Below, one piece after another: positions 1-64,000 of a stretch of 64,000 bases of DNA. Each line of letters starts with the position of its first letter. The stretch's first letter is position 1. The notes beneath the pieces were generated by a model. It was not told the origin of the DNA and did not search any database. It worked only from the letters and a program-made list of their open reading frames with translations. Source of the DNA: Natrinema salifodinae (GTDB lineage Archaea > Halobacteriota > Halobacteria > Halobacteriales > Natrialbaceae); contig NZ_FOIS01000001.1 of the NCBI RefSeq assembly GCF_900110455.1, positions 434,001-498,000 of the forward strand, in the 5' to 3' direction. Position numbers and translations under genes: made by a program.

Positions 1-1426
1 AGGAGAGGACCGAGGTGTCCGAGATCGGCGACGTGTGGTCGCCGAAAATCGCGCCCGAGAACACCGCGCCGACCATCACCGGCATGAGTTCGAACGTACC
101 GGTGAGTTCGTAGGCGACGCGGATCGCGATCGGCGTGACGATTCCCATCGTCGCCCACGACGACCCCATGGTGAACGCGACGAACGCGGAGACGAGCAAC
201 ACGACGATCGGGAGAACGGCCGGCGAGACGATTCCCTCCGCGACGCCGGCGACGTAGACCCCCGTTCCGAGATCCTCGGCGACCGCGCTGATCGACCAGG
301 CGAGCACCAGGATCGTCACCGCGGTCAGCATGAGGTCGAATCCCTCGAGCGCCGTCTCGACGCCGTCGCCGAGGTCGAAGAGGTCGTAAGCCAGGCCGAT
401 GAGGATCGCGGTCGCGACCATCGCGAACGAGCCCCAGACGAGCGCGGCCGCGAAGTCGCCGGCGCCGATGACGTCGACCAGAACCTGTACGACGCCGCCG
501 TCACCGATGGCCCCCTCGAGCGATGTCGGCGCACCCGCGTCGGCCTGATCGGCGACCCAGGACTGGTAGCCGGTCCGGAAGGCGCCGGCCAGCGTGACCG
601 CAATCAGAACGACGATCGGCACGAAGAACGTTCGGAGCATCGGTCGGTCCTCGATCGGCGCACCCAGGTCCTCCTCGACTTCCTGGAGCGGCTGCGCGTC
701 GTCGCGGTTTACCTTCCCCGTCCGCCAGGCGCGGTGCTCGGCGTCGAGCATCTCGCCGTAGTCGCGCCGCGACAGGATGATGACGCCCACCATGACGATC
801 GCGAGCAGCGAGTAGGTGTTGAACGGGATCGAGCCGACGAACGTCTCGAACGTCCCCGGCGTGTCGGCCGCGGCGACGTCGTAGTCGTTGCTCTCGACGA
901 GCGCGGCGTATCCCTCGTCGATCATCGACAGCTGGAACGCGACCCAACTCGAGAGGCCGATCGTCGCGACGGGCGCGGCCGTCGAGTCGACGATGTAGGA
1001 GAGTTTCTCCCGGGAGATGCGCATCTGATCGGAGATCTCGCGCATCGTGCTGCCGACGATGGCCGTGTTGGCGTAGTCGTCGAAGAACAGGAGCATTCCG
1101 AGGACCCACGTCGCCAGGCCGGCGTTGCGCTGGGTCTCGAGCCGATTCGTCGCCCAGTTGCGGACGGCGGTCGCGCCGCCGAGGCGCCAGATCAGCGCCA
1201 CGCCCGATCCCAGCAACAGGGTGAAGATCAGGATCTGGGCGTGGAACACGTCCGCCATCGACTCGGCGATCCAGTCGAACGCTTGTCCGAGGCCAATACT
1301 ACCGGTTACGATGACGCCGCCCGACCAGATCCCGAGGAACAGCGACAGGATCGGCCGACGCGTCACGATCGCGAGCCCGATCGCGAGCAGCGGCGGCAGG
1401 AGCGAGAGCGCGCCAAATTCTGCCAT
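1..1426 (-). CDS. NhaC-family Na+/H+ antiporter, 3' end beyond window
   Basis: This polytopic membrane protein runs off the left edge; about 475 codons are visible from the ATG at 1426. It starts MAEFGALSLLPPLLAIGLAI and alternates hydrophobic helices with short loops. Visible signatures of the NhaC/YuiF branch of ion:proton antiporters are FFDDYANTAIVG in the first half and SSWATMG followed by FGDHTSPISDT near the left edge. Such proteins exchange Na+ for H+ or an organic acid across the cytoplasmic membrane. The substrate is not clear from sequence, and related proteins exchange malate/lactate or amino acids. A TATA-like element (GAAAAATATCC on the minus strand, about 1451-1461) lies about 30 nt before the ATG. 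A second, more typical NhaC lies at 47211-48647. Confidence 0.88.
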   Translation of the reverse strand, partial: MAEFGALSLLPPLLAIGLAIVTRRPILSLFLGIWSGGVIVTGSIGLGQAFDWIAESMADVFHAQILIFTLLLGSGVALIWRLGGATAVRNWATNRLETQRNAGLATWVLGMLLFFDDYANTAIVGSTMREISDQMRISREKLSYIVDSTAAPVATIGLSSWVAFQLSMIDEGYAALVESNDYDVAAADTPGTFETFVGSIPFNTYSLLAIVMVGVIILSRRDYGEMLDAEHRAWRTGKVNRDDAQPLQEVEEDLGAPIEDRPMLRTFFVPIVVLIAVTLAGAFRTGYQSWVADQADAGAPTSLEGAIGDGGVVQVLVDVIGAGDFAAALVWGSFAMVATAILIGLAYDLFDLGDGVETALEGFDLMLTAVTILVLAWSISAVAEDLGTGVYVAGVAEGIVSPAVLPIVVLLVSAFVAFTMGSSWATMGIVTPIAIRVAYELTGTFELMPVMVGAVFSGAIFGDHTSPISDTSVLS

Positions 1427-1566
1427 ATCTACCTAGTCGTCGAGCGGTCGGATATTTTTCACCGTTCCGATTCGAATACCGTCCAGTCAGAAAACGTACG
1501 TGTCGTGTGCGCGCGAATTGGGCGGAATCCGTGCACTTCTGATCAAATAGTTGACTTCTGTCGGGC

Positions 1567-1590
1567 AAAAATAAAGGCCGTCAGCGGCCG
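1567..1590 (-). terminator. Hairpin plus T-run downstream of drg
   Basis: Read on the minus strand, GGCCG-CTGA-CGGCC forms a perfect 5-bp stem with a 4-nt loop, followed at once by TTTATTTTT. It lies about 70 nt past the drg stop codon. Haloarchaea mostly terminate at T-runs, so the T-tract is probably the active part. Confidence 0.55.
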
Positions 1591-1655
1591 ATACCAGTTG
1601 GGTCAGCCGCTAAACCGGATGACGCCGGATCGAACGTATCCCGGTGGCTGCCCGG

Positions 1656-2768
1656 TTACCGACGCAGGATCAGCTTGAGCACGTCCTCGTCCTGAAGGAC
1701 GTGATCGCGCCCGACCTGCTGTTCGTCGTGGGTCGCGCTGGGGCCGGTGACGCGGGCGAAGCGGAACCGCTCTTCCATCTCGCCGCCGAGCTTCTCGAGC
1801 GCGTCGTCGACGGACGCGCCCTCCTCGATCACGAGCGGCTCCTCCCAGTCGATACCGCGGCCTGGCTTGTCCATGTAGACCCGGATGAGCCCGAGATTCT
1901 CCCAGATCCGGTCCTTGAGTGCCTCGAGACCCTTCTCCTTCTCGGCGCTGATGAAGGTGACGTCCGCCGGATCGAGGTCCCGGTCGCGAAGTTGCTCGTC
2001 GACGGTCTCCTTGTAGGAGGGTTCGATGAGGTCGACCTTGTTGACGCAGGTGATCGAGGGGATGTACTCGCGATTGTTCATCAGGCCGTCGACCAGGCGG
2101 TCGATGGTGACGGTCTCCTGGAGGTTGAGATCCGCGTTCACGTAGCCGTGCTGGCGGAGAACTTCCTTGATCGTTTGTTCGTCGAGGTCCTGATCGGTGC
2201 TCGAGGTGAGCTTGATCCCGTCCTTGTGCTTGCGGCGAACGGTGACTCGCGGGGGCTTCTGGTCGACGCGGATGTTGATATCGTACAGTTCCTCTTGCAG
2301 GCGATCGTACTGCTCGAGTTCGAAGACCGAGAGCACGAAGACGATCAGATCGGCGTTGCGCACGACCGCCAGCACCTGCTGGCCGTCGCCCCGGCCCGAC
2401 GCCGCGCCCTCGATGAGCCCGGGTACGTCGAGCATCTGGATGTTCGCGCCGCGGTGTTGGAGCATTCCGGGGTTGACGTCCAGCGTCGTGAACTCGTAGG
2501 AGCCGGTCTCGCTCTCGGCGTTGGTCATCGAGTTCAACAGCGACGACTTGCCGACGCTCGGAAACCCAACCAAGGCGACGGTCGCGTCGCCGTGTTTCTC
2601 GACGGAGTAGCCACCGCCACCGCCGGAGCCCGACTGCTGTTTTTCGAGCTTCTCCTTCTTCTCCGCGAGCTTGGACTTCAGCCGACCGATGTGGGCCTCG
2701 GTCGACTTGTTGTAGGGCGTGTTGGCGATTTCTTCCTCGATCTCCTCGATCTCCTCCTCGAGCCCCAT
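1656..2768 (-). CDS. drg: DRG-family GTP-binding protein
   Basis: A 370-residue Obg/DRG-type GTPase with a role in translation. Residues 1-45 form an acidic helical region, then a Ser/Gly linker leads into the G domain. The P-loop GFPSVGKSS is at 68-76, DVPG is the G3 motif and NKVD is the G4 motif. The last ~80 residues form a TGS domain ending at LKLILRR. Length and domain order match archaeal DRG, which binds translating ribosomes with partner proteins in eukaryotes; the archaeal partner is unknown. The gene is monocistronic, divergent from the CARDB gene, and has a terminator-like hairpin downstream. Confidence 0.95.
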   Translation of the reverse strand: MGLEEEIEEIEEEIANTPYNKSTEAHIGRLKSKLAEKKEKLEKQQSGSGGGGGYSVEKHGDATVALVGFPSVGKSSLLNSMTNAESETGSYEFTTLDVNPGMLQHRGANIQMLDVPGLIEGAASGRGDGQQVLAVVRNADLIVFVLSVFELEQYDRLQEELYDINIRVDQKPPRVTVRRKHKDGIKLTSSTDQDLDEQTIKEVLRQHGYVNADLNLQETVTIDRLVDGLMNNREYIPSITCVNKVDLIEPSYKETVDEQLRDRDLDPADVTFISAEKEKGLEALKDRIWENLGLIRVYMDKPGRGIDWEEPLVIEEGASVDDALEKLGGEMEERFRFARVTGPSATHDEQQVGRDHVLQDEDVLKLILRR

Positions 2769-2928
2769 TTGTCAGTATCCAACCGGTCGGGCCGAAAAAC
2801 CCTTTCGAGACTGCACGTGGCGGGAACCGCGACGCGTCGATCCGTGAAGTGGACATTCGTTTCTCCTATTCAGTTCGTTCTGGGAATATTGAATTAACTA
2901 TACCGTACTGTAAGTGCTATGTCATCGT

Positions 2929-4587
2929 ATGCGCAGGCGGGAGTACGTCACTGCACTGGGGGGGACCGTGGGTGTCTTCGCGACGGGTGGGACGGGACGA
3001 GCGCAGCCGGCGACGCTCGAGCGGGTCTGTCCGGCGGATACCGTGACGCACGTTCGTCCGGGCGACGACGTCCTGTTCGAGGCCGCGGCCGAGCCGGGCG
3101 TCGAATCCCCGGACGCCGAGTGGACCGTCGACGGCGGCGAGTCGGATGCGGTGCGTCCGGGCGCACCGTTTTGGAGTTACACCTATAGAACGGGAAATCC
3201 GGCCGCGGCCGGGCGGTTCGACGAGACCGGCGTTTACGACGTCACCGTCTCGGTCGGCGCCTCGAGCGTCGACTGGACGGTCGTCGCCACCGAGCGCGCG
3301 CCGGCGGCCCCGAGCGCCGACCTCTCGTGCGAGCCCGGTCCGGACGCCACCGTCACCGTCCGCGACGAAATCGAGGTGACGGCGACGGCCGCGGACGACT
3401 CCGGAACACTCCGGACGCTCCTCTGGCAGGAGGGACGAAACGCCACCTACGTCGACGACACCGACCTGTCGGGGGCGGACGCGACGGTCACGTATGCGGT
3501 GACCGGCGGCAACGCCATCTGGTTCATCGGCGACTATCCGATGATCGCGTGGATCGTCTGCCGCGACGGGCGGCTGACGACCGCCCGCACCGAGGGGCCG
3601 GCGGTCGAGGCGTTTCGGGACGTCGATATCTCCGGCACGAACGCACCGGTCCGCGCCGGCGAGGACCTGGTCGTCGAGGCCGAGATCGCGGCCGAGGGGA
3701 GCTCGACCTATCACGCCTTCGTGGAGGCGTCGGCGGACCTGATCGTCGGCCACGATCCGACTCACGTCGACAGCGCGACGGTCGAGGTGTTCGCGGGCCA
3801 GGCGGAGTCGATCGAACTCGAGTTCACGACGGCTACCGTCCGTAACACGCAGACGTTTCCGGTCCGCGTCGAGACGCGCCACGCCGCGTCGGAAACCGAC
3901 GTCACCGTCATCGGGACCGACGACGCCGACGAACGGGGCCACCTGCAGGTGACGGACCTCGAGACGAACGCGCCAGTGACCGGCGGCGATCGGCTCGAGG
4001 TGACGGCGACGCTCGCGAATACGGGCGACGCGCCGGCCGACCGCGAGGTCGAACTCGTCGTCGGGGACAATCCAACGACCGTCGACACGCGCCGGGTGAC
4101 CGTCGACGCGGGCGCGACGACGACCGTCTCGCTCGGCTACGAGACCTATCCGGTCCGCAACGACGACGAGTTCCCCGTCCGCGTGCGGACGGGCGACGAC
4201 AGCGCGTCGCGGACGGTGCTCGTCTACGGACGCGACGGTGACGGGAACGGCGACGGGAACGACGGCGACGACGGGACCGGCCAGGCGTCGTTCGCGGTGT
4301 CGATCACCGGAACGAACGCGCCGGTCGCGGGCGGCGAGCGGCTCTCCGTGACTGCCACCGTCGAGAACGCGGGCGACGCCGCCGGCACGCACGACGTCGA
4401 ACTCGTCGTCGGCCGCACGCCCGAGGTGGTCGACGCCGCGAGCATGAGCCTGGCGCCGGGCGAGACGACGACGGTGTCGCTGGGGTACGAAACCTATCCG
4501 GTCCGCAACGACGACACGTTCCCGGTGACGATTCGGTCGCCGCAGACGAGCGACACGCGGACGGTGACGGTTCGCGGGTCGGGGTGA
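2929..4587 (+). CDS. Tat-exported protein with three CARDB-like repeats
   Basis: The likely start is the ATG at 2929 (552 residues) rather than the GTG at 2914, because it places MRRREYVTALGG at the N-terminus, a twin-arginine export signal. An Ig-like region at about 30-220 is followed by three CARDB-like beta-sandwich repeats at about 230-325, 338-430 and 454-552. Each opens with a T-N-A-P-V motif and ends in a PVR..-FPV pattern. An Asp/Gly linker (DGDGNGDGNDGDDGTG) separates the last two. CARDB modules occur in archaeal surface adhesion proteins. No anchor or catalytic domain is seen, so it is probably secreted or loosely surface-bound. TATA-like AACTATACC lies near 2896. Confidence 0.85.
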   Translation: MRRREYVTALGGTVGVFATGGTGRAQPATLERVCPADTVTHVRPGDDVLFEAAAEPGVESPDAEWTVDGGESDAVRPGAPFWSYTYRTGNPAAAGRFDETGVYDVTVSVGASSVDWTVVATERAPAAPSADLSCEPGPDATVTVRDEIEVTATAADDSGTLRTLLWQEGRNATYVDDTDLSGADATVTYAVTGGNAIWFIGDYPMIAWIVCRDGRLTTARTEGPAVEAFRDVDISGTNAPVRAGEDLVVEAEIAAEGSSTYHAFVEASADLIVGHDPTHVDSATVEVFAGQAESIELEFTTATVRNTQTFPVRVETRHAASETDVTVIGTDDADERGHLQVTDLETNAPVTGGDRLEVTATLANTGDAPADREVELVVGDNPTTVDTRRVTVDAGATTTVSLGYETYPVRNDDEFPVRVRTGDDSASRTVLVYGRDGDGNGDGNDGDDGTGQASFAVSITGTNAPVAGGERLSVTATVENAGDAAGTHDVELVVGRTPEVVDAASMSLAPGETTTVSLGYETYPVRNDDTFPVTIRSPQTSDTRTVTVRGSG

Positions 4588-4726
4588 CGCCGCTTCCGGT
4601 CGAGGCGGCGAGCGATAGCGGTCGGCCACCGCCGTCTCCGAAGGTTCTACCGGGCGCTCGCGCGGATCATTACCGATGACAACGTGATTCGACACGCATA
4701 AACGACGGGCGGGCGACTGGTTATAC

Positions 4727-4930
4727 ATGCCAGACGCGTCGCAGCTGCGTGACAGCACCCAGATCGTCCTCCCGCGGGAGGCGCTGGAGGGGCTGGAGCC
4801 GCAGCTCGACGACGAGTTCACGGTCACCGTCTTTCCGGACGGCGAGGACCGCTGCCGGATCATCGGCAGCCCCGTCGAGATCAAGGCGGCCAGCGAGTTC
4901 CTCGCCCGCCGCGGCGTGACCGTCCGCTAA
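4727..4930 (+). CDS. Short haloarchaeal protein (VNG_1110C-like)
   Basis: A 67-residue acidic protein starting MPDASQLRDSTQIVLPREAL and ending FLARRGVTVR. It resembles, from memory, a small conserved haloarchaeal family named after VNG_1110C, with no known function. The TQIVLP..AL..L...FTVTVFP pattern followed by an IIGSPVEI strand suggests a compact alpha/beta fold. A TATA-like GCATAAAC sits about 27 nt upstream, consistent with a leaderless transcript. No cysteine pair or transmembrane segment is present. Confidence 0.75.
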   Translation: MPDASQLRDSTQIVLPREALEGLEPQLDDEFTVTVFPDGEDRCRIIGSPVEIKAASEFLARRGVTVR

Positions 4931-5030
4931 CCATTTTCGCGGAGATGCGGTCGCGATCGGTCGCAGCCCCCGGTCCCGACCGCCGTCGGAATCGACAGCC
5001 CTTCGAGCGGGTGCGCCCTAGTGACCGCCG

Positions 5031-6014
5031 GTGAACGTCTTCGAGCGCTTCCAGACGCTGTTCGTGATGACGGGGATCGGAGTCGGCCTGGCGGCCGCGC
5101 AGTTCGACGGCGTCCCCGCGCTCGCGGATCGGCTCGTGCTCCCGTTCCTGCTGGTGACGCTGTTCGCGACGTTCGCCGGAATGCCGCTCGCGAACCTCCG
5201 CCGGGCGTTCCGGAACCGGCGGTTCGTCGCCACGACTCTCGTCGTGAACTTCGGCTGGAACCCGCTGCTGGCGGTCGGCCTCGGCGCGGTCTTCCTGGCC
5301 GACCACCCGGCGCTGTGGGTCGGCCTGCTCATGCTGCTCGTAACGCCCTGTACCGACTGGTATCTGGTCTTTACCGACCTCGCGAACGGCGACGTGCCGC
5401 TGGCGACGTCGCTACTGCCGTACAACCTCGTCCTGCAACTGCTGTTGCTACCGGTCTACCTCGCGCTCTTCGCGGACACGCTCGTCCAATTTCGGTTGCA
5501 GCTCCTGCTCGAGAGCATCGTGCTCGTTCTCGTGGTCCCGCTGACGCTGGCCGTTGCCGTCCGCAGGGGCGTCGCGGCGTTCGACCGCCAGCAGTGGTTC
5601 GCGGCGACGGTGCGACCGAGACTCGGCCCCGTCCAGATCACCTTCCTCGCGCTGGCCGTCGCCGCGATGTTCGCCTCCCAGGGCGGCCTGGTCGTCGAGC
5701 GCCCGGACGTGCTCGTTCGCCTGGCCCTCCCCGTCGTCGCCTTCTACGCCGTCAACTTCTCGCTCGGCCTGGCGATCGGTCGCGTCCTCGACTTCTCTCA
5801 CGAGGAAGTCGCCTGTTTCAACTGTACGGTCCTCTCGCGGAACTCGCCGACCGCCCTCGCGATCGCGGTGGTCGCGTTCCCGAACGAGCCGCTGATTCCG
5901 CTCGCGCTCGTCGTCGGCCCGCTGGTCGAACTCCCGCTGCTCTCGGCGGTCGCGGGCCTGTTGCGCCGGTTCGAGCGGCGCGGCTGGACGGTTGGAGAAC
6001 GAGCGCCGCTCTGA
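5031..6014 (+). CDS. ACR3/SBF-family efflux permease (arsenite-type)
   Basis: A 327-residue, ten-helix membrane protein of the bile acid:sodium symporter superfamily, closest to the ACR3 arsenite exporters. The cysteine in a helix-4 TPCTDWY motif (residue 107) and the glutamate in a helix-9 GPLVELPLL motif (residue 300) correspond to the Cys and Glu reported as essential in Acr3. CFNCTVLSRNSPTALA resembles the crossover region. The start is GTG at 5031; a second GTG ten bases upstream is out of frame. No arsR, arsC or arsA-type arsenic gene is adjacent, so the substrate may be arsenite or another anion. It converges with tiaS. Confidence 0.82.
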   Translation: MNVFERFQTLFVMTGIGVGLAAAQFDGVPALADRLVLPFLLVTLFATFAGMPLANLRRAFRNRRFVATTLVVNFGWNPLLAVGLGAVFLADHPALWVGLLMLLVTPCTDWYLVFTDLANGDVPLATSLLPYNLVLQLLLLPVYLALFADTLVQFRLQLLLESIVLVLVVPLTLAVAVRRGVAAFDRQQWFAATVRPRLGPVQITFLALAVAAMFASQGGLVVERPDVLVRLALPVVAFYAVNFSLGLAIGRVLDFSHEEVACFNCTVLSRNSPTALAIAVVAFPNEPLIPLALVVGPLVELPLLSAVAGLLRRFERRGWTVGERAPL

Positions 6015-6084
6015 CGGTTCCGCGGTCCGTGATCGGCCACAGTGTCCAGTCAGCGGATGGCGACGTCCGGCACCGAAACTTCCG

Positions 6085-7380
6085 CTACCGCTCGGGGTGC
6101 GTCGGCGCGTCGAATCCGCCGCGGACGAGCGGCTTCGCGATGTGACGGCGCGCACACGGCGGCACTTCGTACCACCCCTCTTCGAGGTCCCGCTCCAGCG
6201 GCTGCTCCGCCTTCGCGTCCCGGCTCGTTCCGCAGTCCCGGCAGCGATAGCCCTGGTTTCGGCCGGCGCTCTCCATCGTCCGGCCGCAGTCGGGACAGGT
6301 CGGCGTCACCCGCTCGGTCCGCACCAGGCCGCGCACGGCGAACTTCTCGAGTTTGAGCGTCCCACGGGAAACCTCCCCGCAAGCGGTGATCCGATCGCCG
6401 ACTCGGAGCGCTCTGACGCGATCTCTGAACCGTTTCGTCGGCTCGAAGGCCGCACACGCGAGTCGGTCGGCCGACCCTCGCCCGTCGCTGGACGGTGACT
6501 CGAGCTCGATGAAGACGTGTCCGCCGCGGCGCGTCTCCGGCTCGCTCACGACGCGGCCCTCCAGCCGGTAGGCCCGCCCGTCCTCGACGTTCGGAATCGA
6601 TCCCTCCCGGAGGTGGACGTCCGTCCCCTGGTTCGTCACGAACAGCCGGCTCGCGGCGACGGGCTCGCTCTCGATCCGCTCGGCCGCCGCCCGGACCGCG
6701 TCCAGATCGTCACCGCGGATCCCGTGCAGGATCGGACCGGGCGCGTGCGGCACGCAGACGGTCTCGTCCTCGCCGCGATCGACCGTGTCCCAGACCTCGG
6801 AATAGCCTCGATCGGCCGCCTCGAAGACGCTCTCGTGGTCCACGTCGCGGGGCGTCCCCCAGCGGTCGGGCTCACGGTAGGAGATGTACTCGTAGGTCCA
6901 CTCGTCGAGCGCCGACCAGGCGCCGATCGCGGCGACGGCGCCGATCCGACCGCGGCCGTCGCCGGCGTGCCACGACCGGTAGCCGCGGCGCTCGATCAGC
7001 GCCGTCGCGTCCTCGATCGCCAGGCGGTCGCGGATCGCCGCGCGCGCGAATCGACGTACGTCCTCGGGGGGTGCCGGATCGTCGTGGACGTGGGCCGCGA
7101 CGACCAGGCCGGGATTCGTCCGCTCGTCCGCGGTCTCGGCCAGGGATTCGAGGCGCTCGCGGGCGATCTGGAACGCACGGTCGGGATCGCAGTCGGTGTG
7201 GATCGCCAGGGCGGCGTTGCCCCGCGTCTTGTACTCGACGGCGGGGTTGAGCCGGACGAGGAGGAGTCGCGCCACGTCAGCGTCCGCCTGGCGCAGCCGC
7301 TCGGCGATCCGTGCGGCGACGTAGGTCGTGCACATTCCGCGCTCGCGCGAGTCGGTATCGTCGAGCCCGACGACGGTCAT
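6085..7380 (-). CDS. tiaS: tRNA(Ile2) 2-agmatinylcytidine synthetase TiaS
   Basis: A 431-residue enzyme that attaches agmatine to C34 of the CAU-anticodon isoleucine tRNA, letting it read AUA. The N-terminal MTVVGLDDTDSRERGMC is the diagnostic TiaS start, carrying the ATP-dependent kinase-like active site. An OB-fold-like region follows at about 275-350, and a zinc ribbon CPDCGRTM...CRDCG lies at about 363-385. All parts appear intact and the length is typical. It is divergent from the HTH regulator and converges with the ACR3-type gene. Confidence 0.95.
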   Translation of the reverse strand: MTVVGLDDTDSRERGMCTTYVAARIAERLRQADADVARLLLVRLNPAVEYKTRGNAALAIHTDCDPDRAFQIARERLESLAETADERTNPGLVVAAHVHDDPAPPEDVRRFARAAIRDRLAIEDATALIERRGYRSWHAGDGRGRIGAVAAIGAWSALDEWTYEYISYREPDRWGTPRDVDHESVFEAADRGYSEVWDTVDRGEDETVCVPHAPGPILHGIRGDDLDAVRAAAERIESEPVAASRLFVTNQGTDVHLREGSIPNVEDGRAYRLEGRVVSEPETRRGGHVFIELESPSSDGRGSADRLACAAFEPTKRFRDRVRALRVGDRITACGEVSRGTLKLEKFAVRGLVRTERVTPTCPDCGRTMESAGRNQGYRCRDCGTSRDAKAEQPLERDLEEGWYEVPPCARRHIAKPLVRGGFDAPTHPER

Positions 7381-7461
7381 CGGCGGGCCTTGGCGGGGGA
7401 GCGGGTAACCCCTTTCGGGACGACTGCGGATAGCCGCGGACCGCCGGCGGGCGGAAACCAG

Positions 7462-7469
7462 TATATAAG
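7462..7469 (+). promoter_or_regulatory. Strong TATA element, distal promoter of the HTH regulator
   Basis: The sequence tatataag is a near-ideal archaeal TATA box about 95 nt upstream of the regulator's ATG. A second TATA-like element, tcttatac, at about 7529-7536 fits a leaderless start at 7558. The two together suggest tandem promoters, or a short leader transcript beginning near 7488. Confidence 0.5.
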
Positions 7470-7557
7470 TATGTTCCCGATACAGGCGTGAATCGCGACA
7501 CGGCAGCCGGGCGTCCCGGGGAAAGCGTCTTATACGAGGAATCGCTTACAACCCTCT

Positions 7558-8523
7558 ATGTCCCGCTCCGCACTGGTCGGCAATGTCACCGCGATGTTAG
7601 AGGACGCGGGGTTCGTTGTCAGCGACCGGTGTGCGATCCGACCCAAGAGCTTCGATATCGTCGCGCGACGCGGCGAGGACCTTATTCTCGTCAAGATCCT
7701 CGCCAACATCGACGCGTTCAACGAGGAGACCGGCCACGAGATGCGACGGCTGGGAACCTATCTCCAGGCGACGCCGCTCGTCATCGGCCTGCGCAGTCGC
7801 GACGAGGACCTCAAACCGGACGTCGTCTACTTCCGACACGGCGTCCCCGTCTTCAGCCCCGACACGGCATACAACCTGTTCATCGAGAGCGTCCCGCCGC
7901 TGATCTACGCGGCCCCGGGCGGCCTCTACGTCAACATCGACGGCGAGCTGCTCGCCGACGAACGGCAGGACCGCGACTGGAGCCTCGGCCAACTCGCCAG
8001 CGAACTCGGCGTCTCTCGGCGGACCGTCTCGAAGTACGAAGACGGCATGAACGCCTCCGTCGAGGTCGCGATGGCGCTCGAGGAGATGTTCGACGCGCCC
8101 CTGACCAGCCCCGTCGACGTGCTCGACGGGGCCGAGGACGTCCACGAGAGCGAGTCGACGCCGGACGATCCGGAGGCGGACCCGGACGACGAGCAGGTCG
8201 TCGCCGTCTTCACCCGAGCCGGCTACCGAGTCCATCCGACGGTCCGCTCGCCGTTTACGGCCGTCAGCGAGGACGAAGACGACAGCGACGTCGTCCTCAC
8301 GGGTCACTCGGAGTTCACGAAGGCCGCCCAGAAGCGCGCCCGCATTATGAGTTCGATCGGACACGTCACTCGGACGCGCTCGGTCTACATCGTGGATCGG
8401 GCGAAACAGGAGTCCGTCGACGGCACGGCCCTGGTCGAACGCGAGGAACTCGCGGAGCTCCGAGACGCCGACGAACTCCGCGACGTCATCCGGGAGCGGT
8501 CCGAGCGCGAGGAAGCGGCCTGA
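7558..8523 (+). CDS. HTH (Cro/CI-type) transcriptional regulator with nuclease-like N-terminus
   Basis: A 321-residue protein of an archaeal regulator family (MJ0568-like). An Xre-type helix-turn-helix lies at about 141-180 ([20 protein letters not shown]). Residues 1-120 contain [17 protein letters not shown], which has the spacing of a PD-(D/E)XK-like core but with Val where the catalytic Glu would be. This part is probably a sensor or dimerisation fold rather than a nuclease. The C-terminal ~100 residues after an acidic linker hold a second alpha/beta region. Its targets are unknown. It is divergent from tiaS. Confidence 0.82.
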
Positions 8524-8601
8524 TTGGTCGATCGGTCGAGTTACGATTCGCAATTCGCGGTTCGGCGGCCCGCGATAGCCGCGTCCGCGACGCTATTTCT
8601 T

Positions 8602-8617
8602 TCTTTGTCTCTGCTCT
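8602..8617 (+). terminator. Pyrimidine/T-rich terminator between convergent genes
   Basis: The run tttctttctttgtctc lies about 80 nt after the HTH regulator stop and before the end of the convergent glutaredoxin gene. T-rich tracts like this terminate transcription in haloarchaea. No stable hairpin precedes it. Confidence 0.35.
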
Positions 8618-8679
8618 ACCGCAGTCTCCGGTCTCCGTACTTCGAATCGATAGAAGCGACGGCGGCGATCGGAGCGCCG

Positions 8680-8925
8680 TCAGGCGTAGGTCTCTTCGAG
8701 GTACTCGACGATGTCATCGCTCTCCGGCATCCCCTCGACGCCATTAGCCTCGTCGGTGATCACCGGCACGCCGGTCTGTCCGCTGACCTTCTCGACCTCG
8801 GTGCGCTCCCCGTGGGACCGGGGGACCTCGATCACGTCGTAGTCCAGTTCAAGATCGTCGAGTTTCGACCGAACCTTCGCGCAGTACGGGCAGCCCGGGA
8901 GTTCGTACAGCGTGATGTCTGCCAT
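8680..8925 (-). CDS. Glutaredoxin-like thiol-disulfide oxidoreductase
   Basis: An 81-residue thioredoxin-fold protein with the dithiol active site GCPYCAK near residues 11-17. The cis-proline region is TGVPVI, followed by an ESDDIVEYLEETYA helix, as in glutaredoxins. Haloarchaea lack glutathione and use gamma-glutamylcysteine, so the physiological reductant is probably that thiol or a thioredoxin. Upstream of the ATG at 8925 the spacing to the purine permease (138 nt) allows its own promoter. Confidence 0.9.
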   Translation of the reverse strand: MADITLYELPGCPYCAKVRSKLDDLELDYDVIEVPRSHGERTEVEKVSGQTGVPVITDEANGVEGMPESDDIVEYLEETYA

Positions 8926-9063
8926 ACCCGTTCGTTGCCGCGGAAGACGTATCAGCCCACCGGTCGCCCGGGTGGTTGCCGGAAGAAAGCGCCGCGCGGA
9001 CGGCGGACAGCGGACGGGTGACGGCTGAATGCGAACCGAAAACCGAGTCCCGAGACGGCTCCG

Positions 9064-10491
9064 TCAGAACGCGAACATCTCGGCGTCGACCGCGAAGAAG
9101 ACCGCGAAGTACAGGACGAACGCGAGTGCGAGTACCCACTGGCCGAGCGAGACGTCGTCAGTTTCGCCCATGGCGGCCTTGACGACCGGGTAGCTCATGA
9201 TCCCGGCGGCCAGGCCGTTCGAGATCGAGGCGGTCAGCGGCATGATCGTGATCGTCAGCCCGCCGGCGATTGCCCAGGCCGGGTCCTGCCAGTCGATGTC
9301 GGCGACGCCCTGGAGCATGATGATCCCGACGACGACCAGCGCGACGTAGGTCGCGTACTGCGGGATGGCGCTGATCACCGGGACGAGCAACAGGGACAGC
9401 AGGAAGAGGAGACCGACGACGAGAGCGGTACAGCCGGTCCGGCCGCCCTCCTCGACCCCGGTCGAGGACTCGATGAAGGTCGTCACCGTCGAGGTGCCGA
9501 TCATCGCGCCGATGGTGGTCCCGACCGCGTCGGCCATCAGCGGTTTCTCGATCTCGGGGAGGTCACCCTCCTCGTTCAGGAAGCCGCCGATCTGCGAGAC
9601 GCCGATGAGCGTCCCGGCGGTGTCGAAGAAGTCGACGAAGAAGAACGTGAAGACGACCAGTACGAAGACGAGCGGATCGTCGGTGATCATGCCGAGCCCG
9701 TCGACGAACCCGGCGACGAGCGGCGTGAAGTCGTACTGGACGCTCGCGATCACGTTCAGGAGGCCCTCGTTCGAGAACTGCTCGTAGCTCCCGGGTGGCG
9801 TGAGCGTGCCTGGCGAGGTGACGCCGAGGAGGGTCAACAGCCAACCGGCGACCGCGGTCGCGAGAATGCCGATGACGATCGAGCCGCGGATCCCGCGGGC
9901 GTGGAGGACGAGCATCAGCGCCAGGCCGGCCAGCGAGAGCGCGGCGACGGCGCTCGTCGCGACGTTGCCCATCGTCACGAGCGTGTCGGGGTCGCTGACG
10001 ACGAGTTGCATCTCCTGGAGACCCAGGAAGAGCAGGTAGACGCCGATCCCGGCCCCGACGGCGAACTTGACCGGTTCGGGGAACAGTTCGATGACGTACC
10101 GGCGCGCGCCGACGGCGGTCAGCGCGATGAAGACGATCCCTTCGACGAAGACCGCCGCGAGCGCGACCTGCCACGGGACGCCCAGTCCGAGGACGACCGT
10201 AAACGCGAAGAAGGCGTTCAGGCCCATCCCGGGTGCGAGCCCGAAGGGCCGGTTCGCCCAGAGCGCCATTACGCCGATCGCGACCACCGACGCGAGGATC
10301 GTCGCCACGGCGATCATCTGTTGGATCTCCCCCTGTCCGTAGCCGTCGATCGTGATCGCCTCGCTGAGGATGATCGGATTGACGACGATGATATAGGACA
10401 TCGCCAGGAAGGTCGTCACCCCCGCGATGGCTTCCGTCTCGAGGTCAGTATCGTGTTCGTCGAACCCGAAGTACCGGTCGATAGCCCCCAT
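9064..10491 (-). CDS. NCS2 (AzgA-type) purine/nucleobase permease
   Basis: A 475-residue protein with 12-14 predicted membrane helices that imports purine bases with protons. The N-terminal FGFDEHDTDLETEAIAGVTT and PGMGLNAFFAF are characteristic of the AzgA subgroup (adenine/guanine/hypoxanthine). The binding-site region reads GTSTVTTFIESSTGVEEGGR in the second half. Some NCS2 members take xanthine or uracil, so the exact base is an inference. It is divergent from trkA, with a 236-nt spacer that holds AT-rich promoter elements on both sides. Confidence 0.92.
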   Translation of the reverse strand: MGAIDRYFGFDEHDTDLETEAIAGVTTFLAMSYIIVVNPIILSEAITIDGYGQGEIQQMIAVATILASVVAIGVMALWANRPFGLAPGMGLNAFFAFTVVLGLGVPWQVALAAVFVEGIVFIALTAVGARRYVIELFPEPVKFAVGAGIGVYLLFLGLQEMQLVVSDPDTLVTMGNVATSAVAALSLAGLALMLVLHARGIRGSIVIGILATAVAGWLLTLLGVTSPGTLTPPGSYEQFSNEGLLNVIASVQYDFTPLVAGFVDGLGMITDDPLVFVLVVFTFFFVDFFDTAGTLIGVSQIGGFLNEEGDLPEIEKPLMADAVGTTIGAMIGTSTVTTFIESSTGVEEGGRTGCTALVVGLLFLLSLLLVPVISAIPQYATYVALVVVGIIMLQGVADIDWQDPAWAIAGGLTITIMPLTASISNGLAAGIMSYPVVKAAMGETDDVSLGQWVLALAFVLYFAVFFAVDAEMFAF

Positions 10492-10727
10492 ATTGGATGT
10501 TCGAGCATAGAAACACGGATTAGTTAAGCGTTCTTGTCCGCATCGGCGCCCATAGTATTCACGTCCATGTATATGATAGCGAGTATAACGGTCCGCGTCG
10601 AGCCGACACCAGGGAGACGGGCACCGAACGTCGGCCGCGAGCAGCCCGCGAGCGGCGGTCTCGAGCGGTCACGGCGCCGGCGGGACGAACGTATTTCACC
10701 TCGGAGCGCGTACCGTACTCTTGTACC

Positions 10728-11390
10728 ATGAGGTTTGTCATCGTGGGATACGGCCGGGTCGGTTCGCGGACCGCGACCATCCTCTCCGAAGAAGGCCATC
10801 AGGTCGTCATCGTCGACAACGACATGGATCGGATCGAGCGCGCCGGCGGCGACGAGTTCGAGACGGTCCGGGGCGACGGCTCCGACGAGGACGTCCTGAT
10901 CGAGGCCGGAATCGAGGACGCGGTCGCGATCGGCGCGTTCACGCCCGATCTCAACGCCAACTTCGCGGCCTGTATGGTCGGCACCCACCACGGCTGCCGG
11001 ACCGTCCTGCGCATCGACGAGGACTACCGCGAGGACATCTACGAGAAGTACGCCGAGGAGGTTGACGAGATCGTCTACCCCGAGCGGCTAGGCGCCGCGG
11101 GCGCGAAGACGGCCCTGCTGGGCGGCGACTTCAACGTCGTCGCCGACCTGGCGGCGAACCTCCAGTTGACCGTCTTCGAGATCCGGGAGGGATCGCCGGC
11201 GGTCGGCAAACGGATGAGCGAACTCGACTTACCCGAGTCGGCACGGATCTACGCCCACGGCCGCGCCCGCGAACCGCTGACGATTCCGCTTCCGGGCACC
11301 GAGTTCGAGGTTGGCGACGAGGTCGCAGTCATCACGGAGACCGATCGCGCGGAGGCCGTCCGCTCGGCGTTGTTACCCGCGAGCGCGTAG
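10728..11390 (+). CDS. trkA: TrkA-type K+ transport regulatory protein
   Basis: A 220-residue cytoplasmic gating/regulatory protein. Residues 1-130 form an RCK/TrkA-N Rossmann domain with the nucleotide loop GYGRVGS near 7-13 and an acidic strand end at IVDND. Residues ~140-216 form a TrkA-C domain. These proteins bind NAD(H) or ATP and control a Trk/Ktr potassium channel. No TrkH partner is seen in this window, so it must act with a distant subunit. In haloarchaea potassium import is central to osmotic balance. Confidence 0.92.
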   Translation: MRFVIVGYGRVGSRTATILSEEGHQVVIVDNDMDRIERAGGDEFETVRGDGSDEDVLIEAGIEDAVAIGAFTPDLNANFAACMVGTHHGCRTVLRIDEDYREDIYEKYAEEVDEIVYPERLGAAGAKTALLGGDFNVVADLAANLQLTVFEIREGSPAVGKRMSELDLPESARIYAHGRAREPLTIPLPGTEFEVGDEVAVITETDRAEAVRSALLPASA

Positions 11391-11463
11391 GACAGGGTTC
11401 GTCGTCGCCGACCGTTCGATCGGTCCGACCGGCCTCTTAAATCCCGCGCTGGCGGCGTCGAAA

Positions 11464-11523
11464 GGGGAAAGGGGGAGAGGAACGGTATCAGGCGCGCAGA
11501 CGGACGGATGGGGAGGGGTGGGG
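11464..11523 (+). repeat. G-rich tracts in the convergent trkA / methylase-like spacer
   Basis: The spacer carries GGGG at 11464-11467, GGGGG at 11471-11475, and a tight set GGGGAGGGGTGGGG at 11510-11523. Three G4 runs with single-base loops plus the earlier runs could fold into a G-quadruplex in DNA or in a trkA 3' transcript. Nothing coding is seen in the 219-nt spacer. Confidence 0.5.
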
Positions 11524-11609
11524 AGACCGTCGGCGCGCCTATTCGTTCCGTCGCACGGGGGGCAAATAAAACCGCGTCAGACGACCGACAGACGGGAGTC
11601 AGACGCGGA

Positions 11610-12698
11610 TCAGTTCCCGGTTGCCTCCTCCGATTCGGGCCGGAAGACGAGCACGTTCTGGTGGACCATCGAAGGGACGAACGAGAAGGGATAGCCGTAG
11701 ACGTGGAGGTCCTTCGTGGGGTCGTACCAGATCAGGGTCGCCGCGAGCGTCAGGGGTGCGGTCGACTCGATCGCGTCGGCGAGTTCGGCCGAGAGGAATT
11801 CGTAGGACTGCTCGCGATACATATCGCCGATGAAGACGACGACGTGGCCGTCCGGCGTGACCGCGTCCGCGAACCGGTCGAACTTGGCCGCCATCTCGGC
11901 GAGCCAGGCGGCCTTCGTCTGCGTCTCGTCGCGCTCGTCGGGTTTGTCGCCCGCGTCGGCTCCGTCAGGCCCCTCGGCGTCGGTCTCGCCGGGTCCGTCC
12001 CCGTCGAACGACCCCAACTTGCTCTCGCGGGTTCGTCGCTCGTTGCGCGTCTGCTCGAGTTCGTCCATGTGCCAGTAGGGAACGTCCGTTAGCAGGAGGT
12101 CGATCGAGTCGTCGGGGACGTCGTCGATCAGGTCGGCGCAGTCGCCGCGGCGCATGTCCTGGTCGGCGAGCGGGGGCTCGCCGCGGGCGCGCCGCTCCTC
12201 GTTCTCCGCTTCGAGCACGTTCTGGTAGATGTCGACCCACCGCTCGGTGCGCTCGAAGCCGATCGCCTCCCGGAGCCCCGTCCCCTCGTGTTCGCAGAGG
12301 CTCGCGCCGAGTAAGGTGCCGCCGACGCCGGCGAAGGGGTCGAGTACGGTGTCGCCGGCCTTGCTGAACCGGCCGATCAGCTCCGCGCAGAGCCGTGGGG
12401 GCTTCTGGCCGCCGTGTTCGCTGCGCAGGTCGTGCTGGAGGGCCGGCGGATACCCCTCCGCGATCACGGACTTCGTGGCGTACTTCCATTCCCTACCCGT
12501 GAGATCGTTCACCCGGTTTCGCTCGTCGTAGACCCCCCGCCCCTCGACGTAGCGCTGGTGGTCCGCGAGCTCGTCGGTGTCGATCACTTCGCCGTCCTCG
12601 ACCGGCAGGGACTCTTCCCGTGCGCGCTCGGCGTCGAACGTCCCGTCCTCGTCGATGACCAGGCGACTCTGGCGGTGTCGCTCCCCGTCGTCTGTCAT
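11610..12698 (-). CDS. Orphan N6/N4 DNA-methylase-like protein
   Basis: A 362-residue AdoMet-dependent methyltransferase-fold protein. The AdoMet-binding motif TVLDPFAGVGGT lies in the second quarter; the catalytic motif that is usually DPPY/NPPY reads DVPYW further on. The order (binding motif first) and an acidic Asp/Gly insert of about 40 residues after the catalytic motif are visible. The ATG at 12698 is preferred over a GTG 15 nt upstream because the minus-strand TATA-like GTTTAAGC at about 12722-12729 is ~27 nt away. No restriction endonuclease is adjacent. It may methylate DNA as an orphan enzyme, or RNA; the altered motif makes activity uncertain. Confidence 0.75.
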   Translation of the reverse strand: MTDDGERHRQSRLVIDEDGTFDAERAREESLPVEDGEVIDTDELADHQRYVEGRGVYDERNRVNDLTGREWKYATKSVIAEGYPPALQHDLRSEHGGQKPPRLCAELIGRFSKAGDTVLDPFAGVGGTLLGASLCEHEGTGLREAIGFERTERWVDIYQNVLEAENEERRARGEPPLADQDMRRGDCADLIDDVPDDSIDLLLTDVPYWHMDELEQTRNERRTRESKLGSFDGDGPGETDAEGPDGADAGDKPDERDETQTKAAWLAEMAAKFDRFADAVTPDGHVVVFIGDMYREQSYEFLSAELADAIESTAPLTLAATLIWYDPTKDLHVYGYPFSFVPSMVHQNVLVFRPESEEATGN

Positions 12699-12969
12699 AC
12701 CCCGACTGCTCACGCGGACCGCTTAAACGCTTTTTCACGGCCTCGTCCAAGGCCCGTCGCTTCGATGTCGTTCGTCGGAGACGCCGCTCCGTTCGTCGCC
12801 GGCGTCCTGGCGCTGTGGGCCAGCGTGATCCGTGTGTCGCGTCGGAGGAGTGGGAGCGGCGGCCGGCGGGAGCGGAGACGACCGGGGACGAGCCACGCGA
12901 TCGGTCGCACGAGGGTGGTGACGCGAGTGTTAGCGGGTCCATTTGTATCCGCCGGCCGTAGGCTCGCGT

Positions 12970-13977
12970 ATGAACATGCTCGTCGACGGCGAGTGGCGGA
13001 CCGACGCGCACGAGACGACGAACGAGGAGGGGGCGTTCGAGCGTCAGGAGACGGCGTTCCGAAACCGGATCCGCGACGAGTCCGACGCCGAGTTTCAGCT
13101 GGAGGCGGGCCGGTACCACCTCTACGTCTCCTCCGCGTGCCCGTGGGCCCACCGGACGTTGGTCACGCGAGCGCTGACGGGCCTTGAGGACTCGATTTCC
13201 GTCTCAGTGGTCGACCCCTACCGCGACGAGGATGGCTGGCAGTTCACGCCCGAGAAGGAGGGATGTACGCGCGATCACGTCCACGACGCGGACTACCTTC
13301 GGGAGCTGTACGTCCGGGCCGATCCGGACGCCACCTGTCGCGTGACGGTGCCGGTCCTCTGGGACAAGCAGACGGACACCATCGTCAACAACGAGTCCGC
13401 GGAGATCATGCGGATGCTCGACACCGAGTTCGACGGTGTCGCGAGCCGGGACGTGGATATCTACCCCGAGGACTATCGGGACGCGGTCGACCGGATCATC
13501 GACGAGATCTACGAGCCGATCAACAACGGGGTCTACCGCGCCGGCTTCGCGACCGAGCAAGCGCCCTACGACGAGGCGGTCGACGACCTCTTTTCGGCGC
13601 TCGACCACTGGGACGAGGTCCTGGCGGACCAGCGCTACCTCGCCGGCGATCGGCTGACCGAGGCCGACGTCGCGATGTTCACGACGCTCGTCAGGTTCGA
13701 CAGTGTATACCACACCCACTTCATGTGTAACGTTCAGTACGTCCGCGAGTACGACAACCTCTGGCCGTACCTGCGCGATCTCTACCAGACGCCAGGCGTC
13801 GCGAAAACGGTGAACATGGACCACATCACGGAACACTACTACACGACTCACCCGGACGTCAACCCCAGCGGAATCATCGCGCGCGGTCCGGACCTAAACT
13901 TCGAGGCGTCTCACGACCGCGACGAACTTCCGGGCGGGCCGCCGTCGGACCTGACCGCGGCGGCGAGCGACGACTAA
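12970..13977 (+). CDS. Glutathionyl-hydroquinone reductase homologue (Xi-class GST)
   Basis: A 335-residue protein of the ECM4/YqjG family. The thioredoxin-fold N-domain carries the signature SSACPWAHRT, whose cysteine is the catalytic residue that strips a thiol from glutathionyl-quinones. An all-helical C-domain contains RYLAGDRLTEADVAMF. The ATG at 12970 gives MNMLVDGEW, the expected start; a longer ORF from 12943 has no support. Because haloarchaea make gamma-glutamylcysteine rather than glutathione, that thiol is the likely partner. It is divergent from the methylase-like gene. Confidence 0.9.
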   Translation: MNMLVDGEWRTDAHETTNEEGAFERQETAFRNRIRDESDAEFQLEAGRYHLYVSSACPWAHRTLVTRALTGLEDSISVSVVDPYRDEDGWQFTPEKEGCTRDHVHDADYLRELYVRADPDATCRVTVPVLWDKQTDTIVNNESAEIMRMLDTEFDGVASRDVDIYPEDYRDAVDRIIDEIYEPINNGVYRAGFATEQAPYDEAVDDLFSALDHWDEVLADQRYLAGDRLTEADVAMFTTLVRFDSVYHTHFMCNVQYVREYDNLWPYLRDLYQTPGVAKTVNMDHITEHYYTTHPDVNPSGIIARGPDLNFEASHDRDELPGGPPSDLTAAASDD

Positions 13978-14084
13978 CGGCCGTCTCGGTCGAGTAAAAA
14001 CGCGGGTTGCGGATCCCGGGTCGCTGATTTCTGGGTTCCCTTTTGCTTCCGTCTTCCTTACCTACTGTTCAGGTGGCTGCCGGC

Positions 14085-14312
14085 TTACGATCCGCTTGGC
14101 GGCTGACCCGACTCGCGGCCGCGCCGCCAGTCCTCGAAGCTGTGCTCGAACTCGTCCTCGGAGACGAATACTTTCCAGAGGATCCACGCGGGGACGAGCA
14201 CCGGGATCACCGGAATGAGGACGATGACGAGAATCGCGGCCATCACGTAGCCGAACAGGGTCATCTGGGTGTTCGGCCCGTAGCCGGTCGATTCGGACAC
14301 CTTGATAGACAT
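14085..14312 (-). CDS. Small haloarchaeal membrane protein
   Basis: A 75-residue protein with a hydrophobic segment from about residue 20 to 48 (GYVMAAILVIVLIPVIPVLV) and a charged C-terminal tail FEHSFEDWRRGRESG. The N-terminus is polar. It resembles a short conserved haloarchaeal family of unknown function. One long or two tightly packed membrane helices are possible. It lies between the GST-like gene (convergent) and the epimerase gene (same direction as this one). Confidence 0.7.
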   Translation of the reverse strand: MSIKVSESTGYGPNTQMTLFGYVMAAILVIVLIPVIPVLVPAWILWKVFVSEDEFEHSFEDWRRGRESGQPPSGS

Positions 14313-14390
14313 GTGTGTTAGTACGAACGTGTCGATATTCCGTCTTTCGATCCCGGACCCGTCGTCGGCGCACGGTCGTGATCGGAACCG

Positions 14391-15197
14391 TCAGGTCGTC
14401 TCGGGGCCGTCGCGACCGTTCGACTCGTCGCTCAGCACCGCTTCGGCGTTGTCCTGCGGTCGATACCCGAGTTCGAGCATGGTCTCGGACAGCGAGAGGA
14501 ACCGCTCGGAATTATCGGAGATTCCGTGGGCGATCAGCGGCGTCGTCTCGAGCGTCGTCGTCGCGGCCGCGTTGAGCACCCGTCGGCAGTCCTCGGGACT
14601 GAGCCACATCGCGCGGGCGTACCGCTCGCCGGAGGCGTCCCGCTCCTCGCATTCCTGCCGGAGTTCGTCGCGGGTGAGCAGCCAGCCGATCCGCAGGTTG
14701 ACCACGTCGAAGCCGTGGCGTTTCGCGTAGTACGATCCCATCGCCTCGCCGAAGACCTTCGTGACGCCGTAGTAGGTGTCGGGGTCCGCCGGACCGTCCG
14801 GTCTGACGATCCCCGGGTTCCCGACCGTCGACTCCGGTCGGATCCCCGAGACGGTGTTTTTCATGTTGACCGCGTGGTTCGAACTCGCGAAGACCACCCG
14901 CTCGAGGTTGTTCGCCGCCGCGGCCTCGAACGCGTTGTAGACCCCGTCGACGTTCGGCCCGCGGACCTCGTCCCACTCGGCCCGCGGCGACGGGTTGGCT
15001 GCCAGGTGGATCAGCACGTCCTGGCCGTCGAGCGCGTCGACGAACTGCTCGCGGTCGGTGATCTCGAGGGGCTCCGCGTCGAGATCCTCGGTCTCGCTGT
15101 GAGAGAAGAGGGTGAGGTCGTGATCGTCGTCAGGAAACGCGTCGATGGCCTCCCTGCCCACGTTGCCCGATGCGCCGGTGATGGCGATATCGGTCAT
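14391..15197 (-). CDS. NAD-dependent sugar (phosphate) dehydrogenase, extended SDR (Azf-like)
   Basis: A 268-residue extended short-chain dehydrogenase. ATG 15197 puts the dinucleotide motif GASGNVG at residues 7-13. The catalytic pair lies in YYGVTKVFGE (YxxxK) and the upstream Ser is in the FASSNHAVN motif. This compact subgroup includes uronate dehydrogenase and the haloarchaeal NAD-dependent glucose-6-phosphate dehydrogenase Azf. Its preferred sugar cannot be decided from sequence. The next gene in the same direction is a zinc-type alcohol dehydrogenase, 166 nt upstream. Confidence 0.82.
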   Translation of the reverse strand: MTDIAITGASGNVGREAIDAFPDDDHDLTLFSHSETEDLDAEPLEITDREQFVDALDGQDVLIHLAANPSPRAEWDEVRGPNVDGVYNAFEAAAANNLERVVFASSNHAVNMKNTVSGIRPESTVGNPGIVRPDGPADPDTYYGVTKVFGEAMGSYYAKRHGFDVVNLRIGWLLTRDELRQECEERDASGERYARAMWLSPEDCRRVLNAAATTTLETTPLIAHGISDNSERFLSLSETMLELGYRPQDNAEAVLSDESNGRDGPETT

Positions 15198-15363
15198 ACG
15201 GAATGGACAGCGAACGGCCGGAAATAGGTCGGGCCGGCGCGTTCCGGCCTGGGCGCGGCAGAACGAACCATCGGTGAATGCCGCGTAGCAACTGGTGGCG
15301 ACGGAACTCCGAAAGCCCGACGGTAGTGAGACCTGCCGGCCGAAGCCCTCCGAATCGGCCCCG

Positions 15364-16389
15364 CTACGGCTCGACGACGATCTTTCCGACGCTCTCGCGG
15401 TCCCGCATCGCCGCGAAGGCCGCGTCGGTGTCCGCGAGCGAGTAGGTCTCGTCGATTTCCGGTCGCAGTCGGCCGTCGGCCGCGAGTTCGACGAGCCGAC
15501 GCAGGTCGTCCTGGGTGCCCATCGTCGAGCCGACGACGCGCTTGTGGCCCAGGAAGAGATCGGGCACATCGATCGTCGACTCGTCGCCGGCCGTGCGACC
15601 GCAGATCACCATCGTCCCGCCGCGGCGCATGACCGCCTGGCCGAGCGCTGTGAACTCGCCGCCGAGGTGGTTGACGACCGCGTCGGGCGTCCCGATTTCC
15701 TCGACTTCCGCGCGGATCTCGTCGGTGTCGGCCGACTCGATGCCGTGATCCAGGCCGAGGTCGCGGACGCGGTCGAGTTTCTCGGGAGAGGAGGACGTCC
15801 CGATCGTCGTCGCGCCGAGGATATCGGCGAGCTGAATCGCCGCGACGCCGACGCCGCCGGTCGCGCCGGGAACGAAGACCAGGTCACCCGCGCCGACGTC
15901 GGCCCGCCGGAGCATGTGGAAGGCGGTCATGTAGGCCGTCGGGATCGCGGCGGCGGTCGTCGCGTCCACGTCGTCCGGCAGCGAGAGGAGTCGGTCGGCC
16001 TGAACGCTGGCGGTCTCGGCCAGGCCGCCGTGGTACAGCGAGAACCGCTCGCACATGTTCTCCGGGCCCTCGCGACAGAACCGGCAGGTGCCGCAGGTCT
16101 GATTCGGGCAAAGGAGGACCCTGTCGCCGGGCTCGACGCCGGTATCGGCGTCGGCGACATCGTCGCCGACCTCGCTTACGACGCCGGCCACGTCGAGCCC
16201 CGTGACGAACGGCAGGTCGTCGGCGTCGACCATCGCCGAATCGCCCTCGAGGATCCAGAGGTCGTGGCGGTTGATCGCGCAGGCCTCGACGTCGATCAGG
16301 GCCTCGCCCGGGCCAGGCTCGGGCTCGTCGCGGTCGATCACGCTCACTCCCTCGGGACCGATCAGTTCGGTGAAGACTGCGGCTCGCAT
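15364..16389 (-). CDS. Zinc-dependent alcohol dehydrogenase family (MDR) oxidoreductase
   Basis: A 341-residue medium-chain dehydrogenase. The N-terminal GroES-like domain begins MRAAVFTELIGPEGVSV and contains the structural-zinc cysteine cluster CPNQTCGTCRFC. The Rossmann domain carries VPGATGGVGVAAIQLA. The start at ATG 16389 fits the family; longer ORFs upstream are spurious. The substrate is unknown; homologues act as quinone oxidoreductases or secondary alcohol dehydrogenases. It is divergent from the ferredoxin gene with a 130-nt spacer. Confidence 0.9.
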   Translation of the reverse strand: MRAAVFTELIGPEGVSVIDRDEPEPGPGEALIDVEACAINRHDLWILEGDSAMVDADDLPFVTGLDVAGVVSEVGDDVADADTGVEPGDRVLLCPNQTCGTCRFCREGPENMCERFSLYHGGLAETASVQADRLLSLPDDVDATTAAAIPTAYMTAFHMLRRADVGAGDLVFVPGATGGVGVAAIQLADILGATTIGTSSSPEKLDRVRDLGLDHGIESADTDEIRAEVEEIGTPDAVVNHLGGEFTALGQAVMRRGGTMVICGRTAGDESTIDVPDLFLGHKRVVGSTMGTQDDLRRLVELAADGRLRPEIDETYSLADTDAAFAAMRDRESVGKIVVEP

Positions 16390-16519
16390 CGGTTCCCGAG
16401 TGGGCTTCGAGCGCAAAGATCCTAGGGAAGGCGGCACCGAACGGGCGGTCCGGACGCCGGCCAGGCGGCTTGCGACCCGCCACCACAGCCCTTTTTCCCG
16501 ATCGGCCGTACGTGTATCC

Positions 16520-16894
16520 GTGACCGATCCCACGACGTGGGACGTCGAACTTCGAATTCCCGCGGACGCCGACGTAGACGCCGCCGGCGAGTCCCGGACC
16601 ATCGAGGTCGACGAGGACGAGTCGATCCTCGCGGCGGCCCGCGCGGCCGGCATCTGGCTGTCCGCGGACTGCCAGCAGGGGTGGTGTATCACCTGCGGCG
16701 CGAAACTCCTCGAGGGTGAGGTCGATCACAGTCGGGCCAAGCGATACTACCCGGAGGACGAGGCGGCGAACTTCGTGCTCACCTGCGTCGCGCGACCCCG
16801 TGCGGACTGCGTCATCGAGGTCGAACGGCACGACGAACTGCTCCGCCACCGCGCCGACCACGACAAGCCACCTGGCCGGTCGAAGCTCGGGTGA
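16520..16894 (+). CDS. 2Fe-2S plant-type ferredoxin
   Basis: A 124-residue electron carrier. The cluster ligands are in DCQQGWCITCGAKL (C-x4-C-x2-C) with the fourth Cys in VLTCVARP. That arrangement is the chloroplast/halobacterial [2Fe-2S] pattern. The GTG at 16520 (VTDPTTWDVEL) is chosen because upstream in-frame codons overlap the divergent promoter. It lacks the long acidic N-terminal insertion of the major halobacterial ferredoxin, so it is a secondary paralogue. A DCC-family protein follows 66 nt downstream. Confidence 0.88.
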   Translation: MTDPTTWDVELRIPADADVDAAGESRTIEVDEDESILAAARAAGIWLSADCQQGWCITCGAKLLEGEVDHSRAKRYYPEDEAANFVLTCVARPRADCVIEVERHDELLRHRADHDKPPGRSKLG

Positions 16895-16960
16895 GGATCG
16901 ATCGACGCGACCGGCGACTGCCCGCCGAACGTTTTCCGATTCGCCGTCGAACGAGCCCGT

Positions 16961-17407
16961 ATGACGACGGCGGACCCGCAGTCGGAGTTCACCGGCATCC
17001 TGCTCTACGACGGCGACTGCCCGTTCTGCTCGGCGGCCTCGACCGCGATGCGCCAACTCGACAGCGTCGGCGTCGTGCCGTGGGACGATCCGGCGGCCCA
17101 GGCGTTCCTCGAGGCCCAGTTCGACGAGACGCCGTTCGCGCTCTTCTTCGCGGATATTGAGGCCGAGACAGTCTGGTCGGGCCGAGCCGCGGCGACCGAG
17201 CTGTGTAAGCGAGCCGGTATGCCGGTACTAGTCCAGGACATCGTCGACGGGAATTACGAGCAATTCGCGGACGCGATTCAGTCAGTGGTCGGCGCCGACC
17301 GCGAGCTCGATCCGTACCACGACGCGTATCCGATGGCCGACGACGCCGCGGCGCTGTTCGATCGCCTGGCGGCGAAGGGCGACCGGACGCACGTGCCGAA
17401 CGCCTGA
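16961..17407 (+). CDS. DCC-family (DUF393) thiol-disulfide oxidoreductase-like protein
   Basis: A 148-residue protein of the DUF393/YuxK family. The hallmark LLYDGDCPFCSAAS lies at about 15-28, a thioredoxin-like CxxC motif. A second cysteine is in ELCKRAGMP. Functions in this family are not well established; some members accompany HTTM or electron-transport genes. It follows the ferredoxin gene in the same direction and may be co-transcribed. Confidence 0.87.
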   Translation: MTTADPQSEFTGILLYDGDCPFCSAASTAMRQLDSVGVVPWDDPAAQAFLEAQFDETPFALFFADIEAETVWSGRAAATELCKRAGMPVLVQDIVDGNYEQFADAIQSVVGADRELDPYHDAYPMADDAAALFDRLAAKGDRTHVPNA

Positions 17408-17497
17408 CGCCTCGCCACCCGGTCCGAGTATCGACCGGTCGGAACCGTCGACCCGCCGTCAGCCCGGTCGCGGGCCGCACGAGCTATCGGCCGCCGG

Positions 17498-17902
17498 TCA
17501 CTGCACGTCGATCTCTCCCCGCATCGAACTCGGGTGGATCTGGCAGTAGTACTCGGCCATCTCGTCCGTCGCCGTGAAGGTAACCGACTGGGTCGCCCCT
17601 TCCTCGCCGACCAGGTCCGTCGCGAGCAGGTCCGCACCGCTCTCGGCTTCGATCGCGAAATTGTGCTGGAGGCCGTCGCCGTTCTCCCAGACCAGCACGT
17701 ACTCCGTTCCCGCGTCGAGCGTCAGCGTCGGGTTCTCCGTTTCCGAGACGTCGTCCGGCGTGACGCCCTGCCAGGCCGACGCGTCGCCGAGGAGCCTGAC
17801 GTCCGCCTGCGCGTCGGTCCCCGCGTCGCCGTTGGCCGCTTGCTCCTCCCCGTCGCCGAACTCCCAGTCCGCGAACGGCCCCTCGACGATCTCGTCTTGC
17901 TC
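17498..17902 (-). pseudogene. Plastocyanin-like domain in frame downstream of a TAG codon
   Basis: These 134 codons continue, without frameshift or further stop, the reading frame of the gene at 17903-18907 beyond its TAG. The C-terminal ~70 residues are a cupredoxin: QHNFAIE supplies one His, and YYCQIHPSSM supplies the Cys, second His and Met of a type-1 copper site. The first start-like codon is a GTG at 17696-17698, inside the domain, so independent translation would lose a strand. It was therefore probably the C-terminal copper domain of a 469-residue fusion, now cut off by a nonsense mutation or reached only by readthrough. Confidence 0.7.
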
Positions 17903-18907
17903 CTACATCGCGTGGATGAACGGCTGAGGCTCCCCGTTCGGGAGTTCGAACGCGGTCGGAACCGGCGCGTACTCCGGACCCTCGGGCGTCGGCCTGATCG
18001 GCAGGACCACGCCGTGAGTGTGGTGGCTCTGTCCCGCGATCGTGGTCTCCGGTTCGAGCGGCATCTCCTCGTCGAGAACCATCCGGTATCGCTCGTCGCG
18101 AACCGTCTGGGTCGTCATGAAGTGGATGACGCGGAACCCGTCCTCGGTGGCCAATTCGCCGTCGATGTGGACGTTTCCAACGCCCCAGGACGCGCCGTAC
18201 GTGTACACCTTCGGAAACAGCGGCGAGCCGGTGCCCGTGACGCCGTGGAGCAGCCCGTCCGTCAACACGCCGCCGCCGGTTTCGTAGCCGGGGATCGGCG
18301 GTTGGACGACGTGGTCGTGCTCGAGTTCGTATTCGTTGCCCGCCGGATCGGTGAACTGCGCGTCGAACTCGATCGTCTCCGGTGTGTCGCCCGGCTCTCC
18401 GGGGAGATCGTACGGCCGTCGGTCCTCGTAGGTGACCTCGAACGCGCCGCTGGTCACCTCGGCGTCGTTGCTGTACGGCGTCGGTTCGGCGAGGCGCTGC
18501 TGTGCGATCGACTCCCCGTCTGACTCCTCGATCGGCTCGCGGGCCTCGTCGGGCGCGGCCACGAGGAACGGGAGGTCTTCGAGGAGTTGCGGAATCGCCT
18601 CGTCGAGCGGGGATGGAAACTCCTTCGCCTGGTCGATCCGCGCCTGCAGGTGTTCGGTCCCGTGCCGGGGGTTCTCGGCCGTCCCGAATACCGTCGGACT
18701 TAGCGGTCGTTCGCCGGGAAGCACCCAGTAGAAGGCGTTGCCCGGCTCCTGTCTGGCAGTAAGGGCCACTTCCGGATCGGTGCCGTCGTCGCCGTCGTCA
18801 CCGTCGCCGCGGTCGTCCCGCGCCGCTCCGATTCCGGATGCGCCCGCGATGCTACCGATCGATGTCGCCGCCCCTAGTTCGAGGAAGCGCCGCCGTGAAT
18901 GCGACAT
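17903..18907 (-). CDS. Tat-exported protein of unknown function, ending at a suspect TAG
   Basis: The first 334 residues of what looks like a longer exported protein. MSHSRRRFLELGAATSIGS is a twin-arginine signal, followed by an acidic Asp/Gly linker. I do not recognise the main domain. It has histidine-rich patches (ELEHDHVVQ and AGQSHHTHG) that could bind metal, and beta-rich sequence throughout. The TAG at 17903-17905 follows PFIHAM directly and the frame stays open into a plastocyanin domain. Both TATA-like sequence (about 18932-18939) and a GGAGG 7 nt before the ATG are present. Confidence 0.72.
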   Translation of the reverse strand: MSHSRRRFLELGAATSIGSIAGASGIGAARDDRGDGDDGDDGTDPEVALTARQEPGNAFYWVLPGERPLSPTVFGTAENPRHGTEHLQARIDQAKEFPSPLDEAIPQLLEDLPFLVAAPDEAREPIEESDGESIAQQRLAEPTPYSNDAEVTSGAFEVTYEDRRPYDLPGEPGDTPETIEFDAQFTDPAGNEYELEHDHVVQPPIPGYETGGGVLTDGLLHGVTGTGSPLFPKVYTYGASWGVGNVHIDGELATEDGFRVIHFMTTQTVRDERYRMVLDEEMPLEPETTIAGQSHHTHGVVLPIRPTPEGPEYAPVPTAFELPNGEPQPFIHAM

Positions 18908-19078
18908 ATGCTATCCTCCAACACGGCTCCCGATAAGATCACCCCGCTGATGCATCCGTCTCGAACAGCCATTGCACCGGAACGATCAACGGCGGAGAAT
19001 CGATTTGCGAGCGACGGATCGCGGTAGAGCGGTTGTTCGACCCACCTGAATCACGGGCATCTCGGTCCGTTCTCGGGC

Positions 19079-20359
19079 TCACTCGGGCGTCGGCGTCGGG
19101 AGCGAGCGGTGTCGCCGCGGCGGCACGAGGTAGTTCGCCCGGTTGCGGACGCTGATGTACTGGAGGATGCCGTTGTTCGTCCGGGCGCCGACCGAGCCCT
19201 CGGTGAGATCGCTGCCGGTCATCGCGTCGCGGGTCGTCACGAAGTCGTCGATCGAGCGCTGCAGGGAGAGGAAGTGGACCGACGCTGCGTCGTCATCGGT
19301 CGAGTCGAAGTCCCGCCGCAGGACGATCGGCTCGCCGTCCTCGCGGGCGCGAGCGGCCTTCTGGGCGTGACCGACCGTCCCCTCGGTCCGGGCGTCCTCG
19401 GCCGCGTCCCCGCCGACTTCGGTCACGCGGCTCGAATCGCCGAGGTTGTGGCCGGCTCCCTCGACGAGGTCCTCCGCGGCGTGGGCCGGCGAGAACATCT
19501 TGGCCACGCGCTGGCCGCGACTGTCCTGTTCGTACCACTGGTGGAGGTGCAACTGCAGTTTCGAGAGGTGGATCGTCGTGCCGCCGGCGAACGGCCCCTC
19601 CCGAATCGTCACCCGGTCCTCGCTCGCCTGGGTCCGCTTGAAGCCGGACTTGAACCCCATGAACAGCGGCGCGTCCTCGGGAACGGGCTCGCTGTCGGGG
19701 ATCCCGCTGACGCCCGCCTGGCGCTCCGCGGGAAGCCCGCGACCGATGAATCCCGTCCGGCGCTCGGCCACCTCGAAGACGCCTTCGACGGTGCCCTCGA
19801 CCTCGACCCCGTTGAGTTCGTCGAGGTCGCCCTTCAGTGCCTCCTCGACGCTCAACGTGACGTGCCCGTAGTCGCTGGCGACGTGCACCAGCGCGTCGTA
19901 CGCGTCGAGTTGCGGGTCCTCGAACGACGTGAGGGCTTCCGGGTCGGGGAGGTCGACCCCCTCGGGGAGGTCGTCGTCGAACCGGTCGAAGTACGACGGC
20001 CCGTAGCCGATCGCGAAGACCAGGCCCTCGTTGCCGCGCTTGTACGCGCGCTCGAGGGTTCGGAACGCGGCGTCGAGTTGCTCGCGCTCGCCGTCCGCGT
20101 CGGCCGGCCCGTCGCCGACGTAGTCGAGTCCGAGCAGGAGGTGATGCTGCGGGGGGTCGTCGTTCCCGTGGTCGTCCGTCGCGAGGAACTCGTTCCAGGC
20201 GTGCTGGCGGTCGGGCAGTTCGTCGAGGGCGAGGTCGGCCTGGGGGACGTCTTCCGTTTCCTCACGCTGGAGGCAGGCGGCGAGCGCGCCGGCACCGCCG
20301 ACAGCGACGGCGTTTTTCACGAACGCGCGACGGGAGAGGCCGCGATCCGAGCCGGACAT
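19079..20359 (-). CDS. Tat-exported DyP-type peroxidase-like protein
   Basis: A 426-residue exported protein starting MSGSDRGLSRRAFVKNAVAV, a twin-arginine signal; the cysteine in AACLQREE also allows a lipoprotein anchor. The body resembles dye-decolourising peroxidases/deferrochelatases: a ferredoxin-like repeat with HHLLLGLDYVG, a GFKSGFKRT segment where DyP enzymes have GF-x-D-G, and a histidine-rich HLSKLQLHLHQWYE region that could hold the haem ligand. The loss of the Asp in the GxxDG motif leaves peroxidase activity in doubt. It is divergent from the thioferritin gene. Confidence 0.72.
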   Translation of the reverse strand: MSGSDRGLSRRAFVKNAVAVGGAGALAACLQREETEDVPQADLALDELPDRQHAWNEFLATDDHGNDDPPQHHLLLGLDYVGDGPADADGEREQLDAAFRTLERAYKRGNEGLVFAIGYGPSYFDRFDDDLPEGVDLPDPEALTSFEDPQLDAYDALVHVASDYGHVTLSVEEALKGDLDELNGVEVEGTVEGVFEVAERRTGFIGRGLPAERQAGVSGIPDSEPVPEDAPLFMGFKSGFKRTQASEDRVTIREGPFAGGTTIHLSKLQLHLHQWYEQDSRGQRVAKMFSPAHAAEDLVEGAGHNLGDSSRVTEVGGDAAEDARTEGTVGHAQKAARAREDGEPIVLRRDFDSTDDDAASVHFLSLQRSIDDFVTTRDAMTGSDLTEGSVGARTNNGILQYISVRNRANYLVPPRRHRSLPTPTPE

Positions 20360-20481
20360 ACGTGATTCTCGGGGACTGGCGACCAAGGGTATTGCGGTCC
20401 CAGCGATCCGGGCTGGTCGGATCGCGCGCCGTTTCCGACGGCGGCAAATCCGGCTTGAGAGCCGGACTATCGGCCTGTAAC

Positions 20482-20490
20482 GTATAAATT
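20482..20490 (+). promoter_or_regulatory. TATA-like element upstream of the DPSL gene
   Basis: The sequence gtataaatt lies about 58 nt before the ATG at 20545. A leader of roughly 30 nt would result. A weaker element, tctaag, at about 20511-20516 would give a leaderless transcript instead. Confidence 0.45.
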
Positions 20491-20544
20491 CGCTCGACTG
20501 TACGCCAAGCTCTAAGTGCCGAGTGATGGGAGACAATCGGTGCG

Positions 20545-21207
20545 ATGTCCGACGAGAAATCGCATGCTTCTGGAAACGTCGATGAAGGGGACACGAGCGA
20601 GCGCGTCGGAATGGCGGTCCTTCGCGAACGCGGCCTCGATCCCGAGGAACTGCGCGAGACATTGTTAGACGCTATCGGCGCCGAGTTCACGACCTACTAC
20701 TACTATACGAACCTCCGAATGCACCTGGCCGGCCACGAGGACTACAAGGAGATCACCGAGGACGCCCGCCTCGAGGACCGGGCCCACTTCGAACTGGTCG
20801 CGCCGCGGGTGTACGAACTAGGCGGCCACCTGCCCAACGACATTCGCGACTTCGCCGACCGGGCGTCCTGCCCGGACGCGGAACTGCCGGTGCCGTACGA
20901 CGACGAGGGCGGCCAGCTGGACGTCACCGAACTCACCGCCGAGGACGTCCTCGAGGTACTGCTCGAGGCCGAACGCTGCGCCATCCGCACCTGGTCCGAG
21001 GTCTGCGACATGACCCAGGGCGTCGACCCGCGCACCTACGACATGGCCCAGCGCATCCTCCAGGAGGAGATCGAACACGAGGCCTGGTTCGTCGAACTCC
21101 TCTCGATGGAGCGCGACGGCGAGATCAACCCGGCGGGCCACTTCGTCCGGGGCGAGCCGGGCGACGCGCCGCTCTCGACGAACCGGCGCTTCAACGACAG
21201 CGCGTAG
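20545..21207 (+). CDS. Thioferritin-type Dps-like protein (DPSL)
   Basis: A 220-residue four-helix-bundle ferritin-superfamily protein that stores iron and detoxifies peroxide. Di-iron ligands are visible in [22 protein letters not shown] and EEIEHEAWF. Two cysteines at residues 145 and 154 (C-x8-C, around [11 protein letters not shown]) and the following DPRTYDMA match the DPSL/thioferritin subgroup, where a conserved Cys pair lies beside the active site. The disordered charged N-terminus of about 25 residues is typical of DNA- or surface-interacting tails. It is divergent from the DyP-like gene, which fits a shared oxidative-stress role. Confidence 0.87.
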
Positions 21208-21346
21208 ATTGCCTGGCGGCTCGTCTGTTCGACCGTTCGAGCGCCTTCCGGCGGATCTGCGAGCCGCGCGACCCCCCGACGCCGCGAGCGTCGTCCTTGC
21301 GACGGTGAGCGGCAGAGCCATCCGGCTGCGGGTGCTACTCGGTCAC

Positions 21347-21787
21347 GTGAACCAGGTCGAAGCTTTCGCCGAAATCGACGCGCCGCCCGAGACCGTCTGG
21401 GAGGTCCTCCTCGGGTTCGAGACCTATCCCGAGTGGGATCCGATCGAGCGGACGATCGAGGGCGTCGCGATCGACGTTCGGCGGGGACCGATCGAGCCGA
21501 CCGATCCCAGCCGGTTCCTCGACGGGCCGATGGTCGTCGCCGTCGAGCCGAACCGACGGCTCGCCTGGCTCGACCGGTTCGTGCTCCCCTTCGCCTTCGA
21601 CCGCTACCACGAGTTCCACCTCGAGCCGATCGACGACGGGCGGAGCACGCGACTGCTTCAGCGGGAGACCGTCCGGGGCGCGCTCGTCCCGCTGGTGTTC
21701 GACGAGACCCGCGTCGAACGGGCCTTCGTCGCGATGAACGAGGCGATCGCCGCTAGCGCGGAAGGCCTGGCGAGCGCGACTGCCTGA
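21347..21787 (+). CDS. SRPBCC-domain protein
   Basis: A 146-residue START/SRPBCC-fold protein with a hydrophobic cavity. MNQVEAFAEIDAPPETVWEV is the classic opening strand-helix, and FETYPEWDPIERTIEG is the next. The GTG at 21347 fits the domain boundary; GTG 21305 or a TTG at 21209 would add poorly conserved residues. Ligand unknown; relatives bind lipids, polyketides or act in coenzyme handling. It follows the DPSL gene in the same direction and converges with the HAD gene. Confidence 0.82.
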   Translation: MNQVEAFAEIDAPPETVWEVLLGFETYPEWDPIERTIEGVAIDVRRGPIEPTDPSRFLDGPMVVAVEPNRRLAWLDRFVLPFAFDRYHEFHLEPIDDGRSTRLLQRETVRGALVPLVFDETRVERAFVAMNEAIAASAEGLASATA

Positions 21788-21819
21788 CGGTTCGAGGCGG
21801 GTACCACGGGGACGGTCCG

Positions 21820-22479
21820 TCAGATCAGGTCGGGCAGCGCCTCGAGCGAGTCGATCTCGTGGGCCGGGTCGATCGAGAGTTCGTACTCCGAGCGGTGGCT
21901 GCGTCGGATGAACGCCGCGTCGATTCCGGCCGCGTCGGCGGCGGCGACGTCGACCCGGCTGTCGCCGACGAACAGCGGGTTCTCGACCCCGAGATCCGCG
22001 AGCGCCTGCTCGAGGTAGTACGGCGTCGGTTTCTTCCGTTCGATCCCCTCGAGCGTCGGTTCGCGACCGTACCAGACGTCGAACCCGTCGAACTCGCAGT
22101 GTTCGAGAATGTTTCCGATGGTCTCGTGCTGGTTGTTGCTGACGATCGCCGTCGACACCGACAGCGAGTCGAGCGTCGCGACGTCGTCGTACGGCCGCTT
22201 CCGGCCGGCTCGGAGCTCCGCGAGCTGGGCCGCGATCGCGGCCTCCTCGCGGGCGGTCCAGAGCTCGTCGGGATCGACGCCGTGCTCGGCCGCGACCCGG
22301 CGCAGCGAGGGGACGTCCGGGCCGAGAAGGGTGTCGACGTGCTCGGTCGACGGGTCCGAGACGCCGATCGCTTTGAAGGCCTCGCGCATCGCTGTTTCCA
22401 GTACCGTCCGATCCGTCGGCGTCGTCAACACGCCGTCGTTGTCGAAGATAACTGCGTCGTACGCCGTCCGCGTTCCCAT
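21820..22479 (-). CDS. HAD-superfamily hydrolase (phosphatase-like)
   Basis: A 219-residue haloacid dehalogenase-fold protein. Motif I is FDNDGVLTTP (nucleophile and acid Asp pair in DNDG), motif II lies in IVSNNQ, the motif III Lys is in RKKPTP and motif IV is FVGDSRVD. A helical cap lies between motifs I and II. Phosphoglycolate-phosphatase-like or nucleotidase activity is likely, but the substrate cannot be read from sequence. It is divergent from the HTTM gene. Confidence 0.9.
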   Translation of the reverse strand: MGTRTAYDAVIFDNDGVLTTPTDRTVLETAMREAFKAIGVSDPSTEHVDTLLGPDVPSLRRVAAEHGVDPDELWTAREEAAIAAQLAELRAGRKRPYDDVATLDSLSVSTAIVSNNQHETIGNILEHCEFDGFDVWYGREPTLEGIERKKPTPYYLEQALADLGVENPLFVGDSRVDVAAADAAGIDAAFIRRSHRSEYELSIDPAHEIDSLEALPDLI

Positions 22480-22612
22480 GTAATCGCCGGTAGGACGCGG
22501 AGGGATTTCGGCGTTGCGCCCGCCGCGTACGAAATCGGGTTCTCGGACCGAAATAGAAGGGAAAACACTTATACGACGGTTGATAATTTGGCACCGATCC
22601 GACTGATCCGTC

Positions 22613-24169
22613 ATGACTGCCGCCCGCACCGATCCGTCGACTGGCAGCGAATCGGCGCCGCTCGCGTCGCTTCGCCCGCGCCTCCGATCGCGGCTCGGGA
22701 TCGATCCCCGCGCCCTGGGCGCCTTCCGGATCGGCCTGGCGCTCGTCCTCCTCGCCGACTTGCTCGTCCTTCGGCTGCCCGGCCTGGCCACCTTCTACAC
22801 GGACGACGGGGTGCTCCCGCGGTCGGCCCTCGCTGAGACCTCCCCCGCGTTCGCGCGGTGGTCCCTCCACGCCCAATCGGGGTCGCTATGGGCGCAGGCC
22901 CTGCTGGTCGGGATTGCCGTCACCCTTGCCGGGTGCCTGCTCGTCGGCTACCGCTCCCGGTTCGCTGCGGTCGGCTCCGCGTTGCTGCTTGCGTCGTTGC
23001 ACGCCCGGAATCCGTACCTGACAAACGGCGGCGATACGATCCTCGTCTCGCTGCTGTTCCTCGCGGCGTTTCTCCCGCTGGACGCCCGGTGGTCGCTCCG
23101 CGGGCGCCGACGGCGCGCGGGAAGCCAGGCGACCGCAGCCCCTCGCGCCGGCGACGCGACGCGCGGCGACGATCCCCGCGTCGTTTCGGCGGCGACCGCG
23201 ACCGTTCTGTTACACGTCGCGATCATCTACGCGATCAATGCCGTCCTCAAGTTCCGAAGCGACGCCTGGTCGAGCGGCGTCGCCGTCCGGCGCATCTTCC
23301 AGCTCGAGGACTTCGTGTACCTGCTGGGTCCGACGGTCGCGGAGTTTCCAGGGCTGCTGACTGCGATCAACTGGCTCTGGACCGCGACCCTGTGTGCCGC
23401 GGTCCTGCTCGTGGTCGCGACCGACCGGCTCCGGGCCGCGACCGTCGCCGCCTTCGTCGGCGCCCACCTCGGAATGGCCGCGACGATGCGTCTAGGCGCC
23501 TTCCCGTTCGTCATGCTCGCCGCCCTGCTGTTGTACCTCCCGCCGCGGATCTGGGATCCGATCGATCGATCCGTCTCGGCGACCGCGCTCGCGGATCGAG
23601 TGGGTCGCCTGGCGGCAAAACCGGTTGCCGACGGCGCCGGAGCGGAAGGACCGGCGGCGCCGGACTCCGGTACCGACCGCTCGCGGCTCGTTCGGCGCGG
23701 CGGTCGACTCGCCGCGACGGTCCTGCTTACGTGTGTCCTCCTCGCCGTCGTGGGCTGGCAGGTCGCGGCCGCGGGCCTGGTCGACACCGCGCCGGCGGAC
23801 GACGACGCGTTCGAGAGCGGCAGTTGGGCCTTTTTCGCGCCGAACCCGCCGGACTCCTACGCCTGGTACGTCGTCGAGGCCGATCGCGAGTCCGGAGACG
23901 CGGTCGACCTGGTCGACGGCGGGCCGGTCGAATTCGACCGGCCGCCGAACGCGATGGATCGGTATCCGTCGACGCTCTGGAAGCGGTTCGCAACGAAGGT
24001 GCAGGGAGGGGGCGACGCCCACCTCGAGCCGACGGCGGCGTACTTCTGCGAGCGTGCGCCCGCCGACGTCGAGTCAGTGACGATCCATCGTCTCGATCAG
24101 CCCGTCGACGCGAACGGGCCGGTCGGCGACCCGACCGCCGACGAACGCATCACCACTTCCTGCGGCTGA
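22613..24169 (+). CDS. HTTM-domain membrane protein
   Basis: A 518-residue polytopic protein with the HTTM (horizontally transferred transmembrane) domain related to vitamin-K-dependent gamma-carboxylase. The domain starts at about residue 30 with DPRALGAFRIGLALVLLADL, and includes YTDDGVLPR and NPYLTNGGDTI, both typical. A Gly/Arg-rich cytoplasmic loop lies near 165-185. An extra-membrane C-terminal region of ~130 residues starts after a last helix (near 360-385) and contains FFAPNPPDSYAWYVVEA. Function in archaea is unknown. A TATA-like ACTTATACG lies 38-46 nt upstream. Confidence 0.87.
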   Translation: MTAARTDPSTGSESAPLASLRPRLRSRLGIDPRALGAFRIGLALVLLADLLVLRLPGLATFYTDDGVLPRSALAETSPAFARWSLHAQSGSLWAQALLVGIAVTLAGCLLVGYRSRFAAVGSALLLASLHARNPYLTNGGDTILVSLLFLAAFLPLDARWSLRGRRRRAGSQATAAPRAGDATRGDDPRVVSAATATVLLHVAIIYAINAVLKFRSDAWSSGVAVRRIFQLEDFVYLLGPTVAEFPGLLTAINWLWTATLCAAVLLVVATDRLRAATVAAFVGAHLGMAATMRLGAFPFVMLAALLLYLPPRIWDPIDRSVSATALADRVGRLAAKPVADGAGAEGPAAPDSGTDRSRLVRRGGRLAATVLLTCVLLAVVGWQVAAAGLVDTAPADDDAFESGSWAFFAPNPPDSYAWYVVEADRESGDAVDLVDGGPVEFDRPPNAMDRYPSTLWKRFATKVQGGGDAHLEPTAAYFCERAPADVESVTIHRLDQPVDANGPVGDPTADERITTSCG

Positions 24170-24335
24170 CGGCGGCGGACGGCCGTCCACTGCGATCCGA
24201 GCCGTGTCCGTCGCGATGTCCCTCCTGTCCGGAGGTTCAAGTACGGAGGGGAGACCAGACCCCCCGTGACTCGCCATCCAGTACTGCGCTCGCGCACCGC
24301 GCACCTCGACCCGCGCCGTCCCGATCGGGTGGACG

Positions 24336-24959
24336 ATGGGCCATAGAGCCCTCGTCGCCTACCGGCGACCCGACTCCCTCTACGATCTGCGGTACAGCCA
24401 CTGGGGCGGCGAGGATCTCACCCTCGCGGACGAAATCACCGGCACGACCCCGCTAGCCGACGGCGCGATCGAGGGAGCCTTGCTCGCGGGCTCGATCACC
24501 CGCGATCGGATCCTGACGGACCATCTCGATCCCTGCGTTCACGAGGCGCTGTACCTCGTCGATCCGGCGGCCGACTACGCGGTCGACGCCTTCCGAGTCT
24601 GCTGGCTCGAATGGGGCGACGGTCGCGACGGCGGCCGCGGCGCGCTCGTCGCGACCGATCCGGACGAGGACCGTCGGCTTCGGATCTGGTTTCGCGCGAC
24701 GAAGACCGCGCTGGCGGACATCATCGAGATGGGCGCCCTCTCGCGGCGGGCCGCTCAGTCCTATCTCGAAGCCCGCGTCTGTGAGGAGGAGCAGGGAACG
24801 GTCTACACGTACACGGAGTCGCTCGCGGACGGAACCGGCGACGGAGGCGGCGGCTATACGCCCACGCCGGACCGCTGGATCGAACCCGAGCGCCAGACAG
24901 ACGTAGAGCGCGACGACGAGCCCGACGGAGCCGGCGGGATCGGCGCCGGCGACCCGTGA
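24336..24959 (+). CDS. Haloarchaeal DUF6735-type protein
   Basis: A 207-residue soluble protein with N-terminus MGHRALVAYRRPDSLYDLRY followed by SHWGGEDLTL. It matches, from memory, the haloarchaeal DUF6735 family, whose role is unknown. Residues 1-160 form an alpha/beta domain; the last ~45 residues are a low-complexity acidic tail. It ends 1 nt from the end of the convergent MutS-family gene, so their transcripts must overlap. Confidence 0.75.
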   Translation: MGHRALVAYRRPDSLYDLRYSHWGGEDLTLADEITGTTPLADGAIEGALLAGSITRDRILTDHLDPCVHEALYLVDPAADYAVDAFRVCWLEWGDGRDGGRGALVATDPDEDRRLRIWFRATKTALADIIEMGALSRRAAQSYLEARVCEEEQGTVYTYTESLADGTGDGGGGYTPTPDRWIEPERQTDVERDDEPDGAGGIGAGDP

Positions 24960-24960
24960 C

Positions 24961-26733
24961 TCAGTTCTCGTTCCAGCGAGCGTCGGCGAGTGTCCGCTGG
25001 ACGGCCTCGTCGCCGACGGCCTCCGCCAGCGTCCCGAACCCGGCCCGCTCGCTCCGATCGCCCGCGTTCGCGACGAGCCGCGAGACGATGAACTCCGGTG
25101 TCGAGCGGCCCACCGTGTCGAACCGGGGCTGGTAGTCGACGAGCAGTTCCAGTTCGGGGTTCAGCCCCTCCGCGAAGATGCCGTCGACCCGCGCCTCGGG
25201 CGGTAGGGGCTCCAGATCGTCCGCGAGGTGGGTGACGAACACGCCCAGGGCGTCCCGGTCGACGGCGAGCGTGACGAGCCCGTGCAACAGATCCGCCGCA
25301 CTACCGGGTTCGGTGATCGCCTCGAACTCGTCGACCAGCGTCAGCGTGCGCCCGCCCGAGGACAGCGGCGGGACGATCGACCGCAGCGTCGACTCGAGGA
25401 CGCCGGCGTTGAAACTCGCGTGCCGGCGGTGGAAGACCAGCGAGTCGACGGGCGTCACCTCGGCGCGGTCGGCCGGCACCGGCAGCCCCATCGTCGCGAG
25501 CAAGACGACCTGGCACAGCGTCTCGAGCAGGGTCGTCTTCCCGCCGCTGTTGGCGCCGGTCAGGACCGTTACGCGCTCCTCGCCCGGCACCGAGTCGACG
25601 TCGGCCGGCACGCTCGTCACGCCGTGCTCGCCGATCGCGTAGGTGACGGGCTGGACGGAATCGTCGTCGCGTGCCGCGAGTGTGAGATTGCGCGCGTTGA
25701 CGACGGACACTGCAGCGTCATCGTCGTCCACGAAGGTCGGACGAGTGCAGTCGTACGCCAGTGCGAACCGAGCCAGCGAGAGGTGGAAGGCGATGTCGTC
25801 GACCGCTTCGACGGCTCGGTCGACCGCGTCGCGAGCCGCTTCCAGCGTTTCCCGAAATTCGCTCGCGACGGCCGCCTCGCGCTCGTCGACCGCCTCGGTG
25901 AGGTCGCTCCGGAGCGTCCGCAGCGTGCCGCCGACGAAGTCGGTCGCGTCCGTCGCGTCGGTCGGCATCGCGTCGCGCACCCGATCGATCGTCACATCCG
26001 TTTCGCTCAGGAGGTGGTCCTCGAAGGCCTGGCGAAAGCCCTCGACGTCGCGGACGCCCTCCGAACGGAGGTCCTCGATCAGTTCGAGGGCGTCGGCGTC
26101 CATGTCCTCGACGGCGCCCAGCGTGGCCCGCAGTCGGTCGAGTTCCTCGTCGGCGCCCTCGCGGACTCGGTCGCCGTCGAGCGCCGAAAGCGCCGCGGCC
26201 GCGTCTTCGAGGCGGTTCCGCTCTAAGCCTGCGATCGCGGCGAACGGCCCCGAGTCGACGCCCGCGTCGAGCAGCGCCAGGGCGGCCTCGACGGCGGCGC
26301 GCTCGCTCCCGTCGCGCTCGTCGTAGCGCTCGTAGGCGTCGAGGACGGCCTCCCGGTCCTCGTCCGCGAGGGTCGACCAGGCGTCCCTGGCCGCGAGGAC
26401 GTCGTCGAGTCGATCGTTCATCTCGTCGCGGCGCTCCAGCGGAGTGAGCACGCGGATCCGGTCGGCCGCGCGCCGCGTGACGGCGTGGTCGACCGCGAGA
26501 GCTAGCAGTTCCTTGTACGCCGATCGGGCGTCGCCGGTCGCCAGGACGTCCATACCCGCGCCGCCGGTCGCTCGGCGCAGGATGCGCGTCGCGCGGCCGC
26601 GGGCGAGTCCGGCATCCGCGAGCGCCCGGACGTTCTCGGTTTCGATCGCTCGAATCGCCCGCTCCCGGCCCAGTTCTTCGACCAGCGTTTCCCGCGTCTT
26701 CGGGCCGACCCCCCAGTACTCCTCGAGTCGCAT
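24961..26733 (-). CDS. MutS-family (MutS5/MutS2-like) DNA-binding ATPase
   Basis: A 590-residue archaeal MutS homologue lacking the mismatch-recognition domain. An N-terminal helix-hairpin-helix-like region starts MRLEEYWGVGPKTRETL. The middle is a long alpha-helical lever/clamp region. The C-terminal ATPase has Walker A TGANSGGKTTLL and Walker B TLVDEFEAITEPG, followed by a conserved ABC-type tail. The ATG at 26733 is preferred because the sequence upstream looks non-coding. MutS2/5 proteins act on recombination intermediates rather than mismatches; no MutL partner lies nearby. Confidence 0.88.
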   Translation of the reverse strand: MRLEEYWGVGPKTRETLVEELGRERAIRAIETENVRALADAGLARGRATRILRRATGGAGMDVLATGDARSAYKELLALAVDHAVTRRAADRIRVLTPLERRDEMNDRLDDVLAARDAWSTLADEDREAVLDAYERYDERDGSERAAVEAALALLDAGVDSGPFAAIAGLERNRLEDAAAALSALDGDRVREGADEELDRLRATLGAVEDMDADALELIEDLRSEGVRDVEGFRQAFEDHLLSETDVTIDRVRDAMPTDATDATDFVGGTLRTLRSDLTEAVDEREAAVASEFRETLEAARDAVDRAVEAVDDIAFHLSLARFALAYDCTRPTFVDDDDAAVSVVNARNLTLAARDDDSVQPVTYAIGEHGVTSVPADVDSVPGEERVTVLTGANSGGKTTLLETLCQVVLLATMGLPVPADRAEVTPVDSLVFHRRHASFNAGVLESTLRSIVPPLSSGGRTLTLVDEFEAITEPGSAADLLHGLVTLAVDRDALGVFVTHLADDLEPLPPEARVDGIFAEGLNPELELLVDYQPRFDTVGRSTPEFIVSRLVANAGDRSERAGFGTLAEAVGDEAVQRTLADARWNEN

Positions 26734-26879
26734 ACCCGTTGGGTTCGAGCCGACCGTCTTGAACACTGTGTCATCGCTCGTCGGGCGCGCAGCGGACACC
26801 GTACGATTCCACAGTAAGTATGCACGAATGTGTGTAAGATTTGGATTCGAACGCGGCTATAGGAGCACAAACACGGGGA

Positions 26880-26886
26880 TTTTTAT
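26880..26886 (+). promoter_or_regulatory. TATA box of purF
   Basis: The run tttttat is centred about 27 nt upstream of the ATG at 26911. This supports a leaderless transcript that begins at that ATG and so decides the start in favour of 26911 over the ATG at 26950. Confidence 0.6.
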
Positions 26887-26910
26887 CGCCGCGGCGCCCT
26901 ACTGACTTCC

Positions 26911-28422
26911 ATGACTGATGGGCGGGGCGAGACTCCCCGGCGAACAGGAATGACCGAAAAGTGCGGCGTCGTCGGCGTCTCACTGAACGGTCGAGACGCG
27001 GCACGACCGTTGTATTATGCGCTCTACGCACTCCAGCACCGCGGTCAGGAGTCCGCGGGGATCGTCACCCACGACGGCTTCCAGCAGCACAGCCACGTCG
27101 AGATGGGCCTGGTGGGCGACGCCTTCGGTGAGGACGACCTCGACGCGCTCAACGGGGCGGCGGGGATCGGCCACGTCCGGTATCCGACGGCCGGCTCGGT
27201 CGACTCCTCGTGCGCCCAGCCGTTCTCCGTCTCCTTCAAGAGCGGCTCGCTGGGGCTCTCCCACAACGGCAACCTCGTCAACGCCGACGAGATCCGCGAC
27301 GAACTCGCCGCCGCGGGCCACGCCTTCACCAGCGACGGCGACACCGAGGTCATCGCCCACGACCTCGCGCGCAACCTCTTAGAGGAGGACCTGGTGCGGG
27401 CCGTCAAACACACGATGGGGCGGATCCACGGCTCCTACTCGCTGACGATCAGCCACGACGACACCATCCTCGGCGTGCGCGATCCGCAGGGGAACCGCCC
27501 GCTCTGTATCGGGGAGCTCGAGGACGGCTACATACTGGCCTCCGAGTCGGCCGCGATCGACACGTTAGACGGGGACCTCGTCCGCGACGTTCGCCCCGGC
27601 GAGCTGGTCGTCCTGCGAGACGACGGCCAGGGCTTTGACTCCTACCAGCTCGTCGAAAACGAGAACACCGCCCACTGCTTCTTCGAACACGTCTACTTCG
27701 CCCGCCCCGACAGCGTCATCGACGAGACGCTGGTCTACGAGGCCCGGCGGAACCTCGGGCGCAAGCTCTGGGAGGAAAGCGGCGTCGAGACCGACGTCGT
27801 GATGCCGGTACCCGACTCCGGTCGGGCGTTCGCCTCCGGCTACGCGGACGCGGCAAGCGAGACGACCGCCGACGGCGAGCCCCGCGACGCCGACGACGAC
27901 GGCGTCGAGTTCGCCGAGGGGCTGATGAAGAACCGCTACGTCGGCCGGACGTTCATCATGCCGACTCAGGATGAACGCGAGCGCGCGGTGCGGCTGAAGC
28001 TCAACCCGATCAAGTCCACGATCGAGGGCAAGACCGTCACCGTCATCGACGACTCGATCGTCCGCGGGACGACCTCGACCCAGCTCGTCCAGCTGCTGAA
28101 AGACTGCGGGGCCGAGGAAGTCCACGTCCGGATCGGCGCGCCGGCGATCGTCGCCCCCTGTTACATGGGCATCGACATGGCCACCCGCGAGGAACTGATC
28201 GCTTCCGACAAGTCCACCGACGAGATCCGCGACGCGATCAGCGCCGACAGCCTGGCCTACCTCTCGACCGACGCGGTCGCCGAGGTGCTCGACGAGGAGC
28301 GGATCGACCTCTGTCTGGGCTGCGTGACGGGTGAGTACCCCTACGACATCGAGGGCGAGGCGACCGATCGCGACGTGAGCCGACCCGACGTCGGCGACCG
28401 GCAGCTCCCCGCGGACGACTAA
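26911..28422 (+). CDS. purF: Amidophosphoribosyltransferase
   Basis: A 503-residue enzyme that catalyses the first committed step of purine synthesis, PRPP plus glutamine to phosphoribosylamine. The Ntn glutaminase domain starts at Cys in MTEKCGVVGVSL after a short propeptide of about 17 residues. QHRGQESAGI and the LSHNGNLVN motif follow. The phosphoribosyltransferase half has the PRPP-binding loop VIDDSIVRGTTS and VPDSGR. The ATG at 26911 is supported by its TATA box. An unusual acidic insert (DADDDGVEFAEG) precedes MKNRYVGRTF. It is divergent from the MutS-family gene. Confidence 0.96.
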   Translation: MTDGRGETPRRTGMTEKCGVVGVSLNGRDAARPLYYALYALQHRGQESAGIVTHDGFQQHSHVEMGLVGDAFGEDDLDALNGAAGIGHVRYPTAGSVDSSCAQPFSVSFKSGSLGLSHNGNLVNADEIRDELAAAGHAFTSDGDTEVIAHDLARNLLEEDLVRAVKHTMGRIHGSYSLTISHDDTILGVRDPQGNRPLCIGELEDGYILASESAAIDTLDGDLVRDVRPGELVVLRDDGQGFDSYQLVENENTAHCFFEHVYFARPDSVIDETLVYEARRNLGRKLWEESGVETDVVMPVPDSGRAFASGYADAASETTADGEPRDADDDGVEFAEGLMKNRYVGRTFIMPTQDERERAVRLKLNPIKSTIEGKTVTVIDDSIVRGTTSTQLVQLLKDCGAEEVHVRIGAPAIVAPCYMGIDMATREELIASDKSTDEIRDAISADSLAYLSTDAVAEVLDEERIDLCLGCVTGEYPYDIEGEATDRDVSRPDVGDRQLPADD

Positions 28423-28738
28423 TCTAACGCGTTCGGAGGCCGGTCCGCCGTTCGATCGCGTCGCGCTCGCGTTCTTCGTTCTCGAGGGAATTCCGCCGAG
28501 CGGTAGACCGCGGTAGCCGTCGGTCCAAGCGGCGCTCGGTGGCGCCGCTCGGCGGGCGAAACGCGAAACGAAGTGGAGTAGGGTGGAGTGGGGTGGGGTT
28601 GGGACGGTGGTGGTATCCCGGGTAGGGGTTCGGACGCAATGCCGGGTCCGCTATCACGGAGCCGTCCGCAGTATTACTACCAGAATCCATCAGATAATAC
28701 TACTCCCAAAATCATTTGGATGTGTCGAATGGTGGCAA
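28423..28738. other. Convergent non-coding spacer with a G-quadruplex-type tract
   Basis: This 316-nt gap lies between the 3' ends of purF and the UPF0104 gene. I see no credible gene. The plus strand has G-runs at 28581-28583, 28590-28593, 28595-28598 and 28601-28603 with loops of 6, 1 and 2 nt, which satisfies the usual G-quadruplex pattern. The remainder is unstructured by eye. Confidence 0.6.
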
Positions 28739-29704
28739 TCAGCGCGTCGCTTTGTACGCGAGGAAAACCGCCGTGCCGAGCGCCGCGGCGTACCACAGCG
28801 TTCCGACGCGGATGACCATCGTGGCGCCGGCGGCGACGGGTTCGGGATACCCAACCGCGATCAGCGCGCCGACCATCGACGCCTCCGCCGCTGCGATCCC
28901 GCCGGGGAGCATCGACACCGCGCCGATGACCGACCCGAGCCCGAAGACGAACAGGCCGGTCGTGACGTCCGCTTCGACGCCGAACCCGTCGAGTACCACC
29001 CACAGCGCGACCCCCTCCAGCCCCCACGCAGCGAGGCTGAACAGCGTCGAGACGATCAGTGGCCGGACCTGAAACAGTCGATACGCGCTCTCGTAGAACT
29101 GCTCCAGTTCGGTCGCGTAGTCGCCGACGACCGGGACCGCTTCGAGCCGTTCGAGGATCGCCAGGCAGCCCCGTCGCCACTGAAGCAGACCGATCCCGGT
29201 CGCGATGGCGCCGAAAACGACGATGATGGGAAGCGACGAGCGACCGTACCCCAACAGTCCGAGCGCGGCCATCGCGCTCAGCGCGATGAGGTCCGTGATC
29301 CGCTCGGCGCCGACGACGGAGGTGGTCTTGCTCGCGGACACGCCGCGCTGATCGCGGAGAAACCACGCCTTCCAGACCTCCCCGGCCTTGCCCGGCGTGA
29401 CGACCATCATCAGGCCGCTAAAGAAGGTGACGGCGCTCGCATCGAGCGGAACGTCGATGTCGAGACACCGGAGGTAGTAGTGCCACTTGGCGAATCGGAA
29501 CCCGTAGCCGACGGTCGTCAAGCCGACGACGATCGCGAACGTTCGCCAGTTCAGGGCGGCCAGGGCGTTCGTCACGTCGCCGACGTCCGCGTAGACAGCG
29601 AGACCGAGGAAGACGACGACCGAGAGCAGTGCTGTCACCCAGATGCCGTGGTCGCGGACGGCCGCTCGCCCACGATCGACGACGGATTCGCCGTAATTGC
29701 TCAT
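28739..29704 (-). CDS. UPF0104 / LPG synthase-like membrane protein (possible lipid-sugar flippase)
   Basis: A 321-residue protein with about eight membrane helices from the lysylphosphatidylglycerol-synthase transmembrane (UPF0104) family. Typical motifs are VTPGKAGEVWKAWFL near residues 101-116 and SMLPGGIAAAEASMVGAL near 261-280. The catalytic soluble domain of MprF is absent. Haloarchaeal members occur next to glycosylation genes and are candidate flippases or accessory factors. Its ATG overlaps the stop of the PHP gene by 4 nt (ATGA), so the two are translationally coupled. Confidence 0.85.
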   Translation of the reverse strand: MSNYGESVVDRGRAAVRDHGIWVTALLSVVVFLGLAVYADVGDVTNALAALNWRTFAIVVGLTTVGYGFRFAKWHYYLRCLDIDVPLDASAVTFFSGLMMVVTPGKAGEVWKAWFLRDQRGVSASKTTSVVGAERITDLIALSAMAALGLLGYGRSSLPIIVVFGAIATGIGLLQWRRGCLAILERLEAVPVVGDYATELEQFYESAYRLFQVRPLIVSTLFSLAAWGLEGVALWVVLDGFGVEADVTTGLFVFGLGSVIGAVSMLPGGIAAAEASMVGALIAVGYPEPVAAGATMVIRVGTLWYAAALGTAVFLAYKATR

Positions 29705-30387
29705 CGTCGCGGGGATCCCTCCGACCTGAAGGGTTCGACGGCGCGACCGGCGGCGGTGCGGACCTGGTGGAGTTTCGTCGCGACGTGCCCCGAGAGGTAC
29801 CGTCCGCGACCGCCAGGCCGGACGCGGCCGTCGCGCAGGGCGTCCGCGAGCGATCCGTCACCGTCGATACAGGTGTACGCGCGACCGACCTCCATCGGAA
29901 AGTGGGCGTCGCTCCCGCCGGTCGACGGCAGGTCGTGAGCAGCCGCGAACGCCGCCGCGCGCTCGTTGAACCGCCGGCGGACACAGCGGGAGTTCACCGT
30001 TTCGACCCCGTCGACGGCGTCGGCGAGGGCGTCGAGGTCCGTCTCGTAGTACTGTCGTAGCGCGTCGAACGGGTGCGAGAGGACGGCGACGCCGCCCTGG
30101 TCGTGAACGCGGTCGACCGCTGTCAGCGGGTCGGTCTGAGGCGGCGCCTCGGTCACGTCGAGTGCCAGGAGGTGCCCTTCGGTCGTCGTCACCTCGACCC
30201 CGGAGATCACCTCGAGGGCGGCCGGTGCGGCGTCCCGAACGGCGTCGACGTTGGCGAGCGTGTCGTGGTCGGTGATCGCGATGCCGTCGAGTCCGGCGTC
30301 GACCGCCGCTGAGACGACGCGCTCGGGTGGCGTGCTCGAACAGGGCGAGGCGTCCGTGTGTACCTGGAGATCGTATCTGCGTGTCAT
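29701..30387 (-). CDS. PHP-domain phosphoesterase-like protein
   Basis: A 228-residue polymerase-and-histidinol-phosphatase domain protein. The metal-site motifs are DLQVHTDAS at residues 5-13, ITDHDT, a Glu in ISGVEVTT, SHPFDALR and GSDAHFP. The usual first HxH is QxH here, so one metal ligand is absent or replaced. PHP proteins hydrolyse phosphomonoesters or diesters. The gene is 31 nt downstream of a UbiA-type phosphoribosyltransferase homologue, and overlaps the UPF0104 gene. It could remove the 5-phosphate from a lipid-linked phosphoribose; this is an inference. Confidence 0.85.
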   Translation of the reverse strand: MTRRYDLQVHTDASPCSSTPPERVVSAAVDAGLDGIAITDHDTLANVDAVRDAAPAALEVISGVEVTTTEGHLLALDVTEAPPQTDPLTAVDRVHDQGGVAVLSHPFDALRQYYETDLDALADAVDGVETVNSRCVRRRFNERAAAFAAAHDLPSTGGSDAHFPMEVGRAYTCIDGDGSLADALRDGRVRPGGRGRYLSGHVATKLHQVRTAAGRAVEPFRSEGSPRR

Positions 30388-30418
30388 TGTGGGTTCGGCG
30401 CGGCGTAGCGTGCGAGTC

Positions 30419-31333
30419 TCACGTGATCGTTTCGAGAAGTCGGAGCGGCACCTCGTAAAGGACCGCGATGACGACGAAGCCCCAGACGACGAGGTTGACG
30501 AGAAACGGGCGGTCGCCAAAGAGGTACTTCGGGTCGCCGCCCAGGTCTCGCGTGTGGGCGAGGTGGTGATAGCGGAAGGCCGCGAAAAAGGCGAACGGGA
30601 GCGTGACCATCATCCACGGGCCGTCCCCGTAGAACGTGTACAACGAGTAGGAGACGAGCAGCGCCGAGAGGACGGCGACGAGCAACTGGTCGAGCGTCTC
30701 CTCGGTGTACTCGTCGAGGCTGGAGCGCGACGCGGCCGGATCATCGCTGACGATCATCTCGTGGCGGCGTTTGCCGAGCGCGAGCATCAGCGCCGCGAGG
30801 AACGTACAGACGACGAGCCAGGGGCTCAGGGAGACGTCGATGGCGACGACGCCCGCGATAGCCCGCAGGACGAACCCGATGGCGATGACCATCACGTCGA
30901 CGAGGACGACCTCCTTCAAGAACGCGGAGTAGAGCGCGTTCTGTACGATATACGTGCAGACGACGAGGAGGAACAGCGGACCGAGGTACCAGGCGAGGGC
31001 GAGCCCGCCGACGAAGAGCAGGATCGCGAACGCCGCCGCCACGGGGATCGGAACCTGGCCGCTGGCGATGGGTCGGTGTTTCTTCTGCGGATGGTTGCGA
31101 TCCTCCTCGACGTCGAGGATGTCGTTGCCGATGTACGTCGCGCCCGCGATGACGCAGAACGCGACAATCCCGAGGGCGACGCTCGCGACGGCGACCGGAT
31201 CGAGCAGGCTCTTGGAGAAGATTAGCCCCAACAGCAGGATGCTCTGTTTGTACCACTGCCAGGGTCGCAACTCCTTGACCAGGCCGGAGAGGGCACCCGC
31301 GAGCCGGCTCTGGTCGGCATAGGCGCGGGACAT
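30419..31333 (-). CDS. UbiA-family polyprenyl-phosphate phosphoribosyltransferase homologue (DPPR synthase-like)
   Basis: A 304-residue membrane prenyltransferase with about nine helices. The Mg/pyrophosphate motif reads NDILDVEEDRNHPQKKHRPI, close to the NDxxDxxxD region of mycobacterial DPPR synthase (Rv3806c). FVLRAIAGVVAIDVSLSPW, LGKRRHE and SLDEYTEETL also follow that enzyme's pattern in order. It probably joins phosphoribose from PRPP to a dolichyl/polyprenyl phosphate. A T-rich TATA-like element lies ~31 nt before the ATG. It leads an operon with the PHP and UPF0104 genes and is divergent from an SDR gene. Confidence 0.86.
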   Translation of the reverse strand: MSRAYADQSRLAGALSGLVKELRPWQWYKQSILLLGLIFSKSLLDPVAVASVALGIVAFCVIAGATYIGNDILDVEEDRNHPQKKHRPIASGQVPIPVAAAFAILLFVGGLALAWYLGPLFLLVVCTYIVQNALYSAFLKEVVLVDVMVIAIGFVLRAIAGVVAIDVSLSPWLVVCTFLAALMLALGKRRHEMIVSDDPAASRSSLDEYTEETLDQLLVAVLSALLVSYSLYTFYGDGPWMMVTLPFAFFAAFRYHHLAHTRDLGGDPKYLFGDRPFLVNLVVWGFVVIAVLYEVPLRLLETIT

Positions 31334-31714
31334 CTCTGTCTCTCCACCCCTAGGACGGACAAAAAAGGCTCGCGCTCGCTTTCAACCATTTTACGATCGT
31401 TTGGTATCGCGAAACGGCACGAGCCGACGAGCGGCCGCCCGCTTCTCGCCGAAGGGTGCCCGATCCGAGCGAAACCGGGCGGGCAGAAACGCCGGTCGGT
31501 GACCCGCCCGCTACGGCACCGACTAGCACTTCGCCAGTGGGCTCTTTCCCTCGCTCCGCCCGTTCGATGCGGCTCTCGACCCGGATCCGATTTCGAATTC
31601 GGCTCGCCGTAATCACTCCGTTCCGCGTCGGTAGGCCGAACAACCATCCGTTTAGGGCCGGTTAACCGTCGATACACTATTGAAGCGCTGCGTCGACGTT
31701 CGGCTGATATTACG
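31334..31714. promoter_or_regulatory. Divergent promoter spacer, UbiA-type / SDR genes
   Basis: This 381-nt gap separates two outward-transcribed units. The left promoter has the minus-strand T-run CCTTTTTTG near 31360-31368. On the right, ATACACTAT at about 31672-31680 is a weak TATA candidate 35-43 nt before the SDR ATG. The middle ~250 nt is non-coding by eye and long enough for a shared regulatory site, though no clear repeat is seen. Confidence 0.45.
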
Positions 31715-32806
31715 ATGAGCGATAGCGAGCGCACGAGCGACGACTCGACCGGTGCCGTTCTCGTTACGGGGGGGACCGGATTCCTCGGCCTCCACGCGTG
31801 CCAGCACTTCCGCGATCGGGGCTGGGACGTCACCGCGTTCGACCGCAAGCCCTTCGAGGAGTCGGACGACACGGACGGAATCGACTTCGTCCGGGGAGAC
31901 GTCCGGAGCGAGGAGTCCGTGGCCGACGCGCTCGAGGAGAGCGGCGCCACCGCCGTCGTGCACGCGGCGGCCGCGCTCCCGCTGTGGGACGACGACCGCA
32001 TCCGCGAGACGACGATCGACGGAACGCGCAACGTGCTCTGGGCGGCCAAAGACGGCGGCGTCGAGCGCGTCTGTTACATCTCCTCGACCGCGGTTTACGG
32101 GACCCACGATACGCATCCTATCACCGAGGAGTCGCCTCTAGAGGGCGTCGGACCCTACGGCGAGGCCAAGATCCAGGCCGAGAAGGTCTGCGAGGACTTC
32201 CGTCGCATGGGGATGTGCGTTCCCGTCCTCCGCCCGAAGACGTTCATCGGCCCGCAGCGGCTCGGCGTGTTTCAGGTGTTGTTCGACTGGATCGAAGACG
32301 GCGCGAACGTCCCGCTCGTCGGCTGGGGAGACAACCGCTACCAGCTACTGCACGTCCACGACCTCGTCACCGCCATCGAACTGATGCTCACCGAGGACGA
32401 GGAGGCGGTAAACGAGACGTTCAACGTCGGCACCGACGAGTTCGGCACCATGAAGGAGGACTTCCAGGCCCCGATCGACTACGCGGGGACGGGCAAGCGC
32501 ACCATCGGAACGCCCGCCGTCCTCACGGTCACGGTTCTCCGCGCGCTCGAGAAGCTGAACCTCTCCCCGCTGTACCCGTGGGTCTACGAGACGGCCCACG
32601 AGGACTCGTACGTCTCCGTCGAGAAACTGAAGGGCCTCGGCTGGGAGCCCGAGTACTCCAACGAAGAAGCGCTCGTAGAGACGTACAAGTGGTATCTAGA
32701 GAACTACGAGTCCGACCAGGCGGCCGACGAGACTGGCCTCGATCACCGCGTCGCGTGGGATCAAGGTGCCCTCGTCGCCGCGAAGAAAGTCTCACAGCGG
32801 ATCTGA
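31715..32806 (+). CDS. Extended SDR NAD-dependent epimerase/dehydratase
   Basis: A 363-residue nucleotide- or lipid-sugar-modifying enzyme. The cofactor loop VTGGTGFLG is at about 17-25, the catalytic Ser lies in ISSTAVYG and the catalytic Tyr/Lys pair in YGEAKIQAEK. The C-terminal domain contains LLHVHDLVTAIELML. This resembles UDP-sugar 4-epimerases and also 3-beta-HSD-like enzymes. The substrate is unknown. It is the first gene of a unit with the GT-C-like protein and is divergent from the UbiA homologue, consistent with acting on the same sugar intermediate. Confidence 0.88.
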   Translation: MSDSERTSDDSTGAVLVTGGTGFLGLHACQHFRDRGWDVTAFDRKPFEESDDTDGIDFVRGDVRSEESVADALEESGATAVVHAAAALPLWDDDRIRETTIDGTRNVLWAAKDGGVERVCYISSTAVYGTHDTHPITEESPLEGVGPYGEAKIQAEKVCEDFRRMGMCVPVLRPKTFIGPQRLGVFQVLFDWIEDGANVPLVGWGDNRYQLLHVHDLVTAIELMLTEDEEAVNETFNVGTDEFGTMKEDFQAPIDYAGTGKRTIGTPAVLTVTVLRALEKLNLSPLYPWVYETAHEDSYVSVEKLKGLGWEPEYSNEEALVETYKWYLENYESDQAADETGLDHRVAWDQGALVAAKKVSQRI

Positions 32807-32894
32807 CCGGTGCCGACGGCGGTCGCGCGCTGACCCGCGCGATGGCAGCAGACGAGCCCGCAGCGTCCGTACCCGACCGTCACGATACCCCCCC

Positions 32895-34244
32895 ATGCCG
32901 ATACGTATCCCCCTCCGCGCTCGCTCCGACTGGATCGTCGTTCTCGGTCCGATCGTCGCCGTTCTGTTCGCCGCCGGACTCGCGACGTATCTCGTAACCG
33001 AGTGGCCGGCGATCGCGACCGATCCGGCGTTCTTCCAGCACACCGGTTGGTACGTCCTCAACGGCGGCGTTCCATACGTCGACGTCTGGGACGTGAACCC
33101 GCCCGTCCCGTTCGGCATCTCGGCCGTGCTCGCCGTCCTTTCCGGCGGCGACATGCTCGTTTTGCACGGGCTCGGCGTGACGCTCACGGCGGTCGTCGCG
33201 GCCGCGAGCGTCCTGCTCGTCGGGCAGGTGGCTCACCTCGCGACCGGGAACGACGCGGCGGCGGTCGCCGCCGGCCTCGCGATGCTGGTCGTCCCGGAAC
33301 TCTTCCTCCTCTCCCCGGAAGGGGTGCGGGCGCAGTTCTACGCGCTGTTTTTCGGCGTCCTCGCGCTCGCTCTGGTCCTCCGCGACCGTCCGTTCCTCGC
33401 GGGAGCCGCCGCGGCGCTGAGCGCCGGCTCGTGGCAGTCGGGGGCCGCGTTCGCACTGTTGGTCGTCGGGATGGCGTACCAGCGAACTGACCGGCGGGGC
33501 GCGCTCGCGGCGATCGCGGGCGGCAGCGTCGTGACCGGTGCCGTCCTCGTCGCGTTCGCGGCCGCGGGCGCGCTCGTTCCAATGGTCGTCCAGACCGTGC
33601 TCGCACCGCTGCTCGCCGGCTCGTCGTACACCCTGGCCGAACGCGTCTACTCGATCCTGCTGGTGTTCGGCTACGGGTCAATGCTCCTTCCGGTGGCGTT
33701 CTACGGCTGGGCGCGCGCCGTCGCCGTCGTCGACCGCCGAGAGCTGTGGTGGGTGCCCGCAGGCGGCCTGATATTCGGCTTTCAGGTGCTGTTCGTCGAC
33801 ATGGACGGCTCGACCGACGCGCTCCTGTGGCTCGCCTTCGTCGCGCTCGGCGTGGGCGTCGCCGCCGAACGCGTGACCGCGCGGCGATCGTCGGTGACGG
33901 ACCCCGGGGACGACGCGGCCCCGACGATCCGCCGCCAGTGGGCCGTCGTGGCCGTCGTTGGACTGCTCGTCCTCGCGGGACTGGGCTGGCACTACGGCTC
34001 TCCGCAGCCCCAGGAGCGACTCCGGACGATGGAGGAAGCGGCCGAACCCGACGGGGACCCGCTTCCGATACGGCCAGGCGACGCGGACGTCCCGTCGATG
34101 CAGACCATCTACTGGGAACGGATGGAGCCCGAGACATGCCACTACCGGTTGAGTTGGAACGAGATGCGGTGGATCGCGATGACGGACGGGCAACTAGACG
34201 CGCATGATTGCGACGGGTGGCCGAGTCGCACCGATCGCGGCTGA
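32895..34244 (+). CDS. GT-C-like (ArnT/PMT-type) membrane glycosyltransferase candidate
   Basis: A 449-residue protein with about ten helices. The first extracytoplasmic loop after helix 1 reads FFQHTGWYVLNGGVPYVDVWD, with the acidic VDVWD and following NPPVPF typical of GT-C enzymes such as ArnT and dolichyl-P-mannose transferases. Such enzymes use a lipid-phosphate sugar on the outer face. A C-terminal outside domain of ~90 residues contains the cysteines in METCHYRL and HDCDG. ATG 32895 is chosen over an upstream start in low-quality Arg/Ser sequence. It follows the SDR gene by 88 nt. Confidence 0.75.
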   Translation: MPIRIPLRARSDWIVVLGPIVAVLFAAGLATYLVTEWPAIATDPAFFQHTGWYVLNGGVPYVDVWDVNPPVPFGISAVLAVLSGGDMLVLHGLGVTLTAVVAAASVLLVGQVAHLATGNDAAAVAAGLAMLVVPELFLLSPEGVRAQFYALFFGVLALALVLRDRPFLAGAAAALSAGSWQSGAAFALLVVGMAYQRTDRRGALAAIAGGSVVTGAVLVAFAAAGALVPMVVQTVLAPLLAGSSYTLAERVYSILLVFGYGSMLLPVAFYGWARAVAVVDRRELWWVPAGGLIFGFQVLFVDMDGSTDALLWLAFVALGVGVAAERVTARRSSVTDPGDDAAPTIRRQWAVVAVVGLLVLAGLGWHYGSPQPQERLRTMEEAAEPDGDPLPIRPGDADVPSMQTIYWERMEPETCHYRLSWNEMRWIAMTDGQLDAHDCDGWPSRTDRG

Positions 34245-34621
34245 GCGGTCGGCGGCTCGAGAGCGCTTCGATCGGAGAAAAAATGGGTCGCTCGATCGCG
34301 GATTCGAAACGAGTGCCCGAAAGGGGTGTGATGTCCGCCCCTCTCTTTGTAATCGATCGGTGCCCTGGTGCCTCTGTGCCCCTCTCGAGGCATTCGAGTC
34401 CAGCACCTACGCGTGTATTGAACGCGGTGATTGTGTCTCCGAATTATATGACTATTCAACTGAGTTTGTGTCGTTATACGGCGTCTTCGAACGCTTGCGT
34501 TCTAGCAACGATCGAACTCGGGACGGTGCTGGGTTCCAACCACAGTTGTTGATCTGAAACTCCGGTTCAACGGGTCGCCCGAATCGATCCCGATTCCCGC
34601 GGCCGACGACCCGCGTGACCG
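34245..34621. other. Convergent non-coding spacer, less G+C-rich
   Basis: This 377-nt gap lies between the ends of the GT-C-like and SLC13 genes. Short open frames cross it on both strands, but none has a recognisable motif or haloarchaeal acidity. Its base composition is visibly less G+C-rich than the flanking genes from about 34420 to 34560. A T-arm-like stretch near 34531-34547 does not extend into a tRNA. Confidence 0.5.
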
Positions 34622-36502
34622 TTAGGACCCCTGGAACGCCTCGGCGAACTCGGCCGGCAGCGTCCCGATCTCGATCCCCCAGGCGATCGGCAGCCAGCCG
34701 AGCGCGACGAGCGTGATCAGGACGATCCCGATGACGTTGAGCCCGCTCCCGATGCGGGCCATCTGCGGGAGCGAGATGTAGCCGCTGCCGAAGACGATCG
34801 CGTTCGGCGGCGTCGCGACCGGCAGCATGAACGCGAAGGACGCCGCCGTCGCGCCTGCGATCATCAGTCCGAACGGGTGGACGCCGATCCCCACCGCGAC
34901 GCCGGCTAAGATCGGCATCAGCATCGCCGTCGTCGCCGTGTTCGAGGTGACCTCGGTCAGGAAGATCGTCATCACGACCACGGCCAGCAGGATGACGACC
35001 ATCGGAACCCCCGCGAGCAACTCGAGTTGCTCGCCGATCCAGGCCGCCAGGCCGGTCTCGCCGAAGGCGTCGGCGATCGCGAGGCCGCCGCCGAACAGGA
35101 GGATGACGCCCCACGGGATGTCCACGGCGTTGGTCCAGTCGAGCAGGAAGGTGTGCGCGCCCGTTTCGGTCTCCGTCGGGAGCGTAAAGAGAACCAGGGC
35201 ACCGCCGATGGCGACGATCGTGTCCGAGTCCTCGGGCGGCGTCACACCGAACAGCGGCTCGATCAGGCTAGCGCCGATCCAGGCCGCGGCCATGCCGACG
35301 AAGACGACGCCGACCATCATCTCCTGCGTGTTCATCGGCCCGAGGCGCTCGAGTTCGCGGTCGATGGTGTCCGCCCCGGCGGGGAGTTCGCTGAACTGGG
35401 GCGTCACCGCGAGGCGGGTGACGTAGCCGTAGACGGCCACGAGTCCGACGATCGAGATGGGGACGCCGTAGAGCATCCACTGGGCGAACGTCACCGACTG
35501 GTCGAACAGCGCCGACGCCTGGCCCGCGAAGAGAACGTTCGGCGGGGTGCCGATCAGCGTCGAGACGCCGCCGACCGAGGCGCCGTAGGCGATACACAGC
35601 ATCAGCGCGACGCCGAAGGAGAAGTTCCCCTCGCTGGTGTCGACGTCGAGGCCGGCCTCGTCGATCAGGTCGGCGGTCTGGTAGATGACCGCCAGCGCGA
35701 TGGGGACCATCATCATCACGGTCGCGCTGTTGGAGACCCACATCGAGAGAAACGCCGTCGCGAGCATGAATCCGAGGATGAGCCGCGAGGGCTCGGTGCC
35801 GACGGCCTTGATCGTCCGGAGCGCGATCCGCCGGTGGAGCCCCCACCGCTGCATCGCCATCGCGAGGAAGAACCCGCCCATGAACAGGAAGATCAGCGGA
35901 TGCCCGTACGACGGCGTCGTCTCCGCCGCGGGCAGCGCGCCCGTCAGCGGGAACAGGACGATCGGCAACAGCGACGTCGCCGGAATCGGGATCGCCTCGG
36001 ACATCCACCAGATCGCGACCCAGGCGGTGGCGGCCGCGACGGCCTTTCCCGCCGCCGACAGCCCGCTCGGCGTCGGCGAGAGGAAGATGAGCGCGAACAG
36101 GACCGGCCCGAGGACGAAGCCGACCTTCTGTCGGAGGGCGTATGTGCCGCCGACGTCGAACGGGGAGCCGCCGTCGTCGCCGCGACTGCCGCCGGCGCCG
36201 CCGCCGGGATCAGCGTCGGTCGCAGTCTCGGTTCCGGTCCCAGTTTCGGTCTCGCTACCGGACCCGGCGGCGCCGCGCTCGCCCGCGTCGCGCCCGCCGT
36301 CCGAAAAGACGCGCCGCGCGAGCCGTCGTTCCTCGGCCGTCAGGTCGTCCATGTCCGCGATCATGGCCGGCGCGTCGAGCGTGAGGTACGCCTTCGTCCG
36401 GGCATTGACGACCCACAGGTACCGCCACAGCCGCGATAGCGAACGGCCGGATCGGTCGCGTTCGGCCACCATGTTTCGGAGTGCTCCCACGACCAGGCGC
36501 AT
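34622..36502 (-). CDS. SLC13/DASS-family sodium:anion (dicarboxylate/sulfate) symporter
   Basis: A 626-residue transporter. Two SNT-type sodium/substrate motifs lie in symmetrical positions: SNSATVMMMVPIAL and SNTATTAMLMPI, each followed later by GTPPN or ATPPN. These are diagnostic of the divalent-anion:Na+ symporters. An N-terminal cytoplasmic region of about 125 residues ends in a Thr/Glu/Gly-rich linker and is longer than usual. Substrates may be C4-dicarboxylates, citrate or sulfate. The gene is monocistronic and divergent from the tautomerase gene. Confidence 0.92.
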   Translation of the reverse strand: MRLVVGALRNMVAERDRSGRSLSRLWRYLWVVNARTKAYLTLDAPAMIADMDDLTAEERRLARRVFSDGGRDAGERGAAGSGSETETGTGTETATDADPGGGAGGSRGDDGGSPFDVGGTYALRQKVGFVLGPVLFALIFLSPTPSGLSAAGKAVAAATAWVAIWWMSEAIPIPATSLLPIVLFPLTGALPAAETTPSYGHPLIFLFMGGFFLAMAMQRWGLHRRIALRTIKAVGTEPSRLILGFMLATAFLSMWVSNSATVMMMVPIALAVIYQTADLIDEAGLDVDTSEGNFSFGVALMLCIAYGASVGGVSTLIGTPPNVLFAGQASALFDQSVTFAQWMLYGVPISIVGLVAVYGYVTRLAVTPQFSELPAGADTIDRELERLGPMNTQEMMVGVVFVGMAAAWIGASLIEPLFGVTPPEDSDTIVAIGGALVLFTLPTETETGAHTFLLDWTNAVDIPWGVILLFGGGLAIADAFGETGLAAWIGEQLELLAGVPMVVILLAVVVMTIFLTEVTSNTATTAMLMPILAGVAVGIGVHPFGLMIAGATAASFAFMLPVATPPNAIVFGSGYISLPQMARIGSGLNVIGIVLITLVALGWLPIAWGIEIGTLPAEFAEAFQGS

Positions 36503-36553
36503 AATAGTGGTCGCTTACACGGTCCCTACACCGCGCCTGGCGGCACGGACGAG

Positions 36554-36560
36554 CGTATAA
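36554..36560 (+). promoter_or_regulatory. TATA box of the tautomerase gene
   Basis: The sequence cgtataa is centred about 28 nt upstream of ATG 36585, as expected for a leaderless haloarchaeal transcript. Confidence 0.5.
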
Positions 36561-36584
36561 GCTGATTCCGATCCAAGTCGCGGT

Positions 36585-36968
36585 ATGCCGCTACTGCAGT
36601 TCGAGACGACACTGTCACTTTCCGACGCCGAGAAGACGGCGTTCGCCGAACGGGTAACGGACCTGTACACCGACGAGATGGCGACGACCGCGGGCCACGT
36701 CGCGGTCTCGATTCGCGAGCGCGGCCAGGCGGACCTCCACCTCGGGCGCGCCGTCGACGGACCGGTGCTCTTCCTCGACGCCGAGATTCGTCGCGGCCGC
36801 TCGTTCGACCGCAAACGCGCGTTCGCGCTCGCGACCATGGCGTACGTCGGCGAGACCTTCGACGTCCCTGACGAGAACATGAAGGTCGTCTTCACCGAAC
36901 ACCCGGGCGAGTCGATGATGGGCGTCGACCGCGTGGGCGGCGAGTGGAGCGGCGACGAGCGGGACTAA
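36585..36968 (+). CDS. Tautomerase / MIF-superfamily protein
   Basis: A 127-residue protein of the tautomerase superfamily. The N-terminal MPLLQFETTLSL places Pro at position 2, which becomes the catalytic N-terminal base after Met removal. The strand MKVVFTEHPGESMMGVD near residues 99-115 matches the closing region of MIF-like or 4-oxalocrotonate tautomerase-like subunits. A single fold unit of this length suggests a MIF-size trimer subunit. Its substrate is unknown. The MFS gene follows 65 nt downstream. Confidence 0.85.
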   Translation: MPLLQFETTLSLSDAEKTAFAERVTDLYTDEMATTAGHVAVSIRERGQADLHLGRAVDGPVLFLDAEIRRGRSFDRKRAFALATMAYVGETFDVPDENMKVVFTEHPGESMMGVDRVGGEWSGDERD

Positions 36969-37033
36969 CAGCAGTCTCGCGTCGCGAGCCCCGCCATACT
37001 AAAGCCCGCCCTCGGGATAGGTCGCGACGTTCG

Positions 37034-38236
37034 ATGGACCGGTCGGATCGACGGCTCGTCTCGCTCGTCACGCTCTGGCAGGTGGCCGCGAGCGTCTGTT
37101 ACTACACCGTCTTCGCGGCGACGACTTTCTTCCGCGCCGAATTCGGCCTCTCGCGGTTTCAGGTGGGGTTCGTCGTGACGGCGCTGACGATCGGTTACGC
37201 GATCTTCCTGCTCCCAGTCGGGACGTTGATCGACCGCGTCGGCGAGAAGCGAGTCCTGATCGTCGGCCTGAGCGGGCTCTCGTTCGGCGCGGCGATGGTC
37301 GCCGGCTCGCCGTCCGTCCCCCTCCTCTTCGGGTCGGTCTTCGTCCTCGGCTCCCTGTACGCAACCGCCATTCCGGGAACGAACAAGGCGATCTACGACA
37401 ACGTCGCGCCGGAGCGCCAGAACGTCGCGATCGGCATCAAACAGGTCGGCGTCACCGCCGGCAGCGGTATCAGCGCGCTGCTCGTCACCGGTCTGGCCGG
37501 CGTCCTCTTCTGGCAGGCCGGGTTTCTGATCGCCGCCGGCGTCGGACTCGCGGTCGCGATCCTCTTCTCGCTGCGGTACGCCGGCTCGGCCGACGGCGGG
37601 TCGACGACGGATCCGGACCTCCGGGGGCTACTCGACAACGGGCCGTACCTGCTGCTCGTCGCGGCGGGCTTTTTCCTCGGCGCGGCGCTGTTCACCACGA
37701 CCGGCTACACCGTGTTGTTCGTCGAGGAGGCGGTCGGCGCGTCCGTCGCCGTCGGCGGCGTCGTGCTCGCGCTCGTCCAACTGTTCGGCAGCGCCGGGCG
37801 GATCGTCGGGGGCTGGCTGGGAGACGTCCTTCCCGGCGAGCCCCGCGTCCGGATCGGCGCGATCCTGATCGGCCAGGCGCTGGCCGGCGCCGGGCTGTTC
37901 GTCGTCGCCGCCACCGCCTCGACGCCGGCGGAGGCGGCCCTCACCTTCTCCGCGCTGGGCTTTTTCGTCCTCGGGAACACCGGCGTCTACTACTCCTGTC
38001 TGGCGACGCTGGTCCCGGCCGACGAGCTGGGCAGCGCCACCGCCGGCGGCCAGCTCTCGGTCGTCCTCGGCTCGGTCGTCGTCCCGCCCGCCTTCGGCTA
38101 CCTCGCGGACGCGGTCGACTACCGGGCCGCCTGGTGGCTGCTCGCGGCCTGTTCGGTCGCCGCCGCCGCGGTCGTCGCGCTCGTCGTCCGCCGCGAGCCG
38201 CCGGTCGACGAGCCGGCCGCGGCGGAGTCGGGGTGA
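37034..38236 (+). CDS. MFS transporter
   Basis: A 400-residue major facilitator with 12 predicted helices. The loop 2-3 motif lies in GTLIDRVGEKRVLIVG, and the equivalent in the second half is in GGWLGDVLPGEPRVRIG. The ATG at 37034 yields a short cytoplasmic tail (MDRSDRRLVSLVTLWQ); upstream extension is Arg-rich and unlikely. Similar proteins are annotated as nitrate/cyanate- or sugar-type exporters, but specificity is unresolved. It follows the tautomerase gene in the same direction. Confidence 0.9.
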   Translation: MDRSDRRLVSLVTLWQVAASVCYYTVFAATTFFRAEFGLSRFQVGFVVTALTIGYAIFLLPVGTLIDRVGEKRVLIVGLSGLSFGAAMVAGSPSVPLLFGSVFVLGSLYATAIPGTNKAIYDNVAPERQNVAIGIKQVGVTAGSGISALLVTGLAGVLFWQAGFLIAAGVGLAVAILFSLRYAGSADGGSTTDPDLRGLLDNGPYLLLVAAGFFLGAALFTTTGYTVLFVEEAVGASVAVGGVVLALVQLFGSAGRIVGGWLGDVLPGEPRVRIGAILIGQALAGAGLFVVAATASTPAEAALTFSALGFFVLGNTGVYYSCLATLVPADELGSATAGGQLSVVLGSVVVPPAFGYLADAVDYRAAWWLLAACSVAAAAVVALVVRREPPVDEPAAAESG

Positions 38237-38314
38237 GCGTCCGCGACGGGCGCGGCGAGCGCGGTGCGATCGGGGGCTGTAACCACTATCCGTCTCGGCG
38301 TCGAACGTGTCACC

Positions 38315-38770
38315 ATGTACCGCGTGCTGCTTCCGGTCGACGAGAACGAGTCCCGAGCGCGGAGCCAGGCGACCGCTGTCCGTACTCTTCCGAACGCCGC
38401 GGCGGACGTCTCGGTCGACGTGCTCCACGTCAGCGAGGGCGGCGGCGGGCCGGACGCCGAGTGGGCGGCGGGCGGGTTCGCCGAGGAATACGCCGACGAG
38501 ATGGAGCGACTCCACGAGAACGACGCCCTGCCGGAGTCCGTCGAGACGGCGGTCGACGTCCTGGACGCTGCCGAGATAGAGTGGACGTTCCATGCGGCGA
38601 CCGGCGACCCCCCGGACGTGATCCTCGCGTCGGCAGCCGAGTACGACAGCGACCAGATCATCCTGGGCGTCCAGCACCGCTCCCCGGTCGGCAAGGTGCT
38701 GTTCGGCAGCGTCGCTCAGGCCGTGATCCTCGGCAGCGACCGGCCGGTAACGGTCGTGCCCGCGAAGTGA
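38315..38770 (+). CDS. Universal stress protein (UspA family)
   Basis: A 151-residue UspA domain protein. MYRVLLPVDENESRA is the conserved first strand and loop, and LGVQHRSPVGKVLFGSVAQA near residues 115-134 contains the ATP-binding G-x2-G-x9-G-type motif in modified form. The last strand reads RPVTVVPAK. Such proteins bind ATP and act as dimers in stress responses. ATG 38315 is the only reasonable start. It converges with the Get3/ArsA-like gene after a 41-nt gap. Confidence 0.9.
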   Translation: MYRVLLPVDENESRARSQATAVRTLPNAAADVSVDVLHVSEGGGGPDAEWAAGGFAEEYADEMERLHENDALPESVETAVDVLDAAEIEWTFHAATGDPPDVILASAAEYDSDQIILGVQHRSPVGKVLFGSVAQAVILGSDRPVTVVPAK

Positions 38771-38811
38771 AATCGTGTATAGAGCCGCGAGCCGTGGTAT
38801 CGTACTCGCCG

Positions 38812-40086
38812 CTATCGCAGACAGGCGGCGACGACCTCGAGCATGCCCTCGCCGCGGACCTCGTCGGCGAACAGCGGCACTCGCCGGACGTCGGTGCCCC
38901 GGAACAGTTCCTGGGCCTCGGCTAAGGCCGACTGCTGGACGTCCCACCGGCGCTGGCAGAACTCGCAGTCGTCGAGATTCGGCTGTAGGAACTCGCCCTC
39001 GACGTCGTCGGTGACGTTCGACAGTGGCTCCATCACCCGGTTGACGACGACGGTGCCGACCGGGATCTCGAACTCCCGGAGCTGCTGGCGCAGGCGCTTT
39101 GACTCGACGACGCTCATCTCCTCGGGGACCATGACGATCCGGAAGTCGGTCCGCGCAGGGTCGCGGAGGGTGGCCCGCAGGCGCTCGATGCGCTCGCGCA
39201 GTTCCTGCAGGTCCTCGAGATCGTCCGCCTCTTCCTGCGAGTCTCCGCCGCCGAACATTCCCTTGACGCCGTCGAGCATGCCGCTAATGCGCTGGCGGAA
39301 CTGGAGCAGCCGCCCCATCATCGTGTCCATGACCTCCGGCAGCTGGAGCAGCCGGAGGGTGTGGCCCGTCGGCGCGGTGTCGACGACCACGCGCTCGAAC
39401 CGTTCGTCGTCCATGTACTCGAGCAGAAGCTGCATCGCGGCGGCCTCGTCGGAGCCGGGCATCGCGCCGCCGAAGACTGCGTCCATCGGCGACTCCTCGC
39501 CGAGCATCTCGCCGAGGCCGCCGAGGGGACCGCCCGCGCCGCCGGCTCCGGCACCAGCGCCGGCGTCGCCGCCGAACAGCCCCTGGCCGGATTCGGGACC
39601 GAAGCCCGCCTGGCCGCCCCCGCCCTCGTCGCCTTCGGTACCAGCGCCATCCCCGCCGAGAAACGCCGCCTGGCCCTCTTCCATCGCGGCGTCGGGGTCG
39701 ATCTCGGCCGCGTAGAGGGGGATGTCCTCGCGGATGCGGGTCGGTTCCGCGGGGATGTCGGTCTCGAAGGTGTCGGAGAGGGAGTGGGCGGGGTCGGTCG
39801 AGACGATCAGCGTCGGCGTGGCGCCGCGGGCGCTGTCGAGCGCGGTCGCGGCCGCCATCGTCGTCTTCCCGACGCCGCCTTTCCCGCCGTAGAGGACGTA
39901 GTCGGGGCCGTCGATGGGCTCGTCGGATGGCTCGACGTCGACGGTCTCGCGCTCGTCCGACGCGTCGTCGACCGAGTCCGTCGGCGTCACCTCGATGGTG
40001 TGTGCGCCGTCGTCGCTGTCGGTGTCCGTCGCCCCGTCCGCCTCGCGTTCGTCTTCGTCGACCGGTTCGACGTCGATGCCGCTCAT
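38812..40086 (-). CDS. Get3/ArsA-family ATPase with Gly-rich insert
   Basis: A 424-residue deviant-Walker ATPase. The P-loop YGGKGGVGKTT is at about 66-76, the switch I region is STDPAHSLSDTF and switch II is DTAPTGHTLRLLQLP. A CEFC motif late in the sequence matches the zinc-binding dimer cysteines of Get3. Two oddities are an acidic ~60-residue N-terminal extension and an insert of about 50 Gly/Ala-rich residues in the helical client-binding region. It may deliver tail-anchored membrane proteins or act in metal/metalloid handling. An alternative ATG at 40134 would add 16 residues. Confidence 0.88.
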   Translation of the reverse strand: MSGIDVEPVDEDEREADGATDTDSDDGAHTIEVTPTDSVDDASDERETVDVEPSDEPIDGPDYVLYGGKGGVGKTTMAAATALDSARGATPTLIVSTDPAHSLSDTFETDIPAEPTRIREDIPLYAAEIDPDAAMEEGQAAFLGGDGAGTEGDEGGGGQAGFGPESGQGLFGGDAGAGAGAGGAGGPLGGLGEMLGEESPMDAVFGGAMPGSDEAAAMQLLLEYMDDERFERVVVDTAPTGHTLRLLQLPEVMDTMMGRLLQFRQRISGMLDGVKGMFGGGDSQEEADDLEDLQELRERIERLRATLRDPARTDFRIVMVPEEMSVVESKRLRQQLREFEIPVGTVVVNRVMEPLSNVTDDVEGEFLQPNLDDCEFCQRRWDVQQSALAEAQELFRGTDVRRVPLFADEVRGEGMLEVVAACLR

Positions 40087-40311
40087 ACTCCGGGATTCCC
40101 CGTCCCCACACGAGTATTCGTCGGTCTCGACCATCGGTGCCGGCTTCGATCGGACTCGACTCCCCGGCGTCGCCGGGGGCGGCGATCCATCGCCGCGGAC
40201 GAGATCACGGTCCGCCAGGCCGATCGCCGACTGATTGCCGGGGAGTCCACAGCAAAGTCCCGTCCTCAAGGACCGAGGCGCGTATGCGCCGAGGGAGTAG
40301 GGTGGGGTCGT

Positions 40312-41412
40312 TTACTCGAAGTACGTCGCCAGGCGCTCGGCCGCTTCCTCGACCCGCGGGGTTACGAGCGCGAACCGCAGCCAGTCGCTGCGGGAGTCGC
40401 CGAAGGCTTCGCCGGGCATTCCCGCGACGCCGGCCTCGTCGATCAGGCGTTCGACGTTCTCCAGGGTGCCCGGATAGCCGTCGAAGCGGGCCATGACGTA
40501 GAACGAGCCCCGCGGCGTAGTGTACTCCGCGCCCGCCGCGTCGAGCGCGTCGGTGAACGTTTCGACGCGCTCGCGGAGCCGCTCGCGATTTCGCTCGTAG
40601 TAGTCGGGGCCGGTCTCGCGCAACGCGTTCAACACCGCGTACTGGCCGGGCCTGGTCGTGGCGACGTTGACCAGCATGTGGCGGCGCTTGGCGTCCGCGA
40701 CGAGTTCCGGCGGGAAAATCGCGTAGCCGACGCGGACGCCGGTGATCGCCATCGACTTCGAGAAGGCGTTGGTGACGATTCGGTTGGGGGAGTCGACTGC
40801 GAGCGCGCTCGCGAACCGCCCCGACAGGTCGTAGTGGTCGTACACCTCGTCGCTGACGAGGATCGCGTCGTGGTCCTCGGCGACGGCGACGAGTTCTCGC
40901 ATCGTCTCCTCGGGATAGACCGCGCCCGTCGGGTTGTTCGGCGTGTTCACGACGATCGCGGCAGTCTCCGCGCTCGCGGCCGCGCGGACGGCCTCGGGAT
41001 CGAGCCGGCCTTCCTCGTCCGTCGCGACGAACCGTTGGCTCCCGTCGAGCAGCGTCGTCTTCCCCGGATAGTAGGGGTAGACGGGATCCGTCAGGAGGAG
41101 TTCGCTCCCCCGGTCGCGTTCGAGCGCTCGCGCCATCGCCAGGTAGTTCGCCTCGCCGGCCCCGTTGGTGACGACGACCTGGTCGGCGTCGACGCCGCGC
41201 CGGGCGGCGATCTCCTCGCGGAGTTCGCGCAACCCCTCGCTGGGCGGGTACTGGAACCGGTCGGGGTCGAGGTCGGCGTACTCGCGCAGTCCCTCCCGGA
41301 GCGCCTCGGGGGGTTCCCAGTCAGGATTGCCACTGACCATGTCGATGACGTCCCGGTCCGCCGCGTTCGCGTACTGCATCACGTGGAAGAACAGCGGCGT
41401 CTCGTACTCCAT
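40312..41412 (-). CDS. Class I/II pyridoxal-phosphate aminotransferase
   Basis: A 366-residue fold-type I PLP enzyme. [12 protein letters not shown], the SDEVYDHY motif and the Schiff-base lysine in [14 protein letters not shown] are all present. The N-terminus [15 protein letters not shown] is typical of a haloarchaeal aspartate/aromatic aminotransferase-like group. Whether aspartate, aromatic residues or another amino donor is used is not decided here. It is divergent from the CinA-type gene; the ATPase gene follows after 225 nt. Confidence 0.92.
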
Positions 41413-41480
41413 GTGACACGGTATGTATCGTCGGTCTTTTCGCTCTTCCTATCCCGTCCGGCGAGGGCGGGAGAGGTCGC

Positions 41481-41501
41481 GTCGTCCGTCGTCCGTCGTC
41501 C
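41481..41501. repeat. Three tandem copies of a 7-bp repeat
   Basis: The unit gtcgtcc is repeated three times in the divergent spacer between the aminotransferase and CinA-type genes. It is short and may be a replication-slippage tract or a binding-site array. A TATA-like element was not clear. Confidence 0.5.
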
Positions 41502-41552
41502 GGCGATCGGTCGGGCGTCGGTTTGACAACACGGCGGTCCGTTGCTCGAGGT

Positions 41553-42071
41553 ATGCTCGAACACGTCGATCGGGAGCGAGCGCGGCGCGTCGGCGAGGCG
41601 CTGCGGGAGGCCGACGAGCGCCTGGCCGTCGCCGAGTCCTGTACCGGCGGGCTGATCGGGGCCGCGATCACCGCCGTCCCGGGCGCGAGCGACTACTTCG
41701 ATTCGGGACTGACGACCTACGCCTACGACGCCAAGCGCCGCCACCTCGGCGTCAGTCGCGAGGCGCTCGACGAACACGGTGCTGTCTCCGAACCCGTCGC
41801 CCGCGAGATGGCGCGGGGCGTTCGAGACGTCGCGGACGTGACCTGGGGTATCTCGGCGACCGGCATCGCCGGTCCCTCCGGCGGCACCGAGGAGAACCCG
41901 GTCGGAACGGTCTACGTCGGCATCGCCTACGCGGCCCCGTGGGGCAGCGAAGACTCGTACTCGATCGTCTCGCGGTACGTCTTCGACGGCGACCGCGACG
42001 AAATTCGCGCGAAAACGGTCGACCAGGCGCTCGCCGATCTGCTGTCGGAACTCGACGCCGAACTGCCGTGA
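41553..42071 (+). CDS. CinA-family nicotinamide-nucleotide amidohydrolase (PncC-like)
   Basis: A 172-residue stand-alone CinA C-terminal domain. [16 protein letters not shown] around residues 26-41 contains the active-site Ser/Thr region, and [19 protein letters not shown] is the second signature. PncC enzymes convert nicotinamide mononucleotide to nicotinate mononucleotide, recycling NAD. The COG1058 N-terminal half found in longer CinA proteins is absent, as in E. coli YgaD. The small membrane protein YdjM-like gene follows 80 nt downstream. Confidence 0.91.
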
Positions 42072-42151
42072 CGTTCGTTCGTGTGACTGAAACGACTCGA
42101 TGATAGTCTCGAGAGTAAACTATTCCCCGGTCGACTTCCCAGTCCCGGGTA

Positions 42152-42637
42152 ATGAACAAGAAGGGGCACGTGCTGAACGCCGTCCTGTTGAGCATCGGGC
42201 TGGGGTATCTGCTCGAACCGTCGGGTGGCCCCGAGACGTTCAGGACGATTGCGATGCTCGGCATCCCCGTGACGCTCGGGGCGCTGTTCCCGGACGTCGA
42301 CACCGCGTTCGGCCGCCATCGGAAGACGTTGCACAACCTGCCGATCCTAATCGGATTCGTCGCCTTTCCGTACGTTTTCGACAACCTCGAGTACGTCTGG
42401 ATCGGCGTGCTGACCCACTACGTGCTCGACGTCGCGGGGAGCAAGCGCGGGATCGCGCTGTTCTATCCGGTCTGGAAGAAGGAGTTCGGCCTGCCGGTCG
42501 GCGTCACGGTCAGCAGCAAGCGCGCGGATCTGGTGACGGTGGTCGTCACCGTCGGCGAGTTGCTGCTCGCCGCCACGTTCGTGTTCGAACTCCCACAGTG
42601 GGGCTTCCGGATGGGACGACACGTTCTCGGCCTGTAA
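42152..42637 (+). CDS. YdjM-type membrane-bound metal-dependent hydrolase-like protein
   Basis: A 161-residue membrane protein of the LexA-binding/YdjM (PF04307-like) group. Characteristic motifs are MNKKGHVLNAVLLSIGLGY, LGALFPDVDTAFGRHRKTLH and LTHYVLDVAG, with His and Asp residues that could form a metal site at the membrane. About four helices are predicted. The cellular function is unknown despite the hydrolase name. It converges with the SugE-type gene. Confidence 0.85.
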   Translation: MNKKGHVLNAVLLSIGLGYLLEPSGGPETFRTIAMLGIPVTLGALFPDVDTAFGRHRKTLHNLPILIGFVAFPYVFDNLEYVWIGVLTHYVLDVAGSKRGIALFYPVWKKEFGLPVGVTVSSKRADLVTVVVTVGELLLAATFVFELPQWGFRMGRHVLGL

Positions 42638-42704
42638 CGGACGACCTGTAGCGGATGCGGTTTTCCCTCCGCACGGCCCGTCGCAGTCTCGGTCACGGCC
42701 GCAG

Positions 42705-43028
42705 TCAGTGACCGCCAGTCGAGAGGTGAAGGCCCGCGATGCCGACGACGATCGTGCCGATAAAGACGAGCCGCGAGAGGCTGATGGGCTCGTCGAACAG
42801 GACGATTCCGAGCGATGCCGTCCCGACGGCCCCGATCCCCGTCCAGACCGCGTAGGCCGTCCCCACCGGGAGGTCTTCGATCGCCTTCGCCAACAGGACC
42901 AGGCTGACGAGCATGGCGATCCCGGTGCCCAGCGTGGGCAGGGGGTTCGAGAACCCGTCCGAGTATTCGAGACCGATCGCCCAGGCGACTTCGAACAGAC
43001 CGGCGACGAGCAAGAGGTACCACGACAT
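42705..43028 (-). CDS. Small multidrug resistance exporter, Gdx/SugE type
   Basis: A 107-residue, four-helix SMR transporter. MSWYLLLVAGLFEVAWAIGL contains the essential membrane Glu at residue 13, and GTAYAVWTGIGAVGTA is the SugE/Gdx signature. The nearby EYSDGFSNPLPT is also of the Gdx type. Gdx proteins export guanidinium with proton exchange as dual-topology dimers; quaternary ammonium compounds are alternative substrates. ATG 43028 gives the family's normal length. Confidence 0.9.
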   Translation of the reverse strand: MSWYLLLVAGLFEVAWAIGLEYSDGFSNPLPTLGTGIAMLVSLVLLAKAIEDLPVGTAYAVWTGIGAVGTASLGIVLFDEPISLSRLVFIGTIVVGIAGLHLSTGGH

Positions 43029-43157
43029 CTCGGATTCCGGTAGCCGCGCGGCCCGGCTATAGCTTCCGTTTCGCGGCGACCGAGAGCGACGCGACCCGAA
43101 AACGAGCGGCCGAGGACGAGACCGAATCGACATCGTTGACGGCGGCTACCGACACCG

Positions 43158-44216
43158 CTATCGCCGATTGTTCGGTGTCCACTCCTGACAGGCGTCCATG
43201 TCGTCCATGGCCCGATCGTGGCGGGCGCAGTACGGGACCATCCCCTCCGAAGAGCGGACGTACTCGAAGTGCTTGCAGTTCCCGCAGTAGCGGTCCGTCG
43301 GCTGGCTGGGCGTGTCGGGCGTCGTCGACGACTCGACGATCTCCGCGTCGCGGCCGTCGCCCACGTCCGCGTCGCCGGCGGTATCGAGCGGCGAGGTGAT
43401 GTCCGCGGCCGCGGAGCCACCGTCGCTGGTCGCGACGCCTGGCCGGCCGGATATCGACCCGGATCCGGTACCGGAGCTCCCTCCACCGGACCCGCTTGCG
43501 CGGCCGGTCCGCGACGAGCGGCCGCCGTTCGCTCCCTCGTCGTACGAGAGCGTCGTGTCGGTTCTGGATCGGTCGGCGTTGGCGGTCGCGGCGCCGTCGT
43601 CCGCGTTGGTCTGGGTGTCCACGTCGCCGTCGGGCGTCCCGCCGAGGAAGCCGATGCCGCCGAACCCGCTCGAGCCGGCGTCCTCGTCGTCGACGTTGAC
43701 GACGGTCTTGTTGTGGCGGGTGACGTTCATCTGGAGCATGCCGCCCGGATCGTTGCGGCGCTTGAACGTCGCCACGGCGGCGAACAGACACCAGATCGCG
43801 GTCAGGAGCCCGAGCAGGTAGATCACGGAGACCTCGAGGGTTAGCTGATCGCTTCCGTACCGCCAGCGCTGGGGGTAGGCCTGCCAGAAGAGCGCGACTC
43901 CGAGCAGGCAGAGGCTCGCGCTGATCGCGGCCGTCGCCTGAACGCGACGGCCCGCCGGCAGGACGACGAAGACGCCGACGAGGATGGTGGGGACGCTGAG
44001 ACCCGCGAGGATCCCCGCGGCGCGGACGGTCGCGAACCGGGCGGCCATCTCCCCCGAGATATCAGCCGCGAACCCGCCGAAGAGGTCGGTCGTCGCCACG
44101 AGCACGGCCACGACGGCCAGGGCCGCACCGAACACTACGAGCGCCGTCCCCGCGTACAGCCGGCGGCCCGTCACCCCCGATGCGGTCCCGTCGTAGACCT
44201 CCGTCAGGCTTGTCAT
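43158..44216 (-). CDS. Haloarchaeal membrane protein with C-terminal Cys-rich domain (DUF7139-like)
   Basis: A 352-residue protein with four predicted membrane helices in residues ~18-160 (TALVVFGAALAVVAVLVATT is the first). A low-complexity Ser/Gly/Asp region follows at about 190-300. The last ~45 residues contain YCGNCKHFEYV...YCARHDRAM...ACQEW, a probable zinc site made from four or five cysteines and a histidine. It resembles a haloarchaeal family without known function. The helices and a cytoplasmic metal-binding tail suggest sensing or a protein-protein role. Confidence 0.75.
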   Translation of the reverse strand: MTSLTEVYDGTASGVTGRRLYAGTALVVFGAALAVVAVLVATTDLFGGFAADISGEMAARFATVRAAGILAGLSVPTILVGVFVVLPAGRRVQATAAISASLCLLGVALFWQAYPQRWRYGSDQLTLEVSVIYLLGLLTAIWCLFAAVATFKRRNDPGGMLQMNVTRHNKTVVNVDDEDAGSSGFGGIGFLGGTPDGDVDTQTNADDGAATANADRSRTDTTLSYDEGANGGRSSRTGRASGSGGGSSGTGSGSISGRPGVATSDGGSAAADITSPLDTAGDADVGDGRDAEIVESSTTPDTPSQPTDRYCGNCKHFEYVRSSEGMVPYCARHDRAMDDMDACQEWTPNNRR

Positions 44217-44363
44217 GGGCAGCCGTTCGGCGTCCCACCACAAAACGATACGTCAGACACCTCTCAACTTACGGAGGGGTCCACGCGCGACCGTCCGTCC
44301 GCGTCGCACATCACGACCGGTTGAAACGAAAGCTTGAATCGCCGCCCTCGCAAACGACCGTCC

Positions 44364-44648
44364 ATGAGCGACGAGGACGAAGACGAGCCAGCGGTCGAAC
44401 TCGGAGCACACACCCCCGTCGAGGGCGCGCCCCTCGCCCGCGTGAGTTCGCGGCTGACCTGGCCGAAGGAGAAAAGCGAGGTCGACCGCCTCGAGGGCGA
44501 CACCGTCATCCGAACGCCCGAGGGCCCGCGCGAACTCTCGAGCGTGCTCGACGAGGTCGACGAGACGTACTTCCAGCGCCACCAGGAGTTCGAGGACCAC
44601 GTCCGCGACGTGATCGGGACCGGCCCGATCCCGACCGCCGACGAGTAA
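44364..44648 (+). CDS. Haloarchaeal DUF5789-type small protein
   Basis: A 94-residue strongly acidic soluble protein. Its C-terminal stretch RELSSVLDEVDETYFQRHQE followed by VRDVIGTGPIPT matches the haloarchaeal DUF5789 family, which has no known role. A low-complexity acidic start (MSDEDEDEPAVELGAHTP) precedes it. The CPBP-like gene begins 4 nt after its stop, so they form an operon. Confidence 0.78.
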   Translation: MSDEDEDEPAVELGAHTPVEGAPLARVSSRLTWPKEKSEVDRLEGDTVIRTPEGPRELSSVLDEVDETYFQRHQEFEDHVRDVIGTGPIPTADE

Positions 44649-44652
44649 CACC

Positions 44653-45348
44653 GTGGCCTCGAAGCCGGGTCAAGGCGACGACCGCTGGCTCCGGAACCGC
44701 CTGGCGCTCTCGTGGGTCCAGAAGTCGCTACTGATCGGCGCCCTCGTGACGCTGGTGTGGATGCGCCTGGTTCCGCACGACATCGACCAGCGGGTCGTCG
44801 TCGATAGCGTCCTCCTGATCGGGGGACCGCTCGTGCTCGGCCTCACTCACGGGAATCGCATCGGTTGGCGCATCGATCGCGTCGCGGTCCGCAACGCCGT
44901 TCTGCTCGCGCTGTTCGTCACGCCCTTCTACGTCATCGGCTCCACGTTGCCGACGATCCGCGCGTTTTATCCGATCTGGGAGACCTCGGCTGCGCCGGCG
45001 GCGTTCGCCTCGCACGCGTGCAAACTGTTCGTGCTCGCGCTGGCCGCCGAGACCTACTACCGCGGGTTGCTCTGTGTCGGCGTCAAGGAGGTCGGCTTCG
45101 GCGCGGTGTTCATCAGCCCCATCGTCTACATGCTGCATCACTCCGCGAAACCGCCGATCGAGTTCCTGCTGTCGGGGCCGACGGACGTCCTGTTCGGCGC
45201 CGTCGACTACAAGTCCGACTCCATCCTCCCGTCGGTGGTCGCCCACGGTGGCGGGCTCGTTCTGCTCGACTGGCTGGTCCTGCACGAGCCGCTGTTCGAC
45301 CCGACCCCGATATTGCGGATCCTCGAGTGGGCGCCGATTCCGCTGTAG
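44653..45348 (+). CDS. CPBP-family intramembrane protease-like protein
   Basis: A 231-residue, six-to-eight helix protein of the CAAX protease/bacteriocin-processing (CPBP) type. Motif 1 is LAAETYYRGLL with Glu at 133 and Arg at 137, while the usual EExxxR has a second Glu at residue 132, which is Ala here. A later H-rich segment (MLHHSAKPP) and VAHGGGL supply probable His residues. The loss of the first Glu may reduce protease activity. The GTG start is 4 nt after the DUF5789 gene. Confidence 0.75.
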   Translation: MASKPGQGDDRWLRNRLALSWVQKSLLIGALVTLVWMRLVPHDIDQRVVVDSVLLIGGPLVLGLTHGNRIGWRIDRVAVRNAVLLALFVTPFYVIGSTLPTIRAFYPIWETSAAPAAFASHACKLFVLALAAETYYRGLLCVGVKEVGFGAVFISPIVYMLHHSAKPPIEFLLSGPTDVLFGAVDYKSDSILPSVVAHGGGLVLLDWLVLHEPLFDPTPILRILEWAPIPL

Positions 45349-45397
45349 TCGGGTCGCCGGCAACCCGTATAAGGCCGGGGACGACTAACCGTCGCGT

Positions 45398-45835
45398 ATG
45401 AGCCTGCCGATCGACCCGACGAAGATCGACCCGGAGGACTACGGCGAGCACCGCGCAGTTCTCGAGATGGACCACGAGGAAGCCGTCGAACACACCCGCG
45501 AGGTGTTCACCGACGCCGGATTCGGCGTCCCGGCGGAGTTCTCGCCGTCGGAACTGCTAAACGAGAAGGTCGACGCCGACCGCGACCCGTACTACGTTCT
45601 CGGCGCCTGTAACCCCGAAATGGCCGATCGCGTCCTCGACGTGACCGAGCAGATGGGTGCGCTGTTCCCGTGTAATGTCGTCATCTGGGAGGAGGAGCCC
45701 GGTCGCCAGGTCGTCTACCACGTCTCGATCATGAAGATCGCGCGCCTGCTCGGCATCGCGCCCGACGACGAGAACTGGCAGGCGATCGTCGACGAGACGA
45801 GCCAGATGGTCGACGAGGCCTACGCGAACCTCTGA
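45398..45835 (+). CDS. DUF302-family protein
   Basis: A 145-residue protein with the DUF302 fold seen in many bacteria and archaea. The region YYVLGACNPEMADRVLD, the single cysteine in LFPCNVVIWEE and the beta-rich VVYHVSIMKIARLLG define it. The biochemical activity of the family is unknown, although it often accompanies redox and heavy-metal genes. It follows the CPBP-like gene after 49 nt. Confidence 0.85.
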   Translation: MSLPIDPTKIDPEDYGEHRAVLEMDHEEAVEHTREVFTDAGFGVPAEFSPSELLNEKVDADRDPYYVLGACNPEMADRVLDVTEQMGALFPCNVVIWEEEPGRQVVYHVSIMKIARLLGIAPDDENWQAIVDETSQMVDEAYANL

Positions 45836-45998
45836 CCCTGCCGCCGGTCGTCCGCCGTCGATTCCCGGTTTCGGTCTCGGTTTTGGCCGTCGGATATCGA
45901 ACGCCGCGTCGCGCCCGGATGCCCGATCGCGGATCGCCGCTTCGTCTCCCGTCGCCGCTCTTTTTAGCGAACGATACAGTAAGTAATACCAACACTTA

Positions 45999-46024
45999 TG
46001 TTTCACATCCGTGAGGCTGAAACA
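45999..46024 (+). promoter_or_regulatory. Inverted repeat touching the start of the AI-2E-type gene
   Basis: TGTTTCA at 45999-46005 and TGAAACA at 46018-46024 are perfect inverted arms with a 12-nt spacer. The last base of the right arm is the A of the ATG at 46024. It could be an operator covering the transcription start or a hairpin that gates translation. Confidence 0.55.
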
Positions 46025-47157
46025 TGGACGCACGAACGTCGGTGTTCGCCCTCCTGGCCTGCGTCCTCGGTGGGCTTGCCGCCCTCATGGTCCTCCCGTT
46101 TGCCGAGTATGTGCTGCTCGCATGCGTGCTCGCGGTCGTCCTCCGTCCCGCCCACGAGCGCCTGGCGGCCCGCGTCGGACCGCGGCTCGCCGCGCTCGCG
46201 CTCACCGTGGTCGCCGTCGTCGCCGGCATCGTCCCGCTGGTACTCGTCTCGCTGGTCGTGCTCCGGACCGCCGTCTCGACGGTCGATTCGCTCGACCCCG
46301 ATCGGATCGCCGACGCCTGGCGCGACCTGGCACGAACCGAACTCGGCCTGGCCGACGAGTCGGTCGCCGCGGTCGAGTCGGCCCTGCGCGCGGAACTCGC
46401 CGGCTCGGTCTCGACGGCCGCGGATCTGACGCTGAATCGGGCCGTCGGCCTCGTCACGACGGGGGCCGACGTCGCGGTCGGGCTGTTCCTCGCCGTCTTC
46501 CTGCTGTACTACCTGCTCGTCGACGGCGCGGACTTCGTCGCCTGGCTTCGCGAGATCGCACCGCTCGATCCGCGGGTCCTCGACGCCCTGTTCGCGGAGG
46601 TCCACGCCGTCACCTGGGCCGTCGTCCGGAGTCACGTGCTCGTCGCGGTCGTACAAGGGATCCTCGGCGGCATCGGACTCGCCCTACTCGGCGTTCCGTA
46701 CGCGACCACGTTAGCTGTGGTTCTCGTGTGCGCGTCGTTCCTGCCGACGATCGGCGTGTGGCTCGTCTGGGGGCCGGTAACGGTCGCACAGACGGTCGCG
46801 ATCGGGCCCGTCCGCGGCGCGCTCCTGGCGGGTTACGGCGTCGCCGTCCTCGCGGTCGTCGACGCGTACCTGCGAGCGATTCTGGTCGATAAGGGATCCG
46901 GCCTCCATCCGGCGATCGGCCTGGTCGGTGTCGTGGGCGGCGTCTCCCTGTTCGGGATCGTCGGGTTGTTCGTCGGCCCCGTCGTGCTCGCGACGCTCGT
47001 GGCCGCTGTGACGGTCGTCCAGCGGATCGACTGGGATCAGGTGCCGGACCGAGATCGGAACGTCGCGGTGCAGTCGGCGTCCGCGGAGTCGAGCGGCCAC
47101 GACGGACCGCCGATCGAGCGAGAGCAGTCGCTCGCGGACGCGAAAACGGAGCGATAA
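46024..47157 (+). CDS. AI-2E (PerM/YdiK-type) family membrane transporter
   Basis: A 377-residue protein with about eight helices of the AI-2E family. The N-terminal half has paired helices (YVLLACVLAVVLRPAHERLA). The second half carries VVQGILGGIGLALLGVPYA and GLFVGPVVLATLVA, both typical. Members export small molecules or act as Na+/H+ antiporters; the name reflects one bacterial case only. The C-terminal ~35 residues are hydrophilic. A hairpin adjoins the start codon. Confidence 0.88.
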   Translation: MDARTSVFALLACVLGGLAALMVLPFAEYVLLACVLAVVLRPAHERLAARVGPRLAALALTVVAVVAGIVPLVLVSLVVLRTAVSTVDSLDPDRIADAWRDLARTELGLADESVAAVESALRAELAGSVSTAADLTLNRAVGLVTTGADVAVGLFLAVFLLYYLLVDGADFVAWLREIAPLDPRVLDALFAEVHAVTWAVVRSHVLVAVVQGILGGIGLALLGVPYATTLAVVLVCASFLPTIGVWLVWGPVTVAQTVAIGPVRGALLAGYGVAVLAVVDAYLRAILVDKGSGLHPAIGLVGVVGGVSLFGIVGLFVGPVVLATLVAAVTVVQRIDWDQVPDRDRNVAVQSASAESSGHDGPPIEREQSLADAKTER

Positions 47158-47210
47158 GACGGATCGAATATTCGGTGATCGAATCGCAGGTCGGTCGACC
47201 GCGGCGGGTC

Positions 47211-48647
47211 TCAGTCGGCGTGCTGTGGCCGCTCGGTCCGGTCGGTCGTCGGCACGCCGCGACCGGACATCGCCATCGCGAACAGCACGAGCGGCGAGAG
47301 GATGCCAAACAGGTAGAACGGTGCGTACGCAAGGGTGTCGACACCGGTCGCCGAGGCCATGAAGACGCCGCCGGCGTGCCACGGGATGAGCGCGCCGGTC
47401 GGCGTGCCGGCCGCCTCGACGGCCCGCGAGAGTTCGTCGCTGTCGAGGCCGAACTCCTCGTAGAGGTTCCGAAGCGTCATGCCGGGCATGACGATGCTCA
47501 TGTACTGCTGGGCGGTGAGCGCGTTGATCGCGATGGCGGAGATCCCCGTCCCGGCGATCAGGGTCCCGGAACTGGTGACGCCCTGCGAAAGGTTGTGGGC
47601 CAGTACCGCCAGCACGCCGGTCCGTTCGAGTAAGCCGCCGAGGGTGAGCGCCGCGACGACGATCGTGATCGTCCAGGCGGAGCCGGTCAGCCCGCCGGTC
47701 GCGAGGAGTTCGTTGACGAGTTCGGTACCGGTCTCGGGTTCGGTGCCGTACATGAAGACTTCCCAGGCGGGGACGAAGCCGGTCCCCTGGACCAGGATCG
47801 TCGTGATAGCCCCGGCGAAGACGCCGGCCACGAGGGAGGGGAGCGCGGGGTAGCCGTAGAGCGCCAGGCCGAAGGTGACCGCGAGCGGCAGGAAGACGAG
47901 CACCGAGAGGTCGTACGTGCCCGCAAGCGCGGTCTGGATCTCGGCGACGCGGTCGACCGGGATCTCACCGCTGGTCCGGAGGCCGAGCGCGGCGAAGCCG
48001 GCGACCGCGAGCCCGAACGCGATGGCCGTTCCCGTTCGCATCCGGCGGATGTGAGCGTAGAGGTCGGTGTTAGTCACGCCGGCCGCGAGATTTGTCGTGT
48101 CCGACAGCGGCGACTGCTTGTCGCCGGCGTAGGCGCCCGAGATCACCGCACCGACGGTCATCGCCGGGTCGACGCCGAGTCCCTGGCCGATTCCGACGAA
48201 GGCGACGCCAAGCGTCCCGACCGTCGTCCACGAGGAGCCGATCGAGAACGCCACGATCGCCGCCAGCACGGCCGCGACGGGCAGGAAGACCGTCGGGTTC
48301 AGCAGTTTGAGCCCGTAGTACATCATCGCCGGGATCGTGCCGGCGCCGACCCAGGTCGCGATCAGCCCGTAGATCGTGAAGATGATCAACAGCGCCTGCA
48401 GTCCCATCAGGAGGCTGTTTTCGAGCCCCTCGTAGAGATCGTTCCACCGGTAGCCAAGGTAGCGGCCGAAGGCGCCGGTAAAGACGATACTCCACAGCAG
48501 CGGAACGTGCGGATCGAGGCCGAGAACGGCCGATCCGATGCCGAGGAAGATGACGACCGCGAAGACCGGAACGAGCGCGAGCGCGAACGACGGGCGCCGC
48601 TCCGGCTCGATGTCGTCGATCGTCATCGGGGTGAAGTCGAGTGACAT
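47211..48647 (-). CDS. nhaC: Na+/H+ antiporter NhaC
   Basis: A 478-residue NhaC-family antiporter with 11-12 helices. The core signatures are FSIGSSWTTVGTLGVAF in the first half and SGAYAGDKQSPLSDTTNLA, followed by NALTAQQYMSIVMPGM in the second half. It expels Na+ in exchange for H+. It is distinct from the antiporter at the left edge. The gene has its own TATA-like element and lies downstream of nreA. Confidence 0.93.
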   Translation of the reverse strand: MSLDFTPMTIDDIEPERRPSFALALVPVFAVVIFLGIGSAVLGLDPHVPLLWSIVFTGAFGRYLGYRWNDLYEGLENSLLMGLQALLIIFTIYGLIATWVGAGTIPAMMYYGLKLLNPTVFLPVAAVLAAIVAFSIGSSWTTVGTLGVAFVGIGQGLGVDPAMTVGAVISGAYAGDKQSPLSDTTNLAAGVTNTDLYAHIRRMRTGTAIAFGLAVAGFAALGLRTSGEIPVDRVAEIQTALAGTYDLSVLVFLPLAVTFGLALYGYPALPSLVAGVFAGAITTILVQGTGFVPAWEVFMYGTEPETGTELVNELLATGGLTGSAWTITIVVAALTLGGLLERTGVLAVLAHNLSQGVTSSGTLIAGTGISAIAINALTAQQYMSIVMPGMTLRNLYEEFGLDSDELSRAVEAAGTPTGALIPWHAGGVFMASATGVDTLAYAPFYLFGILSPLVLFAMAMSGRGVPTTDRTERPQHAD

Positions 48648-48670
48648 TGGCCGAGTTATGCGTTCCGGGA

Positions 48671-48679
48671 ATAAAAGTG
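48671..48679 (-). promoter_or_regulatory. TATA-like element of nhaC
   Basis: On the minus strand the element reads ACTTTTATT and is centred about 28 nt before the ATG at 48647, consistent with a leaderless transcript. Confidence 0.5.
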
Positions 48680-48875
48680 GATTGTTCTATTACTCGAAAG
48701 CATGCAACGTGGTATCAGTGGCCACTTTGCCGTGCAGTAACAGGTTCGAGGATGGGCGTTCGGCCCGTCGATTCGATCGAGAACCCGATTCCAGACGCGA
48801 CGCAGCCACGGCTCTTCAGGCTAATCGAACTCGGTGACGCAAACGACCGACCGGTGCAGTTGCAGCCGCTGGTCG

Positions 48876-50177
48876 TCAACTCGTGCTGGAGAACGCGTTC
48901 AGGTTCGACTGCAACCCGGCCGCGAGTTCGGACTTGCGCCGCAATCGCGCGTAGGAGACCGGCAGTTGGGACGCGACCTCCGCGACCGCCCCGTGGAACG
49001 TCTCGGCCTCGCCATACTCTCCCTCGAAGGCGTTGCGGACGCTCTCGCGGACCTGCCAGACGCCGACCGGCGCCCAGTAGTCGTCCGAGACCTCCCGGAG
49101 GACGAGACACTTCGCCTGGCGGCCGATCGACTCGAGGTATTCGAGCGCGCCCAGCCTGGCGGCGTAGTAGGCGCCCGCGGTCTCCTCGACGTAGCTCGAG
49201 CGGCCGTCGTATCCCTCGCTGGCGCTCTGGAGCCAGATATCGTCGTTCGGATTCGGATTCCAGATGCTGCCCGGGGCCTTCATCTCGACGAGTTCGAACT
49301 CCCAGTTGCCGGGCGCGAGGACGACCCAGTAGCGGTTGCCGACGTACTCGTTGGCCCAGACCTGTACCTCGTCGATGCTGGGCGCGTTCCGGATGCGCCC
49401 GCGGAGGTACTTGCCGACGGTGTCGTCGACGGCCGTGATCGACCACCGCGTCGGGACCAGGCGGCGCTGTTCGGTCTGGCCGAGCGCGCCGGCCGAGAGG
49501 ATCGAGTTGATGTCGTAGACGTCGAAGCCGCGCCGGTAGAGGTAGGTCATCGCCCCCTCGGCCTGCCAGTCGTCGTCTTCGAGAGTCTTCTTCACGGGCT
49601 TCGGGACGTAGGGGTTCTCCCGGAGCTCCGCGTCCCGGGCGTTGGCCTGGGGCCCGCGCGGGGTCGCGACGTCCGTCCCCGCGTCTAAGCCGAGGTCCGG
49701 GGTATCGTCCAGCCCGATCTCGAGGTCGACGGGCCGGTCGGCGATGGCGACCTCGCGTTGCACGCCGACGAAGCCGTTCCAGGCGTCGTGGACGTTGGGC
49801 GTCAGCCGGCTCGCGATCGACGGGGAGTCGACGTTCGCGCGCTTGTTCGAGTTCAGGAGCCCGGTCCGGCGCTGGAGCACGTCGTCGATACCGTAGCCCT
49901 GCCGGTACCAGTCGCCGTCGGTGACGTACTCCTCGGCGGCGTCCTCGTCGCCGACCGGGGAGAGCAGCCCGACCGGAATGTCGGGGTAGTTCGACCGCCC
50001 GACGAAGATCGAGGGGGAGGTCGAGCCGACGAGCGTGTCGCCGCTCAGCGCGTCGTCGAACCGCCGCTCGAACTCCTCTAGATGGTCCGTGATCGCGTAG
50101 GACTTCTCCTTGGCCAGGCGGCGGCGCTCGGCCTCCTCGTCGGGCTCGAGTTCCTCGATGTAGTCGTCGAGGCGCAT
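48876..50177 (-). CDS. nreA: DNA repair protein NreA
   Basis: A 433-residue archaeal repair factor. In Haloferax, NreA acts with UvrABC after mitomycin C damage and needs PCNA binding. The N-half contains SPSIFVGRSNYPDIPVGLLS and LLNSNKRANVDS; the C-half has VEMKAPGSIWNPNPND-like and YWAPVGVWQVRE segments. The C-terminal LQSNLNAFS is a PCNA-interacting (PIP) motif (Q-x2-L-x2-F). The zinc finger seen in some NreA proteins is absent. It is divergent from the zinc-finger gene. The 228-nt spacer after its stop is non-coding by eye and carries the nhaC promoter. Confidence 0.93.
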   Translation of the reverse strand: MRLDDYIEELEPDEEAERRRLAKEKSYAITDHLEEFERRFDDALSGDTLVGSTSPSIFVGRSNYPDIPVGLLSPVGDEDAAEEYVTDGDWYRQGYGIDDVLQRRTGLLNSNKRANVDSPSIASRLTPNVHDAWNGFVGVQREVAIADRPVDLEIGLDDTPDLGLDAGTDVATPRGPQANARDAELRENPYVPKPVKKTLEDDDWQAEGAMTYLYRRGFDVYDINSILSAGALGQTEQRRLVPTRWSITAVDDTVGKYLRGRIRNAPSIDEVQVWANEYVGNRYWVVLAPGNWEFELVEMKAPGSIWNPNPNDDIWLQSASEGYDGRSSYVEETAGAYYAARLGALEYLESIGRQAKCLVLREVSDDYWAPVGVWQVRESVRNAFEGEYGEAETFHGAVAEVASQLPVSYARLRRKSELAAGLQSNLNAFSSTS

Positions 50178-50284
50178 TCACTCGATCTAGGGGCGGGGCT
50201 GCTTTGAATGTTGAGTTCTGGGAGAACGGGCGCGGTTCGGGAACGAGTTCGGCCGGCGGGCCGAAGTCGCGTATGTCAGAGGCA

Positions 50285-50317
50285 GAGGTTCAGTCGGGCG
50301 TCGGGTGACCGAACCTC
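50285..50317. repeat. 11-bp inverted repeat with 11-nt loop
   Basis: GAGGTTCAGTC at 50285-50295 and GACCGAACCTC at 50307-50317 pair except at one position (A opposite C), around the loop gggcgtcgggt. The inner loop is G-rich. It lies about 110-140 nt from the nreA start and ~170 nt from the zinc-finger start. Confidence 0.6.
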
Positions 50318-50357
50318 ACACACATCTTTCGGGTGCATGGTAAAGTAGCCGTGAGAG

Positions 50358-50378
50358 CGTTTTCCAAGTCGGAAAATG
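50358..50378. repeat. Hairpin-forming inverted repeat, T-rich/A-rich arms
   Basis: TTTTCC at 50360-50365 and GGAAAA at 50371-50376 are perfect arms around AAGTC, extendable by one G-T pair and a C-G pair on the outside. This could be an operator or an RNA hairpin within a divergent promoter region. Confidence 0.5.
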
Positions 50379-50487
50379 CCGGCGATCACTGGTGCTGACA
50401 CGAGGGATCGACTCGTCGATCGCCGACCGCCGCGCTGGCGACCCTCGAAAGACAACGGTTAAAAACGATGGGCGGAAAGGAAGGGGT

Positions 50488-50667
50488 ATGAGTACGACCG
50501 ACGACCGCGAGACGCGCTCGTGCGTCTCCTGCGGGCTCAACATCGCTGGCACGAACGCCGCGGCGTTCAAGTGTCCGGAGTGCGGCCAGCAGATCTACCG
50601 CTGTGCCAAGTGCCGCAAGCAGAGCAACCTCTACGAGTGCCCCGACTGCGGGTTCACCGGTCCGTAA
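50488..50667 (+). CDS. 59-residue double zinc-finger protein (HVO_2753-like)
   Basis: A 59-residue protein with four zinc-knuckle motifs: CVSCG, CPECG, CAKC and CPDCG. It looks orthologous to Haloferax HVO_2753, a zinc-finger micro-protein with two zinc sites implicated in swarming and biofilm formation. [20 protein letters not shown] is the conserved end. It likely binds nucleic acid or protein. The gene is 10 nt upstream of aEF-1beta, the same order as in other haloarchaea, so the two are co-transcribed. Confidence 0.92.
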
Positions 50668-50677
50668 TTCCAGTACC

Positions 50678-50944
50678 ATGGGAAAAGTCGCTGCCAAAAT
50701 CAAGGTCATGCCGAACAGCCCCGAGATCGACCTCGACGCGCTTCAGGAGCGCCTCGAAAGCTCCCTCCCCGAGGGCGCGAAGATCAACGGCGTCGAACGT
50801 GAGGAGGTCGCGTTCGGCCTCACCGCCCTCTACCCGACCGTGATCGTCCCGGACGGCGCGGGCGGCACGGAAACCGTCGAGGAGAACTTCACCGAGGTCG
50901 ACGGCGTCGAGAGCGTCGGCGTCGAAAACGTCGGCCGTATCTGA
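50678..50944 (+). CDS. ef1b: Translation elongation factor aEF-1 beta
   Basis: An 88-residue guanine-nucleotide exchange factor for aEF-1 alpha. The start [19 protein letters not shown] and the C-terminal [20 protein letters not shown] are the conserved ferredoxin-like fold elements. It reloads EF-1 alpha with GTP during protein synthesis. ATG 50678 lies 10 nt after the zinc-finger gene's stop codon. A longer upstream frame overlaps that gene and is spurious. Confidence 0.93.
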
Positions 50945-51120
50945 AGTCGTCAGTTTACAGCCGTTTTTCGCTCGGATCGCTGTCGACCAGTGGCTATGCT
51001 GTCCGAACCGACCGTCGAGTCCGCTGTTTACCGAATCCCCCACCTCGACGACGTCGATTCGTCAGAACCCGTCCGGTGACGCTATTCCGACGGTCGATTT
51101 CTCAAACGACAGGGCCGTCG

Positions 51121-51558
51121 CTACTGCGGCTGTTGATCGGGATCCGCGCCCAGATCGGCCTGAGAGACGATCTCGGCGCCGACCGACGAGAGGTCGACGG
51201 TCACGTCCTCCGGGACGGCCTTGCTGATCTCGTCTAAGTTCCCGGCCAGCACCGTCAGCACGTCGTCCGGATTAGCGTACAGAAGCATATTGCCGTCCTG
51301 GCCCTCCGCGACGAGCTGCGTGTCGTTGAGCACGACCTGATCTTTCTGGATCGTCGCGGCGACGACCGGCAGCGCCTCCGGCTTCCCGGGTTCGTCGTCC
51401 CGGACGCGGCGGATGTGGACCTCGTCTAGGTCGATGACCTCCTTGTACTCCTTGATCTGTTCGGCGCAGTTGACCATGTCGTTGAGGAGGGCCGTCCGCT
51501 TCTCGTTGCCGTGATCGCCGTCGAGACAGTGCTGACAGACGCGGAGTTCGAGACGCAT
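51121..51558 (-). CDS. Conserved-looking acidic protein with N-terminal CxxC
   Basis: A 145-residue acidic protein I do not recognise. The N-terminus MRLELRVCQHCLDGDHGNEK has a CxxC, and a further cysteine lies in MVNCAEQIKEY, so a metal or disulfide site is possible. The rest is alpha/beta with VLNDTQLVAEGQDGN and ends in a charged tail. ATG 51558 is chosen over an upstream GTG-type start at 51582. It converges with aEF-1beta and follows the MBL-fold gene by 90 nt in the same direction. Confidence 0.7.
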   Translation of the reverse strand: MRLELRVCQHCLDGDHGNEKRTALLNDMVNCAEQIKEYKEVIDLDEVHIRRVRDDEPGKPEALPVVAATIQKDQVVLNDTQLVAEGQDGNMLLYANPDDVLTVLAGNLDEISKAVPEDVTVDLSSVGAEIVSQADLGADPDQQPQ

Positions 51559-51648
51559 TACGCGGCGATACGTGACCGACACCGATGAGAATTCCGCTTC
51601 GGGAAGTCCGCGGGTCGACGTTAGATTCTCCGCGAGCCGCCGCCCCGC

Positions 51649-52338
51649 TCACTCGCGCAGTTCGTCGTGGATCTCTCGAATGCGATCGGTCCCGCGGTCG
51701 ACGTACCCGCCGTGGAAACACAGCGTGTGGTCAACGTCGAGGGCCGCCAGGCTCCCGACGGACTCGATCGCCCGCTCCATATCGGGGGTGAAGCGCGGTT
51801 TCGGGCCGGACAGCGGTTCGTCGCCGTCGGCGACGAGCGCGTCGCCGGCGATCAGCAGGTTTCCATCGGGCAGGTACAGGGAGATGTGGCCGGGCGTATG
51901 ACCCGGCGTCGCGACGACGCGCATCGGGCCCGCCAGCGTCGGGATCCGAACGCCGTCGGTCAGTTCCAGATCGACATCGACAGGTGGATAGCGGTCGTCG
52001 CCGTCGCCCTTGATCGGATCGTGCTCGCCCGACACGTAGGGCGCTTCCGCGCGGTGGGTCGCGACAACCGCATCGACGCGCTCGAGCAGGTCCGCCAGGC
52101 CGCCGACGTGGTCGCCGTCGTGGTGGGTCAGAACGACCAGCCAGATGTCTTCGAGGTCGAAGCCCAGCGGGTCGAGGTGGGCCCGGAGTTGCCCGACCGC
52201 GCCTGGCGGGCCTGCGTCGATCAGGACCAGGCCGCGGTCGGTCTCGACGGCCGTGGGTGTGACCGTGAGCTCGCGGCCGCCGTACTCGACGGAAAGCGGC
52301 AGTGCGTATACGCCCGGATCGTCGCTGTCGGTCGTCAT
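51649..52338 (-). CDS. MBL-fold metallohydrolase
   Basis: A 229-residue metallo-beta-lactamase-fold hydrolase. The metal-site motif is TTHHDGDHVGG-like at LTHHDGDHVGGLADLL, with an N-terminal LIDAGPPG, then the ATPGHTPGHISLYLP motif and FHGGY. The domain is compact and lacks nuclease-specific extensions, so a glyoxalase II-like, lactonase or other small-molecule hydrolase is likely. The gene is in the same direction as the cystathionine synthase-like gene, 107 nt apart. Confidence 0.92.
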   Translation of the reverse strand: MTTDSDDPGVYALPLSVEYGGRELTVTPTAVETDRGLVLIDAGPPGAVGQLRAHLDPLGFDLEDIWLVVLTHHDGDHVGGLADLLERVDAVVATHRAEAPYVSGEHDPIKGDGDDRYPPVDVDLELTDGVRIPTLAGPMRVVATPGHTPGHISLYLPDGNLLIAGDALVADGDEPLSGPKPRFTPDMERAIESVGSLAALDVDHTLCFHGGYVDRGTDRIREIHDELRE

Positions 52339-52445
52339 ATCGAAGGCATTCGATCGCCGGCCCGAAAGCGTTGCGTCCTCGCGGGACGATCGCACGCCGA
52401 TCCCGGATGCACGGCGGGATGACGGAGAACTCGAGTCGTCGCGAC

Positions 52446-53618
52446 TCAGTCGAGGACGGCGTCGATCGCCTGGTCCAGATCGCCGAGCAGGTCGTCGACG
52501 TGCTCGATGCCGACCGAGACGCGAATCAGGCTGTCCGAGAGGCCGGCTTCGAGCCGTTCCTCGCGCGGAATGGCGGCGTGGGTCATCGGCGCGGGCTGTT
52601 CGATCAGGCTCTCGACGCCGCCGAGGCTCTCCGCGAGCGTGAAGACCTCGGTGTTCGAGACGACCTCGCTGGCCTCTTCTAAGCTCGCGTCGAGTTCGAA
52701 GCTCAGCATCCCGCCGAAGTCGTCCATCTGCTCGGCGGCGATTTCGTGGCCCGGGTGGGACTCGAGCCCGGGGTAGTAGACCCGGTCGACGTCGGGGTGG
52801 TCGTCGAGCCACTCGGCAATGGCGCGGGCGTTCTCGCAGTGGCGGTCCATGCGGACGGGCAGGGTCTTGGTGCCCCGGAGCACGAGGAACGACTCGAAGG
52901 GGCCAGGCGTCGCGCCGACGGAGTTCTGGTAGAAGCCAAAGCGCTCGTCCAACTCCTCGTCGTTCGTCAGGAGGGCGCCGCCGACGACGTCGGAGTGGCC
53001 GCCGAGGTACTTGGTCAGCGAGTGAGAGACGATATCGGCGCCCAGATCGAGGGGTCGCTGGAGGTACGGCGTCGCGAAGGTGTTGTCGATCGCACAGAGC
53101 GCGTCGTTGTCGTGGGCGATCTCAGCCGCACCCTCGATATCGACGATCGACATGAGCGGGTTCGTCGGCGTCTCGAGCCAGAGCAGTTCCGTCTCGTCTC
53201 GGAAGGCCGCCTCGAGTTCGTCGAGGTCGGTCATGTCGACGAACGAGAACTCGATGTCGTAGTCCTCGTAGACCTGCGTGAAGATCCGGTGGGTGCCGCC
53301 GTAGACATCGTTGCCGGTGACGACGTGGTCGCCGGCTTCCAACAGGTTGAGCACGGTGTTGATCGAGGCCATCCCGCTGGCGAACGCGCGGCCGTACTCG
53401 GCGTTCTCGAGGCTCGCGAGGTTCTCCTCTAAGTCCGTCCGGGTCGGGTTCCCCGTCCGCGAGTATTCGTAGCCCCGGTGGTCGCCTGGTGCGTCTTGCT
53501 CGTAGGTGGAGTTGGCGTGGATCGGCGTCATCAGCGCGCCCGTTTCTGGATCCGGTTCCTGACCGGCGTGGATCGACCTGGTCTCGATCCGACGGTCGCG
53601 ATCGTGGTCGTCGTCCAT
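52446..53618 (-). CDS. Cystathionine gamma-synthase/lyase-family PLP enzyme
   Basis: A 390-residue fold-type I PLP enzyme of the Cys/Met metabolism family. RSIHAGQEPDP and YEYSRTGNPTR are N-terminal signatures; the Schiff-base lysine is in SHSLTKYLGGHSDVVGG. C-terminal AESLGGVESLIEQPAPMTHA and LIRVSVGIEHVDDL are also typical. It may make cystathionine or cleave it to cysteine and homocysteine; trans-sulfuration direction cannot be told from sequence. Methionine-synthase-like genes lie at 58-60 kb. Confidence 0.93.
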   Translation of the reverse strand: MDDDHDRDRRIETRSIHAGQEPDPETGALMTPIHANSTYEQDAPGDHRGYEYSRTGNPTRTDLEENLASLENAEYGRAFASGMASINTVLNLLEAGDHVVTGNDVYGGTHRIFTQVYEDYDIEFSFVDMTDLDELEAAFRDETELLWLETPTNPLMSIVDIEGAAEIAHDNDALCAIDNTFATPYLQRPLDLGADIVSHSLTKYLGGHSDVVGGALLTNDEELDERFGFYQNSVGATPGPFESFLVLRGTKTLPVRMDRHCENARAIAEWLDDHPDVDRVYYPGLESHPGHEIAAEQMDDFGGMLSFELDASLEEASEVVSNTEVFTLAESLGGVESLIEQPAPMTHAAIPREERLEAGLSDSLIRVSVGIEHVDDLLGDLDQAIDAVLD

Positions 53619-53815
53619 ACTCGTGTGAGCGCCGCGCGGCCGGATCACTGTTGCGGACGGCCGGGGTGATCGGGGATCGGTACCGTGCTCGAGTCACTCA
53701 CACTGCCGTGTTAGTGGCGTTACCGGTCGGTGCTGCCGACTGACGGGGACGCCGGCGGAGATGGGCGTAATACGTGTGTTTTATAACCGTCACCGGACAA
53801 AGCGGTCGTACGACT

Positions 53816-54124
53816 ATGCCGAAATCTAATGGCCCTCGTCAGGGAACCCGGAAGAAGCTCGCGAACGACCCCCGAGAACGCGGTACCTCGCCGCCACAGC
53901 GTGCGATTCAGGAGTACGAGGAGGGTGAGAAGGTCCACCTGAAGATCGACCCCAGCGTCGCTGACGGTCGCTTCCACCCGCGCTTCGACGGTCGGACCGG
54001 CGAAGTCGTCGGCAAACAGGGCAGCGCGTTCAAGGTCCAGATCAACGACGGCGGGAAGGACAAGACGCTGCTCGTGACTGCGGCCCACCTGCGCGCCCAG
54101 AATCAGGAGAAGAGCCGAATCTGA
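53816..54124 (+). CDS. rpl21e: 50S ribosomal protein L21e
   Basis: A 102-residue ribosomal large-subunit protein. It begins [20 protein letters not shown] and contains [15 protein letters not shown], standard for archaeal/eukaryotic eL21. The SH3-like fold ends at [16 protein letters not shown]-like TTTTATAA at 53779-53786 stands ~33 nt before the ATG. It is the first gene of a conserved archaeal transcription/translation block with rpoF 7 nt downstream. Confidence 0.97.
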
Positions 54125-54131
54125 GTCAGGA

Positions 54132-54488
54132 ATGACGATCTTCAAAGAGATCGTCGACGAGGAGTTCCTGACGGTCTCGGAGACGAAGGAGCTGCTCGCC
54201 GACATCGAAGCCGAACGCGCCCTCGAGGAGGATCGCGAGCTGCGCTACGAACTCGCGCGAGCGATCGAACACGTCAACCGCTTTACCGTCCTCGAGCCCG
54301 AGGAGGCCCAGCAACTCGTCGACGACCTGCAGGAGGTAGAGAAGGTCGACGAACCGACGGCCTACAAGATCGCCAACCTCCTGCCGCGCGATCGGGACGA
54401 ACTCCGCTCGGTCTACGCACAGCAGCGCTACTCGCTGTCGGGGGACGAGCTCGACGAAATCCTCAACGTCGTCGCGCAGTACGCCTGA
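54132..54488 (+). CDS. rpoF: DNA-directed RNA polymerase subunit F (Rpb4 homologue)
   Basis: A 118-residue Rpb4/RpoF subunit that pairs with RpoE (Rpb7) to form the RNA polymerase stalk. The N-terminal strand FKEIVDEEFLTVSETKELL and C-terminal HRDC-like helices ending in DELDEILNVVAQYA are typical. The gene follows rpl21e by 7 nt with a small GGA purine motif before its ATG; this linkage is widespread in archaea. Confidence 0.95.
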   Translation: MTIFKEIVDEEFLTVSETKELLADIEAERALEEDRELRYELARAIEHVNRFTVLEPEEAQQLVDDLQEVEKVDEPTAYKIANLLPRDRDELRSVYAQQRYSLSGDELDEILNVVAQYA

Positions 54489-54562
54489 GTCGGTCGATCG
54501 ACTCCAGCCGCGACGCACGACCGACGACCGCCGGCACCGACCGGATGGCAACGGGCCGACTC

Positions 54563-54568
54563 TTTAAG
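54563..54568 (+). promoter_or_regulatory. TATA-like element of the DUF655 gene
   Basis: The sequence tttaag is centred about 28 nt before ATG 54594. It indicates an internal promoter within the rpl21e-rpoF-DUF655-ksgA block. Confidence 0.5.
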
Positions 54569-54593
54569 TACGCCCTCGCCGTATCGAAAACCA

Positions 54594-55199
54594 ATGAGCG
54601 AAGCCGATAGCGGCGAGCCGGACGTTCGGCGCGCGGTCGTGTTGGATTACCTCGCACACGGGCTGTCCGACGACGGCCGACCGCAGTACGCAAAGTCCCC
54701 GGCCGGCTACGCCGTGGGGATCGAGGACTTTCAGCTCTATCAAGTCGCCTTCGACGAGAACGAGCGGCTCACGATCGGCAGCGAGGTGGTCGTCGAACCG
54801 CCCGCCGAACGGGACATCGTCACCGAGGCCCACCGCGTCGAGTACGGGGACCTCTCCTCGGGCGCGCAGTCAGAGCTCGAGTACGTCGTCCAGGATCTCG
54901 TCGAGGAGCACGAACAGCGGTTCGTCGACTTCTACAACGACGCCCAACCGATTACGCTGCGACTCCACCAGCTGAACCTGCTGCCGGGGATCGGGAAGAA
55001 ACTCCGCAACAGCATCCTCGACGAGCGCAAGCGCAAACCCTTCGAGAGCTTCGAGGAGCTGTCCGATCGCGTCTCCGGGCTCCACGACCCCGATGAGATC
55101 CTCGTCGAGCGCATCTTAGAGGAGCTGCGCGACGACGACCTGAAGTACCAGACGTTCGTGGGCCGACGGGAAGGTGAGCAAGACCAGAACCAGGCGTAA
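54594..55199 (+). CDS. DUF655-family nucleic-acid-binding protein
   Basis: A 201-residue archaeal DUF655 protein. The first ~100 residues resemble an OB/S1-like beta region, beginning VRRAVVLDYLAHGLSDDG. A helix-hairpin-helix follows with LHQLNLLPGIGKKLRNSIL at about 122-140, a typical DNA/RNA backbone-binding element. The position between rpoF and ksgA is conserved across archaea and points to a role in rRNA or transcription metabolism; the exact function is unknown. Confidence 0.93.
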   Translation: MSEADSGEPDVRRAVVLDYLAHGLSDDGRPQYAKSPAGYAVGIEDFQLYQVAFDENERLTIGSEVVVEPPAERDIVTEAHRVEYGDLSSGAQSELEYVVQDLVEEHEQRFVDFYNDAQPITLRLHQLNLLPGIGKKLRNSILDERKRKPFESFEELSDRVSGLHDPDEILVERILEELRDDDLKYQTFVGRREGEQDQNQA

Positions 55200-55310
55200 C
55201 TATTCTCGCGGTCGGTCGCGATCCGGGTCGAACCGAACGACGGGACGACCGGCGGAGTCGACCGCCTTCGAGACGGTGCGTTTTACACCGCGCCAGCCGT
55301 AGCGCAGGCG

Positions 55311-56150
55311 ATGAGAGATCCAGACGGACTGATCGCCCGGGCGGGCGTCCGCGGCGATCCGGATCGCGATCAACACTTCCTCGTCGATGACAGGGTGCTA
55401 GACCGGCTGCCAACCTATCTCGAGGAGATCGACGCCGATACGAGCCACCTGCTCGAGATCGGCGGCGGAACGGGCGCGCTGACGGACCGACTGCTCGCGG
55501 TCGGCGACGAGGTCACGGTCGTCGAGCGCGACCGCGAACTCGCCAGATTCCTGCGCGAGGAGTTCGCCGACGAGATCGACGCCGGCGACCTGACCGTGAT
55601 CGAGGGCGACGCTCTGGAAGTCGACCTGCCCGAGTTCACCGCGTCAGTGTCGAACCTTCCCTACGGCGTCTCGAGCGAGATCGCCTTCCGGCTGTTTCCG
55701 GAAAAGCGGCCGCTCGTGTTGATGTTCCAGCAGGAGTTCGCCGAACGGATGGTCGCCGAGCCCGGGACCAGCGAGTACGGCCGACTCTCGGTCTCGAGCC
55801 AGCACTACGCGGACGTCGAACTCGTCGAATCGATCCCGAAGGAGGCCTTCTCGCCGCCGCCGGCGGTCCGGAGCGCGGTGGTTCGGGCGGTCCCGCGCGA
55901 CCCCGACTACGAGGTCGACGACGAAGAATTCTTCCTGCGGTTCGTCAAGGCGCTGTTCACCCAGCGTCGGAAGACGATCCGCAACGCGATCCGGAACACG
56001 TCCCACATCACCGGGCTCGAAGCGCCCGACGCGGTCGTCGACGCGGCCGACGAAGACCTTCTGCGAAAGCGCGCCGACGCGATGGCTCCCTCCGAGTTCG
56101 CCGCACTGGCCCACCTCGCGCGCGAAGTCGGCGAGCCAGGCGACGACTGA
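55311..56150 (+). CDS. ksgA: 16S rRNA (adenine-N6,N6) dimethyltransferase KsgA
   Basis: A 279-residue AdoMet-dependent enzyme that dimethylates two adjacent adenines near the 3' end of 16S rRNA. Motifs are HLLEIGGGTGALTDRLL (AdoMet binding), VIEGDALEVDLPEF and VSNLPYGVSSEIAFRL (catalytic NLPY). The C-terminal RRKTIRNAIRNT helix region is standard. A TATA-like TTTTACA at 55281-55287 lies ~27 nt upstream, so it may also be expressed independently of the DUF655 gene. Confidence 0.96.
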   Translation: MRDPDGLIARAGVRGDPDRDQHFLVDDRVLDRLPTYLEEIDADTSHLLEIGGGTGALTDRLLAVGDEVTVVERDRELARFLREEFADEIDAGDLTVIEGDALEVDLPEFTASVSNLPYGVSSEIAFRLFPEKRPLVLMFQQEFAERMVAEPGTSEYGRLSVSSQHYADVELVESIPKEAFSPPPAVRSAVVRAVPRDPDYEVDDEEFFLRFVKALFTQRRKTIRNAIRNTSHITGLEAPDAVVDAADEDLLRKRADAMAPSEFAALAHLAREVGEPGDD

Positions 56151-56211
56151 TCTCGGCCAGCTTCGGTGCTCGGTTTTGGTTCGAACCGTGCGGTCCCGTC
56201 TCCGAACCGAT

Positions 56212-56250
56212 CCGAACGGATTCGAATGTGCGCGAATACACCCGAACGGA
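56212..56250. repeat. 9-bp direct repeat with 30-bp spacing upstream of mscS
   Basis: CCGAACGGA occurs at 56212-56220 and again at 56242-56250. The 30-bp period is about three helical turns, so both copies would face the same side of the DNA. The repeats lie 57-95 nt before the mscS ATG. Confidence 0.5.
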
Positions 56251-56306
56251 GCGAAACGACCGACGGATACTCAAAGCTGCACGGCTGACAGGCGGGGAGA
56301 CGAGGT

Positions 56307-57503
56307 ATGTCCGGACTACTGGAGTGGCTCGACGGATTGTCGAGGACGGTTCCGTCGACCGAACTCAAGCTCGTGATTTCCGTCACGGCGGTCGCGCTCG
56401 TGGTCGCCGTCCTCCTCTCCTATCGGCGGCTCCACCAATGGATCTGCGAGCGGACGAAGCCGCTGTACGCCGACGTCGTCTCGATGACGCTGCTCATCGG
56501 CACCAGCCTGGCGAGCCTGGCCGTGGTGACCGGGGTCTGGGGGGCTACGGAGGACGTCAGCCAGCAGCTCGCGTCGTTCGGACTGGGCGGCGACGTCGTG
56601 GCGCAGGCGCTCGTCTCCTTCCTCCTGCTGGTCGTGACGGTCATCGTCACCCGGTTCGTCCGCCGGGTGATCGAAGAGGTGTTCGGCTCGGCCTCGGCCG
56701 TGACGGCCCACCAGCGCAAGGTCACACACCGCCTCTCGCAGGTGATCATCTGGTCGATCTCGCTGGTCGTCATCCTCGGCTACTGGATCGACAACCTCGG
56801 CAGCCTGCTCGTCGGAGCTGGCTTCTTCGGGATCGTCGTCGGGATGGCCGCCCGCCAGACGCTGGGGACGATGCTCGCCGGCTTCGTCCTGATGTTCGCC
56901 AGGCCGTTCGAGATCGGCGACTGGATCGAGGTCGATGGCGACGAGGGCGTCGTCACCGACATCTCGATCGTCAACACCCAGCTCCGGTCGTTCGACGGGG
57001 AGTACATCATGATCCCCAACGACGTCATCTCCTCGAGCATGGTGACCAACCGCTCGAAACGGGGACGGCTCCGCGTCGAGATCGAGGTCGGTATCGACTA
57101 CGACACCGATGTCGACCGGGCGGTCGAACTCGCGACCGACGCGATCGATGACGTCGACCAGGCGCTGTCCGCGCCGTCGCCGCAGGTCGTCACCAAGTCC
57201 TTCGGCGATTCGGCGGTCGTGCTCGGAGTGCGGTTCTGGATCGACAAGCCGAGCGCCAGGCGTTACTGGCGCGCGCGGACGGCCGCGATCAACGCGATCA
57301 AGCGGACGTTCGACTCGGCGGCGATCAAGATCCCGTACCCGCAGCGCGAACTCTCGGGGCGGGCCGAGTCGGGCGGCTTTCGAATCGCCGACGAACGCGG
57401 TTCGCGGCCGGCCGGTGACACCGACACCGATACCGACACCGGTTCCGGCGACGACGGCGAACGAGGACGCGAACATCGCATGACGACACCGGAGGACAGC
57501 TAA
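56307..57503 (+). CDS. mscS: Small-conductance mechanosensitive channel MscS family
   Basis: A 398-residue membrane channel. Four to five helices precede the pore helix, where MAARQTLGTMLAGFVLMFAR lies at residues ~192-211. The beta domain carries IGDWIEVDGDEGVVTDIS and the MIPNDVISSSMVTNRS signature. The last ~50 residues are hydrophilic with a DTDTDTDTGSGDD repeat. It releases osmolytes under hypo-osmotic stress. It lies between ksgA and hemK2 in a translation block; the ATG of hemK2 follows its TAA directly. Confidence 0.93.
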   Translation: MSGLLEWLDGLSRTVPSTELKLVISVTAVALVVAVLLSYRRLHQWICERTKPLYADVVSMTLLIGTSLASLAVVTGVWGATEDVSQQLASFGLGGDVVAQALVSFLLLVVTVIVTRFVRRVIEEVFGSASAVTAHQRKVTHRLSQVIIWSISLVVILGYWIDNLGSLLVGAGFFGIVVGMAARQTLGTMLAGFVLMFARPFEIGDWIEVDGDEGVVTDISIVNTQLRSFDGEYIMIPNDVISSSMVTNRSKRGRLRVEIEVGIDYDTDVDRAVELATDAIDDVDQALSAPSPQVVTKSFGDSAVVLGVRFWIDKPSARRYWRARTAAINAIKRTFDSAAIKIPYPQRELSGRAESGGFRIADERGSRPAGDTDTDTDTGSGDDGERGREHRMTTPEDS

Positions 57504-58076
57504 ATGGGACTCGAAGAGCGACGCGACGTGGAAACGGACGTCTACCAGCCCGCCGAGGACTCCGCGCTGCTGGCCGAGGCGGCCTGCGAGCGCCTCGACG
57601 AGAGCGATCTCGTCCTCGAAGTGGGCACCGGATCGGGGTACGTCGCCGGGAAGATCGCCGACGAAACGAACGCGCGCGTGATCGCCTCGGACATCAATCC
57701 CCACGCGGTTCGCCAGGCGCGCGGCGACGGCGTCGAGACGGCGCGGGCGGATCTGGTCGCTCCGTTTCGGGACGGAGAATTCGACGCGGTCGCGTTCAAT
57801 CCGCCCTATCTGCCGACCGACCCAGAGAACGAGTGGGACGATTGGATGGAGCACGCCCTGTCGGGCGGGGAGGACGGCCGGGCAGTTATCGACCCGTTCC
57901 TCGAGACGGTCGGGCGCGTCCTCGCGCCCGAGGGCGTCGTCTACCTGCTCGTCAGCAGCCTCACGGGCGTCGACGCGGTCGTCGAGCGCGCCGGCGAGGC
58001 GGGTTTCAGCGCGGTGGCCGTCGCCGACGAATCGTTCCCCTTCGAGACCCTGACCGTCCTCGAATTGCACCAGTAA
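57504..58076 (+). CDS. HemK2/Mtq2-type class I methyltransferase
   Basis: A 190-residue AdoMet-dependent methyltransferase. VYQPAEDSALLAEA is the conserved HemK2 opening, VLEVGTGSGYVAGKIA the AdoMet motif, and AFNPPYLPTDPE the catalytic NPPY for amide N-methylation. It probably methylates the glutamine of release factor aRF1, as do eukaryotic Mtq2 and other archaeal HemK2 proteins. Its ATG directly follows the MscS TAA, implying translational coupling. Confidence 0.92.
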   Translation: MGLEERRDVETDVYQPAEDSALLAEAACERLDESDLVLEVGTGSGYVAGKIADETNARVIASDINPHAVRQARGDGVETARADLVAPFRDGEFDAVAFNPPYLPTDPENEWDDWMEHALSGGEDGRAVIDPFLETVGRVLAPEGVVYLLVSSLTGVDAVVERAGEAGFSAVAVADESFPFETLTVLELHQ

Positions 58077-58276
58077 TCGGCGGTCATTCGGCCAGAGCTT
58101 CGATTCCGTAGGGAGACCGTCGTAATTCTCGCGAGACGTACGTCAGTGCTCTCTGAGGGTGTGTCCACTGCTATCTCGAAACGTGCGGCTGGGTCGTCGA
58201 AACCCGCAAAAATTACTATGGTGTATTATAGCGGATGAAAAATATTAAGCACCGGTATAGCTTAGCTCGTCCTACG

Positions 58277-59278
58277 ATGACCGACTACGTTTCGACCACG
58301 CCGGGGCTGTATCCGCTCCCGGACTGGGCGAAGGACGACCTCTCGGACCGCAAGGGCCACCAGAAGCACGACCTCATCAGCGGTGACGAGGGCGAGGAAA
58401 TCACCGCGGCCTACGAGACGGCCCGCGAGGAAGTGATCGGCGTCCAGCAAGACGCCGGGCTCGACCGGATCGTCGAGGGCCAACTGCGCTGGGACGACAT
58501 GCTCGCCCACCCGCTGGCGGTCCACGACGCCGTCGAGACGCGCGGAATCGTCCGCTACTACGACAACAACAACTTCTACCGCGAACCCGTCGTTCAGGAC
58601 GACCTCGGCTTCTCCGGCGACGTCGCTTCCGAACTCGAGGCGGCCGCCGAGCTGACCGACGACGACCTGCAGGCCGTCCTCCCCGGCCCGTACTCGCTCG
58701 CCGACCTGGCGACCGACGAACACTACGGCGACGAGGCCGCGTTCCTCGGGGCGATCGCCGACTTCCTCGAAGGCGAGGTCGACGCCTTCCCCGACGTCGA
58801 GACGCTGTTCCTGCTCGAACCGTCGCTGGTCGAGAACGCGCCAGGCGACGGCGAGGACGAACGCGCGAGCGAGGCGATCGACCAGATCGCGACGGCGACC
58901 GACGCGGACGTCGTCGTCCAGCCCTACTGGGGCGCGCTCTCCGAGAAGGTCTACGCGCACCTGCTCGACGCCGATATCGACGCGGTCGGCTTCGACTTCG
59001 TCGCGAATCAGGACGATAACCTCTACAACATTCAGGAGTACGGCGCGACCGACGACGTCGCGCTCGGCCTGGCGGACGGCCAGAACACGCTCGTCGAGGA
59101 CCCCGAGGCGATCCGCGATCGGACCGAATGGGTCGAAGGACAGCTCGGCGTCACCGAGTTCGAGACGGTCTACTTGACGACGAACACCGAGACGTTCTAC
59201 CTGCCTTACGGCAAGTTCGAGGAGAAACTGGCGGCCCTTGCGGAGGCCGCGGATCTCGCGGAGGTGAAAGCAGCATGA
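58277..59278 (+). CDS. MetE-like protein lacking zinc ligands (first of a pair)
   Basis: A 333-residue TIM-barrel protein of the cobalamin-independent methionine synthase family. The region where the enzyme has H-x-C reads VVVQPYWGA, and the later Cys-containing segment reads LTTNTETFYLP, so no catalytic zinc site is seen. FVANQDDNLY near the C-terminal third is otherwise well conserved in the family. It could be a substrate-binding or structural partner for the next gene, whose ATG overlaps its TGA by 4 nt. A TATA-like AATATTAAG lies about 30-37 nt upstream. Confidence 0.85.
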   Translation: MTDYVSTTPGLYPLPDWAKDDLSDRKGHQKHDLISGDEGEEITAAYETAREEVIGVQQDAGLDRIVEGQLRWDDMLAHPLAVHDAVETRGIVRYYDNNNFYREPVVQDDLGFSGDVASELEAAAELTDDDLQAVLPGPYSLADLATDEHYGDEAAFLGAIADFLEGEVDAFPDVETLFLLEPSLVENAPGDGEDERASEAIDQIATATDADVVVQPYWGALSEKVYAHLLDADIDAVGFDFVANQDDNLYNIQEYGATDDVALGLADGQNTLVEDPEAIRDRTEWVEGQLGVTEFETVYLTTNTETFYLPYGKFEEKLAALAEAADLAEVKAA

Positions 59279-60357
59279 GCACGAACGCGAACGAGAACAA
59301 GGATCAGTTCCGACCCGAGGACCACGACAACGACCACTTCCTGCTGACGACCGTCGTCGGCTCCTACCCCAAGCCCAAGTGGCTCAACCGCGCGAAGGAG
59401 CTCTACCAGGACGAGGACCACGAGTTCGACGAGGACGACTGGCAGGAAGCGAAAGACGACGCCGCGCGCCTCATCACCGACGAGCACGAGCGCGCCGGCT
59501 TAGACGTCGTCGTCGACGGCGAGATGCGGCGCACCGAGATGGTCGAGTTCTTCGCCCACCGCATCGAGGGCTACGAGTTCAACGGCCCCGTCAAGGTCTG
59601 GGGGCACAACTACTTCGACAAGCCTTCAGTCGTCAGCGAGGTCGAGTACGAGGACAGCTGGCTCGTCGACGAGTACGAGTTCACCGCGGCCGCCAGCGAC
59701 CGGCCGGTCAAGGTCCCGATCACGGGTCCCTACACCCTCGCGAACTGGTCCTTTAACGAGGCCTACGACGACGACGAGGAGCTCGCCTACGACCTGGCGG
59801 ACCTGGTCAACGAGGAGATCGAGAAGCTCGTCGACGCCGGCGCCCGCTACATCCAGATCGACGAGCCCGCGCTCGCGACCACGCCCGACGACCACGCGAT
59901 CGTCGGCGAGTGTCTCGAGCGGATCGTCGCCGACATTCCCGAGGAGGTCCGCATCGGCCTCCACGTCTGTTACGGCGACTACTCCCGGATTTACCCCGAA
60001 ATTCTGGAGTTCCCCGTCGACGAGTTCGACCTCGAACTCGCCAACGGCGACTACGAGCAGCTCGACGTCTTCAAGGACCCCGAGTTCTCCAAGGACCTCG
60101 CGCTCGGCGTCTGCGACGCCCACGTCGCGGAGGTCGAGTCCGTCGAGCAGATCGAGGCAAACATTAAGAAGGGCCTGGAGGTCGTCCCGCCGGAGCAGCT
60201 GGTCGTCTCCCCGGACTGCGGCGTGAAGCTGCTGCCCCGCGACGTCGCCTACGGGAAGATGGAGAACCTGGTCCAGGCGGCCCGCAACGTCGAAGCGGAT
60301 CTGGACGCGGGTAACGTCGACATCGAGCGCGGCGCGCCGACCCCCGCCGACGACTGA
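59275..60357 (+). CDS. Methionine synthase (MetE core), catalytic partner
   Basis: A 360-residue MetE C-terminal-type protein that transfers a methyl group to homocysteine. Zinc ligands are visible: His and Cys in GLHVCYGDYS and another Cys in VVSPDCGVKLLPRDV. TTVVGSYPKPKWL is the family start and IQIDEPALAT the substrate region. It lacks a full-length MetE N-terminal half, so its methyl donor may be a corrinoid or a folate-type cofactor handled with the upstream protein. The 4-nt ATGA overlap implies tight coupling with that gene. Confidence 0.92.
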   Translation: MSTNANENKDQFRPEDHDNDHFLLTTVVGSYPKPKWLNRAKELYQDEDHEFDEDDWQEAKDDAARLITDEHERAGLDVVVDGEMRRTEMVEFFAHRIEGYEFNGPVKVWGHNYFDKPSVVSEVEYEDSWLVDEYEFTAAASDRPVKVPITGPYTLANWSFNEAYDDDEELAYDLADLVNEEIEKLVDAGARYIQIDEPALATTPDDHAIVGECLERIVADIPEEVRIGLHVCYGDYSRIYPEILEFPVDEFDLELANGDYEQLDVFKDPEFSKDLALGVCDAHVAEVESVEQIEANIKKGLEVVPPEQLVVSPDCGVKLLPRDVAYGKMENLVQAARNVEADLDAGNVDIERGAPTPADD

Positions 60358-60375
60358 CGCGGGTCATCGTCACCG

Positions 60376-60425
60376 CGATTCCGTCCGATTTCGCACGATT
60401 CCGTACGGTTCCGTACGATTTCGAC
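60376..60425. repeat. Five tandem copies of a 10-bp repeat
   Basis: The units cgattccgtc, cgatttcgca, cgattccgta, cggttccgta and cgatttcgac follow one another without gaps, consensus CGATTYCGNA. The array starts 19 nt after the MetE stop codon. A 10-bp period keeps each unit on the same face of the double helix. Confidence 0.75.
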
Positions 60426-60616
60426 TTCGCCGTTTTCTCCCGTCTTTTCCCCGGTCGGTGCTCTCGACCACCGGATACGCAGCTACTGCAACTCCGCTTT
60501 TCGGCCGGTGTCGTCCGTATCGTCCGCCTTCTCACCACTCGATGGCTGGATTTCGTGGGGAACTGTCACACGCACATTATGCGTCAGTACAGTGTTGAAT
60601 CGATAAACATGAACGG

Positions 60617-60628
60617 GACACGCGTGTC
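60617..60628. promoter_or_regulatory. Perfect 12-bp palindrome upstream of the nitroreductase gene
   Basis: GACACGCGTGTC is a perfect palindrome about 59 nt before the ATG at 60687, a good position for a dimeric regulator. It is flanked by GG on the left and ACCC on the right. Confidence 0.5.
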
Positions 60629-60686
60629 ACCCGGTAACCTTCCTGTCCGATAACGTATACGTACGTCGAGTCCGAACGAGTGATCG

Positions 60687-61313
60687 ATGTCAGAGTCTCT
60701 CGACACGCAGCGCGAACTGCGCGACGAAATCGCCGACCACCGCGAACCCGATCACGATATCGATCCGCTGTTCGTCAACCGTTGGTCGCCCCGCGCGATG
60801 ACCGGCGAGCCCCTCGACGAGGAGGAGTTCCTCCCGCTGTTCGAGGCCGCCCGCTGGGCCCCCTCCGCGTTCAACAACCAGCACTGGCGGTTCATCTACG
60901 CGACGCGGGAGGACGACGAGTGGGACGCCTTCGTCGACCTCCTTTCGGAGAACAACCAGGCGTGGGCGAGCGACGCCGCCGTCCTCGCGGTCATCGTCTC
61001 GAAGACGACGTTCGACCACAACGGCGAGCCGGCCCCGGTCCACTCCTTCGACACCGGTTCGGCCTGGGAGAACCTCGCGCTCGAGGGCGCGCGCCGTGAC
61101 CTGGCCATCCACGGGATGGCCGGCTTCGACTACGAGCGCGCGGCCGAGGAACTCGACGTCCCCGAGGAGTTCTCGGTCGAGGCGATGGCCGCGATCGGCG
61201 AGCGCGCACCGCCGGAGACGCTCCCCGAGGAACTTCAGGAACGCGAACAGCCGAGCGACCGCAAACCGCTCTCGGAGATCGTCCACCAGGGCGGCTTCGA
61301 GGAGCAGGAGTAG
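60687..61313 (+). CDS. Nitroreductase-family flavoprotein
   Basis: A 208-residue FMN-dependent oxidoreductase. FVNRWSPRAMTGEPL and FEAARWAPSAFNNQHWRFIY around residues 29-70 are the flavin-binding signatures. FDTGSAWENLALEGARRDL forms the dimer core, and the C-terminal region has no nitroreductase-specific extension. It may reduce quinones, nitro compounds or flavins with NAD(P)H. An upstream palindrome could be its operator. Confidence 0.92.
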   Translation: MSESLDTQRELRDEIADHREPDHDIDPLFVNRWSPRAMTGEPLDEEEFLPLFEAARWAPSAFNNQHWRFIYATREDDEWDAFVDLLSENNQAWASDAAVLAVIVSKTTFDHNGEPAPVHSFDTGSAWENLALEGARRDLAIHGMAGFDYERAAEELDVPEEFSVEAMAAIGERAPPETLPEELQEREQPSDRKPLSEIVHQGGFEEQE

Positions 61314-61397
61314 ACGCCGACCGTTTTCCGCCGGTCCCGAGCGGTCGGGCCGGGCCCGTTCCGCGAGCCGAATAGCCGATCGGCCGTCCGCGTTCGC

Positions 61398-62480
61398 GTG
61401 GGTCCACCGCTCCAAGCTGAACCGCTTTTCGTCCGGAGGCCGAACGGGCGGTATGGACGACCGCTGTCGTGTGATACCCTCAGGGGGCGGACCGGCGAAA
61501 GTCGGGTCGCACACTGGTTCCTGCTCGATGCGGACCGATGGCTGCTCACCGGCGTGTTAGCCGCCGCGGCCTTCGTCGGCTTCGTCGCCCTCGGCACGGC
61601 GGCCCCGCCGCTCCGAACGGCGATGGAGAGCGGAACGCCCGTCGACACGGCGTTTCAGGCGCTTATCGCCGCGATTCTCACCGGCGTGACGCTCGTCGTC
61701 TCGATCAACCAGCTGGTGCTCTCGCAGGAACTCGGTCGGCTGGGCGACCAGCAGGCGTGGATGGACGAGGCGATGGAGTACCGACGCAGCGTCGAGGACC
61801 TGTTCGGCAGGGTCGGGCCGCCCGATCCCTCGCAGTTCCTGCAGGAGCTCGTTCAGACGAGTAGCGACCGGGCCGAGGCGCTCCGCGAGGCCGTCGCCGA
61901 CACCGATGACGATCGGCTCCGACGTCGAACCGATCGCGTGGTCGAGAACGTCTGCCGAAACTCGGAGGAGATCACGTCCCAACTCGAGACATCGACGTTC
62001 GGCGAGTTCGGCGTCCTGCGGTCGGGATTGAACTACAATTACTCCTGGAAGATCTACGCGGTCCGGCGACTGCGCCACGAGCACGAGGACGGTCTCGACG
62101 AGGACGAACTGGCAGCCTTCGAGGAGTTGATCGACAGTCTAACGCTGTTCAGGCCGGCACTCGAGCACTTCAAATCGCTATATTTCCAGTGGGAGTTGGT
62201 CCATCTCACGCGGTCGATACTGTACGCCGGGTTGCCAGGCGTCGTCGCCGCGACGGCGACGGTGCTCTACCTCGATCAGGAGTCGGTTCCGGAGACGACG
62301 CTCGGCGTCGATAACCTGGTGTGGGTCGTCAGCGGCAGTGCGACGCTCGCGCTCGTCCCGTTCTTCCTGTTGGCGGCCTACGTCCTGCGGATCGCGACCA
62401 TTTCGAAGCGAACCGGCTCGCTCGGTCCCTTCATCCTCCGACGCGCGGAACGGACGTCGGCGATCGACTGGGACGAGTAG
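61398..62480 (+). CDS. Unrecognised membrane protein with central helical domain
   Basis: A membrane protein of about 320-360 residues. Two helices (about 47-69 and 85-110, in RWLLTGVLAAAAFVGFVALG and ALIAAILTGVTLVVSINQLV) precede a long soluble, charged, alpha-helical region of ~170 residues. Two more helices (GLPGVVAATATVLYL and TLALVPFFLLAAYVLRIATI) follow. The start is uncertain; GTG 61398 is the only in-frame option that keeps the first helix intact. No family is recognised. A bestrophin- or ion-channel-like layout is conceivable, but unsupported. Confidence 0.68.
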   Translation: MGPPLQAEPLFVRRPNGRYGRPLSCDTLRGRTGESRVAHWFLLDADRWLLTGVLAAAAFVGFVALGTAAPPLRTAMESGTPVDTAFQALIAAILTGVTLVVSINQLVLSQELGRLGDQQAWMDEAMEYRRSVEDLFGRVGPPDPSQFLQELVQTSSDRAEALREAVADTDDDRLRRRTDRVVENVCRNSEEITSQLETSTFGEFGVLRSGLNYNYSWKIYAVRRLRHEHEDGLDEDELAAFEELIDSLTLFRPALEHFKSLYFQWELVHLTRSILYAGLPGVVAATATVLYLDQESVPETTLGVDNLVWVVSGSATLALVPFFLLAAYVLRIATISKRTGSLGPFILRRAERTSAIDWDE

Positions 62481-62724
62481 GTGCAACGACGCACGGGACG
62501 AATCGATCGTGACGTCGCGGCGGGGACGCTGCGGCTCGAGTCGATGAGGTCCGATTCGGACCGAGCGAGACCGTTCCGCGACCGATACCCGATCCCTCTC
62601 GAGACGAATCGCGGCTATCGACGGCTAGCCCGGTCGTATCCGCTTCGTATCTCGACCGTACTCCTGCTATCAACTACATATATAGCGAATATTTATTATG
62701 GTCCGAGTTGCGTAACCAGTCCGT
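62481..62724. promoter_or_regulatory. AT-rich promoter region upstream of the GH3 gene
   Basis: The 60 nt before the GH3 ATG are markedly A+T-rich. The main TATA candidate is atatttatta at 62689-62698, about 31 nt before ATG 62725; a second, acatatatag, lies at about 62677-62686. The upstream part has no visible gene. Confidence 0.5.
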
Positions 62725-64000
62725 ATGGTAAATGGTAACTCACACGGGGACGGATCTGAACCGGTCGACGAATCGCGGCGGACGTTTATGAGGGCGACCG
62801 GCGCCGCGACGGCGGCGTCGGCGGTGGGTCTCGGGGCGAACGGCGCGGCGGCGGACGGCGGCCGCCGAGAGATCGATCGGATACTCGACGAACTGACGCT
62901 CGAGCAGAAAGTCGGCCAGATGACTCAGGTCGCGATCGACGATCTCGGCGAGGGGTTCGGGCCCGAGACCGCGTTCGACGACCACGACAACGCGGACACG
63001 CTCGGCGACCTGTTCACGGAGCTCCACGTCGGATCGATCCTCAACGGCGGCGCGTCGGGGCCGACGTTCGACGGCGAGGAGTACGTCGCCGGTCTGAACG
63101 CCCTCCAGAAGTTCAACGTCGAGCACAACGGCACGGGGATTCCGTTCGTCTGGGGCGGCGACTCCCTCCACGGGAATACCTTGCTCGACGGCTGTACGAG
63201 CTTCCCCCAGCGGCTCAATATGGGCGTGACCCGCGACGTCGACCTGGTCGAGGCGGCGGCGATCCACACCGGAAACGAGATCGCGGCGATGGGCGGCCAC
63301 TGGATCTTCGGGCCGACGGTCGACCTGCTGCGGGACATGCGCTGGGGCCGGTACTTCGAGGGCCACAGCGAGGACTCGATGCTGTTGGGTGAGCTGGCCA
63401 AGGCGCGAGCGCGCGGGTTCGAGCGCAACGGCCGCGTCGCCGCGACGGTCAAGCACTTCGCCGGCTACGGGACGCCCAACACCGGCAAGGACCGCGCCCA
63501 CGCCCGGACGTCGATGCGCGACCTCCGCACCAGACAGCTCCCAGCCTACCGACGCGCGCTCGAGGAGGCGAAGACGGTAATGGTCAACAGCGGCGCGGTC
63601 AACGGCAAGCCCGCCCACGTCTCCCACTGGCTGCTGACGCAGGTGCTGCGGGAGCGGTTCGGCTTCGATGGGGTCGTCCTCACCGACTGGGACGACTTCG
63701 AGCGGCTCATCTCCAACCACGAGTACCTGCCCGACACGGAGTCGGGCTGGCGCCAGGCGATCAAGCAGGGGATCGAGGCCGGTATTGATATGCACATGTG
63801 CGGGGGCGAGACGCCGCCGACGGCGTTCATCGAGACGACGATCGACCTGGTCGAGAGCGGCGAGCTCTCGGAGGCGCGCATCGACGAGTCAGTCCGGCGC
63901 ATCCTCGAACTCAAGCGGGAGCTCGGCCTGTTCGAGACCCCCTCCGTCGACGAGGGCGAAATCGGCGACCTCGTCGGCGGCGCGCGGGACGTCTCCGAGC
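62725..64000 (+). CDS. Tat-exported GH3 family beta-glycosidase, 3' end beyond window
   Basis: The first 425 codons of a glycoside hydrolase family 3 enzyme, cut by the window edge. A twin-arginine signal is visible: ESRRTFMRATGAATAASAVG. EQKVGQMTQVAIDDL opens the catalytic barrel, and GRYFEGHSEDSMLLGELAKA and VKHFAGYG are substrate-binding motifs. The catalytic nucleophile is Asp 321 in VVLTDWDDF. Beta-glucosidase or beta-xylosidase activity outside the cell is likely. An ATG at 62732 is out of frame. This and the CARDB, DyP-like and amber-interrupted proteins are the Tat substrates in the window. Confidence 0.92.
   Translation, partial: MVNGNSHGDGSEPVDESRRTFMRATGAATAASAVGLGANGAAADGGRREIDRILDELTLEQKVGQMTQVAIDDLGEGFGPETAFDDHDNADTLGDLFTELHVGSILNGGASGPTFDGEEYVAGLNALQKFNVEHNGTGIPFVWGGDSLHGNTLLDGCTSFPQRLNMGVTRDVDLVEAAAIHTGNEIAAMGGHWIFGPTVDLLRDMRWGRYFEGHSEDSMLLGELAKARARGFERNGRVAATVKHFAGYGTPNTGKDRAHARTSMRDLRTRQLPAYRRALEEAKTVMVNSGAVNGKPAHVSHWLLTQVLRERFGFDGVVLTDWDDFERLISNHEYLPDTESGWRQAIKQGIEAGIDMHMCGGETPPTAFIETTIDLVESGELSEARIDESVRRILELKRELGLFETPSVDEGEIGDLVGGARDVSE

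Follow-up and report, generated by a model that had tools for sequence, protein, structure and literature searches.

A candidate polyprenyl-phosphate-pentofuranose pathway encoded in haloarchaea

Could a haloarchaeon attach ribose to a lipid carrier, reshape it, flip it across the membrane, and place it on surface glycans? Decoration with PRPP-derived pentofuranoses is known from mycobacteria, and work since 2024 has extended it to various other bacteria, but our search of the literature found no archaeal case. We analyzed a 64,000-nucleotide window from Natrinema salifodinae, in which all five genes that the initial annotation had described as a cluster are present (Table 1), together with the 31-nt gap between the UbiA and PHP genes and the ATGA overlap between the PHP and UPF0104 genes. 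For the GT-C-like gene, the ATG start was used, although an earlier GTG is possible. Based on sequence comparisons, we assign a probability of about 0.8 to the reading of this locus as an archaeal polyprenyl-phosphate-pentofuranose pathway.

Table 1. Features of the pentofuranose locus, in window coordinates.
Feature	Positions	Strand	Evidence
UPF0104/LPG_synthase_TM membrane protein	28739-29704	-	PF03706 140.6 bits; TIGR00374 flippase-like
PHP-domain phosphoesterase	29701-30387	-	PF02811 + PHP_C (PF13263)
UbiA-family protein, probable polyprenyl-phosphate phosphoribosyltransferase (PPPRS/DPPR-synthase-like)	30419-31333	-	PF01040 103.4; NF008977 251.4 bits
Divergent intergenic region between two transcription units	31334-31714	.	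sequence
Extended SDR, ORF13-type	31715-32806	+	Epimerase PF01370 152.3; TGxxGxxG + YGEAK motifs
GT-C-like membrane glycosyltransferase	32895-34244	+	Mannosyl_trans4 PF15971 112.1 bits, cut-off 33

The UbiA protein passed the equivalog model of decaprenyl-phosphate phosphoribosyltransferase (NF008977, 251.4 bits against a cut-off of 234) and stayed below the cut-offs of the sister models NF008978 (191/207) and NF008976 (150/474). Its best match among solved structures is Rv3806c (PDB 8j8j, 6.7e-37, 35% identity). The Asp-rich loop of Rv3806c provides the Mg-PRPP ligands N73 and D77, and the phosphate ligands are K28, Y70, R22, K87, R90, and K143 (PMC10994848). All of these PRPP-site residues, as well as Y138, are invariant in the 18 haloarchaeal orthologues; at other positions of the site, Q135 is replaced by N, Y157 is replaced by F, and K208 is not kept. 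The protein consists of the UbiA domain alone, lacking a fused HAD-type PRP domain, which the mycobacterial and P. aeruginosa PPPRS do not have either (PMC11127046). In a tree of a reduced sequence set (the version with all own-genome paralogues was unreadable because of too long branches), it falls among bacterial PPPRS/Rv3806c-like sequences, far from the separate long branch of the DGGGP synthases. The HMM, active-site residues, and tree all back the DPPR-synthase-like identity suggested initially. We strongly infer that the UbiA protein is a polyprenyl-phosphate phosphoribosyltransferase, which would move phosphoribose in the cytoplasm from PRPP to dolichyl phosphate, yielding dolichyl-P-ribose-5-phosphate.

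Among the 146 haloarchaeal genomes sampled, 18 contain this UbiA, and the PHP gene adjoins it in 18/18. UPF0104 was found in 17 of the 146, all within the 18 UbiA carriers (absence elsewhere was judged at a threshold of E<=1e-30 across the 146 genomes), and it is linked to the module in 17/18. The SDR occurs in 16 of the 146 genomes, exclusively UbiA carriers, three of which (G099, G111, and G121) have it unlinked to UbiA. Because UPF0104 and the SDR are confined to UbiA-bearing genomes, their association with UbiA goes beyond chance, with hypergeometric values, before allowing for relatedness, of 3e-21 and 2e-19, respectively. The divergent order of SDR and UbiA is kept in 13 of the 18 genomes, and the module recurs in Natrinema, Natrialba, Natronorubrum, Natronococcus, Haloarcula, Halococcus, Halalkalicoccus, and Halocatena. 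The conserved unit is thus four genes, the SDR divergent from UbiA-PHP-UPF0104; this part of the five-gene unit proposed initially stands, but the adjacent GT-C is lineage-specific. Linkage in other haloarchaea had been set beforehand as the point on which the proposal would stand or fall, together with an ether-lipid or quinone identity of UbiA. Since the neighborhood recurs and UbiA is not of the ether-lipid or quinone type, the proposal holds on both. An arylsulfotransferase-like gene adjoining the module in several lineages was rejected as a partner, its family being present in 74/146 genomes with many paralogues.

The identity of the sugar depends on the SDR. In Citrobacter, ORF13 converts ribofuranose to xylofuranose, whereas arabinofuranose (Araf) clusters use DprE1/E2 homologues (PMC11127046). 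Our tree, which used the ORF13-position SDR of Citrobacter sp. Cu233 and not the published ORF13 entry, places the window SDR in a clade (support 100/98) with SDRs linked to bacterial PPPRS, including the Citrobacter protein. When the Citrobacter SDR was compared with the source genome, the window SDR was its best match (7e-37, next 6e-19). Because the SDR is of the ORF13 kind, which makes xylofuranose in Citrobacter, the pathway probably extends beyond ribose, and the earlier suggestion that the chemistry could stop there is probably wrong. The absence of a DprE1 FAD oxidase was, on the other hand, borne out: no ALO domain (PF04030, DprE1-type oxidase) was detected in the whole source genome, whereas the control search was positive in C. 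glutamicum. This absence makes xylofuranose a more likely end sugar than arabinose. The SDR is thereby predicted to be a polyprenyl-P-ribofuranose 3-epimerase, an NAD-dependent enzyme that would invert one ring hydroxyl, most likely at C3, to convert dolichyl-P-ribofuranose into dolichyl-P-xylofuranose.

An unlikely variant of the same pathway would end in arabinofuranose, the C2 epimer, produced by the SDR alone or with another oxidase replacing DprE1/DprE2. One SDR could both oxidize and reduce at C2, and in bacterial loci the SDR homologue is accompanied by a GMC oxidoreductase and by another SDR; however, the lack of an ALO-domain oxidase, the xylofuranose product of ORF13, and the reliance of Araf clusters on DprE1/E2 homologues all argue against it. 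We likewise doubt that the donor stays ribofuranose, with the SDR making an unrelated nucleotide sugar. Two carriers retain UbiA-PHP without the SDR (G124, which also lacks UPF0104, and G133, which is 77% complete), and 7 of the 12 loci from other archaea contain UbiA, PHP, and UPF0104 with no ORF13-type SDR nearby, but the SDR is restricted to UbiA-bearing genomes even where it is unlinked and shares one clade with PPPRS-linked bacterial SDRs. As G124 and G133 lack the SDR, the sugar may differ among carriers, which need not all make the same one. GC-MS of an exopolysaccharide from another strain, of Natrialba, suggests ribonic lactone and arabinopyranose (PMC12457646), an observation too weak to serve as support.

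Within the proposed route to xylofuranose, the PHP protein would act before the SDR as the 5'-phosphatase of polyprenyl-P-ribose-5-P, and UPF0104 would subsequently flip the lipid-linked pentose across the membrane. The motifs QVH, DHD, GVE, SHP, and GGSDxH are conserved in the PHP proteins and likely form a metal site. PHPs belonging to modules, whether from haloarchaea or from other archaea, split from generic haloarchaeal PHPs with a support of 100/99.8. In a phylum sample of 393 genomes, six carry the SDR, every one of them UbiA-bearing. The strongest functional evidence for the module comes from other archaea. One locus (L182) combines UbiA, a HAD-GtrA fusion, an SDR (52-53% identical), and a PMT_2 GT-C, so that HAD replaces PHP and GtrA replaces UPF0104, and two further loci (L181 and L184) have a small EamA/SMR-like protein in the place of UPF0104, an arrangement that recalls Citrobacter, where a small ORF14-position protein comes after a HAD-UbiA fusion. 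These replacements suggest the phosphatase role for PHP and the flippase role for UPF0104. That the two are operon passengers, with the phosphatase or flippase encoded elsewhere, is distinctly improbable. PHP proteins have many roles (nucleases, histidinol phosphatase), the flippase activity of UPF0104 is itself a prediction, and a HAD gene follows the SDR in two loci (L032 and L033); nevertheless, the module-specific PHP clade spanning two archaeal groups, the exclusive co-occurrence of UPF0104 with UbiA, and the exchanges in other archaea speak against passengers.

That UbiA is simply a prenyltransferase of the aromatic, quinone, or ether-lipid kind, with the linkage meaning something else, is very improbable: despite the UbiA superfamily fold, the eight other UbiA genes in the source genome, and an AU test that did not reject a tie to DGGGP synthases at 5% (p 0.078, a weak test given the very long branches), the protein scores far below the cut-offs of the DGGGP (NF009521/NF009522, 36-39 bits against 296-353), menaquinone, haem O, and chlorophyll models while passing that of DPPR synthase, and K28, Y70, and the K/R cluster of the phosphoribose site are invariant.

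In the last step of the pentofuranose pathway, a GT-C enzyme would hand the pentose on to a glycan or glycoprotein of the surface. The GT-C-like protein of the window has about 10 TM segments. A GT-C fold is expected to have an acidic residue in its first external loop; in this protein, the sequence VDVWDVNPP follows TM1. Because its AlphaFold model was too poor for fold comparison (pLDDT 38.7), we based the assignment on Pfam and topology; the model of a Halococcus neighbor protein was also unusable (pLDDT 46.4). The gene adjoins the SDR in 7 of the 8 Natrialbaceae modules seen, and the modules of other lineages have GT-C-like proteins unrelated to PF15971. Relatives of the window GT-C occur in 16 genomes, of which four bear UbiA (hypergeometric 0.11), and we rejected this type of GT-C as an obligate component. 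As a neighbor of the module, the PF15971 protein is Natrialbaceae-specific, and it may act as the terminal enzyme. A surface glycan is the probable destination, as suggested by the GT-C neighbors and by one locus (L044) with UbiA-PHP inside a polysaccharide cluster, amid Wzx-like, Wzy_C-like, GT1, UDP-sugar dehydrogenase, and nucleotidyltransferase genes.

The mycobacterial DPA pathway comprises Rv3806c, Rv3807c, DprE1/DprE2, Rv3789, and Emb/Aft. The archaeal module resembles it in a UbiA that shares PRPP-binding residues with Rv3806c, a predicted lipid-monophosphate pentose, and the use of GT-C enzymes. It differs in the lack of a DprE1-type oxidase, in an SDR of another kind, and in having PHP in contrast to the Rv3807c phosphatase and UPF0104 in contrast to Rv3789, which is of the GtrA family (PMC7389260). 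The mycobacterial parallel drawn in the initial annotation holds for UbiA, but the bacterial three-component pentofuranose system (PMC11127046) is a better model than mycobacterial arabinan alone. In Citrobacter youngae O1/O2, this system consists of PPPRS-PRP, the ORF14 flippase, the ORF13 SDR epimerase, and the ORF12 GT136 (PMC11127046); in the Citrobacter locus, we found HAD fused to UbiA, followed by a 124-aa ORF14-position protein, and a GT-C carrying DUF7024. The archaeal module likewise groups a UbiA that is probably the first enzyme, an SDR of the same clade, and a GT-C-like protein that would act last. The UbiA, PHP, UPF0104, and GT-C genes lie together in the window, and the phosphatase and flippase functions would fall to families other than those of Citrobacter: a stand-alone PHP versus the HAD fused to PPPRS, and UPF0104 versus the small ORF14 protein. 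The archaeal GT-C (PF15971 or PMT_2) is not connected through Pfam to its Citrobacter counterpart (GT136 with CBM), and the archaeal lipid is presumably dolichyl. The window GT-C also recalls haloarchaeal Agl N-glycosylation of the AglS type, as PF15971 is named DolP-mannose mannosyltransferase and a dolichyl-P-linked sugar is used outside the cell, whereas the pentose donor would derive from PRPP via UbiA and the Agl donor derives from a nucleotide sugar via GT2.

The fuller proposal, that the module PHP and UPF0104 are new classes of lipid-P-ribose 5'-phosphatase and lipid-P-sugar flippase, and that xylofuranose reaches surface glycans via an exchangeable GT-C, is evenly balanced in our judgment. 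In the literature we searched, neither a lipid of this kind nor a defined glycan with xylofuranose or ribofuranose was reported for these archaea. The pathway, if real, would provide archaea with a second type of dolichyl-phosphate sugar donor for their surface, assign a role that can be tested to UPF0104 membrane proteins and to one PHP subfamily, both of them poorly defined, and predict which haloarchaea bear surface pentofuranoses. A search of viral contigs found no relative. Since the distribution is patchy (18/146 genomes) and UbiA is absent from the five other sampled species of Natrinema, the module would fit a surface trait that varies, like those affecting virus recognition and mating.

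The UbiA enzyme of the window passed the NCBIfam model for decaprenyl-phosphate phosphoribosyltransferase (NF008977; 251.4 bits against a cut-off of 234) and fell far below the cut-offs of the DGGGP synthase, haem O, menaquinone, chlorophyll and 4-hydroxybenzoate models. The closest solved structure is that of Mycobacterium tuberculosis Rv3806c (34.7% identity), whose PRPP-contacting residues we took from its structure paper (PMC10994848). R22, K28, Y70, N73, D77, K87, R90, Y138 and K143 (Rv3806c numbering) are invariant in 18/18 haloarchaeal orthologues; Q135 is replaced by Asn, K208 is not conserved, and Y157 is replaced by Phe, a change also present in some mycobacteria. A tree that included bacterial relatives places the haloarchaeal proteins, as a single clade (100/100), among bacterial phosphoribosyltransferases, in line with the enzyme assignment of the initial annotation; DGGGP synthase and its same-genome counterpart share one long, separate branch. 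Constraining the haloarchaeal UbiA and DGGGP enzymes together cost 8.5 log units; with branches this long, it is no surprise that the constraint was still accepted at the 5% level (p 0.078).

The five genes lie exactly where they had been annotated. Their layout indicates a single minus-strand transcription unit of UbiA, PHP and UPF0104, with 31 nt between the first two and an ATGA overlap between the last two. The next gene past UPF0104, convergent with the module, encodes a purF-like product, another PRPP user, probably there by chance.

Features in the window and at other loci read (L numbers)
Feature	Position	Strand	Pfam
UbiA	30419-31333	-	UbiA
PHP phosphoesterase	29701-30387	-	PHP plus PHP_C
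UPF0104	28739-29704	-	LPG_synthase_TM
Extended SDR	31715-32806	+	Epimerase
Polytopic membrane protein (P0005)	32895-34244	+	Mannosyl_trans4
purF-like amidophosphoribosyltransferase	26911-28422		
P0005 paralogue	L155:9252-10610 (G000:C2:439454-440809)		
Halococcus 477-aa protein	L055:13111-14544		
Arylsulfotransferase-like proteins	L039:12183-13676; L045:12689-13993; L048:5382-6827		
Transposase-like ORF, CCUG 30791	L105:11882-12433		
Oscillatoria/Ensifer PPPRS loci	L072:5751-8294; L121:10958-15651		
DUF362 protein	L175; L177; L178:10308-11372; L180; L183; L185; L186		

Among 146 evenly sampled haloarchaeal genomes, UbiA was found in 18 and the module PHP (at least 60% identical) in the same 18, more distant PHP paralogues occurring everywhere; UPF0104 (17 genomes) and the SDR (16) are confined to these carriers. 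UbiA and PHP are adjacent in 18/18 and followed by UPF0104 in 17/18; the SDR adjoins UbiA divergently in 13 and lies elsewhere in three genomes (G099, G111, G121). Carriers include Natrinema zhouii, N. gelatinilyticum, Natrialba asiatica, Natronorubrum thiooxidans, Natronococcus jeotgali, Haloarcula amylolytica, Halococcus morrhuae, H. thailandensis, Halalkalicoccus paucihalophilus and Halocatena, and none of the other five species sampled from the window's genus has the module. The linkage proposed initially is therefore real and recurrent, and the trait patchy. In several lineages the module is bordered by membrane-anchored arylsulfotransferase-like proteins, probably non-specifically, since this family is common across haloarchaea and present in multiple copies.

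The core comprises four genes; the GT-C-like P0005, originally counted as a fifth, has orthologues adjoining the SDR in Natrialbaceae only. Its 73% identical paralogue elsewhere in the window's genome lies near GT2-like, Wzx-like 14-helix and phosphodiesterase-like genes. A PMT_2 protein fills the slot after the SDR in Halalkalicoccus, and a 12-helix protein with only a sub-threshold PMT_2 match, convergent with the adjoining UPF0104 in Halococcus, may represent an undescribed GT-C family. Such predicted swaps would be expected were the acceptor glycan to vary between lineages. In one genome (G124), UbiA-PHP sits within a polysaccharide cluster (Wzx-like, Wzy_C-like, GT1, UDP-sugar dehydrogenase, epimerase, methyltransferase and nucleotidyltransferase genes), which, together with the GT-C neighbours, supports a putative cell-surface destination of the pentose.

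Beyond the haloarchaea, a minority of archaea in the phylum, probably methanogen lineages, also have proteins scoring above 150 bits against NF008977. PHP is linked in 9/12 and UPF0104 in 8/12 of the neighbourhoods read, of which three are most informative. G327 has the order UbiA, HAD-GtrA fusion, SDR (52–53% identical to the window SDR) and PMT_2 GT-C, and G417 and G458 retain PHP with a 120–126-aa EamA/SMR-like protein in place of UPF0104. HAD is the Citrobacter phosphatase class and the small ORF14-position protein the proposed flippase there (PMC11127046), and the proposed mycobacterial flippase Rv3789 belongs to the GtrA family (PMC7389260). These substitutions point to PHP as the 5'-phosphatase and UPF0104 as the flippase. 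A 100/99.8 branch splits module-linked PHPs, haloarchaeal and other, from generic haloarchaeal ones.

The polyprenyl-phosphate-pentose pathway of the initial annotation is supported: linkage, homology and gene exchange are established, and all five chemical steps are predicted. The module is the same in kind as the bacterial pentofuranose system but has its own putative phosphatase and flippase families.

In Citrobacter youngae, the SDR ORF13 determines ribofuranose versus xylofuranose, and arabinofuranose clusters use DprE1/DprE2 instead (PMC11127046). Our UbiA-alignment search recovered two Citrobacter genomes with the same order, a phosphoribosyltransferase with a HAD domain followed by a 124-aa membrane protein; Cu233 carries an SDR in the ORF13 position, whereas C. 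youngae CCUG 30791 does not. A transposase-like ORF occupies that site, consistent with the published orf13 loss in serotype O1. The best match of the Cu233 SDR in the window's genome is the window SDR (7e-37; second SDR, 6e-19). In a tree including 12 other SDRs of this genome, among others, the haloarchaeal and Citrobacter SDRs group (100/98) with those of Oscillatoria, Ensifer and a Granulosicoccaceae MAG, encoded beside or near phosphoribosyltransferases. This SDR type occurs in 6/393 genomes of the phylum, all six with module-type UbiA. Ribose, where the chemistry had been thought possibly to stop, is disfavoured by this grouping; arabinose is disfavoured by the absence of any ALO domain, and therefore of a DprE1-like oxidase, from the window's genome, as had been noted for DprE1. 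Dolichyl-P-xylofuranose is thus the favoured, probable donor.

Besides the ORF13-type SDR, the Oscillatoria and Ensifer loci encode a GMC oxidoreductase plus a different second SDR; these two may form a further epimerase system, unrelated to DprE1. At 7/12 non-haloarchaeal loci, none with an ORF13-type SDR nearby, a DUF362 protein (~355–375 aa, starting like MSxVSVLKTSPETVLEDY) lies in or beside UbiA-PHP-UPF0104 and may be an alternative modifying enzyme.
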